Assembly: GCF_040717445.1 (NCBI RefSeq)
Contig: NZ_JBFEFL010000001.1
Location: 2,614,001-2,678,000 of the forward strand
Source: Qipengyuania sp. JC766
Lineage (GTDB): Bacteria; Pseudomonadota; Alphaproteobacteria; Sphingomonadales; Sphingomonadaceae
Length of the DNA: 64,000 bases
Direction: 5' to 3'
Made by a program: the position numbers and the translations under genes. Below the pieces are notes generated by a model, which saw nothing but the letters and a program-made list of their open reading frames with translations, was not told where the DNA came from and ran no database searches. The stretch's first letter is position 1. Every line of letters begins with the position of its first letter. Below are positions 1 through 64,000 of the stretch, in pieces.

Positions 1-390
1 CAGGACGACGCCGGTCCCGGTGCTGGCCGCGCCCTGGTCGGTGCCGACATCGACCTGGCCGTCCAGCTGGTAGACGAGGCCGTCGATCTGGCGGAGCGTC
101 GAGCTGACCGCGAACCGGCTGGGGAGCGTGCAGACGCGGTATACGCCGGTCGGGCCGGAAATGGTGCCGCCGTCCGTCAGGCCCTGCGGATCGGAGATCG
201 TCGGGCAGCCTGCGGCCGGGGTCACGCCAGCCGTCGGAGTCGGCGTGGGCGTAGGCGTCGGGGCCGGTGCGGGCGGGTTGTTGATGGTGATGTTGCCGCC
301 GGTACCCGGCGAGACGATTTCGTCGGCACCGCAACCGGCAAGCGCCAGCATGCTGCAGCCAAGAACGAGCGAGCGTGTCATTTTCTTCAC
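1..390 (-). CDS. Hypothetical lipoprotein, N-terminal part (cut by window edge)
   Basis: This is the first 130 codons of an unrecognised exported protein; its 3' end lies beyond base 1. I chose the GTG at 390 because a GAGGGG ribosome site sits 9 nt upstream and it gives a Lys-Lys n-region; the ATG at 381 is the alternative. The signal peptide ends in a lipobox (LALAGC), so the mature protein should be lipidated at that cysteine. An acidic/Gly stretch and a low-complexity Pro-Thr linker follow at about residues 40-52, and then a domain that opens with paired cysteines. The linker looks like a spacer that holds a C-terminal domain away from the membrane. Function is unknown; coding is well supported by the signal peptide and codon pattern. 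Confidence 0.7.
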   Translation of the reverse strand, partial: MKKMTRSLVLGCSMLALAGCGADEIVSPGTGGNITINNPPAPAPTPTPTPTPTAGVTPAAGCPTISDPQGLTDGGTISGPTGVYRVCTLPSRFAVSSTLRQIDGLVYQLDGQVDVGTDQGAASTGTGVVL

Positions 391-619
391 GGGTGCGGTC
401 CCCTCAAAAACCAAAAAGCAAGAATGCGAGTCTGGTGTCGCGGGGGTTTCGCTAGAGCGTGTGGGTGACGCTTTCGGGGCTGTCCGGTGACGCTTTCGCG
501 ACAATGTTACGGTTGCGTGTCGCGGAGCGCGCGTATCTCCCGATCCTCGTCCTTCGGGGTGGTCCGAAGCCGAACAAACCACTGAAAATCAAGCTGAAAA
601 AAAAAGAGGTTTCAAAGAT

Positions 620-634
620 GTGACAAACAGTCAC
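620..634. promoter_or_regulatory. Inverted repeat GTGAC-N5-GTCAC upstream of the 673 gene
   Basis: A perfect 5-bp inverted repeat (GTGAC, AAACA, GTCAC) lies 38 nt before the start codon at 673, in an AT-richer stretch of the 282-bp divergent gap 391-672. GTGACA at 620-625 followed 17 nt later by CATATT at 643-648 could be -35/-10 elements, which would put the repeat across the -35 region. It is an operator candidate only; the regulator is unknown. I see nothing else in this gap. Confidence 0.35.
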
Positions 635-672
635 GAAAGTGTCATATTGTTGTACGGAGAAGGAGATACGAG

Positions 673-1047
673 ATGAGGACATTGCTGATCGGGGCTGCGG
701 TCCTGTTGACCATTCCGGGCGGTCCGGCCCTCGCGCAGACTCAGGAAGCGCAGGCGCAGGACGTGGCTTACGAGGAACTACAGCGCGGCCAGAACGATGC
801 CGCGATCCGGAAGATCGACCAGGACGAAGCTCTGCGCGAAGCTGACGCGGCATCGCTGATCAATCTGGGCGTCGCCCTCGCGCGCGAGGGGCGTGCCGAA
901 GAGGCGCGCAGGATGTTCGAAGCCGCCGCACGCTCGGAAGACCGGCGTCCGCTGGAAACGGCGGACGGCCGCTGGGTCGATTCCCGCAAGCTCGCGCGTG
1001 ATGCCATTCGCAGGCTGGCCAGCGACGGCTTCCGCACCGGGCGCTGA
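673..1047 (+). CDS. Small exported TPR-like protein
   Basis: The product has 124 residues, with a Sec signal peptide at about residues 1-21 ending ALA-Q. A helical segment follows, with a tetratricopeptide-like pattern (INLGVALAREGRAEEARRMFEAA) at roughly residues 62-85. TPR proteins mediate protein contacts, so a periplasmic adaptor role is possible, but no partner is evident. The start is set by GGAGAAGGAG at 657-666. It stands alone between the divergent lipoprotein and the type IV secretion cluster, 131 bp before the latter. Only about one full repeat is visible, so the fold call is moderate and the function is unknown. Confidence 0.7.
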   Translation: MRTLLIGAAVLLTIPGGPALAQTQEAQAQDVAYEELQRGQNDAAIRKIDQDEALREADAASLINLGVALAREGRAEEARRMFEAAARSEDRRPLETADGRWVDSRKLARDAIRRLASDGFRTGR

Positions 1048-1178
1048 TAACGGACGTTGGTAACAGGCCGGGCCGGACCGCGGTTCGGTACCGGACACTT
1101 CCTTATCCACCGCGGCTTCGGCCTTTATGTCACCGGCGTGTCATGTAAGATGCGCAGGGGGCTGCGATGGAGGGAACG

Positions 1179-1823
1179 ATGATTCTCAATGCAGTGGCCC
1201 GGCTCGGAATGGTATCCGGCTTGGCCCTTGCGCCCGTCCCGGCTTGGGCGGACGTGATCGAAGTGAGCGAGGATGGAGCGCGCTGGATTGCCGGCGGGCC
1301 CCAGGTCCTGCCCGTCGAAAATCTCTCCCAGACCGAAGTCATTCCGGCCGAACCGCCGGTCGAACTCGACGCGGATTTCTTCGTCCCGCCCGAAGCGATC
1401 GCCAGCGCGGCCCGGCAGGCGGGCTACGTGCCGGCCGAATACATCGCGAAGGTGCAGGAACTCGCCGTCCGGTTCGATATCAGTCCCGCCCTGATCGAAG
1501 CACTCGTCTGGCAGGAAAGCCGCTGGCGGCACCGGTCCGTCAGCCATGCCGGCGCGCGCGGCCTTGCCCAGCTGATGCCCGGCACCGCGCGGGAAATGGG
1601 CGTGAATGCCGACGATCCGTTCCAGAATCTCGAAGGCGGGGCGCGATATCTGCGCGAGCAGCTCGACCGCTTCGAAGGCGATCTCGAAAGGGCGCTGGCC
1701 GCCTACAATGCGGGGCCGGGCCGAGTAATCCGCGCCGGCGGCGTCCCGCGCATCCGCGAAACACAGAATTACGTGGCGGCCATCATGGGCCGCCTGGCAA
1801 GCCACTCCCGGAGTACCGACTGA
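1179..1823 (+). CDS. virB1: Lytic transglycosylase, VirB1-like
   Basis: Predicted periplasmic muramidase that locally opens peptidoglycan for the secretion channel. A signal peptide (about residues 1-21, ending AWA) precedes a C-terminal SLT domain. The catalytic Glu is in ALVWQESRW, followed by GARGLAQLMPGTA and the AAYNAGPGRV motif typical of family 1 lytic transglycosylases. I preferred the ATG at 1179 (GGAGGG just upstream) over the ATG at 1167, which would add an acidic residue to the signal n-region. It is the first gene of the virB run, one base before virB2, which argues for the VirB1 role rather than general wall turnover. Confidence 0.85.
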   Translation: MILNAVARLGMVSGLALAPVPAWADVIEVSEDGARWIAGGPQVLPVENLSQTEVIPAEPPVELDADFFVPPEAIASAARQAGYVPAEYIAKVQELAVRFDISPALIEALVWQESRWRHRSVSHAGARGLAQLMPGTAREMGVNADDPFQNLEGGARYLREQLDRFEGDLERALAAYNAGPGRVIRAGGVPRIRETQNYVAAIMGRLASHSRSTD

Positions 1824-1824
1824 C

Positions 1825-2136
1825 ATGCGTTTAATTGCCCGTTCCGCCGCCGCCCTGCTGGCGGCCCTTTCCGCCGGCCTGCCCACGGCGGCACTCGCGC
1901 AGGCTGCCGATCCGGCCGGTTCCGGCCCGGTCGTCGCCGCGCTCGGCTGGCTGCAGGGCACGCTGCTCGGCAATGTCGCCACGGCGGTCGCCGTGATGGC
2001 CGTGGCCGCGGTGGGGTTCATGATGCTGACCGGCCGGTTGAACTGGCGCTTCGGCGCGACCGTCATCATCGGGGTCTTCATCCTGTTCGGCGCGAGCTCG
2101 ATCGTCGCCGGCATCCAGGGCGCGGCCGGCGGCTGA
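1825..2136 (+). CDS. virB2: TrbC/VirB2-family pilin
   Basis: The product has 103 residues: an N-terminal signal peptide (cleavage near ALA-Q, residue 25), a short loop and two long hydrophobic helices (about 45-67 and 76-97). This is the usual layout of VirB2 pilins, which sit in the inner membrane and are extracted to build the conjugative pilus or channel. Glycine-rich ends and the lack of other domains fit the family. It lies between virB1 (1-nt gap) and virB3 (6-nt gap), so it is clearly co-transcribed. Confidence 0.85.
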   Translation: MRLIARSAAALLAALSAGLPTAALAQAADPAGSGPVVAALGWLQGTLLGNVATAVAVMAVAAVGFMMLTGRLNWRFGATVIIGVFILFGASSIVAGIQGAAGG

Positions 2137-2142
2137 CGGGCC

Positions 2143-2427
2143 ATGACCGCACTCGTCCGCCATCCCGTCCACCGTTCGCTGACCCGGCCGCAGATGTTCG
2201 CGGGCGTCACCTATAACTATTTCATTATCAATGGTATGGTGACGACGGAGCTGTTCCTGGTGACGGGGAGCTGGCTGGCGTTGCTGGGCGCCGTGATCAT
2301 GCACGGGGTCGGATATTTCGCCTGCCTTCGCGAGCCGCGGGTGTTCGACCTGTGGCTCACCAAGGTCAGCAAGTGCCCGCGGGTGAAGAACTACAAGCAC
2401 TGGGGCTGCAACAGCTACGCCGCCTGA
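2143..2427 (+). CDS. virB3: VirB3-family inner-membrane protein
   Basis: The product has 94 residues, begins with a short cytoplasmic tail (VHRSLTRPQMFAGV, typical of VirB3), and has two close hydrophobic segments at about residues 24-60. VirB3 is a small inner-membrane component that works with the VirB4 ATPase in type IV secretion. Size, topology and position directly before virB4 agree with this. The C-terminus is basic and soluble. The sequence is poorly conserved in general, so the call leans on the neighbourhood as well as the N-terminal motif. Confidence 0.85.
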   Translation: MTALVRHPVHRSLTRPQMFAGVTYNYFIINGMVTTELFLVTGSWLALLGAVIMHGVGYFACLREPRVFDLWLTKVSKCPRVKNYKHWGCNSYAA

Positions 2428-2466
2428 GTGCGGATGGCGTGATGCCTCCGGAAGGATCGTGGATCG

Positions 2467-4893
2467 ATGAACAAGTGGTTGGGAGCAGCGGCCTGGAGCG
2501 CGAAGGAAGCCCGCGCCGGCGACCGCCTGCCCTATAGCCGGCTGGTCGACGACAGCACCGTATTGCTGCGCGACGGATCGCTGATGACGGCGCTCCAGGT
2601 GCCGGGGCTGCTGTTCGAGACCGAGGATACCGACGCGCTGAACGGTCATGCCGCGACGCGGGAGGTCATGCTGCGCTCCACGCTCGATGCGCGCTTCGTC
2701 ATGTACCACCACGTCGTCCGGCGGCGGGTGGAAGTGGAGCTCGACGCGCAGTTCGACGATCCGCTGTCCGCGCATATCGACGCGCGATGGAAGGACCGGC
2801 TCGGCAAGGGCGCGCTGTTCATCAACGACCAGTTCGTGACGCTCATCCGGCGTCCGGCGCGCGGCAAGGCCGGGTGGCCGGAGAAAGTCTCCCGCATGCT
2901 CGGTCGCAAGAAGACCGACGAATTCGATTACGATCCCAAGGACCTGCGGTCGCTGAAAGCGGCGGCGACCGGATTGCTGGCCTCGCTGTCCAGCTACGGC
3001 GCGTCCCAGCTGGGCGATTACGAAGCGAGCGAAGGCCGCACCAACAACGAACTGCTGGAACTGCTGAGCGCGCTCTACAATGGCGAGATGCGGCCGGTGC
3101 GCCGGCCCGGCGACGAGGTCGATATCGGGCACATGCTGCCCTATCGCCGGGTGTCCTTCGGCCTCGACGCGATGGAACAGCGCGGGGCGGGCGATCCGGA
3201 CTTCGCCGCGATCCTGAGCCTCAAGGACTATCCCGACGCGACCAGCCCGGGCCTGATGGATGGCCTGCTGCGGCTGCCGTTCGAAATGATCGTGACCGAA
3301 AGCTACGCCCCGACGGAACGGACGACGGCGCGCGAGCGGATGGACCTCGCGATCCGGCGCCTGCGCAGCGCGGACGAGGAAGCGCAGGCGGAGCGCAACG
3401 ACATGCTCGCCGCGCGCGACGAGCTCGGCAATGGCGCGGTCGGCTTCGGGGACCATCACCTCACCGTGCAGGTGCGAGAGAGCACCCTGCCGCGGCTGGA
3501 CGATGCCGCAGCGGCCTGTGCCGCGGCGCTGGCGGATACCGGCGCGATCGCGGTGCGCGAGGATACCAATCTGGAACCTGCCTTCTGGGCGCAGTTCCCC
3601 GGGAACGAGCCGTTCATCGTGCGCCGCGCCATGATCAGTTCGGCCAACATGGCGAGCTTCGGCAGCTTCCACGGCTTCGCGCTGGGGCAGGCGTCTGGCA
3701 ATAACTGGGGCGACGCGGTCACGCTGCTGGAAACGACCAGCGCCACACCCTTCTTTTTCAACTTCCACCACGGCGATCTGGGCAATTTCTCGGTCATCGG
3801 GCCGAGCGGTTCGGGCAAGACGGTGGTGATGAACTTCCTCGCCGCGCAGGCGCAGAAGTTCAGCCCGCGGACCATCCTGTTCGACAAGGATCGCGGGGCG
3901 GAACTGTTCGTGCGCGGGATCGGCGGGCGGTACGATGCCATCCGGTCGGGCGAACCGGCCGGCTTCAACCCGCTCGCCCTGCCGGACACGCCGTCCAACA
4001 AGGCCTTCCTGCGCGACTGGCTGGGCGTCATGCTGAAGGCGGAAGGTCCGGAGGAAAGCGCGACCATCGCGAGCGCGGTCGATGCGGCCTATGCCAACGA
4101 TGCCTCGCTGCGCCGGCTGCGGCATTTCAAGGAATTGCTGTCCGGAACGCGGCGACCGCAGCCGGGGGACCTGGCGGACCGCCTGTCCGCCTGGATCGGG
4201 GAGGGCGAGAACGCCTGGCTGTTCGACAACGAGCGGGACGAGCTCGACATGCAGCGGCGCGTGTTGGGGTTCGACATGACCGCGCTGCTCGAGAACCCGA
4301 AGCTGCGCACGCCGACCATGATGTACCTGTTCCACCGCATCGAGGAGCGGCTGGACGGCGAACCCACAATGATCCTCATCGACGAGGGCTGGAAGGCGCT
4401 CGACGACGAGGTGTTCGCCGCGCGTATCCGCGACTGGCTGAAAACGCTGCGCAAGCGCAACGCGCTGGTCGGCTTCGCCACGCAGAGCGCGCGCGATGCG
4501 CTGGAAAGCCGCATCTCGACCGCGCTGGTCGAACAGACCGCCACCATGGTCTTCATGCCGAACAGCCGGGCCCGTCCCGAAGACTATTGCGAAGGCTTCG
4601 GCCTGACCGAACACGAGCTGGCCCTGATCCGCAGCCTGCCGGCGCACAGCCGCTGCTTCCTGGTGCGCCAGCCCGATGCGAGCGTGGTGGTTCGGCTCGA
4701 TCTCGGCAACGCGCCCGAGGTCCTGACCATCCTGTCGGGCCGCGAAGCCGCGGTCCGGCGGCTCGACCTGCTGCGCGAGGCCGTGGGTGACGAACCGGCC
4801 GAATGGTATCCGGCGCTCACGGGTCACGAATGGCCCGGCATCGGCCCCGTCGAAGCCATGGACGCCTATCCCATGCACGAGGCGGCCGAGTGA
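2467..4893 (+). CDS. virB4: Type IV secretion ATPase VirB4
   Basis: The product has 808 residues, the normal length for VirB4. This cytoplasmic/inner-membrane ATPase energises pilus assembly and substrate transfer. The N-terminal half is the CagE/TrbE/VirB domain. The C-terminal half is a RecA-like ATPase with Walker A GPSGSGKTVV at about residues 445-454 and Walker B ILIDEGW at about 636-642. GGAAGGA upstream supports the ATG at 2467. The stop overlaps the GTG start of virB6 (GTGA), which indicates translational coupling. There is no sign of truncation. Confidence 0.95.
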   Translation: MNKWLGAAAWSAKEARAGDRLPYSRLVDDSTVLLRDGSLMTALQVPGLLFETEDTDALNGHAATREVMLRSTLDARFVMYHHVVRRRVEVELDAQFDDPLSAHIDARWKDRLGKGALFINDQFVTLIRRPARGKAGWPEKVSRMLGRKKTDEFDYDPKDLRSLKAAATGLLASLSSYGASQLGDYEASEGRTNNELLELLSALYNGEMRPVRRPGDEVDIGHMLPYRRVSFGLDAMEQRGAGDPDFAAILSLKDYPDATSPGLMDGLLRLPFEMIVTESYAPTERTTARERMDLAIRRLRSADEEAQAERNDMLAARDELGNGAVGFGDHHLTVQVRESTLPRLDDAAAACAAALADTGAIAVREDTNLEPAFWAQFPGNEPFIVRRAMISSANMASFGSFHGFALGQASGNNWGDAVTLLETTSATPFFFNFHHGDLGNFSVIGPSGSGKTVVMNFLAAQAQKFSPRTILFDKDRGAELFVRGIGGRYDAIRSGEPAGFNPLALPDTPSNKAFLRDWLGVMLKAEGPEESATIASAVDAAYANDASLRRLRHFKELLSGTRRPQPGDLADRLSAWIGEGENAWLFDNERDELDMQRRVLGFDMTALLENPKLRTPTMMYLFHRIEERLDGEPTMILIDEGWKALDDEVFAARIRDWLKTLRKRNALVGFATQSARDALESRISTALVEQTATMVFMPNSRARPEDYCEGFGLTEHELALIRSLPAHSRCFLVRQPDASVVVRLDLGNAPEVLTILSGREAAVRRLDLLREAVGDEPAEWYPALTGHEWPGIGPVEAMDAYPMHEAAE

Positions 4894-6152
4894 CCGTCGC
4901 CGCGCAAACGGCCGGCACCTGCGACCAGGTGATGAACGAAGCGATCGGCGGCGTGGCCGCGGCGCTGCGTGCGGTCGATTGCGTGGCGAACGAAGCGACC
5001 GGCGTCGCCTTCGGCCGGCTGTTCGCACCGGGCGGCGTGCTGGTCCCGGTGCTGACGGTTTTGCTGACGCTCTATGTCGCGTTCTTCGCGTTCCAGCTGA
5101 TCACGGGCCGGTCCAGCATCGGCGTCAAGGCGTTGACGCCGCGATTCCTGACGATCGGCCTGGTCATGACCTTCGCGACCAGCTGGGTCGCCTACCAAAG
5201 CGTCGTCTTGAACCTGTTCGTCCTCGGGCCGGACTGGCTGGCATCCGCGCTGATGGGCACGCAGGAATCCGCGACCGAGGCTTTCGCGGACAAGATCGAC
5301 ATCGTGTTCGCCGCGGTCGAGGCGGTGTCCAATCCCGGGCAGATTCCCGGCGTCCCGGGGCAGGAAGCGGCCCCGCCGGCACAGGACATCGACACGTTCT
5401 CGCCCAAGGGTCTCCTTTGGATGGGCGCGGTCGCACTGCTTCTGGGCACGGTGGGCCTGCTGGTCACCGCGCGGATCGGCCTTGCCATCCTCGTCGGCCT
5501 CGGGCCGGTCTTCGTCGTGCTCGGCCTGTTCCAGGGCACGCGCGGCCTGTTCACCGGATGGCTGAAAGGCGTGGTCCTGCTCGGCATCACGCCGCTGTTC
5601 GCCGTACTGGGCGGCAGCCTGATGCTGGAAATGACGGTCCCGATCCTGAACGGGCTGGCCTCCACGCCCGGGGACATACCGGCGCGGCCCGCCATGGCGT
5701 TCTTCATGATCGGCATGGTCCATGTCGCGCTGATGATCATGGTCGTGAAGGTGGCATCGACGATGGTCGCCGGATGGAGCGTGTTCGGCCTCGTGCCCGA
5801 AAAGGGCGAGAGCAGCGGGCGGTCCATGGCATCGTCGCCGCCACCCGCAACCGTCGTCAATACGACGGCGCCTTCTGGCAATGCGGGCGTCATGTCCACG
5901 GCGCAGGCCGCGGCGGCGGGCTCCTATGCGCCGTCGCGCCGGATCGAGATGTCCGGCATCACGCCTTCGCCCGCGGCCAACGACGCGGCAGGCACGAGTT
6001 CCGCGGCCGGCGGCATGCGGACGACCAATGTCTATGCCACCTCGTCCGGCAACACCCGGCCCCAGCCCCTCACCGGAACGCAATCGCGCACTCACGGGAT
6101 CGGCAACCGCTTCCGGTCCCCCGAAAAGCGCACCACGGAGAAGTTGAAATGA
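4890..6152 (+). CDS. virB6: VirB6/TrbL-family channel protein
   Basis: Polytopic inner-membrane protein of about 420 residues when started at the GTG at 4890, which overlaps the virB4 stop. Clear hydrophobic helices lie at about residues 50-75, 85-105 and several between 175 and 290. A long Ser/Thr/Ala/Gly-rich soluble tail follows (about 310-420). VirB6 forms part of the inner-membrane translocation pore. Topology, size and place in the cluster support the call. The start was chosen because the reading frame further upstream runs inside virB4 and is not plausible coding sequence. Its stop overlaps the virB9 ATG (ATGA). Confidence 0.88.
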   Translation: MTVAAQTAGTCDQVMNEAIGGVAAALRAVDCVANEATGVAFGRLFAPGGVLVPVLTVLLTLYVAFFAFQLITGRSSIGVKALTPRFLTIGLVMTFATSWVAYQSVVLNLFVLGPDWLASALMGTQESATEAFADKIDIVFAAVEAVSNPGQIPGVPGQEAAPPAQDIDTFSPKGLLWMGAVALLLGTVGLLVTARIGLAILVGLGPVFVVLGLFQGTRGLFTGWLKGVVLLGITPLFAVLGGSLMLEMTVPILNGLASTPGDIPARPAMAFFMIGMVHVALMIMVVKVASTMVAGWSVFGLVPEKGESSGRSMASSPPPATVVNTTAPSGNAGVMSTAQAAAAGSYAPSRRIEMSGITPSPAANDAAGTSSAAGGMRTTNVYATSSGNTRPQPLTGTQSRTHGIGNRFRSPEKRTTEKLK

Positions 6153-6916
6153 TACGCGCCGCGCTTCCCGCGCTCGCCCTGATGTTTGTTGCCGCGCCCG
6201 CGCTGGCCGACGATCCGCGGCTGGTGGAACGCTTCTACGATCCGGCCGAAGTCGTCCGGATCGAAGGGCGTACCAAGGTCCAGGCCACGATCCGCTTCGG
6301 CAAGGACGAATCGATCGAGAACGTCGCCATCGGCGACAGCGAAGCCTGGCAGGTCACGCCCAACAAGCGTGCGAACCTGCTGTTCGTCAAACCGCTGACC
6401 AACACCTCGCGCACGAACCTGACGGTCATCACCAGCAAGCGCGTCTACCTGTTCGACCTGGTCGCCAACGCCAATGCGCGGCCCATGTACCTGCTGAGCT
6501 TCACCTATCCCGAGGAACCGGAGCTGGAGGACGACGGGGAAGAACAGTTCGCCGACATGGGCCCCGAGGAACGGCTGAGCCCGGTCGAGGTCGCGGCCGC
6601 CACCGACCCGCTGGCCGTGATCGATCCGACGCAGATCAATTTCGAATGGGCGCGCGAGGGCGACACCGCGCTGATGCCGAGCGAAATCTACGACGACGGC
6701 AACGCGACCTACCTCGTCTGGCCGGCGGGCGAGGCGATCCCCGCCATACTGGTGAAGAACGCCAAGGAAGACGAAGGCCCCGTCAACTACACGACGCGGG
6801 GCGAGGCAATCGTCGTGGAAGGCGTGCCGGCCGAAATCATCCTGCGGTCCGGAAGCGACGAAGCGATCCTGACCAACGAAGGTCCCGTCCGTACGGCGTT
6901 CTCGTCGCAGCGATGA
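6149..6916 (+). CDS. virB9: VirB9/TrbG/CagX outer-membrane-complex protein
   Basis: The product has 255 residues: signal peptide (cleavage near ALA-D, residue 19), an N-terminal beta domain (residues about 25-120) and a C-terminal CagX-type domain (about 155-250) joined by an acidic linker. VirB9 forms the periplasmic/outer-membrane core ring with VirB10 and, usually, the VirB7 lipoprotein. The ATG overlaps the virB6 stop, so no room exists for a virB8 gene between B6 and B9, where many clusters carry it. No VirB7-like small lipoprotein is visible nearby. Confidence 0.92.
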   Translation: MIRAALPALALMFVAAPALADDPRLVERFYDPAEVVRIEGRTKVQATIRFGKDESIENVAIGDSEAWQVTPNKRANLLFVKPLTNTSRTNLTVITSKRVYLFDLVANANARPMYLLSFTYPEEPELEDDGEEQFADMGPEERLSPVEVAAATDPLAVIDPTQINFEWAREGDTALMPSEIYDDGNATYLVWPAGEAIPAILVKNAKEDEGPVNYTTRGEAIVVEGVPAEIILRSGSDEAILTNEGPVRTAFSSQR

Positions 6917-6969
6917 CGGCGATAGTATCATCAAGGGCGGCCGTCGTGGCCCGCCAGGGGAGTTAGATC

Positions 6970-8130
6970 ATGCGTCTTGCGATGCGTATGCCCGAGAAGA
7001 AGTCCGGCTCTGCCGCCGGAGACGTCGATCCGCGCGAGAACCAGTCGGCGGAAATCATCGACCTCGCCAGCCGCAATTCCTACCCAGCCGTGGCGCGCAA
7101 GGGCGGGTCCGATGGCCTCACCATGGCGGTGGGGATCGGCGTGGTCGCCCTGCTGGGCGCGGCGGCGTTCTGGGGCATGTCCACGACCCGGACCGCGGGC
7201 GACGAGGCGCAGGCGGTCGGCGGCGAAGGTGTCGCCGGCGAAGTCGCGGCGCAGCAGGTCCCGGCCGTTCCCGTGTCGCAGGTCCCGATCCAGCAGCCGG
7301 TCGACGGCTCGATCCAGCCGGTCGGCAATGTCGGCGTGGGTCAGGCGGATCCGGTCCCGTCGCCCATCTATGCCACGTCTCCGACGCCGCGCGCGGGTCC
7401 GGTCGGCAATCCCAACGCATCGCCTACGCTCGTGTTCGACGCAGGCGGCGCGCCGATCGGGAGCGTCGCCATTCCCGCCGCGGCCGTGGCCGCCGCGGGC
7501 AGTGCCGAGGCGCAGCAGTCGGGCGCCGGCGGCGCGGCGGGCGATTTCGCCAGCCGTATCGGCGGCGTGGGCGGCGGCCCGGCGCAAGCGACCGCGATGG
7601 TCAATCCCGGCACCACGGTGACGCAAGGCACCCTGATCCCCGCGATCCTCGAGACGGCGATCGATACCAACGTCCCCGGCTTCACCCGTGCTGTCGTCAG
7701 CCAAGACGTGCGCAGCTTCGACGGCAAGCGTGTGCTGATCCCGCGCTCCAGCCGGCTGATCGGCCAGTACCAGTCCGGCCTGCAGAACGGTCAGAAGCGC
7801 GCTTACGTCATCTGGACCCGGCTCATCCGTCCCGACGGGGCATCGGTGAACCTGCAATCGCCCGCAGTCGCTTTCGACGGGACGACCGGCCTTCGGGGGA
7901 AGGTGAATTCGAACTTCTTCCAGCGGTTCGGATCGGCCCTCCTGCTCTCGGTAGTCGAGGGCGCGGCAGCCGTTGCGTCCGGCGGTGCTTCGCTGGTGAT
8001 CGGCGGCGGATCGAGCGCTGCATCCGCAGCCCTGCAGCAGGACGGCCAGATCGGGCCGACCATCCGCGTGCGCCAGGGCGAGCCGATCCGCGTGTTCACC
8101 GCCCGCGATCTCGATTTCTCCGGCGTCTGA
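6970..8130 (+). CDS. virB10: VirB10/TrbI-family core-complex protein
   Basis: The product has 386 residues and an AGGGGAG ribosome site 7 nt upstream. It has a cytoplasmic N-terminus, one transmembrane helix at about residues 50-70, a Pro/Gln/Val-rich periplasmic linker (about 85-160) and a C-terminal TrbI beta-barrel domain containing the typical ILETAIDTNVPG and RGEPIRVF-like stretches (here RQGEPIRVFTARDL at the end). VirB10 spans both membranes and senses ATP use by the cytoplasmic ATPases. It is separated from virB9 by 53 nt and lies upstream of virB11 in the same run. Confidence 0.93.
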   Translation: MRLAMRMPEKKSGSAAGDVDPRENQSAEIIDLASRNSYPAVARKGGSDGLTMAVGIGVVALLGAAAFWGMSTTRTAGDEAQAVGGEGVAGEVAAQQVPAVPVSQVPIQQPVDGSIQPVGNVGVGQADPVPSPIYATSPTPRAGPVGNPNASPTLVFDAGGAPIGSVAIPAAAVAAAGSAEAQQSGAGGAAGDFASRIGGVGGGPAQATAMVNPGTTVTQGTLIPAILETAIDTNVPGFTRAVVSQDVRSFDGKRVLIPRSSRLIGQYQSGLQNGQKRAYVIWTRLIRPDGASVNLQSPAVAFDGTTGLRGKVNSNFFQRFGSALLLSVVEGAAAVASGGASLVIGGGSSAASAALQQDGQIGPTIRVRQGEPIRVFTARDLDFSGV

Positions 8131-8227
8131 CCTGCCGGACGAACCGCCCGTGACCGCAGACATCCACCCCTTCCAGCCCGGAGAGGACCGCGGTACCAGC
8201 GCCGTTCCCGGCAACGAAGGTGGCGCA

Positions 8228-9187
8228 ATGTCGCAGGAACGCAGCGTCTATCTCGACGCCTATCTCGCGCCCTTTCGCGAGTGGCTGGACCGGGACACCG
8301 TCACGGAAATCCTCGTCAACCGGCCGGGCGAGGTATGGGTGGAAGACGCCGCTCTCGGCGGAATGCAGAAGATCGCGACGCCGGGGATCGACGACAAGCT
8401 GGTCCAGCGCTTGGCCGAGCAGGTCGCCCGGGTCAGCCACCAGGGCATCAACCGCGAACATCCGCTGCTGGGCGCGACGCTGCCGGACGGCGCGCGCGTG
8501 CAGTTCTGCGGACCGCCGGCCAGCCGCAAGCACTGGGTCATGGCGATCAGGCGGCACCGGCGGCTCGACCTGCCGCTCGACGCGTACGACACCGGCCCGC
8601 TGACGGGGGCCGAGCCGCCGGCGATGCCCGACCCGCAAGCGCAGCCGATCGCGTTCCTGCGCGAGGCGATCCGGCAGAAAAAGACGATTCTGATTTCCGG
8701 CGGCACGTCGACCGGGAAGACGACCTTTCTCAACGCCATGCTGGGCGAGATCCCGGCGCACGAGCGGGTCGTGCTCGTCGAGGACACGCCCGAACTGCGC
8801 CTGCCCGGAGAGAACGGTGTGGGGCTGGTGGCCGTGAAGGGCGAGCTCGGCGAAGCGAAGGTGACGGCCAACGAACTTCTCCAGGCGGCGCTTCGCTTGA
8901 GGCCGGACCGCGTCGTACTGGGCGAGCTGCGCGGCGCGGAAAGCGTCAGCTTCCTGCGCGCGATCAATACGGGGCATCCCGGAAGCTTTTCCACGATCCA
9001 CGCCAATTCGCTGAGCGGCGCGCTGGAACAGCTTTCGCTGATGGTCATGCAGACCGGCATCGGCCTCACGCGTCCGGACACCATCGCCTACGCCTCCAGC
9101 GTGATCGACGTGCTGGTGCAGCTGGGGCGCGACGAGCAGGGACGCCGGGGCATCACGCAGATCGCCGAAAGCGCTTCCCTGGTCTGA
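8228..9187 (+). CDS. virB11: Type IV secretion ATPase VirB11
   Basis: Hexameric AAA-type ATPase that helps switch the machine between pilus building and transfer. It has an N-terminal domain (ILVNRPGEVWVE) and a C-terminal RecA fold with Walker A GGTSTGKTTF near residues 157-166, an Asp box (VEDTPEL), Walker B VLGELRGAE and the conserved HPGSFSTIHAN motif. I chose the ATG at 8228 (AAGGTGG upstream, 319 residues); a GTG at 8150 would add 26 residues but lacks a clear ribosome site. It is the last gene of the cluster; no coupling protein (VirD4) or relaxase follows. Confidence 0.93.
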   Translation: MSQERSVYLDAYLAPFREWLDRDTVTEILVNRPGEVWVEDAALGGMQKIATPGIDDKLVQRLAEQVARVSHQGINREHPLLGATLPDGARVQFCGPPASRKHWVMAIRRHRRLDLPLDAYDTGPLTGAEPPAMPDPQAQPIAFLREAIRQKKTILISGGTSTGKTTFLNAMLGEIPAHERVVLVEDTPELRLPGENGVGLVAVKGELGEAKVTANELLQAALRLRPDRVVLGELRGAESVSFLRAINTGHPGSFSTIHANSLSGALEQLSLMVMQTGIGLTRPDTIAYASSVIDVLVQLGRDEQGRRGITQIAESASLV

Positions 9188-9325
9188 GAGATTTGTCCCA
9201 AAGGAAAGTGGGTTAACACCCTTGCGCGGAACGCGACTGCCATGGAATCGTAGCTAATGCGCGGCAGGGGGAGAATCCGCGTCACTCTATCCCTTGTCGC
9301 GCACCTTCAACCGACTGCAGGCCCG

Positions 9326-11491
9326 ATGAGCACAGCCCGGACGATCGCCAACGACATTATCCCAACCGTCGTCGACGATGGGCATGAACGCTACTTCAAC
9401 CGTGAGCTGAGCTGGCTCGCCTTCAACGAACGGGTCCTCGCGGAGGCCTGCAACCCCGATTATCCCTTGCTCGAACGCCTGCGGTTCCTGTCGATTTCCG
9501 GCAGCAACCTGGACGAGTTCATGCAGATCCGCGTCGCGGGCCTCATCGGGCAGGTACAGCGCGGGATCGAACGCACGTCCATAGAAGGGCGGACCCCGTC
9601 GCAGCAACTGACCTGCATCCGCAAGGCTCTGGCGACGATCACGGAGGACCAGCAGGCGATCTGGCGCGACCTGCGATCGCTGCTGGCCGATGCGGGCATC
9701 CATATCGCCGACGAGCGCAGGATCGACCGCGAGGCGCACGAATGGCTGCGCCAGTTCTTCCTCGACGAAATCCTGCCGATCATCACGCCCCAGGCGCTCG
9801 ATCCGGCCCATCCGTTCCCGTTCGTCGCGAACGAAGGGCTTGGGGTCCTGTTCACGGTGAAGCGCAAGAAGGAGCAGTTGGTCGAGATGATCCTCATCCC
9901 GTCCGCGCTGCCGCGCTTCATCCGGGTGCCGGGCGGCGAGGACGGGACGGGCGATGCGACCTATATCAGCATCGAAAGCCTCATCGGCCGGTTTGCGGAG
10001 CACCTCTTTCCCGGCTTCGACATCAAGGGCGATGGCGTGTTCCGCGTGCTGCGCGACAGCGACATCGAGATCGAGGAAGAGGCCGAAGATCTCGTCCGCA
10101 CCTTCCGCAGCGCGATCCAGCGGCGCCGGCGTGGACAGGTCATCCAGCTGGAACTGGACGCCGATTTCGATCCCACGGCGGAACAGATGCTGCGCGAGCA
10201 GCTGGCCCCCTCCGGCGTCAGCGTCGTCAAGACCGATGGCATGCTGGGTATAGAGGGCCTCTCCGCAATCATCGAGGAAGACCGGCCGGACCTCAAGTTC
10301 GACAGCTACACCCCCCGCTATCCCGAACGCATCCTGGAGCATGACGGGGACGCCTTCGCCGCGATCCGCGAGAAGGACATCGTCATCCACCACCCGTACG
10401 AAAGCTTCGACGTGGTGGTCGACTTCATCCGCCAAGCGGCGCACGATCGTAACGTGGTCGCCATCAAGCAGGCGCTGTACCGCGCCGGGACCCAGTCCGC
10501 GGTGATCGAGGCGCTCGTGGAAGCGGCCGAGAACGGCAAGTCGGTCACGGCCGTGGTGGAACTGAAGGCCCGCTTTGACGAAGAGCAGAACCTCTACTGG
10601 GCCAACAAGCTCGAACGGGCCGGCGTGCAGGTGATCTACGGCTTCGTCGACTGGAAGACCCACGCCAAGTGCGCGATGGTCGTGCGCCGCGAAGACGAGG
10701 GCTTCCGCACCTATTGCCACTTCGGCACGGGCAATTATCACCCGGTCACGGCCAAGGTGTACACCGATCTCAGCTTCTTCACCGCCAGCCCGAAACTGGG
10801 GCGCGATGCGGCCAAGCTGTTCAATTTCGTGACCGGCTATGTCGAGCCGCGCGAGACCGAAATGCTTGGCATTTCCCCGATAGACCTGCGCGAAAAGCTT
10901 TATACCGCAATCGACCGGGAGATCGAGAACGTGCGCCGCGGGAAGCCGGCGGCGATCTGGGCAAAGATGAACCAGCTGACCGACAGCGGCATGATAGAGC
11001 GGCTGTATGCGGCGAGCGATGCGGGTGTCGAAATCCAGCTGATCGTGCGCGGCATCTGCTGCATCAAGCCCGGGGTGGAGGGGCTGTCCGACCACATCAA
11101 CGTGCGCTCCATCATCGGGCGGTTCCTTGAGCACAGCCGCATCTACGCCTTTGCCAATGGCGAACCAATGCCGTCGCCCAGGGCCAGCGTGTACATCTCC
11201 TCCGCCGACCTCATGAGCCGCAATCTCGATCGCCGGGTCGAGGCGCTCGTCCCGATCACGAACCGGACCGTTCACGATCAGGTGCTGCAGCAGGTGCTGC
11301 TCGCCAATCTGCTGGACACGGAGCGCAGCTGGGAACTCCAGCCGGATGGCAGCTATCGCAGACTGGAAGGTGACGGGAAGCCGTTCAACTGCCATCGCTA
11401 TTTCATGACCAATCCCTCCCTCTCCGGACGCGGCGGTGCGCTGGAAGTCGGCGGTGTACCCAAGCTGGCGCTGCGCAAGGGGGCCACCTGA
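9326..11491 (+). CDS. ppk: Polyphosphate kinase 1
   Basis: Makes inorganic polyphosphate from ATP, reversibly, at the membrane or in the cytoplasm. From the ATG at 9326 the protein has 721 residues, normal for PPK1. The N-terminal FNRELSWLAFNERVL and SGSNLDEF motifs are diagnostic. The two catalytic histidines of the phospholipase-D-like half are visible at about His446 (KTHAKCAM) and His603 (FLEHSRIY). An upstream in-frame ATG at 9257 is less likely, because typical family members begin close to FNRELSW. ppx starts 15 nt after its stop, so synthesis and breakdown enzymes probably share a transcript. Confidence 0.97.
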   Translation: MSTARTIANDIIPTVVDDGHERYFNRELSWLAFNERVLAEACNPDYPLLERLRFLSISGSNLDEFMQIRVAGLIGQVQRGIERTSIEGRTPSQQLTCIRKALATITEDQQAIWRDLRSLLADAGIHIADERRIDREAHEWLRQFFLDEILPIITPQALDPAHPFPFVANEGLGVLFTVKRKKEQLVEMILIPSALPRFIRVPGGEDGTGDATYISIESLIGRFAEHLFPGFDIKGDGVFRVLRDSDIEIEEEAEDLVRTFRSAIQRRRRGQVIQLELDADFDPTAEQMLREQLAPSGVSVVKTDGMLGIEGLSAIIEEDRPDLKFDSYTPRYPERILEHDGDAFAAIREKDIVIHHPYESFDVVVDFIRQAAHDRNVVAIKQALYRAGTQSAVIEALVEAAENGKSVTAVVELKARFDEEQNLYWANKLERAGVQVIYGFVDWKTHAKCAMVVRREDEGFRTYCHFGTGNYHPVTAKVYTDLSFFTASPKLGRDAAKLFNFVTGYVEPRETEMLGISPIDLREKLYTAIDREIENVRRGKPAAIWAKMNQLTDSGMIERLYAASDAGVEIQLIVRGICCIKPGVEGLSDHINVRSIIGRFLEHSRIYAFANGEPMPSPRASVYISSADLMSRNLDRRVEALVPITNRTVHDQVLQQVLLANLLDTERSWELQPDGSYRRLEGDGKPFNCHRYFMTNPSLSGRGGALEVGGVPKLALRKGAT

Positions 11492-11505
11492 GCGCCCCCG
11501 CGACC

Positions 11506-13023
11506 ATGCAGGCGGCAGAAGATGCACCGCCGGAACCGATTGCGGCGTTCCTCGGCACGCCAGCGACGCATGCGGTCGTCGACATCGGATCGAACACCGT
11601 GCGCCTCGTCCTCTATGGCGGATCGCCCCGCGCACCGATGGTGCTTCTCAACGAGAAAGTTACTGCGCGGCTGGGCCGCGAACTCGGCGAAACCGGCCGG
11701 CTGGCGGACGAAGCGGTCGATCTCGCCATGCGCGGCCTTCGCCGTTTCGCGCTGCTGATCGATGCGCATGGCGTCGAAGACGTGCAGACCGTCGCCACCG
11801 CGGCGGTGCGCGATGCGGAGAACGGACCGCAATTCCTGGCGCAGGTCCGCGAGATCGGCCTTTCGCCGCGCCTTCTCACCGGCGTGGAGGAAGCGCTGAC
11901 GGGGGCCGAAGGCATCATCGGCGCATTTCCCGGTGCCTGCGGCATCGTCGCGGACCTTGGCGGGGGGAGCCTGGAGCTCGCGCGCGTCGCCAAGGGCGTG
12001 GCGCAGGAAGCGGTCAGTTTTCCGCTCGGAACCCTGCGCCTGCCCGAATATCGCGGCGAAACCGACAAGGCGACGCGCAAAGCCTTGATGAAGGCGATCG
12101 AAGGCGCGCCGGCCATGCCCAAGCGCGGTTGCCTCTACCTCGTCGGCGGCACGTTGCGTGCGCTGGCGACGTTCGAAATCGGCGAAACCGACTATCCGGT
12201 GACCGACCCTCACGGATTTTCTCTATCGGCAAAGGACGCGCTGGCCATTGCGGAAGGCGTCGCCGCCATGACGCCCGAGGACCTGCAGGCGCGGCCGCGG
12301 GTCAGCGGAAGCCGGGCGTCGACCTTGCCCGACGCGGCCATCCTGCTGTCGGCACTGATCCGCAAGCTGGAGCCCGAACGGATCGTGTTCTCGTCATGGG
12401 GGATACGCGAAGGCCTTTTGCAATCGGCCCTGACGCAGGACCTGCGCGCGCAGGATCCCCTGCTGGCAGGGATCGAGGCCTTCGGTGCAACGCGCGGCTG
12501 CTCGCCCGAACTGGCGCGGCGGATCAATGCGTGGTCGCGGCCCGCACTGAAAGCGACGAGCGACGCGGACAAGCGGACTCGCCTGGCGGCGACGATACTC
12601 TCGCTCGCCTCGATGCAGATCGAACCGAACCTGCGCGTCGCCATCGCCACGGGCTGGGCGCTGGAAAAACGCTGGATCGGCCTGTCGGCAAAGGATCGGG
12701 CGAAGATCGCGACGGCCATCATGGCGAACGGGAACAAGGACTACGCGGGCGGTCGGTGGGCGACCATGCTCGACACGGAGGAACTGGAAGAAGCGGCGGT
12801 CTGGGGTCTGCTGGTCAGGCTGGCGCGGCGCTTGGGCGGCCGGACGAGCGCCGTGTTCGATTCCAGCCGGCTGCGCATCGCGGACGGCAAACTGATCCTC
12901 GAGATCGAAAGCGAACACGCGGCCATCTTCGGCATTCCCAGCGAAAAGGACATGGCACTGCTGGGCGAAAAACTGGCGCTGGAACCCGAGGTGCGGACGC
13001 TGGACGCCTTGCCGTCGGACTAG
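11506..13023 (+). CDS. ppx: Exopolyphosphatase (Ppx/GppA family)
   Basis: Cleaves terminal phosphate from polyphosphate, or pppGpp in GppA paralogues. The product has 505 residues. The ASKHA ATPase fold opens with VVDIGSNTVRLVLY (phosphate-binding loop) and contains the second glycine-rich loop ADLGGGSLEL near residue 148. A C-terminal HD-like helical region follows. Adjacency to ppk favours the exopolyphosphatase role. Its TAG stop overlaps the stop of the opposing transporter gene in the shared tetranucleotide CTAG (13020-13023). Confidence 0.92.
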   Translation: MQAAEDAPPEPIAAFLGTPATHAVVDIGSNTVRLVLYGGSPRAPMVLLNEKVTARLGRELGETGRLADEAVDLAMRGLRRFALLIDAHGVEDVQTVATAAVRDAENGPQFLAQVREIGLSPRLLTGVEEALTGAEGIIGAFPGACGIVADLGGGSLELARVAKGVAQEAVSFPLGTLRLPEYRGETDKATRKALMKAIEGAPAMPKRGCLYLVGGTLRALATFEIGETDYPVTDPHGFSLSAKDALAIAEGVAAMTPEDLQARPRVSGSRASTLPDAAILLSALIRKLEPERIVFSSWGIREGLLQSALTQDLRAQDPLLAGIEAFGATRGCSPELARRINAWSRPALKATSDADKRTRLAATILSLASMQIEPNLRVAIATGWALEKRWIGLSAKDRAKIATAIMANGNKDYAGGRWATMLDTEELEEAAVWGLLVRLARRLGGRTSAVFDSSRLRIADGKLILEIESEHAAIFGIPSEKDMALLGEKLALEPEVRTLDALPSD

Positions 13024-13838
13024 CGGGCGGTGGAGAAGGGCGAGAAGTCCGTCTGCGTGTCGAAGATGTCGACGCCCTCCCGCTTCTTCAGCGTGCCGAC
13101 GACCCAGTACGTCACCGGAGTCAGCAGCGCTTCCCACGCGACCTTCAGTGCCCAGTTGGTGACCATCACGGTCACGACGGCTTCCGTGCTCCAGATCCCG
13201 AGAAACGCAACCGGATAGAAGATCAGGCTGTCCACGCCCTGGCCTACCAGCGTCGATCCAATGGTGCGCGTCCATAACGCCTTCCCGCGCGTCCAGACCT
13301 TCATCTTTGCCATGACGTAGGAATTGACGAATTCGCCGGCCCAGAACGCGGTGATGGAAGCAAGGACGATCCGCCACGTGCTGCCGAACACGGAGACATA
13401 GGTCTGCTGGCAGACGGTCCCCGCTGCCGCATTGGCCTCGCCCGTCATGGTGAGCGTTTCGCTGGCGGAACAGGTCCAGCCCTCGAACGGCGGCAGTCCT
13501 ACGACCACGAAACTCATGATGGCGAGGAAGATCATCGCGGCGAACCCGGTCCAGATGACGCGGCGTGCGCGCGCGAAGCCGTAGATCTCCGTCAGCACGT
13601 CACCGATCACGTAACCGAGCGGGAAGAAAAGGATGCCCGCACCATAGATGAAGACGCCGTCGGGCGCCGGCCACCAGCCGTCGGGCCAGAAAGGTACTTC
13701 CACGAAGGTCAGCTTCGCGGCCCCGATGATGTTGGACAGCAGCAGGATCGCAACGAAGGCCGCCATGACGAAATCGTAGTAGCGGAAGCTGATCGGGGTG
13801 CTTCCCCCGGTTTCCAGACGTTGCGGCGGCCTATCCAT
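13020..13838 (-). CDS. yhhQ: Queuosine precursor transporter (VUT/YhhQ family)
   Basis: Inner-membrane importer of 7-deazaguanine precursors used to make queuosine in tRNA. About 272 residues from the ATG at 13838, with six or so hydrophobic helices. Family hallmarks are seen: FVAILLLSNIIGAAK, FPLGYVIGDVLTEIYGF, and WRIVLASITAFWAGEFVNSYVMAKMK with the following RTIGSTLVGQGVDSLIF. A cysteine-containing periplasmic insert of about 35 residues lies between helices 3 and 4. A TTG at 13874 would extend the N-terminus and is less likely. The gene converges on ppx with overlapping stops. Confidence 0.9.
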   Translation of the reverse strand: MDRPPQRLETGGSTPISFRYYDFVMAAFVAILLLSNIIGAAKLTFVEVPFWPDGWWPAPDGVFIYGAGILFFPLGYVIGDVLTEIYGFARARRVIWTGFAAMIFLAIMSFVVVGLPPFEGWTCSASETLTMTGEANAAAGTVCQQTYVSVFGSTWRIVLASITAFWAGEFVNSYVMAKMKVWTRGKALWTRTIGSTLVGQGVDSLIFYPVAFLGIWSTEAVVTVMVTNWALKVAWEALLTPVTYWVVGTLKKREGVDIFDTQTDFSPFSTAR

Positions 13839-13898
13839 GAAAGCGTCTGCTATCGCGATTTCCACGCCACGCAAAGCACGCTATGGCGCTGCCGGTGC

Positions 13899-13975
13899 GC
13901 GCCCGTAGCTCATCTGGATAGAGCGCGAGACTTCTAATCTTGAGGCAGCAGGTTCGAGTCCTGCCGGGCGCGCCA
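13899..13975 (+). tRNA. tRNA-Arg (anticodon TCT)
   Basis: A 77-nt cloverleaf can be drawn. The acceptor stem GCGCCCG pairs with CGGGCGC. The D arm contains TAGCTCATCTGGATAGAGC. The anticodon stem CGAGA/TCTTG carries loop CTTCTAA, giving anticodon TCT. The T arm is GCAGG-TTCGAGT-CCTGC, and the discriminator G is followed by an encoded CCA. It reads AGA codons. It sits between the yhhQ promoter side and the 3' end of the opposing symporter gene, whose stop begins one base after the CCA. Confidence 0.97.
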
Positions 13976-13976
13976 C

Positions 13977-15248
13977 CTATGCTTCCGGGACCCTGTCGTC
14001 GCTGGGCGCCAATTCCGTCGTGTCGAGGTCCTTCGAGGAGCGGTCGCCGCGGGCTACCGTTGCGGTGACGGTCAGGTTGGCACTGGCGCTGGCGACCGTG
14101 CGGGTCATGTCCAGCAGCCTGTCGAACGGCAGTACGAACCCGATTACGAGCGCGGTCTGGGCGGTCGATACCCCTACGGAAGCCAGCACCGCCGCGAGCA
14201 TGAAGAGGGAGGCCGACGGGATCGGAGCCGTCCCGAATGCGGCCAGCGCGGCGGTCAGGAACACGATCCCGAGCATGGGCAGATCGGGTGTTACGCCCAG
14301 CGCCTGCAGGCTGAAGACGCTGAGCAGGCCGACATACATGGCGGTTCCGTCCTTCCCGATGCTCGCGCCGATCGGCAGGACGGTGGAGGCGACGCCGCGG
14401 TCGATCCGCATCTTGTCGATCGCGACGCGCAAGGCGACGGGGAGGGTCGCGGCCGAGGACGCCGTCGCGAAGGCCACCGCCAGCGCGTCGAGAGCGGCGC
14501 GGTAGAACCGGCCGATTTGACGCCGGGCGACGAGCGCGATCATGGGCATGTGGACCAGCACGATCTGCGCGAGCACGCCGATGACGACGCATAGGGCGAG
14601 CAGGCCGATATTCGCGAACACGGCGACGCCGTTCTGCGCGACTGCGACCGCAATAAGGGCAAAGACGCCGTAGGGCGTGAATTCCATGACGAGCGCCACC
14701 AGGCGGAACAGGACGCGCGCGGTCGATTGCAGCAGACTGGCGACCGGGCGCCCTTCTTCGCCGGCGAGGACGACGCTGACCCCGAAGGCGATCGAGAAGA
14801 ATATGATCGCGAGCATGTCACCCGCGACCAGCGCTTCCACGATGTTGACCGGCACGATGCCCATCAACTGGTCGTAGACCGGGACCGGCTCGCCAAGCGC
14901 GTAGGCTTCGCCGGATCCGATCGCGGCGCCGACACCCGGGCGGACGAGCAGGCCCGCCGCCATGCCGATGGAGACCGCGCAGGCGGTCGTGAAGGCGAAC
15001 AGGGCGACCGTCCGGCCACCGACCGCGCCCAGCCTTCGCGGATCGGCCAGCGCGGTCACGCCCGAGGCGATGCTGATGAAGACGATGGGCACCACTAGCA
15101 TCCGGATCAGCCGGACGAACAGGTCACCCACGAACGCGATGTAGGGGGGCGCCGCCGGAGCGAGCACGCCGAGCAGTATTCCGCTGACCAGTCCGACCAG
15201 CACCCGCTGCCACAGGGGGATCGCCTGCCAGCGCCGAAGCCAAGCCAT
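13977..15248 (-). CDS. Dicarboxylate/amino acid:cation symporter (DAACS family)
   Basis: The product has 423 residues: a polytopic sodium- or proton-coupled carrier of the GltP/DctA fold. Family signatures seen are the serine-rich reentrant loop ATASSAATLPVAL, the substrate loop GASIGKDGTAMYVG (usual form xINMDGTA) and a C-terminal LPFDRLLDMTRT. The Lys in place of Asn-Met suggests a substrate preference that differs from classic glutamate carriers. It lies 14 nt downstream of dgcA on the same strand, so import of glutamate (perhaps D-Glu) or a related acid is a fair inference. Substrate is not proven by sequence. Confidence 0.88.
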   Translation of the reverse strand: MAWLRRWQAIPLWQRVLVGLVSGILLGVLAPAAPPYIAFVGDLFVRLIRMLVVPIVFISIASGVTALADPRRLGAVGGRTVALFAFTTACAVSIGMAAGLLVRPGVGAAIGSGEAYALGEPVPVYDQLMGIVPVNIVEALVAGDMLAIIFFSIAFGVSVVLAGEEGRPVASLLQSTARVLFRLVALVMEFTPYGVFALIAVAVAQNGVAVFANIGLLALCVVIGVLAQIVLVHMPMIALVARRQIGRFYRAALDALAVAFATASSAATLPVALRVAIDKMRIDRGVASTVLPIGASIGKDGTAMYVGLLSVFSLQALGVTPDLPMLGIVFLTAALAAFGTAPIPSASLFMLAAVLASVGVSTAQTALVIGFVLPFDRLLDMTRTVASASANLTVTATVARGDRSSKDLDTTELAPSDDRVPEA

Positions 15249-15262
15249 CTGCAGTCTCCCTC

Positions 15263-16261
15263 CTAGACGCTCCCGCCCCAGAAATCCGTCCGGGGCGGCA
15301 CCAGCATCCCGTGATCGTTGGCGATGCCGCCGGGCCGGTCTTCGGCCAGCCAGAACGGTCCGTCCAGATCGACGAAGGCGCTGTCCGCAGCGATGGCGAG
15401 GGCAGGGGCGATAGACAGCGACGAACTGATCATGCAGCCGGTCATCAGACCCAGTCCGCGAGCCTGCGCGGCGTCCCGAAGTTCAAGCGCGGCGGTCAGT
15501 CCGCCGGTCTTGTCCAGCTTCACGTTCACCACCGAATACCCGTCGGGCAGATCGCCCAGGTCCTGCGCCGTATGGAGCGATTCATCGGCAGCGATCGGAA
15601 TGCCGGACACAAAGCCGCGCAGCCCTTCATCCTGTCCGGCGGGCAGCGGCTGCTCGAGAAGATCGACGCGCAGATCGACCATCAGATCCTGCAGGTCGCG
15701 GACCTCGTCGAGGCTCCAGCTTTCGTTGGGATCGACAATCAGGCGCGGGTGCGGCGCCCCGTCCCGCACGGCCCGCAACTGTGCGGCGGGATCGCTCGCG
15801 TCCACCTTAACCTTGATCAGCGGTGCGTCGCGCAATTCATGGGCCGCCGCGCGCATCCGGTCCGGCTCGTCCAGGCCGACCGTCAGCGCTGTCGGGACGG
15901 GCGCGAGCGGATCGGGCAGTCCGAGCCGATCGAAAACGCGACGTCCCGACAGCCGCGCTTCGAGATCCCACAGCGCGCAATCGACGGCATTGCGGGCAGC
16001 GCCCGCCGACATCGCGCGGAGCAGGTCTTCCCGGCTCGCCCCCGCGCGGATGGCATCGCCCACCGCCTGTAAGGCGGCGAGCGAGCCCGCCACGTCCTCT
16101 CCGTACCGGGCGTAGGGCACGCCTTCGCCGCGCCCGACGATTCCCTCCTGCACGATTTCAACGACGATCACGTCGGCGACCGTCTTCACCCCGCGCGAGA
16201 TGCGGAACGGCCTCGCAAGCGGCAAGGCCTCGTGCCGGGCGGTCAGGACGCGGGCTACCAT
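15263..16261 (-). CDS. dgcA: N-acetyl-D-Glu racemase DgcA / dipeptide epimerase-type enolase-superfamily enzyme
   Basis: Enolase-superfamily racemase of the L-Ala-D/L-Glu epimerase group, 332 residues. The catalytic KVK motif (LIKVKVDA), three metal ligands (IVDPNESW, LLEQPL, AADES) and the second catalytic lysine (VKLDKTGG) are all present, as is the GCMISSSLSIAP segment. In DgcN-DgcA systems this enzyme converts N-acetyl-D-Glu to the L form. The start at 16261 overlaps the dgcN stop by one base (TGATG), which strongly couples the two. The alternative is a muropeptide L-Ala-D-Glu epimerase, which would also fit the peptidoglycan-rich neighbourhood. Confidence 0.85.
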   Translation of the reverse strand: MVARVLTARHEALPLARPFRISRGVKTVADVIVVEIVQEGIVGRGEGVPYARYGEDVAGSLAALQAVGDAIRAGASREDLLRAMSAGAARNAVDCALWDLEARLSGRRVFDRLGLPDPLAPVPTALTVGLDEPDRMRAAAHELRDAPLIKVKVDASDPAAQLRAVRDGAPHPRLIVDPNESWSLDEVRDLQDLMVDLRVDLLEQPLPAGQDEGLRGFVSGIPIAADESLHTAQDLGDLPDGYSVVNVKLDKTGGLTAALELRDAAQARGLGLMTGCMISSSLSIAPALAIAADSAFVDLDGPFWLAEDRPGGIANDHGMLVPPRTDFWGGSV

Positions 16262-17286
16262 CAGGCGCGCGTGGCGATATCCGGGACGGTGCCGAGCAGA
16301 TTGTCGAGAATGGCCTCCACCCCCATGCGATGCGGGTCGGTGCAGGGCAGCCCGTGTTCGTCCTCCAGCCGCATGCAAAGCGAAACCGCCGCGGTCTGGT
16401 CGAAGCTGGACGTATTGAGCGCGATGCCTGCCATGCGCACATCGGGGCTGGTCAACCGGGCGGTCGCGAGATTTGCCGCGATGCATTCGCCAAGGTCCGG
16501 CGGCGCGCGATCCTTCATCCCGCGCATGACACGCCGCGCCGGATCGTGGCACATGACCAGTGCGCTCGGCTGCGCGCCGTGGAGCAGACCTGTCGAAACC
16601 CCCGCGAACGAGGGGTGGAACAGCGAACCCTGGCCCTCGATCAGGTCCCAGCCATCATCGGTCCGGGCCGGGGCCAGTTGCTCGATCGCGCCGGAAATGA
16701 AGTCCGCGACCACCGCATCTAGCGGGATGCCGCCGCCTGCGATGAGGATCCCGGTCTGGCCGGTCGCGCGGAAGTCGCACGCGATCCCGCGCGCCTGCAT
16801 TGCGCGCTGCAGGCACAGGGTCGTGTACATCTTGCCGGACGAACAGTCCGTCCCCACGGTCAGCAGCCGCTTGCCTGCGCGGTATTCCCCGGTCCCGACC
16901 CTCAACCCTTCGGGCGGATCGCGCACATCGTGCAATTTGCGTCCGGTCCGCTGTGCCGCTCGCGCGAGGCGAGGATCGTCCTTCAGGCGCTGGTGGAGGC
17001 CCGAGGCGAGGTCCAGGCCTGCTTCCATGGCCGCGATGGCATCTTCGATGACTTCGGGATCGAGCGTACCGCCGGCATTGACGATGCCAAGAACCATGGT
17101 CCGCGCCCCCGCCGCGACAGCCTCTGCATATCCGATACGGGGCAGGTCCAGCGTCAACGTGCATTTGTCGCGGCGGAATTCGCCCACGCACAGCTCCGGC
17201 CGGAAGACGGCGAGCCCTCGCGCGGTCTTGATACCGAAGGGGTCGGTCGAATTGCCGAGGTAAAGGAGGTAGAGTGTGGCGATCAT
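16261..17286 (-). CDS. dgcN: D-glutamate N-acetyltransferase DgcN (DUF1611 family)
   Basis: About 341 residues when started at the ATG at 17286, where the family usually begins (MIATLYLLYLGNS). An ATG at 17382 would add 32 residues without family resemblance; neither has a strong ribosome site. The N-terminal domain contains RPELCVGEFR; the C-terminal DUF1611 domain has a P-loop-like GTDCSSGKMYT and GQGSLFHPSF. Characterised members acetylate D-glutamate as the first step of its breakdown. It is coupled to dgcA downstream and follows a LysR gene on the same strand. Confidence 0.85.
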   Translation of the reverse strand: MIATLYLLYLGNSTDPFGIKTARGLAVFRPELCVGEFRRDKCTLTLDLPRIGYAEAVAAGARTMVLGIVNAGGTLDPEVIEDAIAAMEAGLDLASGLHQRLKDDPRLARAAQRTGRKLHDVRDPPEGLRVGTGEYRAGKRLLTVGTDCSSGKMYTTLCLQRAMQARGIACDFRATGQTGILIAGGGIPLDAVVADFISGAIEQLAPARTDDGWDLIEGQGSLFHPSFAGVSTGLLHGAQPSALVMCHDPARRVMRGMKDRAPPDLGECIAANLATARLTSPDVRMAGIALNTSSFDQTAAVSLCMRLEDEHGLPCTDPHRMGVEAILDNLLGTVPDIATRA

Positions 17287-17391
17287 GGGTCTGTAGGCAC
17301 TCGCATCGGCAAGCTCGAAAATCCGGGAGACCCTACGCCCGTGCGGGCCGCGCACACAGATAGCGCGGGCCACCGCGCCCATAGCACGCGG

Positions 17392-18276
17392 CTATACGGC
17401 GTCGATCACGCTCGCGAGCAGGTCGAGGAAGTCGGCCCCGACGCGTGAAGGAGGCCGGGCCTGCAGGTATACCGCGTTGATATTGAAGGTCAGTGCCGGC
17501 TGGAGCGGCCTGCTTTCCAGACCCGAAGCCACCGCCGATTCCGCCGTGAAATTGTCGACGATCGCCATGCCGAGACCAGCCCGCACGAGGGCAGCCGCAA
17601 TGTAATAGGTGCGCGAGGACGCGGTCTCGGTCAGCGTTACGTCCAGGCGCTCCAACTCGCTGCGCAGCAACTGGCCGATGGGTCCGTTCTGGATCGGGCT
17701 GATGAAATCGCGTCCGACGAGATCGGCCAGGTGCAGGCGGCTCGGGGCGTCCGGCATGTCCTCGGGCCGGAACAGGACGACCAGTTCGCCTTCTCCTATC
17801 ACCTGGTGCGCGACCGGGGCGGCGGGCGGCACTTCGAAGCTGATCGCGATATCCGTTTCCCGCTCGTACAGCTTGCGCACGATCTCGTCATGGTGGAGCG
17901 TCTGCAGGTCGAACCGGATCTCGCCCCGGCGCGCGGTGAACTGCGCGACCGCTTCCGGCAGCGCGCCGAGCCCGAGGGACGGCAAGGCGGAAATCCGCAG
18001 CAGGCTGCCTTCGCCCTGGCGCAGGTTCTGGCAGGCCTGGCGCAGAGCGCGGACCCGGTCCTGGATTTCGGTGACTTCGCCGAACAGTGTCCGGGCGTCC
18101 TCGGTCGGGATCAAACGGCCCTTCGTCCGCTCGAAAAGCGCCAGCCCCAGCGACTTTTCCGCATGGCGCAGCACCTTCGTGACCGAAGGCTGGGAAACAT
18201 GCAGCGCGCGGGCCGCCGCGCTTACGGTTCCGTGAAGAAACACGGCATGGAAGACTTCGATCTGGCGAAGGTTCAT
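17392..18276 (-). CDS. LysR-family transcriptional regulator (DgcR candidate)
   Basis: The product has 294 residues. The N-terminal winged helix-turn-helix (about residues 1-60: MNLRQIEVFHAVF, AARALHVSQPSVTKVLRHAE) is typical LysR, followed by a two-lobe effector domain. It precedes dgcN-dgcA by 106 bp on the same strand and is divergent from the D-aminoacylase gene. The likely inducer is D-glutamate or another D-amino acid derivative, inferred from context only. The ATG at 18276 is preferred over a TTG two codons upstream. A palindrome in the divergent gap is its probable operator. Confidence 0.88.
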   Translation of the reverse strand: MNLRQIEVFHAVFLHGTVSAAARALHVSQPSVTKVLRHAEKSLGLALFERTKGRLIPTEDARTLFGEVTEIQDRVRALRQACQNLRQGEGSLLRISALPSLGLGALPEAVAQFTARRGEIRFDLQTLHHDEIVRKLYERETDIAISFEVPPAAPVAHQVIGEGELVVLFRPEDMPDAPSRLHLADLVGRDFISPIQNGPIGQLLRSELERLDVTLTETASSRTYYIAAALVRAGLGMAIVDNFTAESAVASGLESRPLQPALTFNINAVYLQARPPSRVGADFLDLLASVIDAV

Positions 18277-18297
18277 CGTCAAGCGGACCCTGTCGAC

Positions 18298-18313
18298 GGG
18301 CGTTCATTCGCCC
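18298..18313. promoter_or_regulatory. Palindrome GGGCG-N6-CGCCC, candidate LysR operator
   Basis: A perfect 5+5-bp inverted repeat with a 6-nt AT-rich centre (TTCATT) lies 22 nt upstream of the LysR start, in the 152-bp gap shared with the divergent D-aminoacylase gene. A TTATAT sequence at 18317-18322 next to it could be the -10 of the rightward promoter. Position and symmetry fit LysR autoregulation with divergent activation. The exact T-N11-A form was not established. Confidence 0.4.
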
Positions 18314-18428
18314 GAGTTATATACGGCCGGCGTCCCCGGGGGTGGACGAACAGGCAGCGATGGTAAATGCCCATGCTCGCCGGGACCGGCAGCGCGCCGC
18401 GCCTCCGTCAGGCAAGGGAAGGAACGTC

Positions 18429-20081
18429 ATGCTGCCTGCCTTTGATCGCTATCGCAAGCGCCCATCGGGCTTGCCGCTTCTCGGACTCGCTTGCGCGCTT
18501 CTAGCGACCGGATGCGATGTCGCGGGACCGGCTAGCGCGCCGGTGGCGGAAAAGGTCGACGTTCTCATCCGTGGCGGGACGATCTATGATGGCAGCGACG
18601 CCCCGGCCCGGACCGGCGACGTCGCGATCACGAACGACCGGATCGTTTATGTCGGCCCGTCGGGCGTGTTCGACGCAAAGCAGATCGTCGATGCCCGCGG
18701 TATGATCGTGACGCCGGGATTCATCGATCCACACACCCATGCCGACATCTTCCTGCGCTCGGACGACCCGGCCGAGAGAAGCAATACGGCGTGGCTGGCG
18801 CAGGGAGTCAGCACCGTGATGATAGGGGTGGACGGGGGCGGGACACCCGACGTCGCGGACGATGCGCAGAAGCTGGAGCGTTCCGGCATCGGGACCAACG
18901 TGGTACCTTTCGTAGGCTTCGGAGCCGTGCGGACGCGGGTTCTGGGGAACGAGGCGCGTGCGCCCGATGCGCGCGAACTTGACGCGATGCGTGCCCTCGT
19001 CGCGGATGCGATGTGCGAGGGCGCGACGGGATTTTCGACCGGGCTTTTCTACGCTCCGCAGAGCTTTGCGGAAACGGACGAGGTGATCGCACTGGCACGC
19101 GAGGCCGGGCGCCGCGGGGGAATGTACGACACCCACCAGCGCGACGAATCTTCTTATTCGATAGGCTTGATTGCCTCGACAGACGAGGCGATCCGCATCG
19201 GGGAGGAAGCCGGCGCCCCGGTCCATATCGCGCATATCAAGGCGCTGGGGGTGGACGTGCACGGCATGGCACCGCAGCTGATCAAGCGGATAGAGGCGGC
19301 ACGGGCACGCGGTGTCCAGGTGACCGCAGACCAGTATCCGTGGCTTGCGTCCGGCTCCAGTCTCGACGCGGCGCTCGTGCCGCGCTGGGCGCTCGACGGG
19401 GGAGGGCGCGCCCTGCTCGAACGGCTGGACGATACCGAGATGCGCGTTCGCATTCGTGGGGAGATGCAGGAGAATTTGCGCCGGCGGGGCGGTGCGTCCT
19501 CCTTGCTGCTGACGGGCCGTGACCGGGCCTGGACGGGCCGGACGTTGGCCGAACAGGCAGAGGAAACCGGCACGGATCCGGTCGGTGCCGCTCTCGCGAT
19601 CATCCAACAGGTGGTGCTCGAAGGGGGAGGGGGCACCGAAGTCGCTTCGTTCAACATGGCGCAGGCCGATGTCGATGTCCTGATGCAGCAACCGTGGGTC
19701 CTCACTGCATCGGACGGGTCCCTCGGCCACCCGCGCATGTTCGCGACCTATCCCGAAAAGTACCGCGAATATGTCAGGAAGCGCGGCGTGATCGACCTCG
19801 GAACCTTCATCCGGCAGTCGACCGGAAAGGTGGCGGACGTCTATCGCGTGGCGCAGCGGGGCTACCTGAAGGAAGGTTTCTTTGCCGACGTCCTCGTGTT
19901 CGACCCCGATCGCTACGCACCGCGCGCCACCTATCTTTCGCCGAGAGAACCGAGCGTCGGCGTGAAGGCCCTGTTCGTGAATGGCGAACTGGCGTTTGCC
20001 GACGACGCCCCGACGGAGCGCAGGATCGGGCGGGTCCTCCTCCGCCCGACGCCACCGCATTGCCCCGACCTTGGGGCCTGA
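18429..20081 (+). CDS. Lipoprotein D-aminoacylase (N-acyl-D-amino acid deacylase)
   Basis: Amidohydrolase-superfamily enzyme predicted to remove acyl groups from N-acyl-D-amino acids; 550 residues from the ATG at 18429, which has GGAAGGA 6-8 nt upstream (an earlier GTG at 18342 lacks one). Residues 1-30 form a lipoprotein signal ending LLATGC, so the enzyme should be lipid-anchored outside the cytoplasm. That is unusual for this mostly cytosolic family. Seen motifs: VLIRGGTIYDG, metal-binding GFIDPHTHAD, EGATGFSTGL, HIAHIKALG and the catalytic-Asp region ASDGSLGHPR. It is divergent from the LysR gene and followed by a TonB-dependent receptor. Confidence 0.88.
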   Translation: MLPAFDRYRKRPSGLPLLGLACALLATGCDVAGPASAPVAEKVDVLIRGGTIYDGSDAPARTGDVAITNDRIVYVGPSGVFDAKQIVDARGMIVTPGFIDPHTHADIFLRSDDPAERSNTAWLAQGVSTVMIGVDGGGTPDVADDAQKLERSGIGTNVVPFVGFGAVRTRVLGNEARAPDARELDAMRALVADAMCEGATGFSTGLFYAPQSFAETDEVIALAREAGRRGGMYDTHQRDESSYSIGLIASTDEAIRIGEEAGAPVHIAHIKALGVDVHGMAPQLIKRIEAARARGVQVTADQYPWLASGSSLDAALVPRWALDGGGRALLERLDDTEMRVRIRGEMQENLRRRGGASSLLLTGRDRAWTGRTLAEQAEETGTDPVGAALAIIQQVVLEGGGGTEVASFNMAQADVDVLMQQPWVLTASDGSLGHPRMFATYPEKYREYVRKRGVIDLGTFIRQSTGKVADVYRVAQRGYLKEGFFADVLVFDPDRYAPRATYLSPREPSVGVKALFVNGELAFADDAPTERRIGRVLLRPTPPHCPDLGA

Positions 20082-20342
20082 GAAAGTAGTGCTGAGGGAA
20101 GGGAGATCGACAATCCCGCCGGCGAGAATTCCGATATTGTTGCGCACCGGTCACGCTGTAGAAAAAACTGCACCCGGGGCCCTGTCTCGAGGCCCTGTCA
20201 CGACCCCGGAATGGACTGAAAAATTGTCGCTTTCCCGGGTCTCATGCAGTCAGGTTATAGATGCCAAGATCATCGACTTGGCCACTTGCAAGAAGTCCTT
20301 TTTGTGACAGAACGCTAATTATCCAACGTTGAGGGGGCTCAC
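20082..20342. other. Leader/intergenic region before the TonB receptor
   Basis: A 261-bp gap without a credible gene. It contains a 9-bp direct repeat GGCCCTGTC at 20178-20186 and 20191-20199 (13-nt period) and an AT-rich last 70 bases that could hold the receptor promoter. GAGGGGG at 20331-20337 is the receptor's ribosome site. I could not fit convincing -35/-10 boxes or a riboswitch. Confidence 0.4.
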
Positions 20343-23300
20343 ATGCGTACTTTCGTTTCATATCGTTCCGCGCTCGTGACGGGATGTGCCTTTGCGGTGC
20401 TCGCTCTGGGCGGTCCGGCCATGGCGCAGGAGGTCGGGGACGATCCGGAAGCCGTCGACGAGCTGGGCACTTCTGCCACCAGCGCCCCGGCCGAGCAGGT
20501 CGACGAGGAAGCGACGATCATCGTCACCGGGTCCCGCCTGCGCCAGGATCCGCGCAACAGTGCCCTGCCGCTCGAGATCATCACGACCGAGGATCTGACA
20601 CGCGAAGGCATCAACAGCCCCGAACAGCTGATCAGCTACCTCTCGACGAACGGCAACGGTGCGGACAACCTCGCCTCGAACTCCGACGTCACCAGCGGGG
20701 CGCAGCGCGGAACCAACGGCCTTTCCGCAGCGAACCTTCGCGGACAGGGCTCCGCCGCGACTCTGGTCCTGCTCAACGGCCGCCGCGTGGCGGCCCACGG
20801 CCTGACCGGTTCGGCCGTCGACGTGAACCAGATCCCGTTCGCCGCGATCGAGCGTGTCGAGGTCCTCAAGGACGGCGCCTCGGCGATCTACGGCACCGAT
20901 GCGATCGGCGGGGTCATCAACTTCATCACAAAGACCGACTTCGAAGGGATCGAGCTGTCGGGCTTCACGGACATCACCGAACGGGGCGACAGCCCGATCT
21001 ATCGTATTACCGGAACGGCGGGATGGGGGGATCTCGGCGATCAGGGCTTCAACGTGATGGCCTCGATCAGCAAGAGCTGGAACGGTATCCTGCGCGGCGA
21101 AAACCGCGACTTCGTGAACGGCAACCAGCCGGAGCGCGGCCTTTCGGTCGATACGCGCGGCACGCCGATCGCGACCCTGTTCCCGAATGGCCCGAACGCC
21201 ATCTTCGCACCCGACGGCAGCCTGCTCAGCGGTGTTCCGCTGCCGGTGCCCGGCCAGAACTTCAACGCGACCGGCGGGATCAACACGCTCGATCTCCCGG
21301 GCGGCGCGGGATGCGAAAGCTTCAATGGCGGGATGGCTTACGACCACGAATTGTGGGCGAACGATCCGGCATTCTACGCCTGCGCCTGGGACACGGGGCG
21401 CGCTGCCGTCCTGCAGCAGCCGCTCGAAACACTGACCTATTACGGCCGCGCCACGGTGGCGCTGGGCGATCACCAGATTTCGGCCGAAATCACCGGGTCC
21501 GATGCGGACTCGTCCAAGCAGTTCTCGGCAAACCAGTATGCCGGCAACACGAGCACGACACCGCTCTATTATCCGCGCAACGAGAACACGGCGGAGGTCT
21601 ACGACCGGATCTACAACCAGCTGCTGGAAGTATTCCCGGCGATCGCTGCCAATTTCGGCAAGCCGATCGCCTATCGCTGGCGTTGTATCGCGTGCGGTCC
21701 GCGCGAATACGAAACCAACACCAAGACCTTCCGCGCCGGCCTGTTCGCCGAAGGTCCTATCGGTAGCAGTTGGGATTACCGTGTCGGCGGGTCCTACGCC
21801 GAAAGCGAGGCGACCTCGGTTCTCGGCACCGGTTATTCCTTCCGCGGCATTTTCTCGTCCTCCGCACGTGCGCTGGCATCCGGCACCGGTGCGACCTCCG
21901 CGGGACAGATCGATCCGCGCGCACCGACCGCCCCGGGTGCGACTGCGCCCGGCATCGTGGGGCTGCTGAACAGCGGCCTCATCAACATCTTCTCGACCAA
22001 CAAGACGCCCGAAGAACTGGCGCTGCTCGAATCGGTCTCGGCCGACGGCACGCTGCTCTACGGGGGCAAGTACGACGTCATCCAGTTCGATGCGTCGGTT
22101 GCCGGCTCTTTGTTCGAACTGCCCGGTGGACCGGTCCAGCTGGCGATCGGTGCGGACTTCCGACGCGAAGGGTACTCGTTCAACGGGTCTCCCAGCGCGG
22201 AAATCGACACGCCGGAAATCTTCAACGTCGCCTTCGACAACCAGAACGCCCTCAACGACGCATCGCGCGAAGTGAAGGCCGCCTATGCCGAAGTCCTGAT
22301 CCCGATCTTCGACGCGCTCGAAGTGACGGCAGCGGGCCGCGTCGACGAGTATTCGGGCTTCGGCAGCACTTTCAATCCGAAGTTCACCGCGAAGTTCACG
22401 CCGACCCCGTGGCTCCTGTTCCGCGGGTCCTACAACACCGGCTTCCGCGTCCCGACGTTCAACCAGATCTTCAACGGGCAGGCGCAGAGCCCGAACCCGC
22501 TGACCAATGCCCTGGTCGATCCCACCACGTGTCCGAGCGGTGTGGTCAGCACGACCGATCCGGGCTGTTTCGCGATCAATCCGGACTCGATCAGCGGCGG
22601 CAACCCCGACGTCGGCCCGGAAACGTCCGAGCAGTTCTCGGTCGGCGTCGTCCTGCGGCCCGCGCCGCGGTTCAGCGCCTCGGTCGATTTCTGGTCGATC
22701 GCGGTCGACGATACGATCGGCGCCCTGACCATCCGCCAGCTGCTCGACAACAACCAGTTCTTCCCCGATCGCATCATCCGCACCAACGGCATCATCACCC
22801 TGCTAGATGTGACGGCCGACAATATAGGCTCGCGTCGCACGAAGGGCCTTGAAGTCTCGCTGCGTGGCGGGTTCGATGCCTTCGGCGGCTCGTTCGAGGC
22901 GGGTCTCGACGGAACCTGGCTGCTGGAGAAGAAGGAACGCTTTCTCCCCACCGCCGAATACGAGGACATCATCGGCAAGTTTACCTACGCCGGCGACCTC
23001 GCGCTCGAGTGGAAGCACAATGCCTGGATCAGCTATGCGAAGGACGACTTCCAGCTCACCTTCTCGCAGATCTTCCGCAACGGCTACCAGAACAACGGCC
23101 TGCCGACCCTGACGAACAATGTCAGCGCATCGCGGCCCGACTACAACGAGCGTGTCGACGACTACATCATCTACAACCTGTCGGCGACGCAGCGCATCGA
23201 CGATGCGTTCAGTATCACGGCGGGCGTGAAGAACCTGTTCGACACCGACCCGCCGTTCGCGATCACCTATGACAGCAACACCGGGGCCGGCAGTTCGTGG

Positions 23301-23363
23301 GAGCCGCGCGTGGCCGATCCACGGGGACGCTCGTTCACCATTCTCGCCCAGGTCCGCTTTTAA
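20343..23363 (+). CDS. TonB-dependent outer-membrane receptor
   Basis: The product has 1006 residues: signal peptide (about 1-29, ending AMA-Q), an acidic linker, the TonB box region (EATIIVTGSRLRQDP, about residues 56-70), a plug domain (to about 210; LVLLNGRR, RVEVLKDGASAIYGTDAIGGVIN) and a long beta-barrel ending in the aromatic QVRF typical of outer-membrane proteins. It imports a substrate driven by TonB. Lying between a D-aminoacylase and an Ntn-type acylase, within a muropeptide-salvage block, it could take up peptidoglycan fragments or N-acyl peptides. No iron or cobalamin genes lie nearby. A hairpin terminator follows. Confidence 0.95.
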   Translation: MRTFVSYRSALVTGCAFAVLALGGPAMAQEVGDDPEAVDELGTSATSAPAEQVDEEATIIVTGSRLRQDPRNSALPLEIITTEDLTREGINSPEQLISYLSTNGNGADNLASNSDVTSGAQRGTNGLSAANLRGQGSAATLVLLNGRRVAAHGLTGSAVDVNQIPFAAIERVEVLKDGASAIYGTDAIGGVINFITKTDFEGIELSGFTDITERGDSPIYRITGTAGWGDLGDQGFNVMASISKSWNGILRGENRDFVNGNQPERGLSVDTRGTPIATLFPNGPNAIFAPDGSLLSGVPLPVPGQNFNATGGINTLDLPGGAGCESFNGGMAYDHELWANDPAFYACAWDTGRAAVLQQPLETLTYYGRATVALGDHQISAEITGSDADSSKQFSANQYAGNTSTTPLYYPRNENTAEVYDRIYNQLLEVFPAIAANFGKPIAYRWRCIACGPREYETNTKTFRAGLFAEGPIGSSWDYRVGGSYAESEATSVLGTGYSFRGIFSSSARALASGTGATSAGQIDPRAPTAPGATAPGIVGLLNSGLINIFSTNKTPEELALLESVSADGTLLYGGKYDVIQFDASVAGSLFELPGGPVQLAIGADFRREGYSFNGSPSAEIDTPEIFNVAFDNQNALNDASREVKAAYAEVLIPIFDALEVTAAGRVDEYSGFGSTFNPKFTAKFTPTPWLLFRGSYNTGFRVPTFNQIFNGQAQSPNPLTNALVDPTTCPSGVVSTTDPGCFAINPDSISGGNPDVGPETSEQFSVGVVLRPAPRFSASVDFWSIAVDDTIGALTIRQLLDNNQFFPDRIIRTNGIITLLDVTADNIGSRRTKGLEVSLRGGFDAFGGSFEAGLDGTWLLEKKERFLPTAEYEDIIGKFTYAGDLALEWKHNAWISYAKDDFQLTFSQIFRNGYQNNGLPTLTNNVSASRPDYNERVDDYIIYNLSATQRIDDAFSITAGVKNLFDTDPPFAITYDSNTGAGSSWEPRVADPRGRSFTILAQVRF

Positions 23364-23385
23364 GCGAACCACAGGTGCAAAGTTC

Positions 23386-23431
23386 GGGGTGGCCGAACCG
23401 CTTATGAGCGGTGAGGTCACCCCGTTTTCTT
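23386..23431 (+). terminator. Rho-independent terminator after the TonB receptor
   Basis: An inner perfect stem ACCGCT-TATG-AGCGGT (397-412) sits inside an outer stem GGGGTGGCC/GGTCACCCC (386-394 with 415-423, one G-T wobble), followed by GTTTTCTTT. The structure begins 22 nt after the receptor stop codon. Confidence 0.75.
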
Positions 23432-23577
23432 TGCGGTCGCCGTCCCGAGGCGAAGCGAGGTGCATCGCCGCGTACCAGGTCGAATAGCCTGAGGTTATCG
23501 GCTTTCTCCGCCATTGAATGCTTCGTGCCTCGCGGCCGGACTATGATCGTCCGACGTCGGGGAAGAGGTACGGCTGC

Positions 23578-25962
23578 ATGACAAGACGAGCGCTCCTGCT
23601 GGCGTCGGCCGCCGTGCTGGCGCTCGGCGCGGGCATCGGACTGGTCGCGAAAGCCTCGCCTTTCCGGACTTCTCCCGCTCCTCGTCCCCGAGCACCCATT
23701 GCCATCACGCAGGATATTTTCGGCATTCCGCATATCCGGGCGGAGTCGCTGCACGATGCGTATTTCGGGCAGGGTTACGTGGTCGCGCGGGACCGGCTCT
23801 TCCAGCTGGACCTGGACCTGAGGCGGGACATGGGCCGCATGGCGGAAGCATTCGGGCCCGGTTTCCTGGCCGCGGATCGGGCCGCGCGCCTGTTCCACTA
23901 TCGTGGCGATGTGGCAGCCGAACTGGCGTCCATACCCGATGATGTGGTCGATTGCGTTCAGGGATATTGTGCCGGCATCAACGCCCGCATTGCGGAAATT
24001 GCGGTTGAACCGGCGCTCGCACCGCCCGAATATACAATCCTCGGTATCACGCCGTTGCTCTGGACGCTGGAGGATTGCATCCGCCGGCGCGGCGCGGGGA
24101 GCGATGATGCGGACGAGCAGATACGGCGCGCGATGCTGGAGGCGCGCGACCTGCTCGAATACGAGCGGTGGCGCGAGCCGCTGCGCCCGGCCTGGTCGTT
24201 TACCGTGCCCGACGGACTGGATTGCACTCAGGCGAGCCGGGACGATCTGGGCGCGCTGCGCGACCTCCATCGCGCTTCGCCATTCGAACCCGTCACCGTG
24301 GCGGGCCTGTCGGACCTGTTGCTGCGCGAAGGACGCCGCACGGACCTTGCGGCGCAGGGCAGCAATGCGTGGACCGTCGACGGCACGCGTAGTGCAACCG
24401 GCCGTCCCATCCTCGCCAACGATCCCCATCTCGCCATCGGTGAATTCAGCCCGCGGCATATCGTCCACATGACCGCACCGGGGCTAGACATCATCGGCGC
24501 CGGCTATCCCGGACTACCGGGGATCATGCAGGGGCATACCGAATTCTTCGCCTTCGGCCGGACCAATTTCCATATCGATCAGACCGACCTTTTCGTCCTC
24601 GACACCCATCCGGACGACCCGGAACGGTACTGGCATAACGGCGAGTGGACCGCCTTTGAAGTCGTGGAAGAAACCATATCGGTCAACGGCGGCGAACCCG
24701 ATGTCGCGACTCTTCGATACGCCGGTGGGCGGCCGGTCATAGCCCGCGATCCGGAACGCAACCGCGCGATCGCATTGTCGACCGTCACCATGCTGCCCGG
24801 CGCCAACATGCGCTTCGCCATCGTTGCGCTGAACCTTGCATCGGACTGGGACAGCCTGCGCGATGCGTTCCGGCTGCATGTCTCGCCAACGAATTTCCAT
24901 TACGCGGACATGGACGGCAATACCGCGTGGCAGGCCATCGGTTACGCCCCGCGGCGCCCCCGGCACGACGGCCTTTTTCCGGCGCCCGGAGATGGTTCTT
25001 TCGACTGGACCGGCCTGCTCGACCTTGCGGAGATGCCGGGCATTTCCAATCCGCCGGCCGGATGGATCGCGTCGGCCAACGACATGAACCTGCCGTCCGA
25101 CTATCCTCATGCAGAGCGTATCCTGAGCTTCACTTGGTCGGACCCCTTCCGGCACGATCGGATCAAGCAGGTCCTGGGGGCGCAGGACCGGCATACAATT
25201 GCGGACAGTATCGCACTCCTGCACGACGTCCGCTCGCTCCCGGCTCTGGCGCTGAAGGCAATGCTTCCGGCCTTGCCTTCCCCGGAGGCCGAAAAGGCCG
25301 CGGTCATGCTTGCGGAATGGGACGGCGATCTTGATGCCGACAGCCCCGCCGCCCTGCTGTTCGAGATGGTGCTGCCCGGCCTGTCGGACCTGTTTCATCG
25401 TACGGCCATACCCGAACAGGCCCGCGACCTGATCACCTGCGTCAATCTGGATGCGATGCTGCAGGCGCTGGAAAATCTGGATCCGGTTCTGGGCGAAGCA
25501 CCGCAATCGGCCCGCGACGCGATGGTGGACGCGGCGCTGGGGGCAGGTTGGGCGAAAGCGATCGAGGTCGCTGGGGACGATCCTACGCAATGGCGTTGGG
25601 GTGATTTGCATACCGTCGACATCGCCCATCCACTCTCCGCGCTTACGGAAATTGACAGGGCGTTTCCGCCGATTGCCGGCGGTCGTTCGGGCGGGGACGG
25701 CAACACCGTGATGGCGCGCGGGATGCGGGCCGGTGGAGGCTACGACGTGCGCCACGGGGCGAGCTTCCTCTTCGTGGCGGATGTGGGCGACTGGGACCGG
25801 ACGCGCTTCCTGTTGCTGGCTGGCCAGTCCGCCGATCCGCGCTCACCGCATTACCGCGATTTCTACGAAAGATGGCTGGCGGGCGATATGCCGGAGCTGC
25901 CCTTCAGCCCGGAGGCGATCGAAGCGGTCGCCGCGCAAACGTTCACTTTGCCGGCAGGCTGA
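23578..25962 (+). CDS. Penicillin acylase family (Ntn-hydrolase) protein
   Basis: The product has 794 residues from the ATG at 23578, with a hydrophobic signal/anchor at about residues 5-24 and a Pro-rich spacer. Family members are made as precursors and cut themselves before a serine that becomes the nucleophile. Here the site is AQG|SNAW with Ser262, followed by VDGTRSATGRPILANDPH. Such enzymes hydrolyse penicillins, acyl-homoserine lactones or other N-acyl amines in the periplasm. Context (D-aminoacylase, PBP4 and muropeptide genes) suggests an N-acyl peptide or amino-acid substrate, but this is inference. It ends 3 bp from the convergent dacB. Confidence 0.9.
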   Translation: MTRRALLLASAAVLALGAGIGLVAKASPFRTSPAPRPRAPIAITQDIFGIPHIRAESLHDAYFGQGYVVARDRLFQLDLDLRRDMGRMAEAFGPGFLAADRAARLFHYRGDVAAELASIPDDVVDCVQGYCAGINARIAEIAVEPALAPPEYTILGITPLLWTLEDCIRRRGAGSDDADEQIRRAMLEARDLLEYERWREPLRPAWSFTVPDGLDCTQASRDDLGALRDLHRASPFEPVTVAGLSDLLLREGRRTDLAAQGSNAWTVDGTRSATGRPILANDPHLAIGEFSPRHIVHMTAPGLDIIGAGYPGLPGIMQGHTEFFAFGRTNFHIDQTDLFVLDTHPDDPERYWHNGEWTAFEVVEETISVNGGEPDVATLRYAGGRPVIARDPERNRAIALSTVTMLPGANMRFAIVALNLASDWDSLRDAFRLHVSPTNFHYADMDGNTAWQAIGYAPRRPRHDGLFPAPGDGSFDWTGLLDLAEMPGISNPPAGWIASANDMNLPSDYPHAERILSFTWSDPFRHDRIKQVLGAQDRHTIADSIALLHDVRSLPALALKAMLPALPSPEAEKAAVMLAEWDGDLDADSPAALLFEMVLPGLSDLFHRTAIPEQARDLITCVNLDAMLQALENLDPVLGEAPQSARDAMVDAALGAGWAKAIEVAGDDPTQWRWGDLHTVDIAHPLSALTEIDRAFPPIAGGRSGGDGNTVMARGMRAGGGYDVRHGASFLFVADVGDWDRTRFLLLAGQSADPRSPHYRDFYERWLAGDMPELPFSPEAIEAVAAQTFTLPAG

Positions 25963-25965
25963 CGC

Positions 25966-27435
25966 TCAGTTCCCCGCCGCGATGGCAAGAAGGGCTGCGT
26001 CCATCGCGGCAGTTGCTGCACCGTCTTCGCCCGGCGGGATATCGTTGGCAAAGGCCGAGAAGACCAGGGTCTCACCGCTGGTGGTGACGAGGTAGCCCGA
26101 AAGGGCGCGCGAGGCGTTGAGGGACCCGGTCTTGGCGAAAATTCGCCCGGCGAGAGGCGTGTCCCTGAAGCGACGTCCCAGCGTACCGTCCTCTCCGCCC
26201 ACAGGCAGGCTCTCGCGCCAGGTCGCGCCCCAAGGTTGCTCTGCCGCCCAGCGCAGCAACGCGGTGGTCCCGCGCGGTGTCAACCTGTTGTAGCTCGACA
26301 TCCCTGATCCGTCGGCCAATAGGTAGGATCCCTCCGGCAGTCCGGCGCGCGCCGTGACCCGCGCGAGGGCCGCCTGGCCGGACTCGATCGAGCCATCGCC
26401 TGCCACGCGACCGATCCTGCGCAGCATCAGCTCCGAATGCATGTTCTGGCTGACCTTGTTAATGGTGACGACATCGGCGGCGAGGTCTTCCGGTGCAAGC
26501 TGCGCCAGCATGTTTTCGGTCCCGCTCTCGTCGATATCGGAAGCCCTCGCCGGCGATGCCTGCCGAACCTCCAAATCGCCTGTGACCGTCACGCCGCGAT
26601 CGGCCAGCATGCGGGCCAGCCGCCAGGCCGCGTAGCGTGCCGGATCGTCGATTCCTAGCGTGTAGGTCCGGGGATCCGCCTCCGTTCCGATCGTGCCGGA
26701 AAGTTCGATCAAATCGCTGCCGGGCATGCGCCAGATGTCGATCTCGTTTTCGGTTCCGGCAACGCTGCGCGCGCGGTTGTCGATCCGGTAATATCCCCCG
26801 CTCGTGACGACGGGGGCGGCGTCGTCGCCGGCGGGCGTGACGGTCATGACGAATTCGTTGTCGTCGAGCGAAAGCGCGGAGATGCCTGTCCCGTAGCCGA
26901 ACGGCATGTTGTTCCAGCTCATCCCCGGGCTCCATCGCTGATCGGGATACCAGCGCGCATCGCCGACCACGTTTCGCACGCGGGGCGTACGGGCGGCGAC
27001 GGCATCGGCGAGGACGGACAGGCACTGGACCGTGCAGTCCGGTGCGCTGGAGAGCGTGGCCTCGCCGCGTCCCTCCAGGACGACATCGAACGTGCCGTCG
27101 CCGGCAGGTTCCAGCCGGACTCCGGTGCCCTGGGCCGCCGCCTGGATGGCGGGCAGGTCGGCATAGGCGGCGAGCGTGGTATAGATTTTCGTGTTCGATG
27201 CCGGAATGAACCGCTGGTCCGGGGCGATGCTGAGCACTTCGCTGCCATCCGCCCGCTCGACCATGATGCCGTACCGCGTTCCGGGGGGTGCGTCCGCGAG
27301 GATGGCGACGACCTGCTGCAGGAGGGCCTGGTCCTCTGCCTGGGCCGGAAGCGAGGGCGCGGGCGGGGCGCCTTCCTGCGCGGCAAGGGGCGATGCTATA
27401 AGGCAGGCTGCTGCAAGCGCGGTAAAAGTTCGCAT
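25966..27435 (-). CDS. dacB: D-alanyl-D-alanine carboxypeptidase/endopeptidase (PBP4, DacB)
   Basis: Periplasmic class C penicillin-binding protein that trims stem peptides and opens cross-links. The product has 489 residues with a signal peptide ending LAA-Q. The active-site motifs are complete: SxxK at Ser80-Lys83 (PASNTK), SxN at Ser329-Asn331 (SQN) and KTG at 435-437 (AKTGSLN). The family insert domains lie between the first two motifs. It is divergent from the amino-sugar kinase gene (156-bp gap) and convergent with the acylase. It would release D-Ala and shorter peptides that the surrounding salvage genes could use. Confidence 0.95.
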   Translation of the reverse strand: MRTFTALAAACLIASPLAAQEGAPPAPSLPAQAEDQALLQQVVAILADAPPGTRYGIMVERADGSEVLSIAPDQRFIPASNTKIYTTLAAYADLPAIQAAAQGTGVRLEPAGDGTFDVVLEGRGEATLSSAPDCTVQCLSVLADAVAARTPRVRNVVGDARWYPDQRWSPGMSWNNMPFGYGTGISALSLDDNEFVMTVTPAGDDAAPVVTSGGYYRIDNRARSVAGTENEIDIWRMPGSDLIELSGTIGTEADPRTYTLGIDDPARYAAWRLARMLADRGVTVTGDLEVRQASPARASDIDESGTENMLAQLAPEDLAADVVTINKVSQNMHSELMLRRIGRVAGDGSIESGQAALARVTARAGLPEGSYLLADGSGMSSYNRLTPRGTTALLRWAAEQPWGATWRESLPVGGEDGTLGRRFRDTPLAGRIFAKTGSLNASRALSGYLVTTSGETLVFSAFANDIPPGEDGAATAAMDAALLAIAAGN

Positions 27436-27591
27436 GGCGGGAGCTTAGCAGCGCGGCTCATCTATGCCAGCATCGGGCGATGCAGCCATAACCGCCATCA
27501 ATAGGTCGCCCTTCGCGCTGCCGCGCGGATTGCGGGTGCCCGGATCACCGCGTATCCGGAAGGCCTCATATGGCGGGGCGAGAGAGGCACG

Positions 27592-28458
27592 ATGGCGCAG
27601 TTCTACCTGGGGTTCGATGCCGGCGGTTCGCGCTGCCGGGCGCGTCTGATCGACGCGGACGGCACCGTCCTTGGCGAAGGGGAAGGCGGACCGGCCAACA
27701 CCCGCGCAGGTATCGAGCATGTGCGTGCCGTGCTCGCGGAAACCGGGTCGCTTGCGCTGGCGGCAGCCGGGCTGGACGAAGCGGCGACGGGACGTACCGC
27801 GATGGGAGCGGGGATCGCCGGGCTTTCGCGGCCGGGCGCGCGCGATGCCTTGGAAGCAGCGCAATTCCCTTACCAGTCGACTGCTTTTGCCACTGACGGG
27901 ATGATCGCCAATCTCGGGGCCCATGGCGGTGCGGACGGCGCGATCCTCGTCATCGGAACGGGCAGTGTGGCGCATGTGATGCACGAGGGGAAAAGCTTCG
28001 CGATCGGCGGGTACGGCTTTCCCATTTCGGACGAGGGCAGCGGTGCGGCGCTCGGGCTCAGCGCGATGCGGCACGCGCTCCGGGCGCTGGACGGACGGAC
28101 GAAGCCCACCCCGCTCAGCAGCGCGGTGACCGCGCGCTTCGGGCACGAGACGGTCCGCGCAGTCGCGTGGATGGACGAGGCGAAGCCCGCCGATTACGCG
28201 AGTTTCGCACCGCTGGTGATGGATTTCGCCGAAGCGAACGACGAGATCGCGCGCTCCATCGTGGAAGATGCGGCCCAGCACATCGAACGGTTTATCGAGA
28301 CGATTTTCCAGCGCGGCGCGCCGCGTTGCGCGCTGGCGGGCGGGCTCGCACCGCGCATGCAGCCCTGGTTGCGGGAGCGGACCGTGGCGCGGCTGGTCGA
28401 GGCTCAGGGCGATCCGCTGGACGGGGCGCTGTGGCTGGCCGGGTACAGGGCGGGCTAG
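27592..28458 (+). CDS. N-acetylglucosamine (possibly MurNAc) kinase, BadF/BadG family
   Basis: ASKHA-fold sugar kinase, 288 residues. Phosphate loop YLGFDAGGSRCRARLID at the N-terminus, second ATP loop ILVIGTGSVAH, then GYGFPISDEGSGAALG and the adenosine motif CALAGGLAP. This family includes GlcNAc kinases and the MurK-type enzymes that phosphorylate both MurNAc and GlcNAc. The next genes encode NagA, NagB-II and MurQ, which use exactly those products. Its TAG stop overlaps the opposing nagA stop within a CTAG. Confidence 0.85.
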   Translation: MAQFYLGFDAGGSRCRARLIDADGTVLGEGEGGPANTRAGIEHVRAVLAETGSLALAAAGLDEAATGRTAMGAGIAGLSRPGARDALEAAQFPYQSTAFATDGMIANLGAHGGADGAILVIGTGSVAHVMHEGKSFAIGGYGFPISDEGSGAALGLSAMRHALRALDGRTKPTPLSSAVTARFGHETVRAVAWMDEAKPADYASFAPLVMDFAEANDEIARSIVEDAAQHIERFIETIFQRGAPRCALAGGLAPRMQPWLRERTVARLVEAQGDPLDGALWLAGYRAG

Positions 28459-29594
28459 TCGAAACGGCGGCCGGCGATCCAGACGTCGCGGACATGCAGA
28501 TCGGGATCGAGGTGGACGAGATCGGCCGTGAACCCGGGTGCTATTGCCCCGCGGGTCCTCTCCATGCGCAGGAAGGCGGCCGGGTTCGAGGCCGCAAGGC
28601 GGCAGGCTTCGTCCAGCGATAAATGCAACATTTTCATGGCATTGCGCACTGCGAGGTCCATGGTCAGCGCACTTCCCGCAAGCGTGCCGTCGGCCCCGCG
28701 CAGGCTCCCTCCCTCGACCGTGATGGGCTGGCCCTGGAGGGTGAAGGAGGTCTGGTCGGTGCCGGCGGGGGGCATGGCGTCGGTGACGAGCATCGCGCCG
28801 TCGATGCCGCGTGCGGCGAGGGCGACGCGCAGGCTGGCGGGGTGGACGTGGTGGCCGTCGACGATCAGGCCGAAGCGGCTGCGGCGGTCCTCAAGCGCGG
28901 CGCCGACCATGCCCGGTTCGCGCGATCCGAAGGGCGTCATCGCATTGAAAAGATGGGTGAAACCGTCCAGCCCTTCGCGGTCGAGGGCATGGCGCGTGGC
29001 CTCGTAGCCGGCGGCGGAATGGCCCGCTGCGACGACGATACCGGCGGCGCGGAGCTTCGAAATAGTGCCCGGCGGCACGCATTCGGGGGCGAGGGTCACC
29101 AGCCGGATGCCGGGGGACGGACGGCAGAGAAGTTCGATTTCCGTGTCTGTCGGAGTGCGAATAAAGCGCTCGACATGTATGCCGCGGCGCTGCGTGTTCA
29201 GGAACGGCCCTTCCACGTGGATTCCGAGCACGCCGGGCACGCCCGCGCGGATCGCCTCGTCCACCGCGTCGATGGCGCGCGCGATGGTTTCGGCATTGTC
29301 GCTGATGAGCGTCGGCAGGAGGCCGGTGGTGCCGAAGCGGCGATGCGCCCCGGCGATGGCGGCGACGGTCTCGACAGACGGGTCGTCGTTGAACAGCACC
29401 CCGCCGCCGCCATTGACCTGCGTGTCGATGAAACCGGGGCACAGGAACCCGCCGTCGAGTTCGAGCCTGTCCGCATCGTCCGGCGCATGGTCCGCGATGG
29501 CTGAGATTAGACCGTCCTCGACCACCAGCCAGGCATCGTTCCTCAGGCCATCCGGCAAGACGATCCCTGCGCCTCCGATCGCGGTCCTGCTCAT
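28455..29594 (-). CDS. nagA: N-acetylglucosamine-6-phosphate deacetylase
   Basis: Cytoplasmic amidohydrolase, 379 residues, converting GlcNAc-6-P to GlcN-6-P. Motifs seen: GFIDTQVNGGGGVLFND, metal-binding Glu in HVEGPFLN, His ligands in AGHSAAGY and THLFNAMTPF, and the catalytic Asp in LVTDAMPPAG. The ATG at 29594 overlaps the stop of the upstream deaminase gene (ATGA), so these two steps are translationally coupled. The same open frame continues far upstream, but only as an out-of-frame reading of the deaminase gene; this is not a fusion. Confidence 0.95.
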   Translation of the reverse strand: MSRTAIGGAGIVLPDGLRNDAWLVVEDGLISAIADHAPDDADRLELDGGFLCPGFIDTQVNGGGGVLFNDDPSVETVAAIAGAHRRFGTTGLLPTLISDNAETIARAIDAVDEAIRAGVPGVLGIHVEGPFLNTQRRGIHVERFIRTPTDTEIELLCRPSPGIRLVTLAPECVPPGTISKLRAAGIVVAAGHSAAGYEATRHALDREGLDGFTHLFNAMTPFGSREPGMVGAALEDRRSRFGLIVDGHHVHPASLRVALAARGIDGAMLVTDAMPPAGTDQTSFTLQGQPITVEGGSLRGADGTLAGSALTMDLAVRNAMKMLHLSLDEACRLAASNPAAFLRMERTRGAIAPGFTADLVHLDPDLHVRDVWIAGRRFD

Positions 29595-30619
29595 CGCGTG
29601 CGGGTGACCTTGGACAGGTGCGGCGGATCGTCCGGGTCGAGGCCGCGCCGGCGCGCCAGCGCCTCGGCCGCGCGGTAGAAACTCAGGGCCATGCCGATGG
29701 CATCGATCGCCGGGTCCGCTGTACGCGCAACGGGCAACGCGACGGCCGCGTCCGCGACCCCGGCACCGATGATGCGCGCGCCGCGCTGGGCCAGCGCATC
29801 CAGCCGGTCCGTGAAGCCGGCGGCCGCCGCGTCCTGCGGGGCGAAGGCGAAGACCGGATCGCCTTCGCGCACCAGCGCCATGGGGCCGTGCGCGACTTCC
29901 GCGCTGCTGAAGGCTTCCGCGTGGATCTGCGCCACTTCCTTGAACTTGAGCGCGGCTTCGGCAGCGATCGGCGCGGTCGATCCGCGGCCCAGCACCAGCA
30001 GGCGTTGCGTCGTCGCCAGCGCGTCCACCATCGCGCCCCAGTCCGCGGCCCAGGCATCGTCGAGGGCCGGTTCGATCGCGTCGAGCGCCGCCGCCAGTGC
30101 CGCATCGCGTCCCCAGCGCGCGGCGAGGTCCGCGACGGCAACCAGCGAGGCGACGTAGCTCTTGGTCGCGGCCACGCTGCGTTCTTCCCCGGCATGGAGC
30201 GGCACGAGAATGTCCGCCTCGCGCGCCAGCGGAGAGTACGCGTCGTTGACCATCGCGATCAGCAGCGCGCCCTTCTCGCGCGCGGCGATTGCGGTTTCGA
30301 TCAGGTCCGGGCTGCGTCCCGACTGCGAGATCGCGAGCGCCAGCGTGCCGCGCAGTTTCTCGGAGGTCGCGCGGTAGAGCGTCGCCACCGAGGGCGACTG
30401 GCTGAGTGTCGGCAGGCCCAGCCGCGTCTCGAACAGGTGCTTGGCAAAGGCGGCGGCATGGTCCGACGATCCGCGTGCAATCGTGATGGCGAAGGGCGGG
30501 TCGAGGGTTTCCAGCCGCGCCACCGCGTCCGCCATCAGCTCCCTGTTGCTGGCAAGCTGCGCCGCGACGCGGGCAGGGGCCTGCGCCGCCTCCGTGAACA
30601 TTTGCGAGGGCGCAGTCAT
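29591..30619 (-). CDS. nagB-II: SIS-domain glucosamine-6-phosphate deaminase, NagB-II type
   Basis: The product has 342 residues with two sugar-isomerase (SIS) domains: the first has IARGSSDHAAAFAKH and ISQSGRSPDLIE, the second LVLGRGSTAPIAAEAALKFKEV and the AEAFSSAEVAHGP helix. This layout matches the GlmS-like, glutamine-independent deaminases called NagB-II or AgaS, which turn GlcN-6-P into fructose-6-P and ammonia. It is directly upstream of and coupled to nagA. The divergent partner is murQ, 71 bp away. Confidence 0.9.
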   Translation of the reverse strand: MTAPSQMFTEAAQAPARVAAQLASNRELMADAVARLETLDPPFAITIARGSSDHAAAFAKHLFETRLGLPTLSQSPSVATLYRATSEKLRGTLALAISQSGRSPDLIETAIAAREKGALLIAMVNDAYSPLAREADILVPLHAGEERSVAATKSYVASLVAVADLAARWGRDAALAAALDAIEPALDDAWAADWGAMVDALATTQRLLVLGRGSTAPIAAEAALKFKEVAQIHAEAFSSAEVAHGPMALVREGDPVFAFAPQDAAAAGFTDRLDALAQRGARIIGAGVADAAVALPVARTADPAIDAIGMALSFYRAAEALARRRGLDPDDPPHLSKVTRTR

Positions 30620-30636
30620 AGCCGTGCCTCATGGAC

Positions 30637-30668
30637 CGGCGCCGCCGATCCGGCTTGGCAAGGCGCCG
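30637..30668. promoter_or_regulatory. Inverted repeat in the nagB-II/murQ divergent gap
   Basis: CGGCGCC at 30637-30643 and GGCGCCG at 30662-30668 form a 7-bp inverted repeat with an 18-nt spacer in the 71-bp divergent gap. Its position would let one repressor control both genes. The high GC content makes chance repeats common, so this is only a candidate. Confidence 0.25.
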
Positions 30669-30690
30669 CGCGGGGCGGTAGGCAGCGGGC

Positions 30691-31572
30691 ATGAGCACCG
30701 AAGCCATCGATCCGCGTTACGAGAACATCGATCGATGGCCGACGGAACGCGCGGTCTCCGCCATGCTGGACGGGCAGGAGAACGCCGTGCGCGCCGTGTC
30801 TGCGGATTCCGATGCCATCGCCGCCGCGGCGGACGAGGCGGCGGAGAGGCTGGGGCGCACCGGCCGCATCGCCTATGCCGGCGCGGGGACGTCCGGCCGG
30901 ATCGGCGTGCAGGACGGGGTCGAGCTGACGCCCACTTTCGGCTGGCCGGAGGACCGGCTGGCATTCTTCCTGGCCGGCGGACCCGACGCGATGATGCGCG
31001 CGGTCGAAGGGGCGGAGGACGACGAGGCGGCGGGGCGTGCGGCCGTGCGGGATGCCGCACTGGGCCCGGCGGACGTGCTGATCGGGGTTGCCGCCAGCGG
31101 GCGCACGCCGTTCACCATCGCGGCAATCGAGGAAGCGCGAGAGCGGGGTGCGCTGACCATCGCCGTCGCCAACAATCCGGGGTGCGCGCTGCTGGCGGCG
31201 GGCGAGCACGCGATCCTGCTCGACACCGGCGCCGAAGCGGTCGCCGGATCGACCCGGATGGGCGCGGGCACCGCGCAGAAGGCGGCGCTCAACGCGCTCT
31301 CGACCGCGATCATGCTGCGCCAAGGCCTCGTCTATCGCGGCCTGATGGTGAACATGCGCATTTCCAACGCCAAGCTGCGCCAGCGGGCCGAGGCGATGAT
31401 CACGCTGGTCGCGGGCGTCGATCCGGATATCGCGGCCGCCATGCTGGACCGCGCCGGGGGGGATATCCGCATCGCGGTGCTGCTGGCACTGGGCCTGGGC
31501 GATAGCGCGGCACACGCGGCGCTGGAGGGGGACGAGCCCTTCGCCGCGCTGGTGGAGCGCCTGCGGCCCTGA
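30691..31572 (+). CDS. murQ: N-acetylmuramic acid 6-phosphate etherase
   Basis: Cleaves the lactyl ether of MurNAc-6-P to give GlcNAc-6-P and D-lactate, in the cytoplasm. The product has 293 residues, normal for MurQ. The start motif TEAIDPRYENIDRWPT, the SIS-domain phosphate loop AGAGTSGRIGVQDGVELTPTF, VAASGRTPFTIAA and GSTRMGAGTAQKAALN are all diagnostic. The gene is specific to peptidoglycan amino-sugar recycling, and this anchors the interpretation of the whole block. It ends 4 bp before the convergent amidohydrolase stop. Confidence 0.96.
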   Translation: MSTEAIDPRYENIDRWPTERAVSAMLDGQENAVRAVSADSDAIAAAADEAAERLGRTGRIAYAGAGTSGRIGVQDGVELTPTFGWPEDRLAFFLAGGPDAMMRAVEGAEDDEAAGRAAVRDAALGPADVLIGVAASGRTPFTIAAIEEARERGALTIAVANNPGCALLAAGEHAILLDTGAEAVAGSTRMGAGTAQKAALNALSTAIMLRQGLVYRGLMVNMRISNAKLRQRAEAMITLVAGVDPDIAAAMLDRAGGDIRIAVLLALGLGDSAAHAALEGDEPFAALVERLRP

Positions 31573-31576
31573 GCGA

Positions 31577-33448
31577 TCAGTAGAAGCGGACATCGTCCAG
31601 CTCGAGCCAGCCGGTCCCGCCCGGCTCCCCGGTCAGTTCGAAGCGGAGCGCGCGCAGCCGCGCCAGGTCCAGCGTGGCAGTCTTGGACGCGCTGGCAAAG
31701 GCGGAGAAGGGCAGGCGGAATTCGCGCGCCGCGTCGCCGGCCGCGAATTCGCTGCCGAACCACTGCGAGCCATTGAGGCCGTAGCTTTCCAGCCTGAGCC
31801 GGTAGGTCCCTTCGCCGCGCGCAACGAACGCGATGCCGGAAAAGCCGCTCGCATCGGCGGGCAGCACCGCGCCTTTTGTTAAAGGCAGGACGAGTTGCGC
31901 GAAGGGACGCGGATTGGCGCCGAAACTGGCGAGGCTGAAGATCGGCGCGTCCCCGTCCGGCCCGTGGCGATGGGCAAAGGCGATGTTGCTGTGATCGCTG
32001 CCCGCATCGGTCGCATCCACCGGCAGCGTGTCGAGGTCCGTGCGCCCGTCGGTGCGTGTCCCAGTGTGGATCGGGCCGGTCATGCGCACGCTTGGCAACG
32101 GGGTCACGCCGGGGGCATCGCGCCGTTCGCGAAGCTGCGCAAGCGGGACTTCGCGGCCCGCCTTCCAGACGCGCGCGACTTGCCACAGCTCGGTAATGTC
32201 CTCGTCCGGGCGGCCATCGATCAGGACCATGTCTGCCCGCTTGCCGACTTCCAGCGTACCGTGGGCGTCAGCCTGCCCCATGATCGCGGCGCTGGTGCGG
32301 GTCGCGGCAATCAGCGCTTCGGACGGTGTGAGGCCAAGCTCGACCAGCCAGAATATCTCCCGGACCAGCGAACTGCCGTGATAGACGCCGGAAATGCCCG
32401 CATCGGTGCCGGTCCCGATGGGGATGCCCGCCGCGTGCATGCCGCGCAGATTGTCCTTCAGCACCGCCCAGCGGTCGGTGACCAGCGGAGCCACGGGGCG
32501 GTTGCCGCGCGCGGCTCGGGCCGCCTCGCGCGCCAGTTCGGGGGAGGACAGGACGGTTTCCTCCCGCGCGGTGATCCGGCGCACGTCGTCCGGCTCGTAC
32601 ACCACCATCGTCGCCACATAGGCGGTGCCGCTTTCGCGCATGAGGGCGATCAGTTCCGCATCGGCCGGCTCGTCCCCGATGCCGTGCACCACCGCGTCCA
32701 CCCCGGCGGATGCGGCGACCATCGCGCCTTCGCGCGTCACCGTGTGCGTCACCACCGGCGTGCCTTGCGCGTGGGCCGCTTCCACGATCGAGGTGAGAGT
32801 GGGCGTGTCCATCGAATTGAGGTCGGGCCCGCGATTGTAACGCCAGCCATCGGCGAAGACCTTTACCACGTCGGGGCGATAGGGCAGCGCGGTGTCCATG
32901 ATCAGGCGCGCGGCCCGCGGGCTGGCGGCCTTCATCGTGAAGAAGTCGCCCCAGCCATATTCGGTGCCGTGTCCGCCCGGGACCCCGGCGCGGACCGCGA
33001 GGTTGAGATGCGGCGCCCATAGCGCGTCCGGGCCGGTGGTCAGGCCGCGGATCGGCTCCAGCATTTCGGCCGAGACGGAGTAGTCGTTGACCGTGGTGAC
33101 GCCGTTCAGGAGATAGCCGGTCCAGGCCTTGGCCATGTCTTCCGGCCCGCCATAGGCCGACGAGCGCAGATGGGTGTGCAGGTCGTGCAGGCCGGGGATC
33201 AGCGTTCCGCCTTCCGCATCGACGATCTGCGCGCCGGAAGGGCGGGGAATGCGCGGCGCGATGCGCGCGATCCGCTCGCCTTCGACCAGCACGTCGGCCC
33301 GGCGGACCTGCCCGTCCACCGCATCGAACACGCGCGCATCGCGGATGAGGATTACGGGGTCCTCCGCGTCCTGCGCGATGGCGGGTGCGCTGCCGGCCGC
33401 CATGGCCAGCGTCGCGGCGACCAGCCAGCCGAGCGCGGGGCGGATCAT
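31577..33448 (-). CDS. Exported amidohydrolase with C-terminal CIA30-like domain
   Basis: The product has 623 residues from the ATG at 33448, which overlaps the upstream peptidase stop (ATGA). Signal peptide at about 1-25 (AIA-Q), then a metal-dependent amidohydrolase domain (residues about 30-435; GLHDLHTHLRS, VVTHTVTREG, TGTDAGISG) resembling imidazolonepropionase/Xaa-Pro dipeptidase relatives. The last 170 residues form a beta-rich domain ending GGTGWLELDDVRFY, as in CIA30-like carbohydrate-binding folds. The substrate is unknown; peptide-like or cyclic-imide compounds are plausible. Probably periplasmic. Confidence 0.85.
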   Translation of the reverse strand: MIRPALGWLVAATLAMAAGSAPAIAQDAEDPVILIRDARVFDAVDGQVRRADVLVEGERIARIAPRIPRPSGAQIVDAEGGTLIPGLHDLHTHLRSSAYGGPEDMAKAWTGYLLNGVTTVNDYSVSAEMLEPIRGLTTGPDALWAPHLNLAVRAGVPGGHGTEYGWGDFFTMKAASPRAARLIMDTALPYRPDVVKVFADGWRYNRGPDLNSMDTPTLTSIVEAAHAQGTPVVTHTVTREGAMVAASAGVDAVVHGIGDEPADAELIALMRESGTAYVATMVVYEPDDVRRITAREETVLSSPELAREAARAARGNRPVAPLVTDRWAVLKDNLRGMHAAGIPIGTGTDAGISGVYHGSSLVREIFWLVELGLTPSEALIAATRTSAAIMGQADAHGTLEVGKRADMVLIDGRPDEDITELWQVARVWKAGREVPLAQLRERRDAPGVTPLPSVRMTGPIHTGTRTDGRTDLDTLPVDATDAGSDHSNIAFAHRHGPDGDAPIFSLASFGANPRPFAQLVLPLTKGAVLPADASGFSGIAFVARGEGTYRLRLESYGLNGSQWFGSEFAAGDAAREFRLPFSAFASASKTATLDLARLRALRFELTGEPGGTGWLELDDVRFY

Positions 33449-35505
33449 TCGCCCGGCTTCAGGTGGCGGTCGAGGAAGGCGCCGCTCGCGCGCATCGCGA
33501 TCAGCCAGTTTTCGAAGCGGAAGAAATCGTGCCGTTCGTTGGGAAAGGCGATCTCCTCGAACGGGACGCCGCGCGCTTCCAGTTCGCGCGCCAGCAGCAG
33601 CGACTGGCGGTAATCGACGTTGCGGTCGTCGTCGCCGTGGATGATCAGGACGGGCGAGCGCCAGTCCTCGATCGAACCCATGGGGGAGGAATCCCACTGC
33701 AACTGCTGGATCTCGCGGATTTCCTCGGGCGAGTAGGTGTCGGCGACCGGGCGGACCATGGCGTGCACGCCGTGGAGGTCCACGCCCGCCTTGAAGATGG
33801 CGCTGTCGCGCGCCAGAGCCAGCGCGGCGAGGTATCCGCCCCAGCTGCCGCCCCAGATGCCGATCCGCTCGTCATCGACGCCCGGCTGTTCGCCCAGCCA
33901 GCGCGCGCCGGCCAGGATGTCGCGATATTCGGACGCCCCGGCCCGGGCCTTTTCCGGTGCCTCGCGAAAGGCGCGGCCATAATTGGTGCCGCTGCGGTAG
34001 TTCACCGACAGCACATCGTACCCGGCGGCGGCGAACTCCTGGTTCCGGATATAGGTGTTGTGGTAGTAATAGAGCGGCATGAAACCCGGCAGCATCTGGC
34101 GGCGCGGGCCGCCATGGGCGAAGATCAGCGCCGGGTGCGGTCCGGCACCGGCGCCGCGGAAATACTGGCCGTACACCGTCTCCCCGTCCGAAGCGGTGAA
34201 GGTCACCGATCGCGGCGCGGGATAGGCGACGCGGGCCACCGGGCCCAGCGGCTGCATGCCGTCTACCAGAACCGGATGGGCCGGCGCGCTCGCCGTGGTG
34301 ACGGAAGCGGCCAGCCGCTCGCCGCCGAAGGTCGGGAAGAAGGCGAACACGTCCTCGCCCGTCAGCCGTTCGGTCGCGCCGCTGGCGATGTCCGCGCGCC
34401 ATAGCGTGCGACTGTCCAGATTGCCGGGATTGGCGGAATAGACCACGCCGCGCCCGTCGGGCGTGGGGATGAAGTTCTCGACCTCGTTCGCGTTGGGCGT
34501 CAGGTCGCGCGCGGGGCCGCCTGCGGCGGGTACGGCGAGGATGTGGAGCCAGCCCGTGCCTTCGTAGGGGAACAGGAGGTGGCCCGATCCGGTCCAGAAC
34601 AGGTTGCGCGCGCGGGTGCCGTAATACTGCCCGCCTTCGCCCTCGGGCGCGGTCCATACGGTGCGCACGGCGCCGCTGGCGATATCGCCGACCTGGACGG
34701 ACCAGAAGGAGCGTGTGCTGTCCTCGAACTTCGGGGGCGGTTCACGGAACTGGATCCAGGCAACTTCGCGCCCGTCGGGCGACAGGGCCGGGCCGCTCGA
34801 ATAGCCGAGCGCCGCGCCGATATAGCGCAGCGATCCCTCGGCGAGGTCGAGCACGCCCACGATGCTGTGGCCCGAGCGAAGCTCGCGAAAGGCGATACGA
34901 TTTCCATCCGGCGACCAGCCCAGGTCGCCGATCGATCCGTCGACATCGGCCACTTCGCGCGCGCCCTCCGCAGCGCTCCAGACAAAGATCGCGCTGCCGC
35001 GCACGAACACGATGCGCGATCCGTCGGGCGAGAAGAGCGGGCTGTGCCCCCGGCCGATCGCCTGCGCAGCGCCGTCGCCGGCGATGTCGGCGAGGAACAG
35101 CGTCTGCTCGGGCGCTTCGGGGAGGGGGGTGGTGTTGGGCAGCGGGCCGTCCGAAAACCCGGAATCGCCGCCGCGCACCCAGGCGATGCGGGTTCCCGCG
35201 GGATCGACGGCGAGGTCGTACAGCTCGATCCCGTCATCCGCCGTGAACTGCGTGCGCATCCGCGCCGCCGCGTCCGGGCGGCCGATCCAGACATTGCGCA
35301 CGCCGGCCGCGTTCTCGACCCAGGCGAAGACCGGCGCGTCCTTCGCCCCGACGAGGCCCGACGCGAAGGGCACGGCCATGTTCTCTGCCAGTTGCTCCTG
35401 GCTCTGCTCAAGCGAAAGCGGCGCGGCAGTGTCGTCCCGCGCGAGAGCCGGCGTGCCGGAGAGCGCGAGCGTCAGCGCGGCGAGGAACGGGACGAGAAAT
35501 CGCAT
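33445..35505 (-). CDS. S9-family (prolyl oligopeptidase-like) serine peptidase
   Basis: The product has 686 residues from the ATG at 35505, with a signal peptide of about 22 residues. The N-terminal two-thirds is a beta-propeller/DPP-like domain with repeated SPDG(S/R/N) motifs (LFSPDGSRI, GWSPDGNRI, ALSPDGREV). The C-terminal alpha/beta hydrolase has the nucleophile motif GIWGGSWGGYLA, the acid in IIHGDDDRNV and His in NERHDFF. It is predicted to cut small peptides outside the cytoplasm. It is coupled to the amidohydrolase downstream and follows the serine hydrolase by 100 bp. Confidence 0.93.
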   Translation of the reverse strand: MRFLVPFLAALTLALSGTPALARDDTAAPLSLEQSQEQLAENMAVPFASGLVGAKDAPVFAWVENAAGVRNVWIGRPDAAARMRTQFTADDGIELYDLAVDPAGTRIAWVRGGDSGFSDGPLPNTTPLPEAPEQTLFLADIAGDGAAQAIGRGHSPLFSPDGSRIVFVRGSAIFVWSAAEGAREVADVDGSIGDLGWSPDGNRIAFRELRSGHSIVGVLDLAEGSLRYIGAALGYSSGPALSPDGREVAWIQFREPPPKFEDSTRSFWSVQVGDIASGAVRTVWTAPEGEGGQYYGTRARNLFWTGSGHLLFPYEGTGWLHILAVPAAGGPARDLTPNANEVENFIPTPDGRGVVYSANPGNLDSRTLWRADIASGATERLTGEDVFAFFPTFGGERLAASVTTASAPAHPVLVDGMQPLGPVARVAYPAPRSVTFTASDGETVYGQYFRGAGAGPHPALIFAHGGPRRQMLPGFMPLYYYHNTYIRNQEFAAAGYDVLSVNYRSGTNYGRAFREAPEKARAGASEYRDILAGARWLGEQPGVDDERIGIWGGSWGGYLAALALARDSAIFKAGVDLHGVHAMVRPVADTYSPEEIREIQQLQWDSSPMGSIEDWRSPVLIIHGDDDRNVDYRQSLLLARELEARGVPFEEIAFPNERHDFFRFENWLIAMRASGAFLDRHLKPGE

Positions 35506-35605
35506 GACCGCCTGACTAGGGTGGGGCGCGGCGCGATGGCAAGCGCGGGATCGGCCCGTCATGCCGGCAGGTTATGGCCGCGCGCGGATCGCGCATGAAG
35601 AGGCG

Positions 35606-36625
35606 TCAGTGCGCCGCGTCCCACGCCGCGATCACCGCATCGCTCACCTGCGGGCGCAATTCGTAGATCGCGCGGCCCCCGTGGCGGGTCGGATGGACCC
35701 GGTTGGTCAGCAGCGTCCACGCCATCTCCCGCTCGAAATCGATCCAGAGGCCGGTGCCGGTAAAGCCGGTATGGCCGATCGTCCGGCGCGAGCAGGCCTC
35801 TCCGCCGGACCATCCGCCATAGGCCATTTCCCAGCCGCAAGTGCGGTGGTGGAACTGCGAGCGGCGGATGAGATCCATCGAGGCGGGCGACAGGATTTCT
35901 CCCGCCATCAACGCCCGGGCGAAGCCCAGAACCCCGTCGACCGTGCCGAACAGGCCCGCATGGCCCGGCATGCCGCCCAGCGCCGCGGCGTTCTCGTCAT
36001 GCACCTCGCCCTTCAGGACCCGGCCCCGCCAGGTGCAGAACTCGGTCGCGACAGCGGGGCCGGGGGGCGGCCCCCAGGACAGCCCTTCGCCGAGCGGCCA
36101 GTCGCCAAGCGGCGCGCCGGTGATCCGCTCGATCGCGATGCCGAGCAGGATGAAATTGATGTCCGAATAGGCGGGCGATCCGTGCGCCCATTCGCGCTGC
36201 AGCACGAAGGCGCGCGCGCGCAGCGGATCGTCCGCATAGGTGTAGATCGGGAATACGGCAGGCAGGAAAGTGTTGTGCGCCAGGCACTGCCGGATGGTCA
36301 GCCGCCGCTCGCCCGCGTGTTCGACATCGTATTGCCGCAGGTCCGGGATGATGCTGGCCAGCGGGGCATCGAGATCGAGGCGCCCGTCCTCCACCAGCTT
36401 CAGAACGATGGTGGTCGTGGCGATCACCTTGGTCAGCGAGGCGAGATCGAACCAGTGGTCGCGGGTCAGCGCCTCGCGTTCGGGCACTATCGCCGCCATG
36501 CCGTCCAGCGCGACCGCGGTTCCCCCGTCCGGGCCGAGCACGCCGAGCGCCACGCCCGGCATCCGTCCGTTCTCGATCATGCGGGCAGCCGGCGCGAAGC
36601 CATCGCGGCAGATTTCGTCGATCAT
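35606..36625 (-). CDS. Beta-lactamase-fold serine hydrolase (class C-like)
   Basis: The product has 339 residues. It has an SxxK motif (Ser63-Lys66, LASLTK), a Tyr motif YSD at 153-155 and an HTG triad (IGHTGFTG) replacing KTG, as in the esterase/peptidase branch of the class C beta-lactamase family. No signal peptide is evident, so it is probably cytosolic. Its ATG overlaps the stop of the AmpG-like transporter gene. A cytosolic LD-/D-peptide or amidase-like step on imported muropeptides is plausible but not shown by the sequence; antibiotic resistance is unlikely. Confidence 0.88.
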   Translation of the reverse strand: MIDEICRDGFAPAARMIENGRMPGVALGVLGPDGGTAVALDGMAAIVPEREALTRDHWFDLASLTKVIATTTIVLKLVEDGRLDLDAPLASIIPDLRQYDVEHAGERRLTIRQCLAHNTFLPAVFPIYTYADDPLRARAFVLQREWAHGSPAYSDINFILLGIAIERITGAPLGDWPLGEGLSWGPPPGPAVATEFCTWRGRVLKGEVHDENAAALGGMPGHAGLFGTVDGVLGFARALMAGEILSPASMDLIRRSQFHHRTCGWEMAYGGWSGGEACSRRTIGHTGFTGTGLWIDFEREMAWTLLTNRVHPTRHGGRAIYELRPQVSDAVIAAWDAAH

Positions 36626-38142
36626 GCAGCCTCCTCGGGGCCGGCGCTGTCCCCGTGCGACCGTGTCCGCGCGAGGAAGGGAAGGAAGACCACCGCGGCA
36701 AGGCTGGCCGCGCCGGTCAGGATGAAGAACCCGTCATAGCCGATCTGAAGCTGCATTTCGCCCGATGCGCCTGCCAGCAGCCGCGCGAGCAGGAAGGCAA
36801 ATCCCGACAGGAAGGCGTATTGCGCCGCAGGGAAGCGCGGGTTCACCAGCATCGACAGGTAGACCACGAACACCGCGCCCGCGAGCCCGTTGCCGAACTG
36901 GTCCGCCGCGACGCTGGCGTAAAGGATCCAGCCTTCGGGCTCGACCCACCACAGCCAGACATAGACCCAGTTGCCGATCGCGGCGACCAGTGCGCCCGCC
37001 GCCAGCGCCCAGGACAGGCGCCACTTCGCCGCCATCCAGCTGCCTAGCGCCACGCCCAGCATGCTGGCGGGCAGGGCCACCGCGCCGTCCGCGATGCCGA
37101 TCTGGTCGAGCGAGTAGCCACGCGCGTCCCACATCGGATGGGATAGCGTGAGCGCGAGCACGTCGCCCACGCGGTAGAGCGACACGAACCCCAGCACGAG
37201 CAGCGTCGCGAAGCCGTATCGCCAGAAGATGTCGACGAAGGGCCCGAAGGTGGTCGAGCGCAGCAGGGGCGCATCGGGCGCCAGTTTCCGGATGCGCGGC
37301 AGGGCGAGCGCGAGGATCGCGAAGGGCAGCAGCGCCAGCACGATGACCACCGGAGTCAGGTTCGCGTCCGATCCAATGCCGGCGGCCGCAGCGCCCGACA
37401 GCAGCAGCCAGCCGAGGACCGCCACGATGGCGCAGGACATGGCGAGGATGACCGAACCCGCCGCCATGCCGATGCCGAGCGAACGCCAGCGTCTGCCGGT
37501 GGCGCCCGGTTCGGCACGGGTCAGCGCGAGCGCGGGGAAGGGAGCGAAGGCGGCCACGGCAATCGCCAGATAGGCCACTGTCCAGTCCGCCCGCGCCGCG
37601 ATCAGCACCGCGCCGCTGCCCGCCGCGACCATCGCGCTGCGGTATCCCCACAGGTTCGCGGCCACGATCGGCGCCTGCTGTTCCTGCGTGGGGGCGAGTT
37701 CGATGCGCCAGCCGTCCGCCGCAACTTCCAGCGTGGTAGTCCAGAAGGCGAGCAGAATCGCGAACAGCGCGACCATGGGCAGGTTCGTATCGTCACTAGT
37801 GAAGGCCATCCCCACCATGGAGGCGAAGATGCCGAGCTGCGACAGCATGATCCAGCCGCGCCGCTTGCCCCAGAAACGCGCGAAACCCGGGACCGAATAC
37901 TTGTCCACCAGCGGCGACCAGACGAACTTGAAGGTCGGCAGAAGCGCGACCCAGGCGAAGTAGCCGATGGTGACGATGTCGATATCGTGCCGCGCCATGC
38001 GCAACAGCAACACGGCGTTGAACATGAAGAAGGGCAGGCCGGCGGCAAAACCGAGCAGCAGGTAGAGCGGCAGGATGCGCCGTGCGGGTATTGCGGGCGT
38101 GCCGCTGCCGGGCGGTGTGTCCTGACGTCCGCCCGTCGCCAT
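36622..38142 (-). CDS. ampG: AmpG-like muropeptide MFS transporter
   Basis: Major-facilitator permease, about 506 residues from the ATG at 38142 (AGAGGA 6 nt upstream), with 12 or more hydrophobic helices. Motifs match AmpG permeases: LYLLLGFAAGLPFFMFN, TFKFVWSPLVDKY, FGKRRGW-like (FWGKRRGW) and AAADGW-like (EVAADGWRIEL). AmpG imports GlcNAc-anhydroMurNAc peptides for recycling. It heads an ATGA-coupled run with the serine hydrolase and sits 24 kb from dgcN-dgcA at the other end of the salvage block. Assignment to the exact substrate is by family. Confidence 0.88.
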   Translation of the reverse strand: MATGGRQDTPPGSGTPAIPARRILPLYLLLGFAAGLPFFMFNAVLLLRMARHDIDIVTIGYFAWVALLPTFKFVWSPLVDKYSVPGFARFWGKRRGWIMLSQLGIFASMVGMAFTSDDTNLPMVALFAILLAFWTTTLEVAADGWRIELAPTQEQQAPIVAANLWGYRSAMVAAGSGAVLIAARADWTVAYLAIAVAAFAPFPALALTRAEPGATGRRWRSLGIGMAAGSVILAMSCAIVAVLGWLLLSGAAAAGIGSDANLTPVVIVLALLPFAILALALPRIRKLAPDAPLLRSTTFGPFVDIFWRYGFATLLVLGFVSLYRVGDVLALTLSHPMWDARGYSLDQIGIADGAVALPASMLGVALGSWMAAKWRLSWALAAGALVAAIGNWVYVWLWWVEPEGWILYASVAADQFGNGLAGAVFVVYLSMLVNPRFPAAQYAFLSGFAFLLARLLAGASGEMQLQIGYDGFFILTGAASLAAVVFLPFLARTRSHGDSAGPEEAA

Positions 38143-38266
38143 GCCTGTCCTCTCGTCCATCCGCCGCAAGGTTGGCCCCAACCTGAGGTCGGTTGTCAAT
38201 CGGCGCGGCGGAAAGGGGCGGGAGAAGATAACCCGCGGCTATGGGCGAAGCGGGGGCTTGCGCGGA

Positions 38267-39055
38267 TCAGCCGCGCATGGCCGCATCGATCGGTTCGCCG
38301 GTCACGGGATAGCCGAGATCGTCGTCGATGCAGAGCCAGGTGACACCGTCCCGTTCCTGCAGGAAGGGGGTCACCGTACGCACGGGATGACGCGCGCAAT
38401 CCTCGGCGGCTTCGTCGAAGTCCCGGAACCGGGCCAGCCGTTCCAGATTGCGCCGGGTCGGGTAGATCACGGACAGCTCGCCGCGGTCAGCCGCGGCGAG
38501 CGTATCGCTGGCGCTGCTCCAGAACAGGCGGCTGTTCTCCGTCTCGTCCACGGCCACCTGGACCGCACCGGTGCCGATATCGACCAGGTAGAACCGCGTG
38601 TCGAAGACGCGGGACAGCTTCTCGTTCTTGGGGTGCCAGCGGGCGAAGGGCAGCAACCGGTCGAGTTCGAGCCGCCAGCCGGTATCGTCGAGCACGGTCG
38701 CCAGTCGCCCGGTTTCCAGCAGCAGGTCGCGCGCCCGTGCCGCGCTTGCCGCGTCGATCGTATCGGCAAAGCCGACCGCCAGGCCGGTTTCCTCCAGCGT
38801 CTCGCGAATGGCGGCGATGCGATGGGCGGCCTCTTCGGCATCGAGCGGGGTTTCGAGCGTGGCGGCAAGCGCCAGATCGGCCGGATCGACCCTGCCGCCG
38901 GGAAAGACCACCATGCCGCCGGCAAACGCGAGCGAGCGCGACCGTGTTACCATCAGGAATTCGGGCGCACCGCCATCGGCAGCGCGCCGAAACACGACCA
39001 GCGTTGCCGCCGGGATCGCTTCATCGCTGGCAGGGGCCGGGGAGGGGGAATCCAT
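38267..39055 (-). CDS. Nudix hydrolase (NUDT19-like)
   Basis: The product has 262 residues from the ATG at 39055. The Nudix box is recognisable but with a long insert: FPGGRVD, about 25 residues, then AAIRETLEETGL, the form seen in the NUDT7/NUDT19 CoA-diphosphatase-type proteins. A cytosolic role in hydrolysing CoA or nucleoside diphosphate derivatives is likely. It is not overlapped with neighbours. Its upstream region is shared with the candidate small RNA's regulatory sites on the other strand. Confidence 0.85.
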   Translation of the reverse strand: MDSPSPAPASDEAIPAATLVVFRRAADGGAPEFLMVTRSRSLAFAGGMVVFPGGRVDPADLALAATLETPLDAEEAAHRIAAIRETLEETGLAVGFADTIDAASAARARDLLLETGRLATVLDDTGWRLELDRLLPFARWHPKNEKLSRVFDTRFYLVDIGTGAVQVAVDETENSRLFWSSASDTLAAADRGELSVIYPTRRNLERLARFRDFDEAAEDCARHPVRTVTPFLQERDGVTWLCIDDDLGYPVTGEPIDAAMRG

Positions 39056-39100
39056 GATGCAGGATGTGGCGCAGGTGCGGGGCGAAGCCAAGCGACGGAT

Positions 39101-39120
39101 GCCATGTATGTCGGGAGATT
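39101..39120 (+). promoter_or_regulatory. Putative PspF upstream activating site for the small RNA
   Basis: GCCATGTATGTCGGGAGAT here closely matches GCCATGTATCGGGAAAT upstream of the psp operon (47941-47957), differing by a 2-nt insert and one substitution. It lies about 97-116 nt upstream of the predicted start at 39217, the usual distance for sigma-54 enhancer sites. An ATGTA...TACAT inverted repeat extends it to 39125. Confidence 0.5.
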
Positions 39121-39190
39121 TTACATCGCGGGCGAGGCGTTAATGCGCGTTCACCATCGCAACGGGCGCAAACCGGTCAATCGCCGAAAC

Positions 39191-39205
39191 TGGCACGGGC
39201 CCTGC
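39191..39205 (+). promoter_or_regulatory. Sigma-54 (-24/-12) promoter
   Basis: TGGCACGGGCCCTGC matches the sigma-54 consensus TGGCACG-N4-TTGC at all but one position (C for the first T), with the invariant GG and GC correctly spaced. It is nearly identical to the psp promoter at 47860-47874 (TGGCACGGTCGCTGC). Transcription should start near 39217 on the plus strand. Confidence 0.7.
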
Positions 39206-39216
39206 ATCTGTCAGGG

Positions 39217-39322
39217 CATATCGATTGGTCCTCGGTAGAAAACGTCGGCACCGACCAAAGTCTCCCACGGTGCCGAGCCCCCGACAGGCCCGCTTCCAAG
39301 CCCCCGGAAGCGGGCCTTTTTT
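39217..39322 (+). ncRNA. Candidate sigma-54-dependent small RNA
   Basis: About 105 nt lie between a sigma-54 promoter and a strong intrinsic terminator, on the strand opposite both neighbouring genes, and no start codon leads to a credible frame. The transcript could form a 9-bp hairpin (TCGGCACCG at 39245-39253 with CGGTGCCGA at 39268-39276) presenting loop ACCAAAGTCTCCCA, followed by the terminator hairpin. An alternative pairing TTGGTC (39225-39230) with GACCAA (39253-39258) would exclude the first hairpin. The UCUCCC loop could pair with ribosome-binding sites, a common mode for envelope-stress small RNAs; that part is inference. Confidence 0.6.
39286..39322 (+). terminator. Strong intrinsic terminator of the small RNA
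   Basis: Perfect 12-bp stem AGGCCCGCTTCC (39286-39297) / GGAAGCGGGCCT (39306-39317), 8-nt loop, then a run of T to 39322. The T-run is on the plus strand only, so it terminates rightward transcription, although both flanking genes read leftward. Confidence 0.88.
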
Positions 39323-39343
39323 CTTGTCGGACGAGTGAAAGCC

Positions 39344-39673
39344 TCAGCCGGCCTTCGCGACCTGCTTCTCGTCCATCAGCGTCTGCAGCTCGCCCGCCTC
39401 GAACATTTCGAGCATGATGTCGCTGCCGCCGACGAATTCGCCCTTCACGTAAAGCTGGGGGATGGTTGGCCAGTCGGAATAGCTCTTGATGCCCTGCCGG
39501 ATTTCCATGTCCTGCAGCACGTCGACGCTTTCGTAGGCGACGCCGCAATGGTCGAGGATGGAAACCGCGCGGTTGGAAAAGCCGCATTGCGGGAACAGCG
39601 GCGTGCCCTTCATGAAGAGGACGACGTCGTTGGCGCCGACGAGATCGGCGATGCGGGAATTGGTGTCGGTCAT
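39344..39673 (-). CDS. grxD: Monothiol glutaredoxin, Grx4 (CGFS) family
   Basis: The product has 109 residues. The CGFS active site is at Cys30-Ser33 (FPQCGFSNRA), with LYVKGEFVGGSDIM for glutathione binding. These proteins hold a glutathione-ligated [2Fe-2S] cluster and pass it on, usually together with a BolA protein. The bolA gene is the next one upstream on the same strand (51-bp gap), matching the known Grx4-BolA partnership in iron-sulfur trafficking. Confidence 0.96.
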   Translation of the reverse strand: MTDTNSRIADLVGANDVVLFMKGTPLFPQCGFSNRAVSILDHCGVAYESVDVLQDMEIRQGIKSYSDWPTIPQLYVKGEFVGGSDIMLEMFEAGELQTLMDEKQVAKAG

Positions 39674-39724
39674 GGCTGTGCGCCCCCGAAAATTACTGGG
39701 TGAAGATTACTGCAAGTCTGCTGG

Positions 39725-39961
39725 TCAGGACGTGGGAGCTTGCGTGGTCAGTTGCAAGGCATGCAGCACGCCGCCCATCTTACCGTCCAGCGCCCCGTAG
39801 ACCATCTTGTGCTGCGCGACCCGGCTCTTGCCGGCAAAGGCCGGGGAAACGACCCGCGCGGCATAATGGTCGCCGTCGCCCTTGAGGTCGGTGATCTCCA
39901 CCTCGGCATCGGGCAGGGCGGCCTTGATCATGCCTTCGATTTCGGCAGCGCTCATCGGCAT
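39725..39961 (-). CDS. bolA: BolA family protein
   Basis: The product has 78 residues with the BolA fold. The loop between strands reads DLKGDGDHYAARVVSPAFAGKSRVAQHKMVY, with the invariant His of the HKMVY motif that binds the shared cluster with Grx4. A second ATG two codons in (39955) is an equally possible start. It lies between the DUF1476 gene (4-nt gap) and grxD, so co-expression is likely. Confidence 0.95.
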   Translation of the reverse strand: MPMSAAEIEGMIKAALPDAEVEITDLKGDGDHYAARVVSPAFAGKSRVAQHKMVYGALDGKMGGVLHALQLTTQAPTS

Positions 39962-39965
39962 GGGA

Positions 39966-40289
39966 TCAGCTCTGCTCCATCAGCTGGCGACGCGCTTCCA
40001 CGGTCTTTTCTTCCAGCTTGGCGCGGATGTCGTCCTCGCTCACGTCGCAGTCCGCGGCGGTCAGGTCGCCCAGCAGCTTGCGGATCACGTCCTCGTCGCC
40101 CGCTTCCTCGAAATCGGCCTGCACGACCGCCTTCTTGTAAGCGTCGGTTTCCTCTTCGGTCAGGTTCATGAGGCCCGCCGCCCACTCGCCCAGCAGGCGG
40201 TTGCGCCGCGCCGCCACCTTGAAGGCGGTTTCCTCGTCCATCGCGAACTTGCGTTCCTCGCCCTTCCGGCGGTCGTTGAAATCGGTCAT
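39966..40289 (-). CDS. F1-ATPase inhibitor zeta subunit (DUF1476)
   Basis: The product has 107 residues. It opens with the family signature MTDFNDRRKGEERKFAMDEE followed by a four-helix pattern (KVAARRNRLLGEWAAGLMNL). In alphaproteobacteria this small protein binds F1 and blocks ATP hydrolysis; the N-terminal segment carries the inhibitory function. Its neighbour bolA follows after 4 nt. The occurrence of this family is nearly confined to alphaproteobacteria, which supports the taxonomic reading of the window. Confidence 0.92.
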   Translation of the reverse strand: MTDFNDRRKGEERKFAMDEETAFKVAARRNRLLGEWAAGLMNLTEEETDAYKKAVVQADFEEAGDEDVIRKLLGDLTAADCDVSEDDIRAKLEEKTVEARRQLMEQS

Positions 40290-40358
40290 GGTCCTGCTCT
40301 CCGTAAGGCGGTGTCGGATATCGAAATAGGCGCCTGCCGGTGGCGGGACAAGCGGCGA

Positions 40359-41357
40359 TCAGTCGATCGTGACGACGAGCTTGCCCACGGCGGTGCGGCT
40401 GTCGAGCTTCGCGATCGCATCGCCGCCGCGTTCCAGCGGATAGGTTTCGGACACCAGCGGATCGATCTTGCCGGCCTGCATCAGGTCGAACAGTTCGGCG
40501 ACCTGCGCGCGGAACTTTGCCGGTTCGCGCGCGGTGAACGCACCCCAGAAGACGCCGCAGATGTCGCAGCTTTTCAGCAGCGTCAGGTTGAGCGGCATCT
40601 TCGCGATGCCCGCCGGGAAACCGACCACGAGGAAGCGGCCTTCCCAGGCGATGGAACGCAGCGCAGGCTCCGAATACTGCCCGCCGACGATGTCGTAGAC
40701 GATGTTGGCGCCGTTCGGGCCGCAGGCCTCCTTGAACTTGGCCGCCAAATCCTTGGACGCGGCCTTGTCCATCTCGTCCCTGGTGTAGATCACGACCTCG
40801 TCCGCGCCGGCCTTGCGTGCGACTTCGCCCTTTTCCTCGCTGGACACCGCCGCGACGACGCGTGCGCCGTAAGCCTTGGCCAGTTCGACCGCGGACAGGC
40901 CCACGCCGCCCGCTGCGCCCAGGACTAGCACGGTATCGCCTTCCTTGATGTGACCGCGGTCCTTCAGGCCGTGGATCGTGGTGCCGTAGGTCATCAGGAG
41001 CGATGCGGCCTTTTCGAACGGGACCCCCTCGGGCACCTTGAAGGCGCGGCCGGCCTGGACTGTGACCTGTTCGACCAGCCCGCCATGTCCGATGCCGGCC
41101 AGCACGCGGTCACCGGGTGCGAAATCCGTGACGCCTTCGCCCACTTCCTCGACCACGCCGGAAATCTCGCCGCCGGGCGCGAAGGGGCGCTCCGGCTTGA
41201 ACTGGTAGAGATCGCGGATGATCAGTGTGTCGGGAAAGTTGATCGCGCAGGCCTTGACCCGCACCAGCAACTCGCCGGCGCCCGGCTTGGGCGCGTCGAC
41301 CTCGTCCAGCGTGAGTGTCTCGGGTCCGCCGACGGCGTGCGTGCGAAGTGCCTTCAT
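40359..41357 (-). CDS. NADPH:quinone oxidoreductase (zinc-less MDR family)
   Basis: The product has 332 residues from the ATG at 41357. GroES-like N-terminal domain (KACAINFPDTLIIRDLYQ, PGGEISGVVEEVGEGV) and a Rossmann domain with VLVLGAAGGVGLSAVELAKAYGARV for NADPH. The structural and catalytic zinc cysteines of alcohol dehydrogenases are missing, as in quinone reductase and enoyl reductase-type relatives. The substrate cannot be told from sequence. The gene stands alone, 69 bp before the DUF1476 gene. Confidence 0.9.
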   Translation of the reverse strand: MKALRTHAVGGPETLTLDEVDAPKPGAGELLVRVKACAINFPDTLIIRDLYQFKPERPFAPGGEISGVVEEVGEGVTDFAPGDRVLAGIGHGGLVEQVTVQAGRAFKVPEGVPFEKAASLLMTYGTTIHGLKDRGHIKEGDTVLVLGAAGGVGLSAVELAKAYGARVVAAVSSEEKGEVARKAGADEVVIYTRDEMDKAASKDLAAKFKEACGPNGANIVYDIVGGQYSEPALRSIAWEGRFLVVGFPAGIAKMPLNLTLLKSCDICGVFWGAFTAREPAKFRAQVAELFDLMQAGKIDPLVSETYPLERGGDAIAKLDSRTAVGKLVVTID

Positions 41358-41412
41358 GTGCGATTGTCTCCCATTGATGTTGCTGCGCGCCAAGGGCACG
41401 TCGAGGGGCTGG

Positions 41413-41571
41413 TCAGTCGGTTTCGGCCGGCTCCCCGCTGGGTGCCTCGGGCGCCTTGCCCCGGTCATCGCGCTTGCGCTTCGTGACGTAGAGCAGCGCC
41501 GCGGCAATGGCCGCCGAACCGATCGTCGCGGCCCCGATGGCCGCCTTGCCCGCGAGTTTCTTGCTGGTCAT
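41413..41571 (-). CDS. Small single-pass membrane protein, function unknown
   Basis: 52 residues from the ATG at 41571: a short basic start (MTSKKLAGKAA), one transmembrane helix at about residues 11-29 (GAATIGSAAIAAALLYV), then a basic stop-transfer (TKRKRDDR) and a Pro/Glu tail. Topology is N-out or N-in undetermined. No family recognised. It lies upstream of the quinone oxidoreductase on the same strand. An ATG 16 codons upstream is possible but gives an unlikely N-terminus. Confidence 0.55.
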   Translation of the reverse strand: MTSKKLAGKAAIGAATIGSAAIAAALLYVTKRKRDDRGKAPEAPSGEPAETD

Positions 41572-41717
41572 GCCGCTCCAATGAACATGACGCGCAGGCC
41601 GCGCAAGCCCCTGCGACACCTTGCGACGGACCTCCTTTCCGGATCGGTCTGAGATTCTTTTGCGAAAGGGCCGCCATCGTCATGGCTTTGAAAGGATATG
41701 GCTGCTAATTGACACTC

Positions 41718-42125
41718 ATGTCAGCAAAACCCTTTGCCTTCCCGATCACGATCAAGCCCGCGGACATCGATTTCATGGGTCATGTGAACAATGCCCGTTA
41801 CCTGGGCTGGGTGCAGGATGCGGTGCTGGCGCACTGGCGCAAGTTCGCGCCGGCGGACGCGGTGGCGCAGCGGGCCTGGGTCGCGCTCAAGCACGAGATC
41901 ACCTATCGCAAGCCCGCTTTCCTCGAGGATGACGTCATCGCCAGCACCGTGCTGGAACAGGTGAAGGGCGCACGCGCCTTCTACCACACCGTCATCGAAC
42001 GCGGCGGAGAAGTGCTGGCCGAAGTGAAGTCCAGCTGGTGCTGCATCGACGCCGAAAGCCTGCGGCCTGCCCGCATCGGCGAGGAAATCGCGTCCTATTT
42101 CTTTCCCCGCGCCGAAGCGCGCTGA
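41718..42125 (+). CDS. Acyl-CoA thioesterase (hot-dog fold, 4HBT family)
   Basis: The product has 135 residues. It contains the hot-dog thioesterase motif DIDFMGHVNNARYLGWVQDA with the catalytic Asp of the 4-hydroxybenzoyl-CoA thioesterase group, and EITYRKPAFLEDDV. It probably hydrolyses medium- or short-chain acyl-CoA in the cytoplasm. The ATG at 41718 follows an AT-rich TTGACA-containing stretch that may carry its promoter. The next gene, crtW, starts 46 bp later on the same strand. Confidence 0.88.
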   Translation: MSAKPFAFPITIKPADIDFMGHVNNARYLGWVQDAVLAHWRKFAPADAVAQRAWVALKHEITYRKPAFLEDDVIASTVLEQVKGARAFYHTVIERGGEVLAEVKSSWCCIDAESLRPARIGEEIASYFFPRAEAR

Positions 42126-42171
42126 CGCAAGCTTCTGTTTCCATTCATCCTCGCCCGGGATAAGGCGGGGC

Positions 42172-42951
42172 ATGGTCCGCGAACCCAGACGCATTTCCAG
42201 GAACCGGCAACAGGCCCTGATCGGGCTATCGCTCGCCTCGGCGATATTCGCCGCCTGGCTCGGTGTGCTGGGGTACGCGCTGTTCGCCTTCGACTTCAGC
42301 TGGGGCAACGCGCCCTTCGCCATCGGGATCGCGGCGCTCCTGTGCTGGCTGTTCGTCGGCCTGTTTATCGTCAGCCACGACGCGATGCATGGCTCGCTCG
42401 CGCCCGGCATGCCGCGGGTCAATGCCGCGGTCGGCGCGACATTGCTGTTCCTCTACGCAGGTTTCGACTGGGACAAGCTGAAGACGGCGCATTTCGCGCA
42501 TCACAAGGCGCCGGGCACCGCGTCCGATCCGGATTTCGCGGCGGATCATCCGGAAGCCTTCTGGCCATGGTACGGCGTGTTCCTGCGCCGCTATTTCGGC
42601 TGGACCTCGATCGTCTTCGTGGTCGCGGTGTTCTGGATCTGCCATCTCGCCTTCGACGTGTCGGTCGGCAAGATGCTGTTCTTCTACGCGCTGCCGTCCA
42701 TCGCCTCGTCCATCCAGCTATTCTATTTCGGCACCTATCGCCCGCATCGGCAGGGCGGGGAGCCGTTCGCGGACCGTCACCGCGCGCGCAGCGACGGGTT
42801 CGGCTCGCTTGCAAGCCTCGCCAGCTGCTACCATTTCGGCTATCACCACGAACACCACTGCCATCCGCACACGCCGTGGTGGGCGCTGCCCGCGAAGAGG
42901 CGCGCCGTCGCGGCGGAGCGGTCCCTGGCACTCGACGGAGCCCGGCCATGA
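42172..42951 (+). CDS. crtW: Beta-carotene ketolase CrtW
   Basis: Membrane di-iron oxygenase adding 4-keto groups to beta-ionone rings. The product has 259 residues with several transmembrane helices. The histidine boxes HDAMHG, HFAHHKAPG and HHEHHCHPHTPWW plus FYFGTYRPHR are characteristic of CrtW within the fatty-acid-desaturase superfamily. Its stop overlaps the crtZ ATG (ATGA), so ketolase and hydroxylase are made together. With crtZ it would allow formation of astaxanthin or related keto-hydroxy carotenoids if beta-carotene is present; no other crt genes are in this window. Confidence 0.94.
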   Translation: MVREPRRISRNRQQALIGLSLASAIFAAWLGVLGYALFAFDFSWGNAPFAIGIAALLCWLFVGLFIVSHDAMHGSLAPGMPRVNAAVGATLLFLYAGFDWDKLKTAHFAHHKAPGTASDPDFAADHPEAFWPWYGVFLRRYFGWTSIVFVVAVFWICHLAFDVSVGKMLFFYALPSIASSIQLFYFGTYRPHRQGGEPFADRHRARSDGFGSLASLASCYHFGYHHEHHCHPHTPWWALPAKRRAVAAERSLALDGARP

Positions 42952-43466
42952 GCCTTCCTGCCATCCTCGCCATCGTCATCGCCACGGTCGTGGCCATGGA
43001 AATCTACGCCTGGGCGATGCACAAATACGTCATGCACGGCTTCGGCTGGGCGTGGCATCGCGACCATCACGAGCCGCACGACAACATGCTCGAGCGCAAC
43101 GACCTATACGCGCTGGTCGGCGCGGCGATGAGCATCGGCCTATTCGCCTGGGGTAGCGAGATCGTGCTTGGCGATGCGGCGTGGGAGCCGGCGACGTGGA
43201 TCGGCGTGGGCGTGCTGATCTATGGCGTGATCTACACCTTCATTCACGACGGGCTGGTCCACCAGCGTTATTTCCGTTTCGTGCCCAAGCGCGGTTACGC
43301 CAAGCGCCTGGTCCAGGCGCACAAGCTGCACCACGCGACCATCGGGCGCGAGGGCGGCGTCAGTTTCGGCTTCGTCTGGGCGCGCGACCCGGCCAAGCTG
43401 AAGGCGGAACTCAGGCGCCAGCGCGAAGCCGGCATCGCAGTCGTGCGCGAGAGCGCCGGCGCCTGA
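42948..43466 (+). CDS. crtZ: Beta-carotene hydroxylase CrtZ
   Basis: Membrane di-iron hydroxylase of carotenoid ring C3. The product has 172 residues, normal for bacterial CrtZ. Histidine motifs: HKYVMHG, HRDHHEPH, HDGLVHQR and HKLHHA. It is translationally coupled to crtW. No terminator is obvious before the convergent Pmp3 gene, whose stop is 6 bp away. Confidence 0.95.
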   Translation: MSLPAILAIVIATVVAMEIYAWAMHKYVMHGFGWAWHRDHHEPHDNMLERNDLYALVGAAMSIGLFAWGSEIVLGDAAWEPATWIGVGVLIYGVIYTFIHDGLVHQRYFRFVPKRGYAKRLVQAHKLHHATIGREGGVSFGFVWARDPAKLKAELRRQREAGIAVVRESAGA

Positions 43467-43472
43467 CGGATC

Positions 43473-43634
43473 CTACCGCATGTAGTTGACGTAGATCCCG
43501 TGGATCAGGCCTGGCAGGAACAGGATGATCGTCAGGATCAGGTTGATGATGAAGTCCCGGCCCAGTCCGTGCTTCAGCGCGACGCCGAGCGGCGGCAGCA
43601 GGATCGTGGCGATGAGAGTAATGATGGCCATCAT
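43473..43634 (-). CDS. Pmp3/YqaE-family small membrane peptide
   Basis: 53 residues, almost entirely two hydrophobic helices: ITLIATILLPPLGVALKHG, then GRDFIINLILTIILFLPGLIHGIYV, the signature of the UPF0057 (Pmp3) family. In other organisms these peptides affect membrane potential and salt or stress tolerance. GGGGAAA lies upstream of paired ATG codons at 43634/43631. A longer reading frame upstream has no family resemblance. It is located just beyond the psp/SufE run on the same strand. Confidence 0.88.
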   Translation of the reverse strand: MMAIITLIATILLPPLGVALKHGLGRDFIINLILTIILFLPGLIHGIYVNYMR

Positions 43635-43747
43635 GGCGCGGTTTCCCCGTTTCTCACGGCGACGAAGTGTCGCCTTTGCATGCGAAGCGGTCGACGGGCG
43701 GTTGCGTTCCACGCCCTAACATTTTCGACGATGCGCGCCGGAAACCT

Positions 43748-44155
43748 TTAGGACGCGGCAATCCGCGCCGCGTGTTCCTTTACCAGCGCGATCATGTTGG
43801 GCACGCCCTGGGTCCGGTTGCTCGACAGCTGGTTCTTCAGGTCGAAGGGTTCGAGCGCACCAGTGACGTCCATCTGCGCCACTTCGCCCGCGGGCCGGTC
43901 CTGTACCGCGGCGATGACAAGCGCCACGATGCCTTTTGTGATCGCGGCATTGCTGTCCGCCAGGAAATGCAGTTTCTCGCCCTCGCCGGTGGGATAGACC
44001 CAGACCGCGGCCGAACATCCCCGCACCAGCGTGGCATCGGTCTTGAGCGCATCCGGCATTTCTTCCAGGTCGCGCCCGAGTTCGATCAGCAAACGATAGC
44101 GTTCGTCGCCTTCGAGGAACTCGTATTCTTCACGGATGTCGTCGAGTGATCGCAT
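43748..44155 (-). CDS. sufE: SufE-family cysteine desulfurase sulfur acceptor
   Basis: The product has 135 residues. It contains the active-site cysteine in VRGCSAAVWV (family form VPGCQSQVW), the D/E-rich N-terminal helix and LKNQLSSNRTQGVPNMI near the C-terminus. It takes sulfur from SufS for iron-sulfur cluster assembly. The rest of the suf operon is not in the window. It begins 67 bp after the last psp-array gene, so read-through from that operon is possible. Confidence 0.93.
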   Translation of the reverse strand: MRSLDDIREEYEFLEGDERYRLLIELGRDLEEMPDALKTDATLVRGCSAAVWVYPTGEGEKLHFLADSNAAITKGIVALVIAAVQDRPAGEVAQMDVTGALEPFDLKNQLSSNRTQGVPNMIALVKEHAARIAAS

Positions 44156-44222
44156 GGTGCGGCATGTAGGCGCGTCTTCGCTGCGGTCAAAGTCCTGTCG
44201 CGCGTGATCCGAGAGGCGCTTG

Positions 44223-44480
44223 TTACAGGTCGACCCCGCTGGCGATTGCTTCCAGCTTGCGGATACGTTCCTTCAGGTCCGCGATCTCGATCCGGGCGAC
44301 GCCGATGGCGGACCCGTTCTGCAGTTCGGGCGGGACCCTGGGGCCGCGCTCCAGTTCGCGCTCTTTCAGCGCGAGCCAGCCCTGCCAGCATCGCATGGCT
44401 GTCATCGATACGATCGCCAAAGCCGCAAGCACGGTGCTGGCCAGAAGGATTGCCTGTGTCACATGGTCCTCCATTCCCAT
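44223..44480 (-). CDS. Psp-array protein 6: small single-pass coiled-coil protein
   Basis: 85 residues. One transmembrane helix (about residues 9-29, AILLASTVLAALAIVSM) is followed by a charged helix and a terminal IADLKERIRKLEAIASGVDL. That tail is a shortened, degenerate version of the LERIVTD signature shared by the preceding genes. It is the last member of the run, 13 bp after member 5, and the most diverged. Cytoplasmic orientation of the coiled coil is inferred from the basic residues after the helix. Unknown function; membership rests on layout plus the remnant motif. Confidence 0.7.
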   Translation of the reverse strand: MGMEDHVTQAILLASTVLAALAIVSMTAMRCWQGWLALKERELERGPRVPPELQNGSAIGVARIEIADLKERIRKLEAIASGVDL

Positions 44481-44493
44481 CGCGTCCGGTTTC

Positions 44494-44775
44494 CTATTTC
44501 TTCTCGTCTCTCAGAGCTTCGATCTCGTCCGCGATCGCCTTGGCCTCGCGCCCGTCGACAGTGATCCGTTCGAGCACCTTGACCCGGTCGCGCAACTCGT
44601 CGAGCTCGCGCTGGACCTCGGGATCCTGGCGCGCATCCAGCGCCTTTGCCGTGTCGGTCTCGCGTTCCCGGTCGCGAAGCTGCTCGCCTTCGCGCAGCTG
44701 CTTCACGGTACGGTGGCGCTCGTAGATGATCATCACGATCGCCACGATCAGGACGACGGTCCAGACGCTGTTCAT
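44494..44775 (-). CDS. Psp-array protein 5: PspB-like coiled-coil membrane protein
   Basis: 93 residues: transmembrane helix at 3-18, a highly charged helix (about 20-60) and the signature RVKVLERITVDGR...ADEIEALRD at the C-terminus. Its ATG overlaps the stop of member 4 (ATGA). The layout (short N-terminal anchor, cytoplasmic coiled coil) is that of PspB, which works with PspC to sense envelope stress. It is a paralogue of its neighbours rather than a recognised named family. Confidence 0.75.
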   Translation of the reverse strand: MNSVWTVVLIVAIVMIIYERHRTVKQLREGEQLRDRERETDTAKALDARQDPEVQRELDELRDRVKVLERITVDGREAKAIADEIEALRDEKK

Positions 44776-45089
44776 TGCGCACTCTCCTGTCGGATGCGGG
44801 TCCGATCCTCGATTGCATCCAGGTCGCGCAGCTGCTCGATCTGGCCTGCGAGGTCGCTGCGGTTCTCGGTCACGATCCGCTCAAGCACCCGGACCCGCTC
44901 TTCCATTCGTGAATAGTCGCCGTTGGAGAAGCGCGCTTCCTGCACCTTGGCTTCCGCGGCGCGGGCCTGCAGTTCGAGCTTGCGCTCCTTGTGCGCGGCT
45001 TCCTGCTTCTGGAACAGGTAGGCAGCCGGCATCACGATCAGGAGCATCAGCAGGATCGAGCCGAATATAACGAGGAGATTGCCGTCCAT
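44772..45089 (-). CDS. Psp-array protein 4: PspB-like coiled-coil membrane protein
   Basis: 105 residues. Transmembrane helix at about 5-26 (VIFGSILLMLLIVMPAAYLF), an amphipathic basic/acidic helix (KQEAAHKERKLELQARAAEAK) and the signature RVRVLERIVTENRSDLAGQI with EQLRD after it. Its start overlaps the stop of member 3 by one base (TGATG). Probable single-pass inner-membrane protein with a cytoplasmic coiled coil; no named family recognised. Confidence 0.78.
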   Translation of the reverse strand: MDGNLLVIFGSILLMLLIVMPAAYLFQKQEAAHKERKLELQARAAEAKVQEARFSNGDYSRMEERVRVLERIVTENRSDLAGQIEQLRDLDAIEDRTRIRQESAQ

Positions 45090-45400
45090 CAGTTGGCCTC
45101 CCGCTTCATGCCTTCGAGAGCGGCGAATTCGTGGGTCAGCTGGAAACCGCTGTCGGTCACGATCCGCTCCACGTTGGCGAGGCGGTCCTTCATCGACCCC
45201 AATTCGGCGCGCAGTTCCGCATTTTCCTGGGTCAGCAGCTTCACGCGCTCGACCGCTTCGTCGTTGCGCGGATAGACCGCCTTGCCCCAGCTGTTTTCCA
45301 GCGGGTAGCCGTGCCGGACGCGCATCCAGGTCGTGATGACCCAGCCGATCGTGATGGCGGTCACGCCGATCCCGACGGTGGCAGGAGTAATGAATTCCAT
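45089..45400 (-). CDS. Psp-array protein 3: PspB-like coiled-coil membrane protein
   Basis: 103 residues. Hydrophobic helix at about 5-25, then WMRVRHGYPLENSWGK, closely resembling WIRAKHGYDLEDEWGGK of member 2, a Leu/Glu coiled coil, and RLANVERIVTDSGFQLTHEF. Members 2 and 3 are therefore the closest pair in the run and look like a recent tandem duplication. The start overlaps the stop of member 2 by one base. Predicted single-pass with a cytoplasmic C-terminus. Confidence 0.8.
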   Translation of the reverse strand: MEFITPATVGIGVTAITIGWVITTWMRVRHGYPLENSWGKAVYPRNDEAVERVKLLTQENAELRAELGSMKDRLANVERIVTDSGFQLTHEFAALEGMKREAN

Positions 45401-45750
45401 CAGATGCGCTCCTTCTTTTCCATGTTCAGCGGCACGCCGCTGTCTTCCCGGCGCGCGGAGGGCCGGTCGCGCAGCGCCTCGATCTCGTCGGACAGCGAAT
45501 AGCCCTTGTCGGTGACGATCCGTTCCAGGTTGACCATCCGGTCCTGCATGGAATCGAGCTGCCCTTTCAGCGCTTCATTCTCCGCCTTCAGGCGCTTCGT
45601 TTCGGCGCTGTCGCCGCGCTGCGTCTTGCCGCCCCATTCATCCTCGAGGTCGTAGCCGTGCTTGGCACGGATCCAGTTGTTGATCAGCCAGCCACCCGTG
45701 CTCAGCGCGATGATGGCGATGACGAAAGCAGGTCCACCCCAGTCCATCAC
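45400..45750 (-). CDS. Psp-array protein 2: PspB-like coiled-coil membrane protein
   Basis: 116 residues. It begins MMDWGGPAFVIAIIAL, similar in style to PspB (MDWEAIIIVPIVVVG), followed by the NNWIRAKHGYDLEDEW segment, a coiled coil (RLKAENEALKGQLDSMQDRM) and the full signature NLERIVTDKGYSLSDEIEAL. The tail (SGVPLNMEKKERI) matches that of member 1 (SGTPLDMPRKETV). The start overlaps the stop of member 1 (ATGA). Confidence 0.8.
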   Translation of the reverse strand: MMDWGGPAFVIAIIALSTGGWLINNWIRAKHGYDLEDEWGGKTQRGDSAETKRLKAENEALKGQLDSMQDRMVNLERIVTDKGYSLSDEIEALRDRPSARREDSGVPLNMEKKERI

Positions 45751-46070
45751 ACCGTCTCCTTGCGCGGCATGTCGAGCGGCGTGCCGCTGCCGGACTGTTC
45801 CACCGCCTGGCGATCGCGCAGCGCCTCGATCTGCGTGGCAACGTCGTAGCCGCGATCGGTGACGATCCGTTCCAGGACCTGCACCCGCTGTTCCAGCTGG
45901 GCGACGTGGCTGGCATATTGCGCGGCCTTTTCGCTGCTCATTTCCGCGGTGGCGGTAATGCGCTTTTCTTCCAGCTTCTTGCGGCCGTTCAGCCAGATGA
46001 TGCCGAGGACCATCAGGAACGGCGCGGTTACCGCCGCCAGTCCCGTCAGTGCTCCGATGAATTCACCCAT
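45747..46070 (-). CDS. Psp-array protein 1: PspB-like coiled-coil membrane protein
   Basis: 107 residues. Transmembrane helix at about 8-28 (LTGLAAVTAPFLMVLGIIWL), basic stop (NGRKKLEEKR), a coiled-coil helix, then QVLERIVTDRGYDVATQIEA with LRD following. It begins 52 bp after pspC, so it continues the same transcript. Single-pass with cytoplasmic tail inferred. Shares its C-terminal SGxPLxMxxKE pattern with member 2. Confidence 0.8.
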   Translation of the reverse strand: MGEFIGALTGLAAVTAPFLMVLGIIWLNGRKKLEEKRITATAEMSSEKAAQYASHVAQLEQRVQVLERIVTDRGYDVATQIEALRDRQAVEQSGSGTPLDMPRKETV

Positions 46071-46122
46071 TTTTCTTCCCCTTGTCCCTTGGTATTCCTG
46101 ACCTGGCGATTGTCCGTCGCGG

Positions 46123-46500
46123 TCAGCGCAGCTGTTCGATTTCGGCGCTCAGGCGCGGATTGCTGTTGACGTAGAAGCTTTCCACTTCGGCCAGCCGGCG
46201 GTCCACGTCCCGCATCCGTGCCCGGATTTCCCGGCTGGTGCGCTGCGGGCTCTGCCGTACGCGCTGCCAGTACCTCTGTTCTTCCGGCTCGCCGTAGAGG
46301 TGCTGCGGCTTCTTGTTCAGCAGCACGCCCATGATGAGGTAGGGCGGAATGGTCATGCCTCCGGTCAGGAAGGTCAGCGCGATGGCGCCCAGCCGGACCC
46401 AGATGGCGTTGACGCCGGTGTAGTCGGCGATGCCGGAACAGACGCCCAGCAGCTTGGCGTTCGCCTTGTCGCGATAGAGTGTGGTGCGCGGGCTGTTCAC
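46123..46500 (-). CDS. pspC: Phage shock protein C
   Basis: 125 residues. The PspC domain occupies the first 65 residues (TTLYRDKANAKLLGVCSGIADYTG, then two hydrophobic stretches with GGMTIPPYLIMGVLL). The C-terminal extension contains RRLAEVESFYVNSNPRLSAE plus IEQLR, an echo of the array signature, which suggests a common docking partner. PspC is an inner-membrane sensor that, with PspB, releases PspF from PspA inhibition under envelope stress. The start overlaps the pspB stop (ATGA). Confidence 0.93.
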   Translation of the reverse strand: MNSPRTTLYRDKANAKLLGVCSGIADYTGVNAIWVRLGAIALTFLTGGMTIPPYLIMGVLLNKKPQHLYGEPEEQRYWQRVRQSPQRTSREIRARMRDVDRRLAEVESFYVNSNPRLSAEIEQLR

Positions 46501-46799
46501 TGGGCGGTTCCTTTCTTCTGGGTGATCAGGCGATCGAGTTCGTGGAGCGGCTGGTTATCGGTTTCGCGGTTCGGCAGCAGCCGGGTGCGTTCGAATTCCG
46601 GATGGTCCGCGGCGACGAGCCGCTCGACCGTGTCCATCCGCTCGTCGAGGCGCTTGGCGAGCTGGTAGAGATCTTCCAGCAGCGCCTCGTCGTCGCTGGT
46701 GATGGTCGCGGCGGTCTTCCACTTGGTCACGTAGTGGAGGATCAGCCAGGGCAATCCGACCACGACGATCGGAACGATGATGATGGCTTCCCAGTCCAT
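46497..46799 (-). CDS. pspB: Phage shock protein B
   Basis: 100 residues, somewhat longer than the roughly 75 of enterobacterial PspB. It has an N-terminal transmembrane helix (IIIVPIVVVGLPWLILHYV) followed by a cytoplasmic leucine-rich helix (LLEDLYQLAKRLDERMDTVERLVAADHP), in which DTVERLV resembles the NVERIV/VLERIV core of the downstream array. It partners PspC in stress sensing. It lies 3 nt after pspA. Confidence 0.88.
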   Translation of the reverse strand: MDWEAIIIVPIVVVGLPWLILHYVTKWKTAATITSDDEALLEDLYQLAKRLDERMDTVERLVAADHPEFERTRLLPNRETDNQPLHELDRLITQKKGTAQ

Positions 46800-46802
46800 G
46801 GA

Positions 46803-47492
46803 TCAGCCCTCCTTTCCGTCGCCATCGGTCTTGCCGAGGGCTTTCTTCATGGCGGCGAGTTCGTCGTCGATCTTGTCCGACCCTTCCAGGGCGGCGATCT
46901 CGTCGGCCAGCGTCGGCTTGCCGTCTTCGGCGATGCGCAGCGATTCCGCGCGACCTTCCGCGTAATCGACGCGGCGTTCCAGCTGGTCGAAGCGGCTCAG
47001 CGCCTCGTCCGTGCGTTCCGTGCTCATCAGCGTACGCAGCTTGACGCGGTTCTCCGCGCTTTCGAGGCGGGCGGCGATCTGGCTCTGCCGGCTGCGGGCT
47101 TCGCGCAGGCGATGCTGCAGCTTCTGGATGTCCTGTTCGTAGGCGCGCAGCGCGTCGTCGAGGACGGAGATTTCCTCCTTCAGCTGCTCGGACGTGTCGG
47201 CGGCCTTCTTCTTCTCGACCAGCGCGGCCCGGGCCAGGTCTTCGCGGTCCTTGCTCAGCGCCAGTTGCGCCTTGTCGGCCCAGTCGGCCTGGAGCTTGTC
47301 CAGCTTGACCGTCGCGCGGTGCATTTCCTTCTGGTCCGCGATGGTGCGCGCAGCGCTCGCCCGCACCTCGACCAGCGTTTCCTCCATTTCGAGGATGATC
47401 ATGCGGATCATCTTCTGGGGATCGTCCGCCTTGTCGAGCATGTCGTTGAAGTTGGCCGCGATGATGTCGCGGGTGCGGCTGAAAATTCCCAT
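46803..47492 (-). CDS. pspA: Phage shock protein A
   Basis: ESCRT-III-like membrane-binding coiled-coil protein that repairs leaky inner membrane and, in its resting state, inhibits PspF. From the ATG at 47492 (GGAG 8 nt upstream) the protein begins MGIFSRTRDIIAANFNDMLD, the canonical start, and has 229 residues. The amphipathic N-terminal helix and PspF-binding coiled coil are intact. The frame is open for 58 more codons, to an ATG at 47666 coupled to the preceding 50-codon gene, so a longer 287-residue form is possible. The C-terminus LADEIAALEG resembles the array signature. Confidence 0.95.
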   Translation of the reverse strand: MGIFSRTRDIIAANFNDMLDKADDPQKMIRMIILEMEETLVEVRASAARTIADQKEMHRATVKLDKLQADWADKAQLALSKDREDLARAALVEKKKAADTSEQLKEEISVLDDALRAYEQDIQKLQHRLREARSRQSQIAARLESAENRVKLRTLMSTERTDEALSRFDQLERRVDYAEGRAESLRIAEDGKPTLADEIAALEGSDKIDDELAAMKKALGKTDGDGKEG

Positions 47493-47662
47493 GAAGGCGG
47501 CTCCGGAGTTGAAAAGGTCGATGGCGTCGTCGCGACGCGGGGATTGCTGCGGACGCTGGGTCGGCGTGGGACTGCGGCGCAGGCGCTCCACCTCGGCCTC
47601 GATCCGGGACAGCTGCTTGCCGTCCCTGATCGGGCTCAGGGGATCGCCGCCGCGCGGGCTGT

Positions 47663-47815
47663 TCATGCCAGCTCCATCGTCTGCAGCGGCAGGGTAACGG
47701 CTTGCGCAGGCGAGGTGAACATCTGCGTGCTGACCGCGACGAACAGCGTCATGGCCACGGTGCTGATGAGTGCGGCCTTGCCCACTTTCGTCTTCAGGAA
47801 TTCGCGGTCGAACAT
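47663..47815 (-). CDS. 50-residue membrane peptide, first gene of the psp operon
   Basis: A short frame, 33 nt after the predicted sigma-54 start site, with GAGG 11 nt before its ATG. It encodes a basic N-terminus (MFDREFLKTKVGKAA), one hydrophobic helix (LISTVAMTLFVAVSTQMF) and a possible signal-peptidase site (AQA) before a short tail. Its stop overlaps the ATG at 47666, which leads in frame into pspA. That coupling and its position argue that it is translated. No family recognised; it could be a leader or a small stress peptide analogous in position, not sequence, to other small Psp proteins. Confidence 0.6.
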   Translation of the reverse strand: MFDREFLKTKVGKAALISTVAMTLFVAVSTQMFTSPAQAVTLPLQTMELA

Positions 47816-47859
47816 GTCTTGTGTTTCCTCTGGCAGGTCTCGTGTCTGCTCCAAACGAT

Positions 47860-47874
47860 GCAGCGACCGTGCCA
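47860..47874 (-). promoter_or_regulatory. Sigma-54 promoter of the psp operon
   Basis: On the minus strand, TGGCACGGTCGCTGC matches the -24/-12 sigma-54 consensus with correct GG-to-GC spacing; the predicted start is near 47848. It is the expected promoter type for a PspF-controlled psp operon and almost identical to the promoter at 39191-39205. Confidence 0.85.
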
Positions 47875-47940
47875 ATTTCAAAAATACACTAAAAATCAGT
47901 ACCATAGGGCCAAATCGACGAACGGCATATGGTGTGTATT

Positions 47941-47957
47941 GCCATGTATCGGGAAAT
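47941..47957. promoter_or_regulatory. Putative PspF upstream activating site
   Basis: GCCATGTATCGGGAAAT lies about 93-110 nt upstream of the predicted psp start site and 18 nt before the pspF ATG. It is repeated, with a 2-nt insert, upstream of the candidate small RNA (39101-39120). Related GTGTAT motifs flank it (GGTGTGTATTGCC; TAGTGTATTT on the other strand near 47890). Its place suggests that PspF both activates the operon and limits its own expression. Confidence 0.5.
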
Positions 47958-47974
47958 CTCACTATATTTCGGGC

Positions 47975-48997
<1,023 letters not shown>

Positions 48998-49057
48998 CGC
49001 GACTTCAACCTTTGCTTGCTAACCGCCGAACTCCGAACGGAATTGAGGGGCGAGGGC

Positions 49058-49336
49058 ATGCGCAGGCTTCTGGATGACATCTCGCGCAATCATCCGGACG
49101 TCTTCGGCAATGAAAAGCGCTATTATTACGAACGGCGCAAGCGGCGGGGCATGGGCCGAATGGTCGGGATCGCGGGCACCGTGTTGCTTTTCATGGGCAT
49201 GGTCGGATGCCAGATGGCGGTGCATTCCAGTTTCGACCGCGGAATCGAGCAGATGAAGGCTGCAGAAGCCGAAGCCGCCGAAGCGAAGCGCTGCACCAAC
49301 CCCTGGGCCGCGAATTGCGATGAAGGCGACCGCTAG
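49058..49336 (+). CDS. Hypothetical small membrane protein downstream of pspF
   Basis: 92 residues from the ATG at 49058 (GAGGGGCGAGGG upstream). A charged N-terminus (MRRLLDDISRNHPDVF, then RYYYERRKRRG) precedes one transmembrane helix (about 33-52, MVGIAGTVLLFMGMVGC). An Ala/Glu helix and a short tail with two cysteines (RCTNPWAANC) follow. No family recognised. It lies 60 bp after pspF on the same strand and may share its transcript. Confidence 0.65.
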   Translation: MRRLLDDISRNHPDVFGNEKRYYYERRKRRGMGRMVGIAGTVLLFMGMVGCQMAVHSSFDRGIEQMKAAEAEAAEAKRCTNPWAANCDEGDR

Positions 49337-49389
49337 GCCTTCGCCCGGCAACCCAATTTTTACCGGCTTTGCGCTAGGCAACGCGCATC

Positions 49390-49743
49390 ATGCATCGCAC
49401 GCTCGAACTGCTTTTCGATATCATCATGATCCCGTTCCGCGCGATCAGTGGGTGCATCGTCATGATGATCGTGCTGGGCGTCGTGATCTCGGGCGCGACC
49501 AGCTACGTCGCCTATCGCGCCACCGCGGCGGCAGATATGTCCGATACCGACGACGCGGCGGATGCCGAGCGGCGCCTGCGGGAAAGCAACGCCGCGGCGC
49601 TGTCCACGGAAGGATGGGGCGCAGGCGACTTCTCCGAATCGCGGCCGCCGCGCAACCGGTCCTTCGGCGATCCGATGACCGATCCCGACCGCGAGCGGCA
49701 GGACGCATCGCCCTCCGACGACTGGGGAGCGGAAAGCTACTGA
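49390..49743 (+). CDS. Hypothetical single-pass membrane protein
   Basis: 117 residues. A hydrophobic N-terminal third (about residues 7-42, ending VVISGATSYVAYRA) is followed by an acidic, Asp/Arg/Pro-rich tail that looks disordered (DTDDAADAERRLRESN; DPMTDPDRERQDASPSDDW). No recognisable domain. It follows the previous hypothetical gene by 53 bp. The 161-bp stretch between it and rimP holds nothing I can name. Confidence 0.6.
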   Translation: MHRTLELLFDIIMIPFRAISGCIVMMIVLGVVISGATSYVAYRATAAADMSDTDDAADAERRLRESNAAALSTEGWGAGDFSESRPPRNRSFGDPMTDPDRERQDASPSDDWGAESY

Positions 49744-49904
49744 GCGCGATAGCGCTTGCAATCCGCACGCCGCACGCCTAGCTGACACCCATCCCGACAT
49801 CGTCGTGACATTTCGGGCTGGCGCCTCCGGGGGCCGGCCACAAACCTTTGGGCCACTGGTCTGGACACCGAACTGTCATCGCGATGCGGCAAGCTGGAGA
49901 GCCG

Positions 49905-50471
49905 ATGGCCGATATCGAACGCCTGACCGAAGTGATTGAACCCGAAGCGCAAGCGCTCGGCTTCGACCTCGTGCGCGTGAAGATGATGCCGTCCGAGGCC
50001 GGCGATGGCGGCCAGGCGCTGCAGATCATGGCGGAAGACCCGGCGACCGGGCAGCTGGTGATCGAGCAGTGCGCCGCCCTGTCGCGCCGCGTGTCCGAAC
50101 GGATCGACGCCCTGGAAGAGCAGGGCGAGGTGCTGGTCGAAGGCGCCTATCATCTGGAAGTCAGCAGTCCGGGTATCGACCGTCCGCTGACGCGGCCGAA
50201 GGATTTCGACCAGTGGACGGGGCACGAGGCGAAGATCAGCCTGACCGAGAAGGTCGACGGTCATCGCAACCTGCGCGGCAAGCTGGACGGGGTCGAAGGC
50301 CCGATGGTCGCCATACTGGATAACCGCTCCGGCCGCATCGAAGTGCCGCTATCCGCCATTCATGCCGCGAAGCTGGTCCTGACGGACGAGCTCATCGCGG
50401 CGACCAGACCGCTCGACACCACTGGTGCCGAAGACATTATCGAAGACGAAGAAGAAAAGGCAGACGACTGA
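49905..50471 (+). CDS. rimP: Ribosome maturation factor RimP
   Basis: 188 residues from the ATG at 49905. N-terminal domain GFDLVRVKM, HLEVSSPGIDRPLTRPKDF and the C-terminal SH3-like fold are typical. RimP assists 30S subunit maturation. Upstream in-frame ATG codons exist (from 49848) but the family starts here. The stop overlaps the nusA ATG by one base (TGATG), heading the conserved rimP-nusA-ylxR-infB operon. Confidence 0.95.
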   Translation: MADIERLTEVIEPEAQALGFDLVRVKMMPSEAGDGGQALQIMAEDPATGQLVIEQCAALSRRVSERIDALEEQGEVLVEGAYHLEVSSPGIDRPLTRPKDFDQWTGHEAKISLTEKVDGHRNLRGKLDGVEGPMVAILDNRSGRIEVPLSAIHAAKLVLTDELIAATRPLDTTGAEDIIEDEEEKADD

Positions 50472-52159
50472 TGGCCAGTGCCATTTCCGCCAACAAGGCC
50501 GAATTGCTAGCGATCGCGAACTCGGTCGCCTCCGAAAAGATGATCGACAAGGCGATCGTCATCGAGGCGATGGAAGAAGCGATCCAGAAGAGTGCGCGCA
50601 ACCGCTACGGTGCCGAGAACGACATCCGCGCGAAGCTCGATCCGCAGACCGGCGACCTGTCGCTGTGGCGCGTGGTCGAGGTGGTTGAGGAGGTCGAGGA
50701 CTACTTCAAGCAGGTGGACCTCAAGGCCGCGCAGAAGCTCAAGGAAGACGCGGTCGTAGGCGACTTCATCGTCGATCCGCTGCCGCCCGTCGACCTCGGC
50801 CGCATCGACGCGCAGAGCGCCAAGCAGGTGATCTTCCAGAAGGTCCGCGATGCCGAGCGCGAGCGCCAGTACGAGGAATTCAAGGACCGCGCGGGCGAGA
50901 TCATCACCGGCGTCATCAAGTCGGTCGAATTCGGCCACGTGATCGTCAATCTCGGCCGGGCCGAAGGCGTCATCCGCCGCGACCAGCAGATCCCGCGCGA
51001 AGCCGCGCGTGTCGGCGAGCGCGTGCGCGCGCTCATCACCAAGGTGGAACGCAACAATCGCGGCCACCAGATCTTCCTCAGCCGCGCTGCGCCCGATTTC
51101 ATGCGCAAGCTGTTCGCCCAGGAAGTGCCGGAAATCTACGACGGCATCATCGAGATCAAGGCCGCCGCCCGCGACCCGGGAAGTCGCGCCAAGATCGGCG
51201 TGATCAGCCACGATTCCAGCATCGACCCGGTCGGCGCCTGCGTCGGCATGAAGGGCAGCCGCGTTCAGGCAGTGGTGCAGGAACTGCAGGGCGAGAAGAT
51301 CGACATCATCCCCTGGAGCGAGGAACAGGCGACCTTCATCGTCAACGCGCTCCAGCCCGCCACCGTCAGCCGCGTCGTCCTCGACGAGGACGAGGGGCGG
51401 ATCGAGGTAGTCGTTCCCGACGACCAGCTGAGCCTCGCCATCGGCCGTCGTGGCCAGAACGTGCGTCTCGCCAGCCAGCTGACCGGTCACCAGATCGACA
51501 TCATGACCGAGGAAGAGGCGAGCGAGAAGCAGAGCAAGGAATTCGCCGAACGCTCCAAGATGTTCGAGGAAGAGCTCGACGTGGACGAGACGCTGTCCCA
51601 GCTGCTGGTGGCCGAAGGCTTCCAGGAACTGGAAGAGGTCGCCTATGTCGAACTGGACGAGCTCGCCTCGATCGAGGGCTTCGACGAGGAACTGGCCGAG
51701 GAACTCCAGAACCGCGCCCAGGAAGCGATCGAGCGCCAGGAAGAAGCCGCCCGCGCGGAACGCCGCGAACTGGGCGTGGAAGACGCACTGGCGGACATCC
51801 CGCACCTGACCGAGACCATGCTGGTCACGCTGGGCAAGGGCGGAATCAAGACGCTGGACGATCTCGCCGATCTCGCCACCGACGAGCTGATCGCGAAGAA
51901 GCGCGCCGCGCCGCGCCGCCGTCCGAGCGCGGACGGCCCGACCATGAAGGCGGACGTGTCGCGCCGGCCGGAAGATCGGGGCGGTGTGCTGGGCGAATAC
52001 GGCCTCTCCGAAGAGCAGGGCAACGAGATCATCATGGCTGCCCGCGCGCACTGGTTCGAGGACGAGGAACCGCAGGCGACTGCCGGAACGGCCGATGCCG
52101 AGCCGGTGGCCGACGGCGCCGAAACGCAGGAGGCCGCCGATGCGGACTCCGAACAATGA
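50471..52159 (+). CDS. nusA: Transcription termination/antitermination factor NusA
   Basis: 562 residues. Domains in order: N-terminal RNA-polymerase-binding region (1-130), S1 (about 135-200, [20 protein letters not shown]), two KH domains (about 205-345, [38 protein letters not shown]) and two acidic helix-hairpin-helix repeats at the C-terminus (about 365-500). NusA modulates pausing, termination and rRNA antitermination. The last 20 nt overlap the ylxR start. Confidence 0.97.
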
Positions 52160-52892
52160 GAGCCTGACCGCAGACATCGCTGACACGGCGCGGGCCCGGA
52201 CGAACTCCGGGTCCGCCCGGTCCTGTCCGGAACGCCGCTGCATCCTGACCGGCGAGACCGCGCCGCGCGCCGCATTGGTGCGCCTGGCGATCTCGCCCGA
52301 TGGTCAGGTTCTGCCCGATCCGCACGCCAAGGCACCGGGACGCGGAGCATGGCTCGGCGTCTCGCGAAGCGAGCTCGAGGCTACAATGGAGAAGGGTCGC
52401 CTGCGCGGCGCCCTGGCACGCGCCTTCAAGGGCGCGCCGCTGAGCGTGCCGGAGGACCTCCCCGATCGCATCGCGGAATCGCTGGTCCGCGCACTGCAGG
52501 ACCGGCTGGGGCTCGAAATGCGCACCGGTGCTCTTATCTTGGGGTCCGAAAGGATTGCCGAAAAGGCACGCATGGGCACGGTCGCGCTGCTCCTGCATGC
52601 GTCCGACAGCAGCGAGGGCGGGCGCAGCAGGCTGGACCAGGCCTGGCGCGTGGGACGCGACATGGAAGGGTCCGGCGACCGCGGTATCGTCCTGCCACTG
52701 GACCGGACCGCACTCTCTGTGGCATTGGGCCGCGAGAATGTCGTCCACCTAGCGCTGGCCGATGATGCTTCGGCCGCACGGATCATGGCGATCCTGGCGC
52801 GCCTTACGCATTTTATCGGGCACGATACCGTGCCTTCGACCGAGACCGATACCGGGGCCGCGCCGCTTCCGGGCGACGAACCGACTGAGTGA
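52140..52892 (+). CDS. YlxR-family RNA-binding protein with L7Ae-like C-terminus
   Basis: 250 residues. A perfect AGGAGG 6 nt before the ATG at 52140, inside the 3' end of nusA, decides the start. The YlxR (DUF448) domain (residues about 28-95) has the RRCILTGE and GRGAWLGV motifs. The C-terminal half (about 115-220) resembles the ribosomal L7Ae-type fold (LGLEMRTGALILGSERI), a fusion common in alphaproteobacteria. It probably binds RNA or nucleoid in connection with NusA and IF-2. The reading frame is in the canonical place between nusA and infB. Confidence 0.9.
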   Translation: MRTPNNESLTADIADTARARTNSGSARSCPERRCILTGETAPRAALVRLAISPDGQVLPDPHAKAPGRGAWLGVSRSELEATMEKGRLRGALARAFKGAPLSVPEDLPDRIAESLVRALQDRLGLEMRTGALILGSERIAEKARMGTVALLLHASDSSEGGRSRLDQAWRVGRDMEGSGDRGIVLPLDRTALSVALGRENVVHLALADDASAARIMAILARLTHFIGHDTVPSTETDTGAAPLPGDEPTE

Positions 52893-52910
52893 GAAAGAAC
52901 GAACACGCGA

Positions 52911-55448
52911 ATGGCTGACGAAAACGACAAGAAACTCACCCGCAAGCCGCTGTCCCTCAAGGGGAGCCAGCCGGGCGAGGTGAAGCAGACCTTCAGCCAC
53001 GGGCGCACCAACAAGGTTGCGGTCGAGGTGAAGCGTCGTCGCAAGCTGGTGAAGCCGGGCGAGGAAAAGGCCGCGCCTGCGCCGACTCCCGAGCCTACGC
53101 CTGCTCCGGCGCCCGAACCGGCACCGACGCCTGCTCCGGCGGCCCCCAAGCCCGCGCCGAAGAAGGCTGCGCCGGACGGCGAGACCCCGCAGGAGCGGGT
53201 CGCACGCCTGCAGCGCGAGGCCGAGGAAGAGCGCCTGCGCCTGGCCGAGGAAGCGCGCAAGCGCGAAGACCAGAAGGCGCGCGAAGCAGCCGAGAACGAG
53301 AAGCGCCGCGCCGAGGAAAACGCCAAGGCGAAGGAAGAGGCCGCCAAGCGCGCCGAGGAGGAGGCGAAGGCCGAACCGGCGCCCGAACCCGCCGCGCAGA
53401 GCGACGAGGCGAAGCCTGCAGAAAGCGCGCCCGAAGCGAAGGGCACGGCCCAGCCGGCCGCGCGCAAGTTCACGCCTGTCCAGCGGCCCGAGCCCAAGAA
53501 GCCCGCGCCGAAGAAGGAAGAAAAGCCCAAGCGGACCGCGGAACGCCCCGACAAGCGCCGCAGCGGCAAGCTGACCGTCACCAAGGCGCTGAACGAGGAC
53601 GAGGGCCGCCGCGCCCGCAGTCTCGCCGCGCTCAAGCGTGCGCGCGAAAAGGAACGTCGCCTCCAGGGTGGCGGCTCTTCCAAGCCGCGCGAGAAGCAGG
53701 TGCGCGACGTGGTCGTGCCCGAAGCCATCACCGTTGGCGAACTGGCCAAGCGGATGGGTGAGAAGGGCGCCGACCTGGTGAAGGAGCTGTTCAATCTCGA
53801 CATGATGGTCACGGTCAACCAGACCATTGACCAGGATACGGCGGAATTGCTGGTCGAACAGTTCGGCCACAACATCCAGAAGGTGTCAGAGGCCGATGTC
53901 GATATCGACACGACCGAGGACGAGGATCCTGAAGAGACCAAGACGCCGCGTCCGCCGGTGGTCACCATCATGGGCCATGTCGATCACGGCAAGACCAGTC
54001 TGCTCGACGCGCTCCGCGGGGCCAATGTCGTCAAGGGCGAAGCCGGCGGCATCACCCAGCACATCGGCAGCTACCAGATCAAGACGAAGTCGGGCGGGAA
54101 GATCACCTTCCTCGACACGCCGGGCCACGCCGCGTTCAGCGAAATGCGCGCGCGCGGTGCCAATGTGACCGATATCGTCGTGCTGGTCGTGGCGGCGGAT
54201 GACGGGATCATGCCGCAGACCATCGAGGCGATCGCCCATACCAAGGCGGCCGGCGTGCCGATGATCGTGGCGATCAACAAGATGGACAAGCCGGAAGCCA
54301 ATCCGGACAACATCCGCAATCGCCTGCTCGAGCATGAAGTGATCGTCGAGAAGATGTCCGGCGACGTGCAGGACGTGGAAATCTCCGCCAAGGAGAAGAC
54401 CGGTCTCGACCAGCTGATCGAGCAGATCGAACTCCAGGCCGAGCTGCTCGAACTGAAGGCGCGTGCGGATCGCCCGGCGGAAGCCACCGTGATCGAGGCG
54501 CAGCTGGACAAGGGCCGCGGCCCTGTCGCCACCGTCATCGTGACGCGCGGTACGCTCCGCCGCGGGGACACCTTCGTGGTCGGCACGCAGAGCGGCAAGG
54601 TCCGTGCAGTGATCGACGATCAGGGCAAGCAGGTAAAGGAAGCCGGACCCTCCATGCCGGTCGAGGTCCTGGGTCTCGGCGGCGTGCCGGGCGCGGGCGA
54701 CCAGCTCGCCGTGGTCGAGAACGAACAGCGTGCCCGCGAAGTGGCCGAATATCGCCAGGAAAAGGCGACGGAAAAGCGCACTGCGCTCGCCCCGACCAGC
54801 TTCGACACGATGTTCAACAACCTCGCCGCAAACGTCATCGAATATCCGGTGGTCGTGAAGGCGGACGTGCAGGGCAGCGTGGAAGCGATCGTGACCGCGC
54901 TGCACAATCTTTCGAACGACGAGATCAAGGTCCGCGTTCTGCATGCAGGCGTGGGTGCGATCACGGAAAGTGACGTCACGCTGGCGGCGGCTTCGAAGGC
55001 GCCGATCATCGGCTTCAACGTGCGTCCCAACGCCAAGGCGCGCGATCTGGTGAAGCGGGACGGCGTGGAGATGAAGTACTACGACGTCATCTACCACCTG
55101 ACCGACGAGATCGCGAAGGAAATGGCGGGTGAGCTGGGTCCGGAGCGGATCGAGACCGTCGTCGGCCGCGCAGCGGTCAAGGAAGTCTTCCGCTCGGGCA
55201 AGAAGGACAAGGCCGCCGGCCTGCTGGTCGAGGAAGGTGTCATTCGCAAGGGGCTGCACGCACGTCTCACGCGCGACGACGTCATCGTTTCGGCCACCAC
55301 GATCGCCAGCCTGCGTCGCTTCAAGGACGATGTCGACGAGGTGCGCGCGGGTCTGGAATGCGGCGTGGTCCTTGCCGACACCAACGACATCCAGCCGGGC
55401 GACCAGCTGGAAGTGTTCGAGGTCGAGGAACGCGAACGCACGCTCTAA
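52911..55448 (+). CDS. infB: Translation initiation factor IF-2
   Basis: 845 residues. The N-terminal third is a Pro/Ala-rich and then Glu/Arg/Lys coiled segment (about 45-200), followed by the IF2-associated domains. The GTPase domain starts near residue 345: G1 GHVDHGKTSL, G3 DTPGHAAF, G4 NKMDKP. Domain 3 and the fMet-tRNA-binding C-terminal domain are complete. It delivers initiator tRNA to the 30S subunit. It begins 18 nt after ylxR and ends the operon before a hairpin terminator. Confidence 0.98.
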   Translation: MADENDKKLTRKPLSLKGSQPGEVKQTFSHGRTNKVAVEVKRRRKLVKPGEEKAAPAPTPEPTPAPAPEPAPTPAPAAPKPAPKKAAPDGETPQERVARLQREAEEERLRLAEEARKREDQKAREAAENEKRRAEENAKAKEEAAKRAEEEAKAEPAPEPAAQSDEAKPAESAPEAKGTAQPAARKFTPVQRPEPKKPAPKKEEKPKRTAERPDKRRSGKLTVTKALNEDEGRRARSLAALKRAREKERRLQGGGSSKPREKQVRDVVVPEAITVGELAKRMGEKGADLVKELFNLDMMVTVNQTIDQDTAELLVEQFGHNIQKVSEADVDIDTTEDEDPEETKTPRPPVVTIMGHVDHGKTSLLDALRGANVVKGEAGGITQHIGSYQIKTKSGGKITFLDTPGHAAFSEMRARGANVTDIVVLVVAADDGIMPQTIEAIAHTKAAGVPMIVAINKMDKPEANPDNIRNRLLEHEVIVEKMSGDVQDVEISAKEKTGLDQLIEQIELQAELLELKARADRPAEATVIEAQLDKGRGPVATVIVTRGTLRRGDTFVVGTQSGKVRAVIDDQGKQVKEAGPSMPVEVLGLGGVPGAGDQLAVVENEQRAREVAEYRQEKATEKRTALAPTSFDTMFNNLAANVIEYPVVVKADVQGSVEAIVTALHNLSNDEIKVRVLHAGVGAITESDVTLAAASKAPIIGFNVRPNAKARDLVKRDGVEMKYYDVIYHLTDEIAKEMAGELGPERIETVVGRAAVKEVFRSGKKDKAAGLLVEEGVIRKGLHARLTRDDVIVSATTIASLRRFKDDVDEVRAGLECGVVLADTNDIQPGDQLEVFEVEERERTL

Positions 55449-55459
55449 GCATACGAAAA

Positions 55460-55495
55460 GGGGCGGTCCGACGACCGCCCCCTTCCTTGTTTTCG
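55460..55495 (+). terminator. Terminator of the rimP-nusA-infB operon
   Basis: Perfect 9-bp stem GGGGCGGTC (55460-55468) / GACCGCCCC (55473-55481) with loop CGAC, followed by the T-rich CTTCCTTGTTTTC. It begins 11 nt after the infB stop and lies before the convergent rcnB-like gene, so it may serve both strands (the minus side shows TTTTC). Confidence 0.85.
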
Positions 55496-55509
55496 ATTTC
55501 TGTGGCCGG

Positions 55510-55857
55510 TCAGCGCAGCAAGTTGCTGAACACTGCCGAGACGATGCCGCTGGTGATGCCGATCAGCAGCACGTCATCGCCCGACCGGACATAACGGTAA
55601 CCACGCGGCGGCGGGCGCAGGCGACGGCTTTCGCGATAGCTCACCTCGCGGTAGTTGCGGGCGTAGCGACGGTCGAACCGCTCACCCTGGCGATACCGCT
55701 TCCAGGTATGGCGCTGCGGTGCCTTCTTCACCACCACCACGCGATGATCACGGTCGCGGTAATGGTGCCGGTCGCGATCACGATCGCTCGCATGGGCGGT
55801 TGCGGGAAGAGTGGCGATGGCCGCAGTCGCCATCATGATGCCGATAATGCGCTTCAT
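55510..55857 (-). CDS. RcnB-like exported basic protein
   Basis: 115 residues: signal peptide (cleavage near AHA-S, residue 23), then an Arg/His/Asp/Tyr-rich region (SDRDRDRHHYRDRDHR; RRYARNYREVSYRESRRL) and a C-terminal RGYRYVRSGDDVLLIGITSG motif shared by RcnB-family periplasmic proteins. RcnB itself affects nickel/cobalt balance, but most family members are uncharacterised. It is convergent with infB and divergent from rbfA (134-bp gap). Confidence 0.8.
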   Translation of the reverse strand: MKRIIGIMMATAAIATLPATAHASDRDRDRHHYRDRDHRVVVVKKAPQRHTWKRYRQGERFDRRYARNYREVSYRESRRLRPPPRGYRYVRSGDDVLLIGITSGIVSAVFSNLLR

Positions 55858-55991
55858 TGTTCATCTCCTTCGCTGTGAACATGAACACTCTACGCGACTT
55901 GCCGGGAAATTTCCGTCGCGAATTGTCGCAATTTGTGACGCGCGCCCCATGAAGCTAGGACACTTCCGATAACACCTACCGAAAGACGAAC

Positions 55992-56393
55992 ATGGCACGC
56001 CGCGAACAATATTCAGCAGAACAGCATTCGGTCCGCGTCCTCAAGGTGGGGGAGCGGGTGCGTCATATCCTGTCCGAGCTGCTGGCACGGCAGGAGGTGC
56101 ACGACGATGTCGTATCGGCCGCCAATATCTCGGTCACCGAGGTGCGCATGAGCCCGGACCTGCGCAATGCGACGGCCTATGTGAAGCCGCTGCTGGGGCG
56201 GGACGAGGACGAGATCGTATCGGCCCTGCGGCAGAACACGGCCTATCTCCAGCGGGAGGTGGCCCGGCGGCTGGGTCTCAAGTTCGCGCCGAAGCTGAAG
56301 TTCCGCGCGGACGAGACGTTCGAGGAAGCCAGCCGGATCGAGGATCTCCTCAATGATCCGAAAGTGGCGCGGGACCTCGACCCGGAAGACTGA
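55992..56393 (+). CDS. rbfA: 30S ribosome-binding factor RbfA
   Basis: 133 residues with the KH-like RbfA fold: [42 protein letters not shown] and [20 protein letters not shown] followed by IEDLL. It is needed for late 30S assembly and cold adaptation. It is usually next to infB; here the rcnB-like gene is inserted between them. truB, its usual follower, is displaced to 60967. Confidence 0.96.
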
Positions 56394-56418
56394 GAGGGCG
56401 ATGCGCGGCATCGCCCTC
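56394..56418. terminator. Bidirectional hairpin between rbfA and the AbgT gene
   Basis: Perfect 10-bp stem GAGGGCGATG (56394-56403) / CATCGCCCTC (56409-56418), loop CGCGG, between convergent stop codons. There is no long T-run, so termination may be weak or Rho-assisted. Confidence 0.55.
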
Positions 56419-56426
56419 GTCGGGTG

Positions 56427-58073
56427 TTACGGCGCGGCAGCGGCGCCCGGCAGCACGTAGCCGACCGGCGCATCCGGCCCAAGCGGGATGCCGAGATAGA
56501 ACCACGCGACGATCAGTATGACGCCCGAAATCAACAGCCAGATCGAATAGGGGATCATCATCGCGGTCAGGCTACCGAGCCCGAAATCCTTCTGCCAGCG
56601 CTGTGCGAACACGAGGATAAGCGGGAAATACACCATCAACGGGGTGATGATGTTGGTCGCGCTGTCGCCCACGCGATAGGCGGCGGTCGCGCCTTCCGGA
56701 CTGATGCCGAGAAGCATGAGCATCGGAACAAGGATCGGAGCGAGCAATGCCCACTTGGCGCTCGCCGAGCCGACGAAGAGGTTCAGCAGGCCCGTGAACA
56801 GGACCATCAGGCCGAGGACCAGCGGAAGCGGGAGGCCCGTGGACTGGATGCCCGCGGCTCCGTGAACTGCCGAGATCAGCCCGAGATTGGACCAGTTGAA
56901 CATCTCCACGAAATGCGCCGCGGCGAAGGCAAGGACGAGATAATAGCCCATGTCCTTCATCGATTCCGCCATCATGGCGACCAGGTCGCGGTGGTTCTTG
57001 ATCGTCCCGGCCGCGCGGCCATAGGCCCAGCCGGTCAAGAGGAAGAGCACGAAGAACGCCGCAACCAGCGAACGGTAGAGCGGATCGAGCTGCGTGTGGA
57101 TGGAGCAGTCCCCTGCCGGCACGGCGTCGCAGGCCGCTTCGTTGATGAGCGGCGTGCCGGGTCCGAAGACCATCAGCAGCCAGAGCCCGACCACGAACAG
57201 CGCGGCGAGGCCTGCATGGCGAAGTCCCTTCGCGGCTCGTGCGCCTGTATGGTCTTCCGGGTCGGGGCTCGTGTCCGCGTCCTGCGCACTCGCCGATGCG
57301 CCGCCCTTCCACGGACCGAGCCGCGGCTCGATGATCCTGTCAGTCACCCACCAGATGATCGGCAAGTAGAGGAACGTCATCGCGGCGATGAAATACCAGT
57401 TTCCTGCGATATTCGCCGTCCATGTCGGGTCGAGCGCGCTCGCTTCGACCGCCTCCTGCGTGATCCCGAACAGCAGCGCGTCCAGCTGGCCGGGCGAGAT
57501 ATTGGCGGAGAACCCGCCCGACACGCCGGCGAAGGCCGCCGCGATGCCCGCCAGCGGATGGCGTCCGGCCGCGGCGAACAGGACGCCTGCAAGCGGGATC
57601 AGCACGACGTAGCCGGCGTCGGCCGCGTGGTTGCCGATCATGGCGACGAGAGCGACGACCGGCGTCAGCAAGGCCTTGGGCGCGTTCTTGACCGCGCTCG
57701 ACATGCCGGCGGCGAAGAAGCCCGATCGTTCCGCGACCCCTGCGCCCAGCATCACCACGAGGACGTAGCCCAGCGGGTGGAAGTGGGTGAAGGTGACCGG
57801 CATTTCGACCCACAGCCGCTGGATGTTCTCCGGCGAAAGCAGGCTGAGCGCGCGGATGACTTCCGGCTGGCCGGTGGTCGCATCGAGTGCGGTCGGATGG
57901 ACGGCGGAAACGCCGGCAAACGCGCAGATGACCGAGATGACCACCAGCGCGATGATCAGGTAGAAGAATATGAAGACCGGATCGGGCAGCCGATTGCCGG
58001 TCTTTTCCACCCAGCCGAGAAAACCCTTCTGCTCCGGTGCGGGAGCGGCGATCGCTTCTGCCACGTCTTCCAT
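56427..58073 (-). CDS. AbgT-family transporter
   Basis: 548 residues from the ATG at 58073, with 11 or more hydrophobic helices. Family motifs: GFLGWVEKTGNRLPDPVFIF, MLGAGVAERSGFF, IGNHAADAGYVVLIPLAG and VGDSATNIITPLMVYFPL. AbgT proteins take up p-aminobenzoyl-glutamate or export sulfonamides by proton coupling. A cysteine-containing periplasmic insert (about residue 310, INEAACDAVPAGDC) is present. The gene is monocistronic between convergent rbfA and divergent tdk. Confidence 0.93.
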   Translation of the reverse strand: MEDVAEAIAAPAPEQKGFLGWVEKTGNRLPDPVFIFFYLIIALVVISVICAFAGVSAVHPTALDATTGQPEVIRALSLLSPENIQRLWVEMPVTFTHFHPLGYVLVVMLGAGVAERSGFFAAGMSSAVKNAPKALLTPVVALVAMIGNHAADAGYVVLIPLAGVLFAAAGRHPLAGIAAAFAGVSGGFSANISPGQLDALLFGITQEAVEASALDPTWTANIAGNWYFIAAMTFLYLPIIWWVTDRIIEPRLGPWKGGASASAQDADTSPDPEDHTGARAAKGLRHAGLAALFVVGLWLLMVFGPGTPLINEAACDAVPAGDCSIHTQLDPLYRSLVAAFFVLFLLTGWAYGRAAGTIKNHRDLVAMMAESMKDMGYYLVLAFAAAHFVEMFNWSNLGLISAVHGAAGIQSTGLPLPLVLGLMVLFTGLLNLFVGSASAKWALLAPILVPMLMLLGISPEGATAAYRVGDSATNIITPLMVYFPLILVFAQRWQKDFGLGSLTAMMIPYSIWLLISGVILIVAWFYLGIPLGPDAPVGYVLPGAAAAP

Positions 58074-58173
58074 CCTCTCTGAAAACCCTTCGGCGCGGCT
58101 AGCATTGCGGGTGCGCCCTGTCGCCCTCCTTAACATTTGCGTCCGCGCTTCGACGGCGTAGGGAGGACAGCAG

Positions 58174-58758
58174 ATGGCGAAGCTCTATTTCTATTATGCG
58201 AGCATGAATGCGGGCAAGAGCAGCACCCTGTTGCAGACTGCGTTCAATTACGGGGAGCAGGGGATGCGCGTGTCACTCTGGACCGCGGCGATCGACAACC
58301 GCCCGGGTTTTGGCGCGATCAGCAGCCGGATCGGACTTGCCAGCGATGCGCATCGGTTCGGGCCGGACACGGACATCGAAGGGCGCGTCGTGGAGGACCA
58401 TGGGCAGGATGCCGTCTCATGCGTGCTGGTGGACGAGGCGCAGTTCCTGACGCGCGATCAGGCCTGGCAGATGGCGCGGCTTGCGGACGCCCATAACATC
58501 CCGGTCCTGTGTTACGGGCTGCGGACGGACTTCCAGGGACAGCTCTTCGAAGGCGCGGCCGCGCTACTCGGCATTGCCGATGCGCTCGTGGAATTGAAGG
58601 CGATCTGCCATTGCGGGCGCAAGGCGACGATGAACGTCCGGATCGATGCGGCGGGGCAGCCGGTCCGGGAAGGCGCGCAGACGGAGATCGGCGGAAACGA
58701 GCGTTACGTCGCGATGTGCCGCCGCCACTTCAGCGAAGCGATGCGCGGCCCCATATAG
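58174..58758 (+). CDS. tdk: Thymidine kinase
   Basis: 194 residues, bacterial type II thymidine kinase. P-loop YASMNAGKSSTLLQ at residues 8-21, VDEAQFL, the lasso region, and a zinc site with CHCGRKA and MCRRH (four Cys/His ligands). It phosphorylates thymidine in salvage. The next gene begins 5 nt after its stop. Confidence 0.96.
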   Translation: MAKLYFYYASMNAGKSSTLLQTAFNYGEQGMRVSLWTAAIDNRPGFGAISSRIGLASDAHRFGPDTDIEGRVVEDHGQDAVSCVLVDEAQFLTRDQAWQMARLADAHNIPVLCYGLRTDFQGQLFEGAAALLGIADALVELKAICHCGRKATMNVRIDAAGQPVREGAQTEIGGNERYVAMCRRHFSEAMRGPI

Positions 58759-58763
58759 CGGCC

Positions 58764-59447
58764 ATGACCGAAACGCTTTCCCTGATCCTGATTCTGGTGC
58801 CGTGCCTCGTGATCGCCATCGTCTTTCACGAAGTGGCGCATGGTTGGACCGCGCTGGCGCTGGGCGACACGACCGCGCGCGACCGCGGACGGCTGACGCT
58901 CAATCCCGTTCGCCATGTCGATCCGGTCGGCACTTTGGTCGTCCCGGGGGCGCTGGCCTTGCTGGGAGGGCCGATCTTCGGCTGGGCCAAGCCGGTGCCT
59001 GTCCTGCGCAACCGGTTGAACAATCCGCGTTTCGGAATGATGCTCGTGGCGGCGGCCGGACCGCTCACGAACCTCGTGCTGGCGGTATTCGGCGCAGCCG
59101 CGCTCGGTATCGCCTACGGCCAGATAAGCGGCCCGCCGGAAGGCCTGCTGGCAGGAGTGATCCAGGGCCTGCAGATATTCCTGCTGCTCAACATCTTCCT
59201 GGCGCTATTCAACCTCCTCCCGATCCCGCCCTTCGACGGCTCGCACATCGCGGAAGGCCTGATGCCGCGCTCCATGGCGGTGCAGTTCCAGAAGCTGCAG
59301 CAGGTGGGAATGCTGTTCCTGATCGGCCTGATCGCAGTGACCTGGGCGTTCCCGCAGACGGGCATCATCGAACGGTTCGTCTTGCCGCCGGTGGACTGGC
59401 TGTTCGGGTACTACAACGCGCTCGCGCTCTGGATTGCGGGGTTCTGA
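58764..59447 (+). CDS. Site-2 protease family (M50) membrane metalloprotease
   Basis: 227 residues with about six hydrophobic segments. Zinc motif HEVAH at 22-26 in the first helix and the second metal motif NLLPIPPFDGSHI near residue 153, which supplies the Asp ligand. This is the short, PDZ-less group of rhomboid-like S2P homologues found widely in bacteria; the substrate is unknown. The start follows tdk by 5 nt. The 3' end overlaps the opposing glpD gene by 37 nt. Confidence 0.9.
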   Translation: MTETLSLILILVPCLVIAIVFHEVAHGWTALALGDTTARDRGRLTLNPVRHVDPVGTLVVPGALALLGGPIFGWAKPVPVLRNRLNNPRFGMMLVAAAGPLTNLVLAVFGAAALGIAYGQISGPPEGLLAGVIQGLQIFLLLNIFLALFNLLPIPPFDGSHIAEGLMPRSMAVQFQKLQQVGMLFLIGLIAVTWAFPQTGIIERFVLPPVDWLFGYYNALALWIAGF

Positions 59448-60919
59448 TCGGCGAACCACCGCGCGACTGCGGTCCGCTCGCCTTCCACCAGGTGCAGCCC
59501 CAGCTTGCTGCGGCGCCAAAGAACGTCGTCGGCAGAGCGGGCGAACTCCTGCGCGACGAGATAGCGTAGCTCCGCCTCGAACAGGCCGAGGGCGATCTCG
59601 GCGCCGGGGGGAAGGGGCTGCGCTGGCGTGCCGACGATGCGGTCGATGCGGGTTCCGTAAGCGGTCGCCATGCGATCGATCGCAGACTCGCCAAAGGTGT
59701 CGGCAGCCCATGCGAAACGTCGCGCGACCTCCGCGCTACCCGCCCGCACGTCCTCGATGTCGCCGCCGGGCAGGGGCACCCCCGCCGTCCATGCCGCGCC
59801 CGGCAGGTCCAGCCTCTCCAGCGCATGCTCGGCCAGCTTGCGATAGGTGGTGATCTTCCCGCCGAAAATGGACAGGATCGGCGCGCCGCCTTCGCGGTCC
59901 AGTTCGAATGTGTAGTCGCGCGTGACGGTCGAATTGTTCGCCGACCGGTCTTCGTAGAGCGGTCGCACCCCGGCATAGCTGGACACGGCATCGCCGGGCC
60001 ACACGTCCTGCGAAAGGTATTCGTTCACGGCTGCGCAAATATAGCGCGCTTCCTCGTCCGAAATGGCGATCGTGTCCGGATCGCCGGTGAAGAGGACGTC
60101 GGTCGTGCCGACCAGCGTGTAGTTCCGTTCATAGGGGATCGCGAACACGATCCGCCCGTCGCCGTTCTGGAAGATATAGGCGTGCTGCCCCTCGAACAGG
60201 CGGGGGAAGATCAAATGGCTTCCCTTCACCAGCCGCAAGTTGCGGTGTTCCTCTCCCGGCACCGCGCGGCCCAGCACGGCATCGACCCATGGACCGGCCG
60301 CGTTGACGATCGCGCGGGCTTCCACCTTCGTGTCCGCGCCGTCGTGGCGCAGGGTCGCGGTCCAGCGGTCTGCACCCCTTTCCAGTGCCACGCACTCGGT
60401 CCGCGTCCGCACGTCGGCACCGCGTTCCTTGGCATCGACCGCGTTCAAGACCACCAGGCGCGCATCCTCCACCCAGCAGTCCGAATATTCGAACCCGCTG
60501 GTCAGCCGGTCTTCCAGCACGCCGCGATGGGGCGGCTGGCGCAGGTCCACGGTCCGCGTGGGCGCCAACAGCTTGCGGCCCCCGATATGATCATAGAGGA
60601 ACAGGCCGAGCCGCAGCAGCCATCTGGGTCTCAGGCCCTTGTCGTGCGGCAGTACGAAACGCAGCGGCCAGATGATGTGCGGCGCGTTCTTCAGCAGAAC
60701 CTCGCGCTCCAGCAGGCTCTCGCGCACCAGGCGGAACTCGTAATGCTCCAAGTAGCGAAGGCCGCCATGGACCAGCTTTGTGCTGGCGCTGGAGGTATGC
60801 TGCGCCAGATCGTCCTTTTCGACCAGCAGCACACGCAGCCCGCGCCCCGCGGCGTCGCGCGCGATCCCGGCACCGTTGATGCCGCCGCCGATGACAAGCA
60901 GGTCGAATGGCTCCTTCAT
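59411..60919 (-). CDS. glpD: Glycerol-3-phosphate dehydrogenase (FAD, aerobic)
   Basis: 502 residues. Dinucleotide-binding VIGGGINGAGIARDAAGRG at 9-27, SSASTKLVHGGLRYLEHYEF, and the DAO C-terminal domain with TFELDREGGAPILSIFGGKI. It oxidises sn-glycerol-3-phosphate to DHAP and feeds electrons to quinone at the inner membrane. No glpK or glpF is adjacent. The stop overlaps the M50 protease gene; the upstream gap to truB is 47 bp. Confidence 0.95.
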   Translation of the reverse strand: MKEPFDLLVIGGGINGAGIARDAAGRGLRVLLVEKDDLAQHTSSASTKLVHGGLRYLEHYEFRLVRESLLEREVLLKNAPHIIWPLRFVLPHDKGLRPRWLLRLGLFLYDHIGGRKLLAPTRTVDLRQPPHRGVLEDRLTSGFEYSDCWVEDARLVVLNAVDAKERGADVRTRTECVALERGADRWTATLRHDGADTKVEARAIVNAAGPWVDAVLGRAVPGEEHRNLRLVKGSHLIFPRLFEGQHAYIFQNGDGRIVFAIPYERNYTLVGTTDVLFTGDPDTIAISDEEARYICAAVNEYLSQDVWPGDAVSSYAGVRPLYEDRSANNSTVTRDYTFELDREGGAPILSIFGGKITTYRKLAEHALERLDLPGAAWTAGVPLPGGDIEDVRAGSAEVARRFAWAADTFGESAIDRMATAYGTRIDRIVGTPAQPLPPGAEIALGLFEAELRYLVAQEFARSADDVLWRRSKLGLHLVEGERTAVARWFADQNPAIQSASAL

Positions 60920-60966
60920 TGCCGGAAGGATTGGCGTGTGCGCGCCGCTTTGGCTAGGCCGCGGCG

Positions 60967-61971
60967 GTGACCGAGGAAAAGAAACCCGCGCCCAATGGCT
61001 GGATCCTGCTCGACAAGCCGCGCGGGCTCGGCTCGACGCAGGCGGTCGGCGCGGTGAAGCGCAACTTGCGGGAGGGCGGCTATGCGAAGACCAAGGTCGG
61101 GCATGGCGGTACCCTGGACCCGCTGGCCGAAGGCGTCCTGCCGATCGCGCTGGGCGAGGCGACCAAGCTGGCCGGCCGGATGCTGGATGCGAGCAAGGTG
61201 TACGAATTCACCGTCCAGTTCGGCGAGGAAACCGACACGCTCGATACGGAAGGGGAGGTGGTCGAACGATCCGACCGCCGCCCGCCCATGGCGGCCATCG
61301 CCGCGATATGCGATCATTTCACCGGTGAGATCGACCAGGTGCCGCCGGCCTATTCGGCCCTGAAGGTGGACGGGCAGCGGGCCTATGACCGGGCCCGGCG
61401 CGGCGAGGATGTCGAGCTGGCAACGCGGCGCGTGACCATCCACTCGCTTGCTCTTGCGAGCGTGCGCGACGACGGGGACGAGGCGCCGTCGGCGTTCGAC
61501 ACGGTTGCGGGCCGGCCGGACCCGTACGATCCGCAGGCGCCGCTGGAACTGGCGGATGCGGTGACGCTCGTCGCGCATGTTTCCAAGGGGACGTATATCC
61601 GCAGCCTTGCACGGGATATCGCACGCGCCCTTGGCACCGTGGGGCACGTTACATATCTCAGGCGTACGCGAGCCGGCCCGTTCCGCGAGGAACAGGCGAT
61701 TTCACTGGACAATCTGAACGAAATCGGTAAGGGCGCGCCACTTCAAGACCTCCTCCTGCCACTCGAGGCGGGGCTGGACGACATCCCGGCTCTGCAACTC
61801 GATCCTGATAGCGCGCAGGCGGTCCGACAGGGCCGGGTCATTTCAGGGCTGCCCCAGATCGACGGGCTCCATCTCGCGAAATCGGGCGACGTTCCGGTAG
61901 CGCTGGTCGAGGTCGAAGGTGGCACGGCACGGGTCGTGCGGGGCTTCAACTTTCCCGATGTCGCGGAGTAA
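60967..61971 (+). CDS. truB: tRNA pseudouridine-55 synthase TruB
   Basis: 334 residues from a GTG start. Motif GWILLDKPRGLGSTQAV, catalytic Asp51 in GGTLDPLAEGVLP, YEFTVQFGEETDTLDTEG and the C-terminal region that contacts tRNA (KGTYIRSLARDIARALGT). It modifies U55 in the T-loop. An insert of about 30 residues near position 165 (DDGDEAPSAFDTVAGRPD) is unusual. rpsO begins 6 nt after its stop. Confidence 0.96.
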   Translation: MTEEKKPAPNGWILLDKPRGLGSTQAVGAVKRNLREGGYAKTKVGHGGTLDPLAEGVLPIALGEATKLAGRMLDASKVYEFTVQFGEETDTLDTEGEVVERSDRRPPMAAIAAICDHFTGEIDQVPPAYSALKVDGQRAYDRARRGEDVELATRRVTIHSLALASVRDDGDEAPSAFDTVAGRPDPYDPQAPLELADAVTLVAHVSKGTYIRSLARDIARALGTVGHVTYLRRTRAGPFREEQAISLDNLNEIGKGAPLQDLLLPLEAGLDDIPALQLDPDSAQAVRQGRVISGLPQIDGLHLAKSGDVPVALVEVEGGTARVVRGFNFPDVAE

Positions 61972-61977
61972 ATGCCA

Positions 61978-62247
61978 ATGTCGGTGACTGCCGAGAAGAA
62001 GACCGAAATCATCCAGGACAACGCCCAGAGCAAGGGCGATACCGGATCCCCCGAAGTGCAGGTCGCGATCCTGACGGAACGCATCCGCAACCTGACCGAT
62101 CACTTCAAGGATCACCACAAGGACAACCATTCGCGTCGCGGCCTCCTCCAGATGGTCAACAAGCGTCGCTCTCTCCTGGCCTATCTCAAGAAGAAGGACG
62201 TGGAGCGTTACAACGCGCTGATCCAGAAGCTGGGCCTGCGCAAATAA
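61978..62247 (+). CDS. rpsO: 30S ribosomal protein S15
   Basis: 89 residues from the ATG at 61978, the standard length. GGAG at 61965-61968 is 9 nt before it; the ATG at 61972 would leave only 3 nt. Motifs: [40 protein letters not shown] and [12 protein letters not shown]. It binds 16S rRNA and organises the central domain. It is followed by a stem-loop and pnp, the standard gene order. Confidence 0.98.
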
Positions 62248-62255
62248 GAGTTTCT

Positions 62256-62286
62256 CGAAGGGGCGGCTCCAAGGGCCGCCCCTTCG
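62256..62286 (+). terminator. Stem-loop between rpsO and pnp
   Basis: Perfect 12-bp stem CGAAGGGGCGGC (62256-62267) / GCCGCCCCTTCG (62275-62286) with a 7-nt loop, 8 nt after the rpsO stop. There is no clear T-run, so it may be an attenuator, mRNA 3'-end protector or processing site rather than a full terminator. The rest of the 171-bp gap to pnp shows no further element. Confidence 0.65.
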
Positions 62287-62418
62287 TCTATCCGGCATCC
62301 GCGCAATCCGGCGCGGGGCCAGCGGGGCACAGCGAAAGCCCCGAACCGGACCGGGACGGTATACCCGGCACAAGAGGCCCCGCGCGGCAATGTGGCCGGC
62401 GGGACAAAAGGAAAATAC

Positions 62419-64000
62419 ATGTTCGACAAGAAAACCGTATCGCTGGAGTGGGGCGGAAAGACCCTCACCCTCGAAACCGGCCAGATCGCCCGTCAGGCAG
62501 ACGGTGCCGTGCTGGCCACTTATGGCGAGACCGTGGTGCTGTGCGCCGTGACCGCCGCACGCAACGTTCGCGAAGGGCAGGACTTCTTCCCGCTGACCGT
62601 GAACTACCAGGAAAAGTTCTCCGCCGCCGGCCGCATTCCCGGTGGCTTCTTCAAGCGCGAAGCGCGCCCGACCGAGAAGGAAACGCTGGTTTCGCGTCTG
62701 ATCGACCGGCCCGTGCGTCCGCTCTTCCCCGAAGGTTTCTACAACGAGATCAACGTGATCGCGCAGGTCCTGTCCTATGACGGCGAGACCGAGCCCGATA
62801 TCGTCGCCATGGTCGCGGCCAGTGCCGCCCTTACCATCAGCGGCCTGCCCTTCATGGGCCCGATCGGCGCCGCGCGCGTCGGCTTCCGCAATGGCGAGTA
62901 CGAGCTCAATCCGAGCCTTGCGACCTGCCTCGACGAGGAAGGTCGTCTCGACCTCGTCGTCGCCGCGACCAACGACGCGGTGATGATGGTCGAATCCGAA
63001 GCGAAGGAACTGACCGAAGACGAAATGCTCGGCGCCGTCATGTTCGCGCACGAGGAATCGAAGAAGGTCATCGGCGCGATCATCGACCTGGCCGAACAGG
63101 CCGCCAAGGACCCGTGGGAACTCGCCCCGGTCGAGGACAAGACCGCCGCGCTCGAAGACCTGCGCTCGGTCATCGGCGACGATCTCGCCGCAGCCTACAA
63201 GATCACCGACAAGGGCGCCCGGCAGGACGCGGTGAACGATGCCCGTGCCAAGGCGCGTGCGCATTACGCCGACTTGGAGGAAAGCGATCCGGCCGAATAC
63301 ATGGGCCGCCTGAAGCTCGTGAAGAAGCTGGAAAGCGACATCGTGCGCAAGGCGATCCTGAAGGACGGCCAGCGTATCGACGGTCGCAAGACCGACGAGG
63401 TCCGCCCGATCGAGGCGCAGGTCGGCCTGCTGCCCCGCACGCACGGTTCGGCCCTGTTCACGCGCGGCGAAACGCAGGCGATCTGCACCACCACGCTGGG
63501 CACCAAGGATGCCGAGCAGATGATCGACGGGCTCGAAGGCCTTTCGTACAGCCACTTCATGCTGCACTACAACTTCCCGCCCTATTCGGTCGGCGAAGTG
63601 GGTCGCTTCGGCTTCACCAGCCGTCGCGAGACCGGACACGGCAAGCTCGCATGGCGCGCGCTGCACCCGGTGCTGCCGGCCCATGAAGATTTCCCGTACA
63701 CCATCCGCATCCTGTCCGACATCACCGAGTCCAACGGCTCGAGCTCGATGGCGACGGTGTGTGGCGGCTGTCTGGCCATGATGGATGCAGGCGTTCCGAT
63801 CGAGCGTCCGGTTTCCGGCATCGCGATGGGCCTCATCCTGGAAGGCGAGGACTTCACCGTCCTGTCCGACATCCTGGGTGACGAGGACCACCTCGGCGAC
63901 ATGGACTTCAAGGTGGCCGGTTCCGAAAAGGGCATCACCAGCCTGCAGATGGACATCAAGGTTGCCGGGATCACCAAGGAGATCATGGAAACCGCGCTCG
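62419..64000 (+). CDS. pnp: Polyribonucleotide nucleotidyltransferase (partial, cut by window end)
   Basis: The first 527 codons of PNPase, the phosphorolytic 3'-5' exoribonuclease of the RNA degradosome. The reading frame starts [16 protein letters not shown] and contains both RNase-PH domains: the first includes [11 protein letters not shown] and [14 protein letters not shown]; the second includes [48 protein letters not shown] and the catalytic-site [18 protein letters not shown] region. The KH and S1 domains lie beyond the window. AAAGGA 9 nt upstream supports the start. Confidence 0.97.

Follow-up and report, generated by a model that had tools for sequence, protein, structure and literature searches.

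Introduction

Small RNAs that depend on sigma-54 and an activator protein include Qrr (activated by LuxO), GlmY/GlmZ (GlrR), CrcZ (CbrB) and NrsZ (NtrC). In these systems a -24/-12 promoter and an upstream activator site are combined with a conserved hairpin and a terminator. The locus analyzed here resembles them in promoter, predicted activator site and hairpin and, in the window itself, in the terminator, while it differs in its proposed activator and in its lineage. It also differs in that no family of Rfam 15 reached the gathering threshold in the gap under study, the best sub-threshold match of a permissive scan scoring 19.9 bits against 47. We regard the RNA as a new family of a known kind of small RNA. 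A further comparison is offered by the C-rich-loop RNAs of the sX13 type, which carry pyrimidine-rich loops that could mask ribosome-binding sites; membership in sX13 itself (Rfam RF02232) was considered and rejected, since the score is 16.7 bits and the gathering score 50.

Another of the closest known systems is the PrsK/PrsR (XrtA/PEP-CTERM) regulon, in which PrsK/PrsR is described as the switch of PEP-CTERM surface proteins. In the accessible part of Haft et al. 2006 (PMC1569441), its motif 1 is given as 17 nt long and ending in TTTACA, with the -24/-12 motif following after a mean of 62.8 nt (32–92). The regulon members described there are protein genes, and a few additional sites stand upstream of further genes; no small RNA is named among them in that part, and the signal of PrsK is termed obscure. 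In another bacterial group, a PEP-CTERM gene with an RpoN promoter is reported, its enhancer having been predicted earlier (PMC9850573, as far as its accessible part goes). In the open-licence papers found by searching, titles and opening lines name no small RNA of the PrsR regulon, nor such an RNA in sphingomonads.

Here we analyzed a stretch of 64,000 nucleotides from Qipengyuania sp. JC766, called the window below. A small-RNA gene very probably lies in one of its intergenic gaps and has counterparts in many members of the same bacterial family. The activator of this RNA is most likely the surface-polysaccharide regulator PrsR and not the membrane-stress regulator PspF, which an earlier note on this DNA had proposed.

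Structure of the Locus

The gap lies between two minus-strand genes and harbors a sigma-54-type site, a hairpin and a terminator on the plus strand. Its divergent upstream neighbour is a NUDIX hydrolase gene (38267..39055, minus strand; Pfam PF00293), for which a start at the ATG at 39055 is likelier than one at the TTG at 39091. The convergent neighbour is grxD, encoding a monothiol glutaredoxin (39344..39673, minus strand; Pfam PF00462), with synteny in 17 relatives, and the next gene after it is bolA (39725-39961); the names grxD and bolA were assigned from the look of the sequence. The sigma-54 -24/-12 promoter TGGCACGGGCCCTGC (39191..39205, plus strand) precedes a predicted small RNA of about 106 nt (39217..39322, plus strand), which was delimited from promoter and terminator and is conserved in relatives, its presumed start being placed 12 nt past the C of the -12 element and its end at the T-run. 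The predicted RNA contains a 5′ motif TTGGTCCTCGG (39225..39235, plus strand; GGTCTTCGA in relatives), which is a candidate second pairing site, and a conserved GC-rich hairpin (39245..39276, plus strand) with a 9-bp stem (39245-39253/39268-39276) and the loop ACCAAAGTCTCCCA with its recurring GUCUC core. It ends in an intrinsic terminator (39286..39322, plus strand), which has a perfect 12-bp stem (39286-39297/39306-39317) and a T-run. The fold of 39217-39325 has an energy of -45.8 kcal/mol (z -4.07), and none of 200 shuffles was equally stable. The hairpin and the 12-bp terminator with T-run that the earlier note had described on the plus strand, between neighbours on the minus strand, are thus both present.

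Conservation in the Family

Taken alone, the sigma-54 site is not in excess in the window, where 60 sites with ≤2 mismatches stand against 63.9 expected and three sites with ≤1 mismatch against 4.25 expected, so the case rests on conservation. When the gap was searched against 397 genomes of the family, the matches were local, and the best ones lie mostly over the upstream part and stop at the promoter or close to it. Among the loci fetched, 17 other genomes carry grxD, the same promoter and the RNA in the same arrangement, and the NUDIX gene is also present in 13 of these 17 grxD-linked loci. The four without a NUDIX match (L012, L026, L027 and L031) retain the upstream elements, which therefore need not belong to the NUDIX gene. 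A pattern scan of genome contigs, which yielded at least 120 stretches, added at least 37 further distinct loci of like kind, 34 of them labelled as sphingomonads and three (L093, L101 and L122) carrying other MAG labels; at some loci, such as those of Parasphingopyxis (L054, L066 and L164), no grxD match was found within 1500 nt. Four genomes (G050, G184, G227 and G264) contain two copies of the RNA gene each, about 0.4–1.2 kb apart, which may be sibling small RNAs.

In all, 63 sites passed the box filter described below, and seven were set aside (four membrane-protein promoters, one PEP-CTERM gene, one activator gene and one site cut by a contig end), leaving 56 RNAs. Alignment A1 holds 53 of the 56, three near-copies being dropped, and alignment A2 holds 31 of the 56, its rows being of like RNA type. 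The promoter core TGGCACG is invariant across the 53 rows of A1, all found by searches that used that very motif. That a chance sigma-54-like site stands beside hairpins belonging to something else would agree with the lack of excess in the window, but the fixed spacing of several elements across tens of species, together with the covariation reported below, speaks against it; we judge it refuted already by the conservation and give it next to no probability. The small-RNA reading of the gap is well supported by these comparisons, and the earlier proposal of a small RNA under a sigma-54 promoter gains backing from both conservation and covariation.

Anatomy of the Promoter Region

The conserved upstream element of the gap is box A, TGTCGGGAGATTTTACA (39109..39125, plus strand), a predicted PrsR binding site (PEP-CTERM box, 'motif 1'). 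It reads TGTCGG-N5-TTTACA, is 17 nt long and lies 65 nt before TGGCAC. The consensus of 61 sites is (T/C)GTCGG-N5-(T/C)TTACA, in which GTC, T and AC were imposed by the filter while length (15–19 letters allowed) and position were free; the length was identical at 61 of 61 sites, and the position relative to TGGCAC was -81 (37 sites), -80 (19), -79 (one) or -59 (four). Box B, GTTCACCATCG (39149..39159, plus strand; family consensus GTTAACCATCG), presumably resembles a CtrA-type or a degenerate IHF-type site. It occurs as GTTAACCATC at -38 from TGGCAC in 54 of the 61 sites, two thirds of which came from a scan that required ACCATC and allowed a spacing of 22–44 nt. Across 71 sites in 19 PrsR-positive genomes, the distance from box A to the -12 element took only the values 73–75 nt (eight sites), 83–87 nt (26) and 94–97 nt (37), and these spacings are helical-turn steps.

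Comparison with the psp Promoter

The earlier note had placed the RNA in the PspF regulon as an envelope-stress small RNA, and part of what it saw is there. The psp promoter TGGCACGGTCGCTGC (47860..47874, minus strand), with a PspF-type upstream element at about 47928-47968, lies about 8.7 kb away, next to pspF (47975..48997, plus strand; NCBIfam TIGR02974, 469 bits against a cut-off of 443.6). Its core is nearly identical to the site at 39191-39205, as had been said, the two differing at two of 15 bases. A shared site TGCCATGTAT, which the note had taken for a psp-like upstream element, does stand near both promoters in this genome (39100-39109 and 47940-47949), but it is not the element conserved at psp promoters, and the conserved upstream element of the gap is box A instead.

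The psp upstream element, CC-N5/9-GGCAA, was found at 30 of 30 psp promoters, 18 of them carrying the strict form CCRA-N3/4-TTGGCAA. Among the 56 RNA promoters, the strict PspF-type element occurs at none and the loose form at five; the gap itself has neither form, and the loose one is absent from both of its strands. Conversely, box A was found at none of the 30 psp promoters. The PspF regulon and the gap RNA are alike in the sigma-54 promoter core and differ in the upstream activator site. The RNA does not follow PspF across genomes either, being present in 62 of 92 PspF-positive and four of seven PspF-negative genomes (Fisher p 0.68), while box A fits the PrsR box. Activation by PspF, for which the similar core, the shared TGCCATGTAT and the proximity of the psp promoter can be cited, is not likely on this evidence, and we consider membership in the psp regulon very improbable. 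The comparison also illustrates that a sigma-54 site judged without its upstream element can be given the wrong activator.

Several observations concern the psp system itself. A sigma-54 site with a PspF-type element, TTGGTGAAAAATCCCAA (by eye), stands in the same genome in front of a small gene that has a PspC-like stretch behind it (L001, G000:C1:168191-171205), and this is a probable second PspF target. In the window, a 50-aa open frame at 47663-47815, without a Pfam family, opens the psp operon, and similar ATGTTCGAC/ATGTATGAC starts were seen by eye behind several psp promoters of relatives. Behind the operon (44223-46500) there is a run of small membrane-like proteins that are PspB-like by eye, three of which were scanned and had no Pfam match.

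PrsR as Candidate Activator

By the published description, which is the basis of the comparison with the accessible part of PMC1569441, box A agrees with the PrsR motif in length, in its 3′ end and in spacing, although our 65 nt were measured to TGGCAC and the published 62.8 nt to motif 2, whose exact edge may differ. Further likenesses to the PrsR regulon are the -24/-12 promoter, the presence of prsR and prsK genes, and the same box before PEP-CTERM genes in relatives. The genome of Qipengyuania sp. JC766 encodes PrsR (TIGR02915, 668 bits against a cut-off of 502.6) and PrsK (TIGR02916, 461 bits against 300), and epsB2, prsK, prsR and prsT-like genes stand together. PF00158 gave eight matches to sigma-54 activators over its cut-off in this genome, five of them strong, which are PrsR and PspF by NCBIfam, NtrC and NtrX by eye, and one orphan that reaches no family cut-off.

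The pattern of box A plus promoter occurs at exactly two sites in this genome, against none in the reversed control, and the matches precede no PEP-CTERM gene there. The second site precedes a gene for an 80-aa, membrane-like protein without a Pfam or NCBIfam match (MFRKVGRLFVIKTRLEAF...; G000:C1:175518-175773, L002, L199 and L210). Homologues of this protein with the same promoter were seen, partly by eye, at no fewer than seven other loci (L065, L091, L160, L255, L261, L263 and L266). Across 25 genomes chosen by us, the pattern was found at 1–16 sites in each of 19 PrsR-positive genomes and in none of six PrsR-negative ones, the reversed control giving no site in any genome. Thirty of the 71 sites were read, and 15 stand before PEP-CTERM genes, five before the small membrane protein (partly by eye), nine before the RNA and one before another short RNA. 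Nine of ten PEP-CTERM proteins scanned exceeded the TIGR02595 cut-off, L272 falling short by 0.1 bit, and four of six exceeded PF07589, with L253 and L270 just under; one protein is in both scanned sets. The other short RNA, with a terminator, lies behind box A and a sigma-54 promoter at about 1596-1680 of L254, in a genome (G005) that lacks a strong match to the main RNA. A protein-coding reading of the RNA was tried and rejected, since seven of nine RNA sites have no frame of ≥60 codons with a ribosome-binding site starting within 400 nt, and in the remaining two (L251 and L211) the only such frames begin at least 344 nt downstream.

Co-occurrence of the RNA with PrsR

A sequence-only model of promoter plus RNA (R1, 53 sites) matched 362 of the 397 genomes at E 0.01. 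As many of the weaker ones probably represent other sigma-54 promoters, a threshold of E 1e-7, our own choice, was applied to the 99 genomes with both PrsR and PspF data. The RNA was present in 65 of 84 PrsR-positive genomes and in one of 15 PrsR-negative genomes (p 2.6e-7). With one genome per genus the counts were 62 of 79 against one of 15, and with the nine genomes known to be in the model left out they were 56 of 75 against one of 15 (p 1.0e-6). Stricter thresholds gave 61 of 84 (1e-9) and 52 of 84 (1e-12), each against one of 15. At E 1e-7, 19 of the 84 PrsR-positive genomes have no strong RNA match. When the absence of PrsR was re-checked with the protein of this genome, the best matches had ≤47% identity over long stretches, and shorter core matches reached 53%. 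PrsR is thus linked to the RNA by motif and by co-occurrence, two lines of evidence that are not fully independent because R1 contains box A; co-occurrence does not by itself separate PrsR from the other sigma-54 activators present.

The single exception is G069 (L227; 200 contigs, 97% complete), which has a strong RNA match although the searches found no PrsR and no PspF in it. It can be taken to favour another activator, NtrX or the orphan at G000:C1:1207978, with PrsR correlated by lineage only, as can the finding that at least three activator-like matches of whatever type occur in every one of 18 genomes examined, whether or not these have the RNA. Against this reading stand the agreement of the box with the published PrsR motif, its position before PEP-CTERM genes within the family, and the absence of the pattern from the six PrsR-negative genomes despite their other activators; we consider the reading quite unlikely, and PrsR as the activator is strongly suggested by the combined motif and distribution. 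The orphan itself (L045, G000:C1:1206478-1209975) is of the response-regulator type, with GAFAGA replacing the usual GAFTGA. NtrC was rejected as a candidate, the glnK-type promoter of the same genome (L008, gene identified by eye) having no box A.

RNA Structure, Loop and Terminator across Relatives

The hairpin covaries. Among the 31 of 56 RNAs that are of like type, one helix shows changes on both sides at eight of eight counted pairs, 90.7% of its cells are paired against 76.1% when shuffled and 36–52% when slid, and its covariation score is 0.431 against 0.171 for shuffled rows, with none of 500 shuffles as high. A strict test asked whether the single minimum-energy fold of each RNA shows the loop motif on a stem of seven pairs. 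This was so for 31 of the 56, against 7.0 in shuffles, and the 25 that failed often did so through small extra pairs within the loop. The loop pointed out in the earlier note proved to have a recurring core, which across all types reads GTC(T/C)(T/C) in 54 of 56, GTCTC in 45 and (A/G)GTCTCC in 32. The second of the two mutually exclusive pairings that it had drawn did not hold up in relatives, the TTGGTC/GACCAA partner being present in only five of the 56 RNAs. A second motif, GGTCYTCG-like or GGUCUUCG-like, occurs within the first 50 nt of 26 of the 56 RNAs. In L104, at about 6930-6990, four tandem copies of the motif GGTCTTCGATAA, one of them degenerate, lie in the 5′ part of the RNA.

The check on relatives that the earlier note had proposed therefore came out in favour of promoter and hairpin and mixed for the terminator. 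A terminator was found within 180 nt of the predicted start in 26 of 56 RNAs, against about 4.0 expected from simple shuffles, leaving 30 without one, and a scan of the opposite strand also gave 26 of 56. A crude gene caller placed the next gene convergently at 45 of the 56 loci and in the sense direction at eight, and found none at three; the caller is crude because at least L104, L107 and L133 have a convergent grxD by tblastn. The reading of the RNA as a leader of a downstream gene was rejected on the count of convergent neighbours.

Target Screen and Possible Functions

Targets of the loop were sought in seven genomes with the pattern GGGAGACY-N1-7-ATG, which returned 76 rows (reversed control 11), from which 75 stretches were fetched as two rows overlap. 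No credible conserved target gene emerged in these seven genomes, so the target prediction from the loop sequence that the earlier note had suggested gave no candidate. A gene that we named by eye as rplE recurs in six of the seven, probably through the coding constraint of the preceding gene, and one pair of 68–70-aa proteins, 36% identical, appears in two of the seven; one match, L351, falls on the RNA gene itself, in complement. Signal-peptide genes were more frequent among the screen matches (26 of 50) than among GGAG genes (19 of 65, p 0.02), an excess that was gone against GGGAG genes (10 of 20, p 1.0). The loop of L013 shows complementarity to GGGAGACCA-ATG. For an RNA that blocks outer-membrane protein synthesis, as earlier supposed, no support was obtained.

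The missing conserved target could also mean that the RNA has no function in trans and acts by antisense or interference against the convergent neighbour, here grxD-bolA, or as a protein-binding RNA. The prevalence of a convergent downstream gene by the crude caller fits such a role, and transcripts could enter that neighbour where a T-run terminator is lacking (30 of 56). Three findings count against it, namely that grxD is not the convergent gene at every locus (L054, L066 and L164), that the hairpin covaries, which antisense overlap would not need, and that in the window the predicted RNA ends 21 nt short of grxD. We consider this unlikely, with a higher probability than any other alternative activator or origin discussed above.

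Discussion

Our preferred reading is that the stretch 39217-39322 encodes a small non-coding RNA controlled by the PrsK-PrsR two-component system, as part of the exopolysaccharide/PEP-CTERM regulon, and that this product is probably a trans-acting antisense RNA; judged from sequence comparison, we hold this to be likely. The envelope stress of the earlier note would accordingly give way to an exopolysaccharide/PEP-CTERM surface programme, as the regulon suggests. As regards transcription, PrsR binding, antisense function and targets, we infer a course of events in which phosphorylated PrsR would bind box A (39109-39125) and reach, by looping, the sigma-54 RNA polymerase at 39191-39205. Transcription would then start and yield an RNA of about 106 nt that ends at the terminator. 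Its exposed GUCUC loop may then pair in trans with GGAGAC-like ribosome-binding sites and repress the target mRNAs, and in many relatives the second GGUCUUCG motif may also pair with targets.

If PrsR drives the RNA, the RNA would appear alongside the PEP-CTERM/exopolysaccharide programme that is under PrsR control in relatives; in Qipengyuania sp. JC766 it would be made with one small membrane protein. We suggest, tentatively and with somewhat less than even confidence, that the regulatory RNA, along with the small membrane protein, is one of the most widespread PrsK/PrsR outputs in Sphingomonadaceae, and that in genomes with only these two sites, as here, PrsR serves chiefly as an RNA-based switch, turning down other genes of the cell surface or of metabolism while the exopolysaccharide programme is running. 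If this is true, a non-coding arm would be added to the PEP-CTERM/exosortase regulon, the sphingomonads would gain an RNA family with a proposed activator, and the RNA could serve as a sensitive reporter of the PrsK signal.
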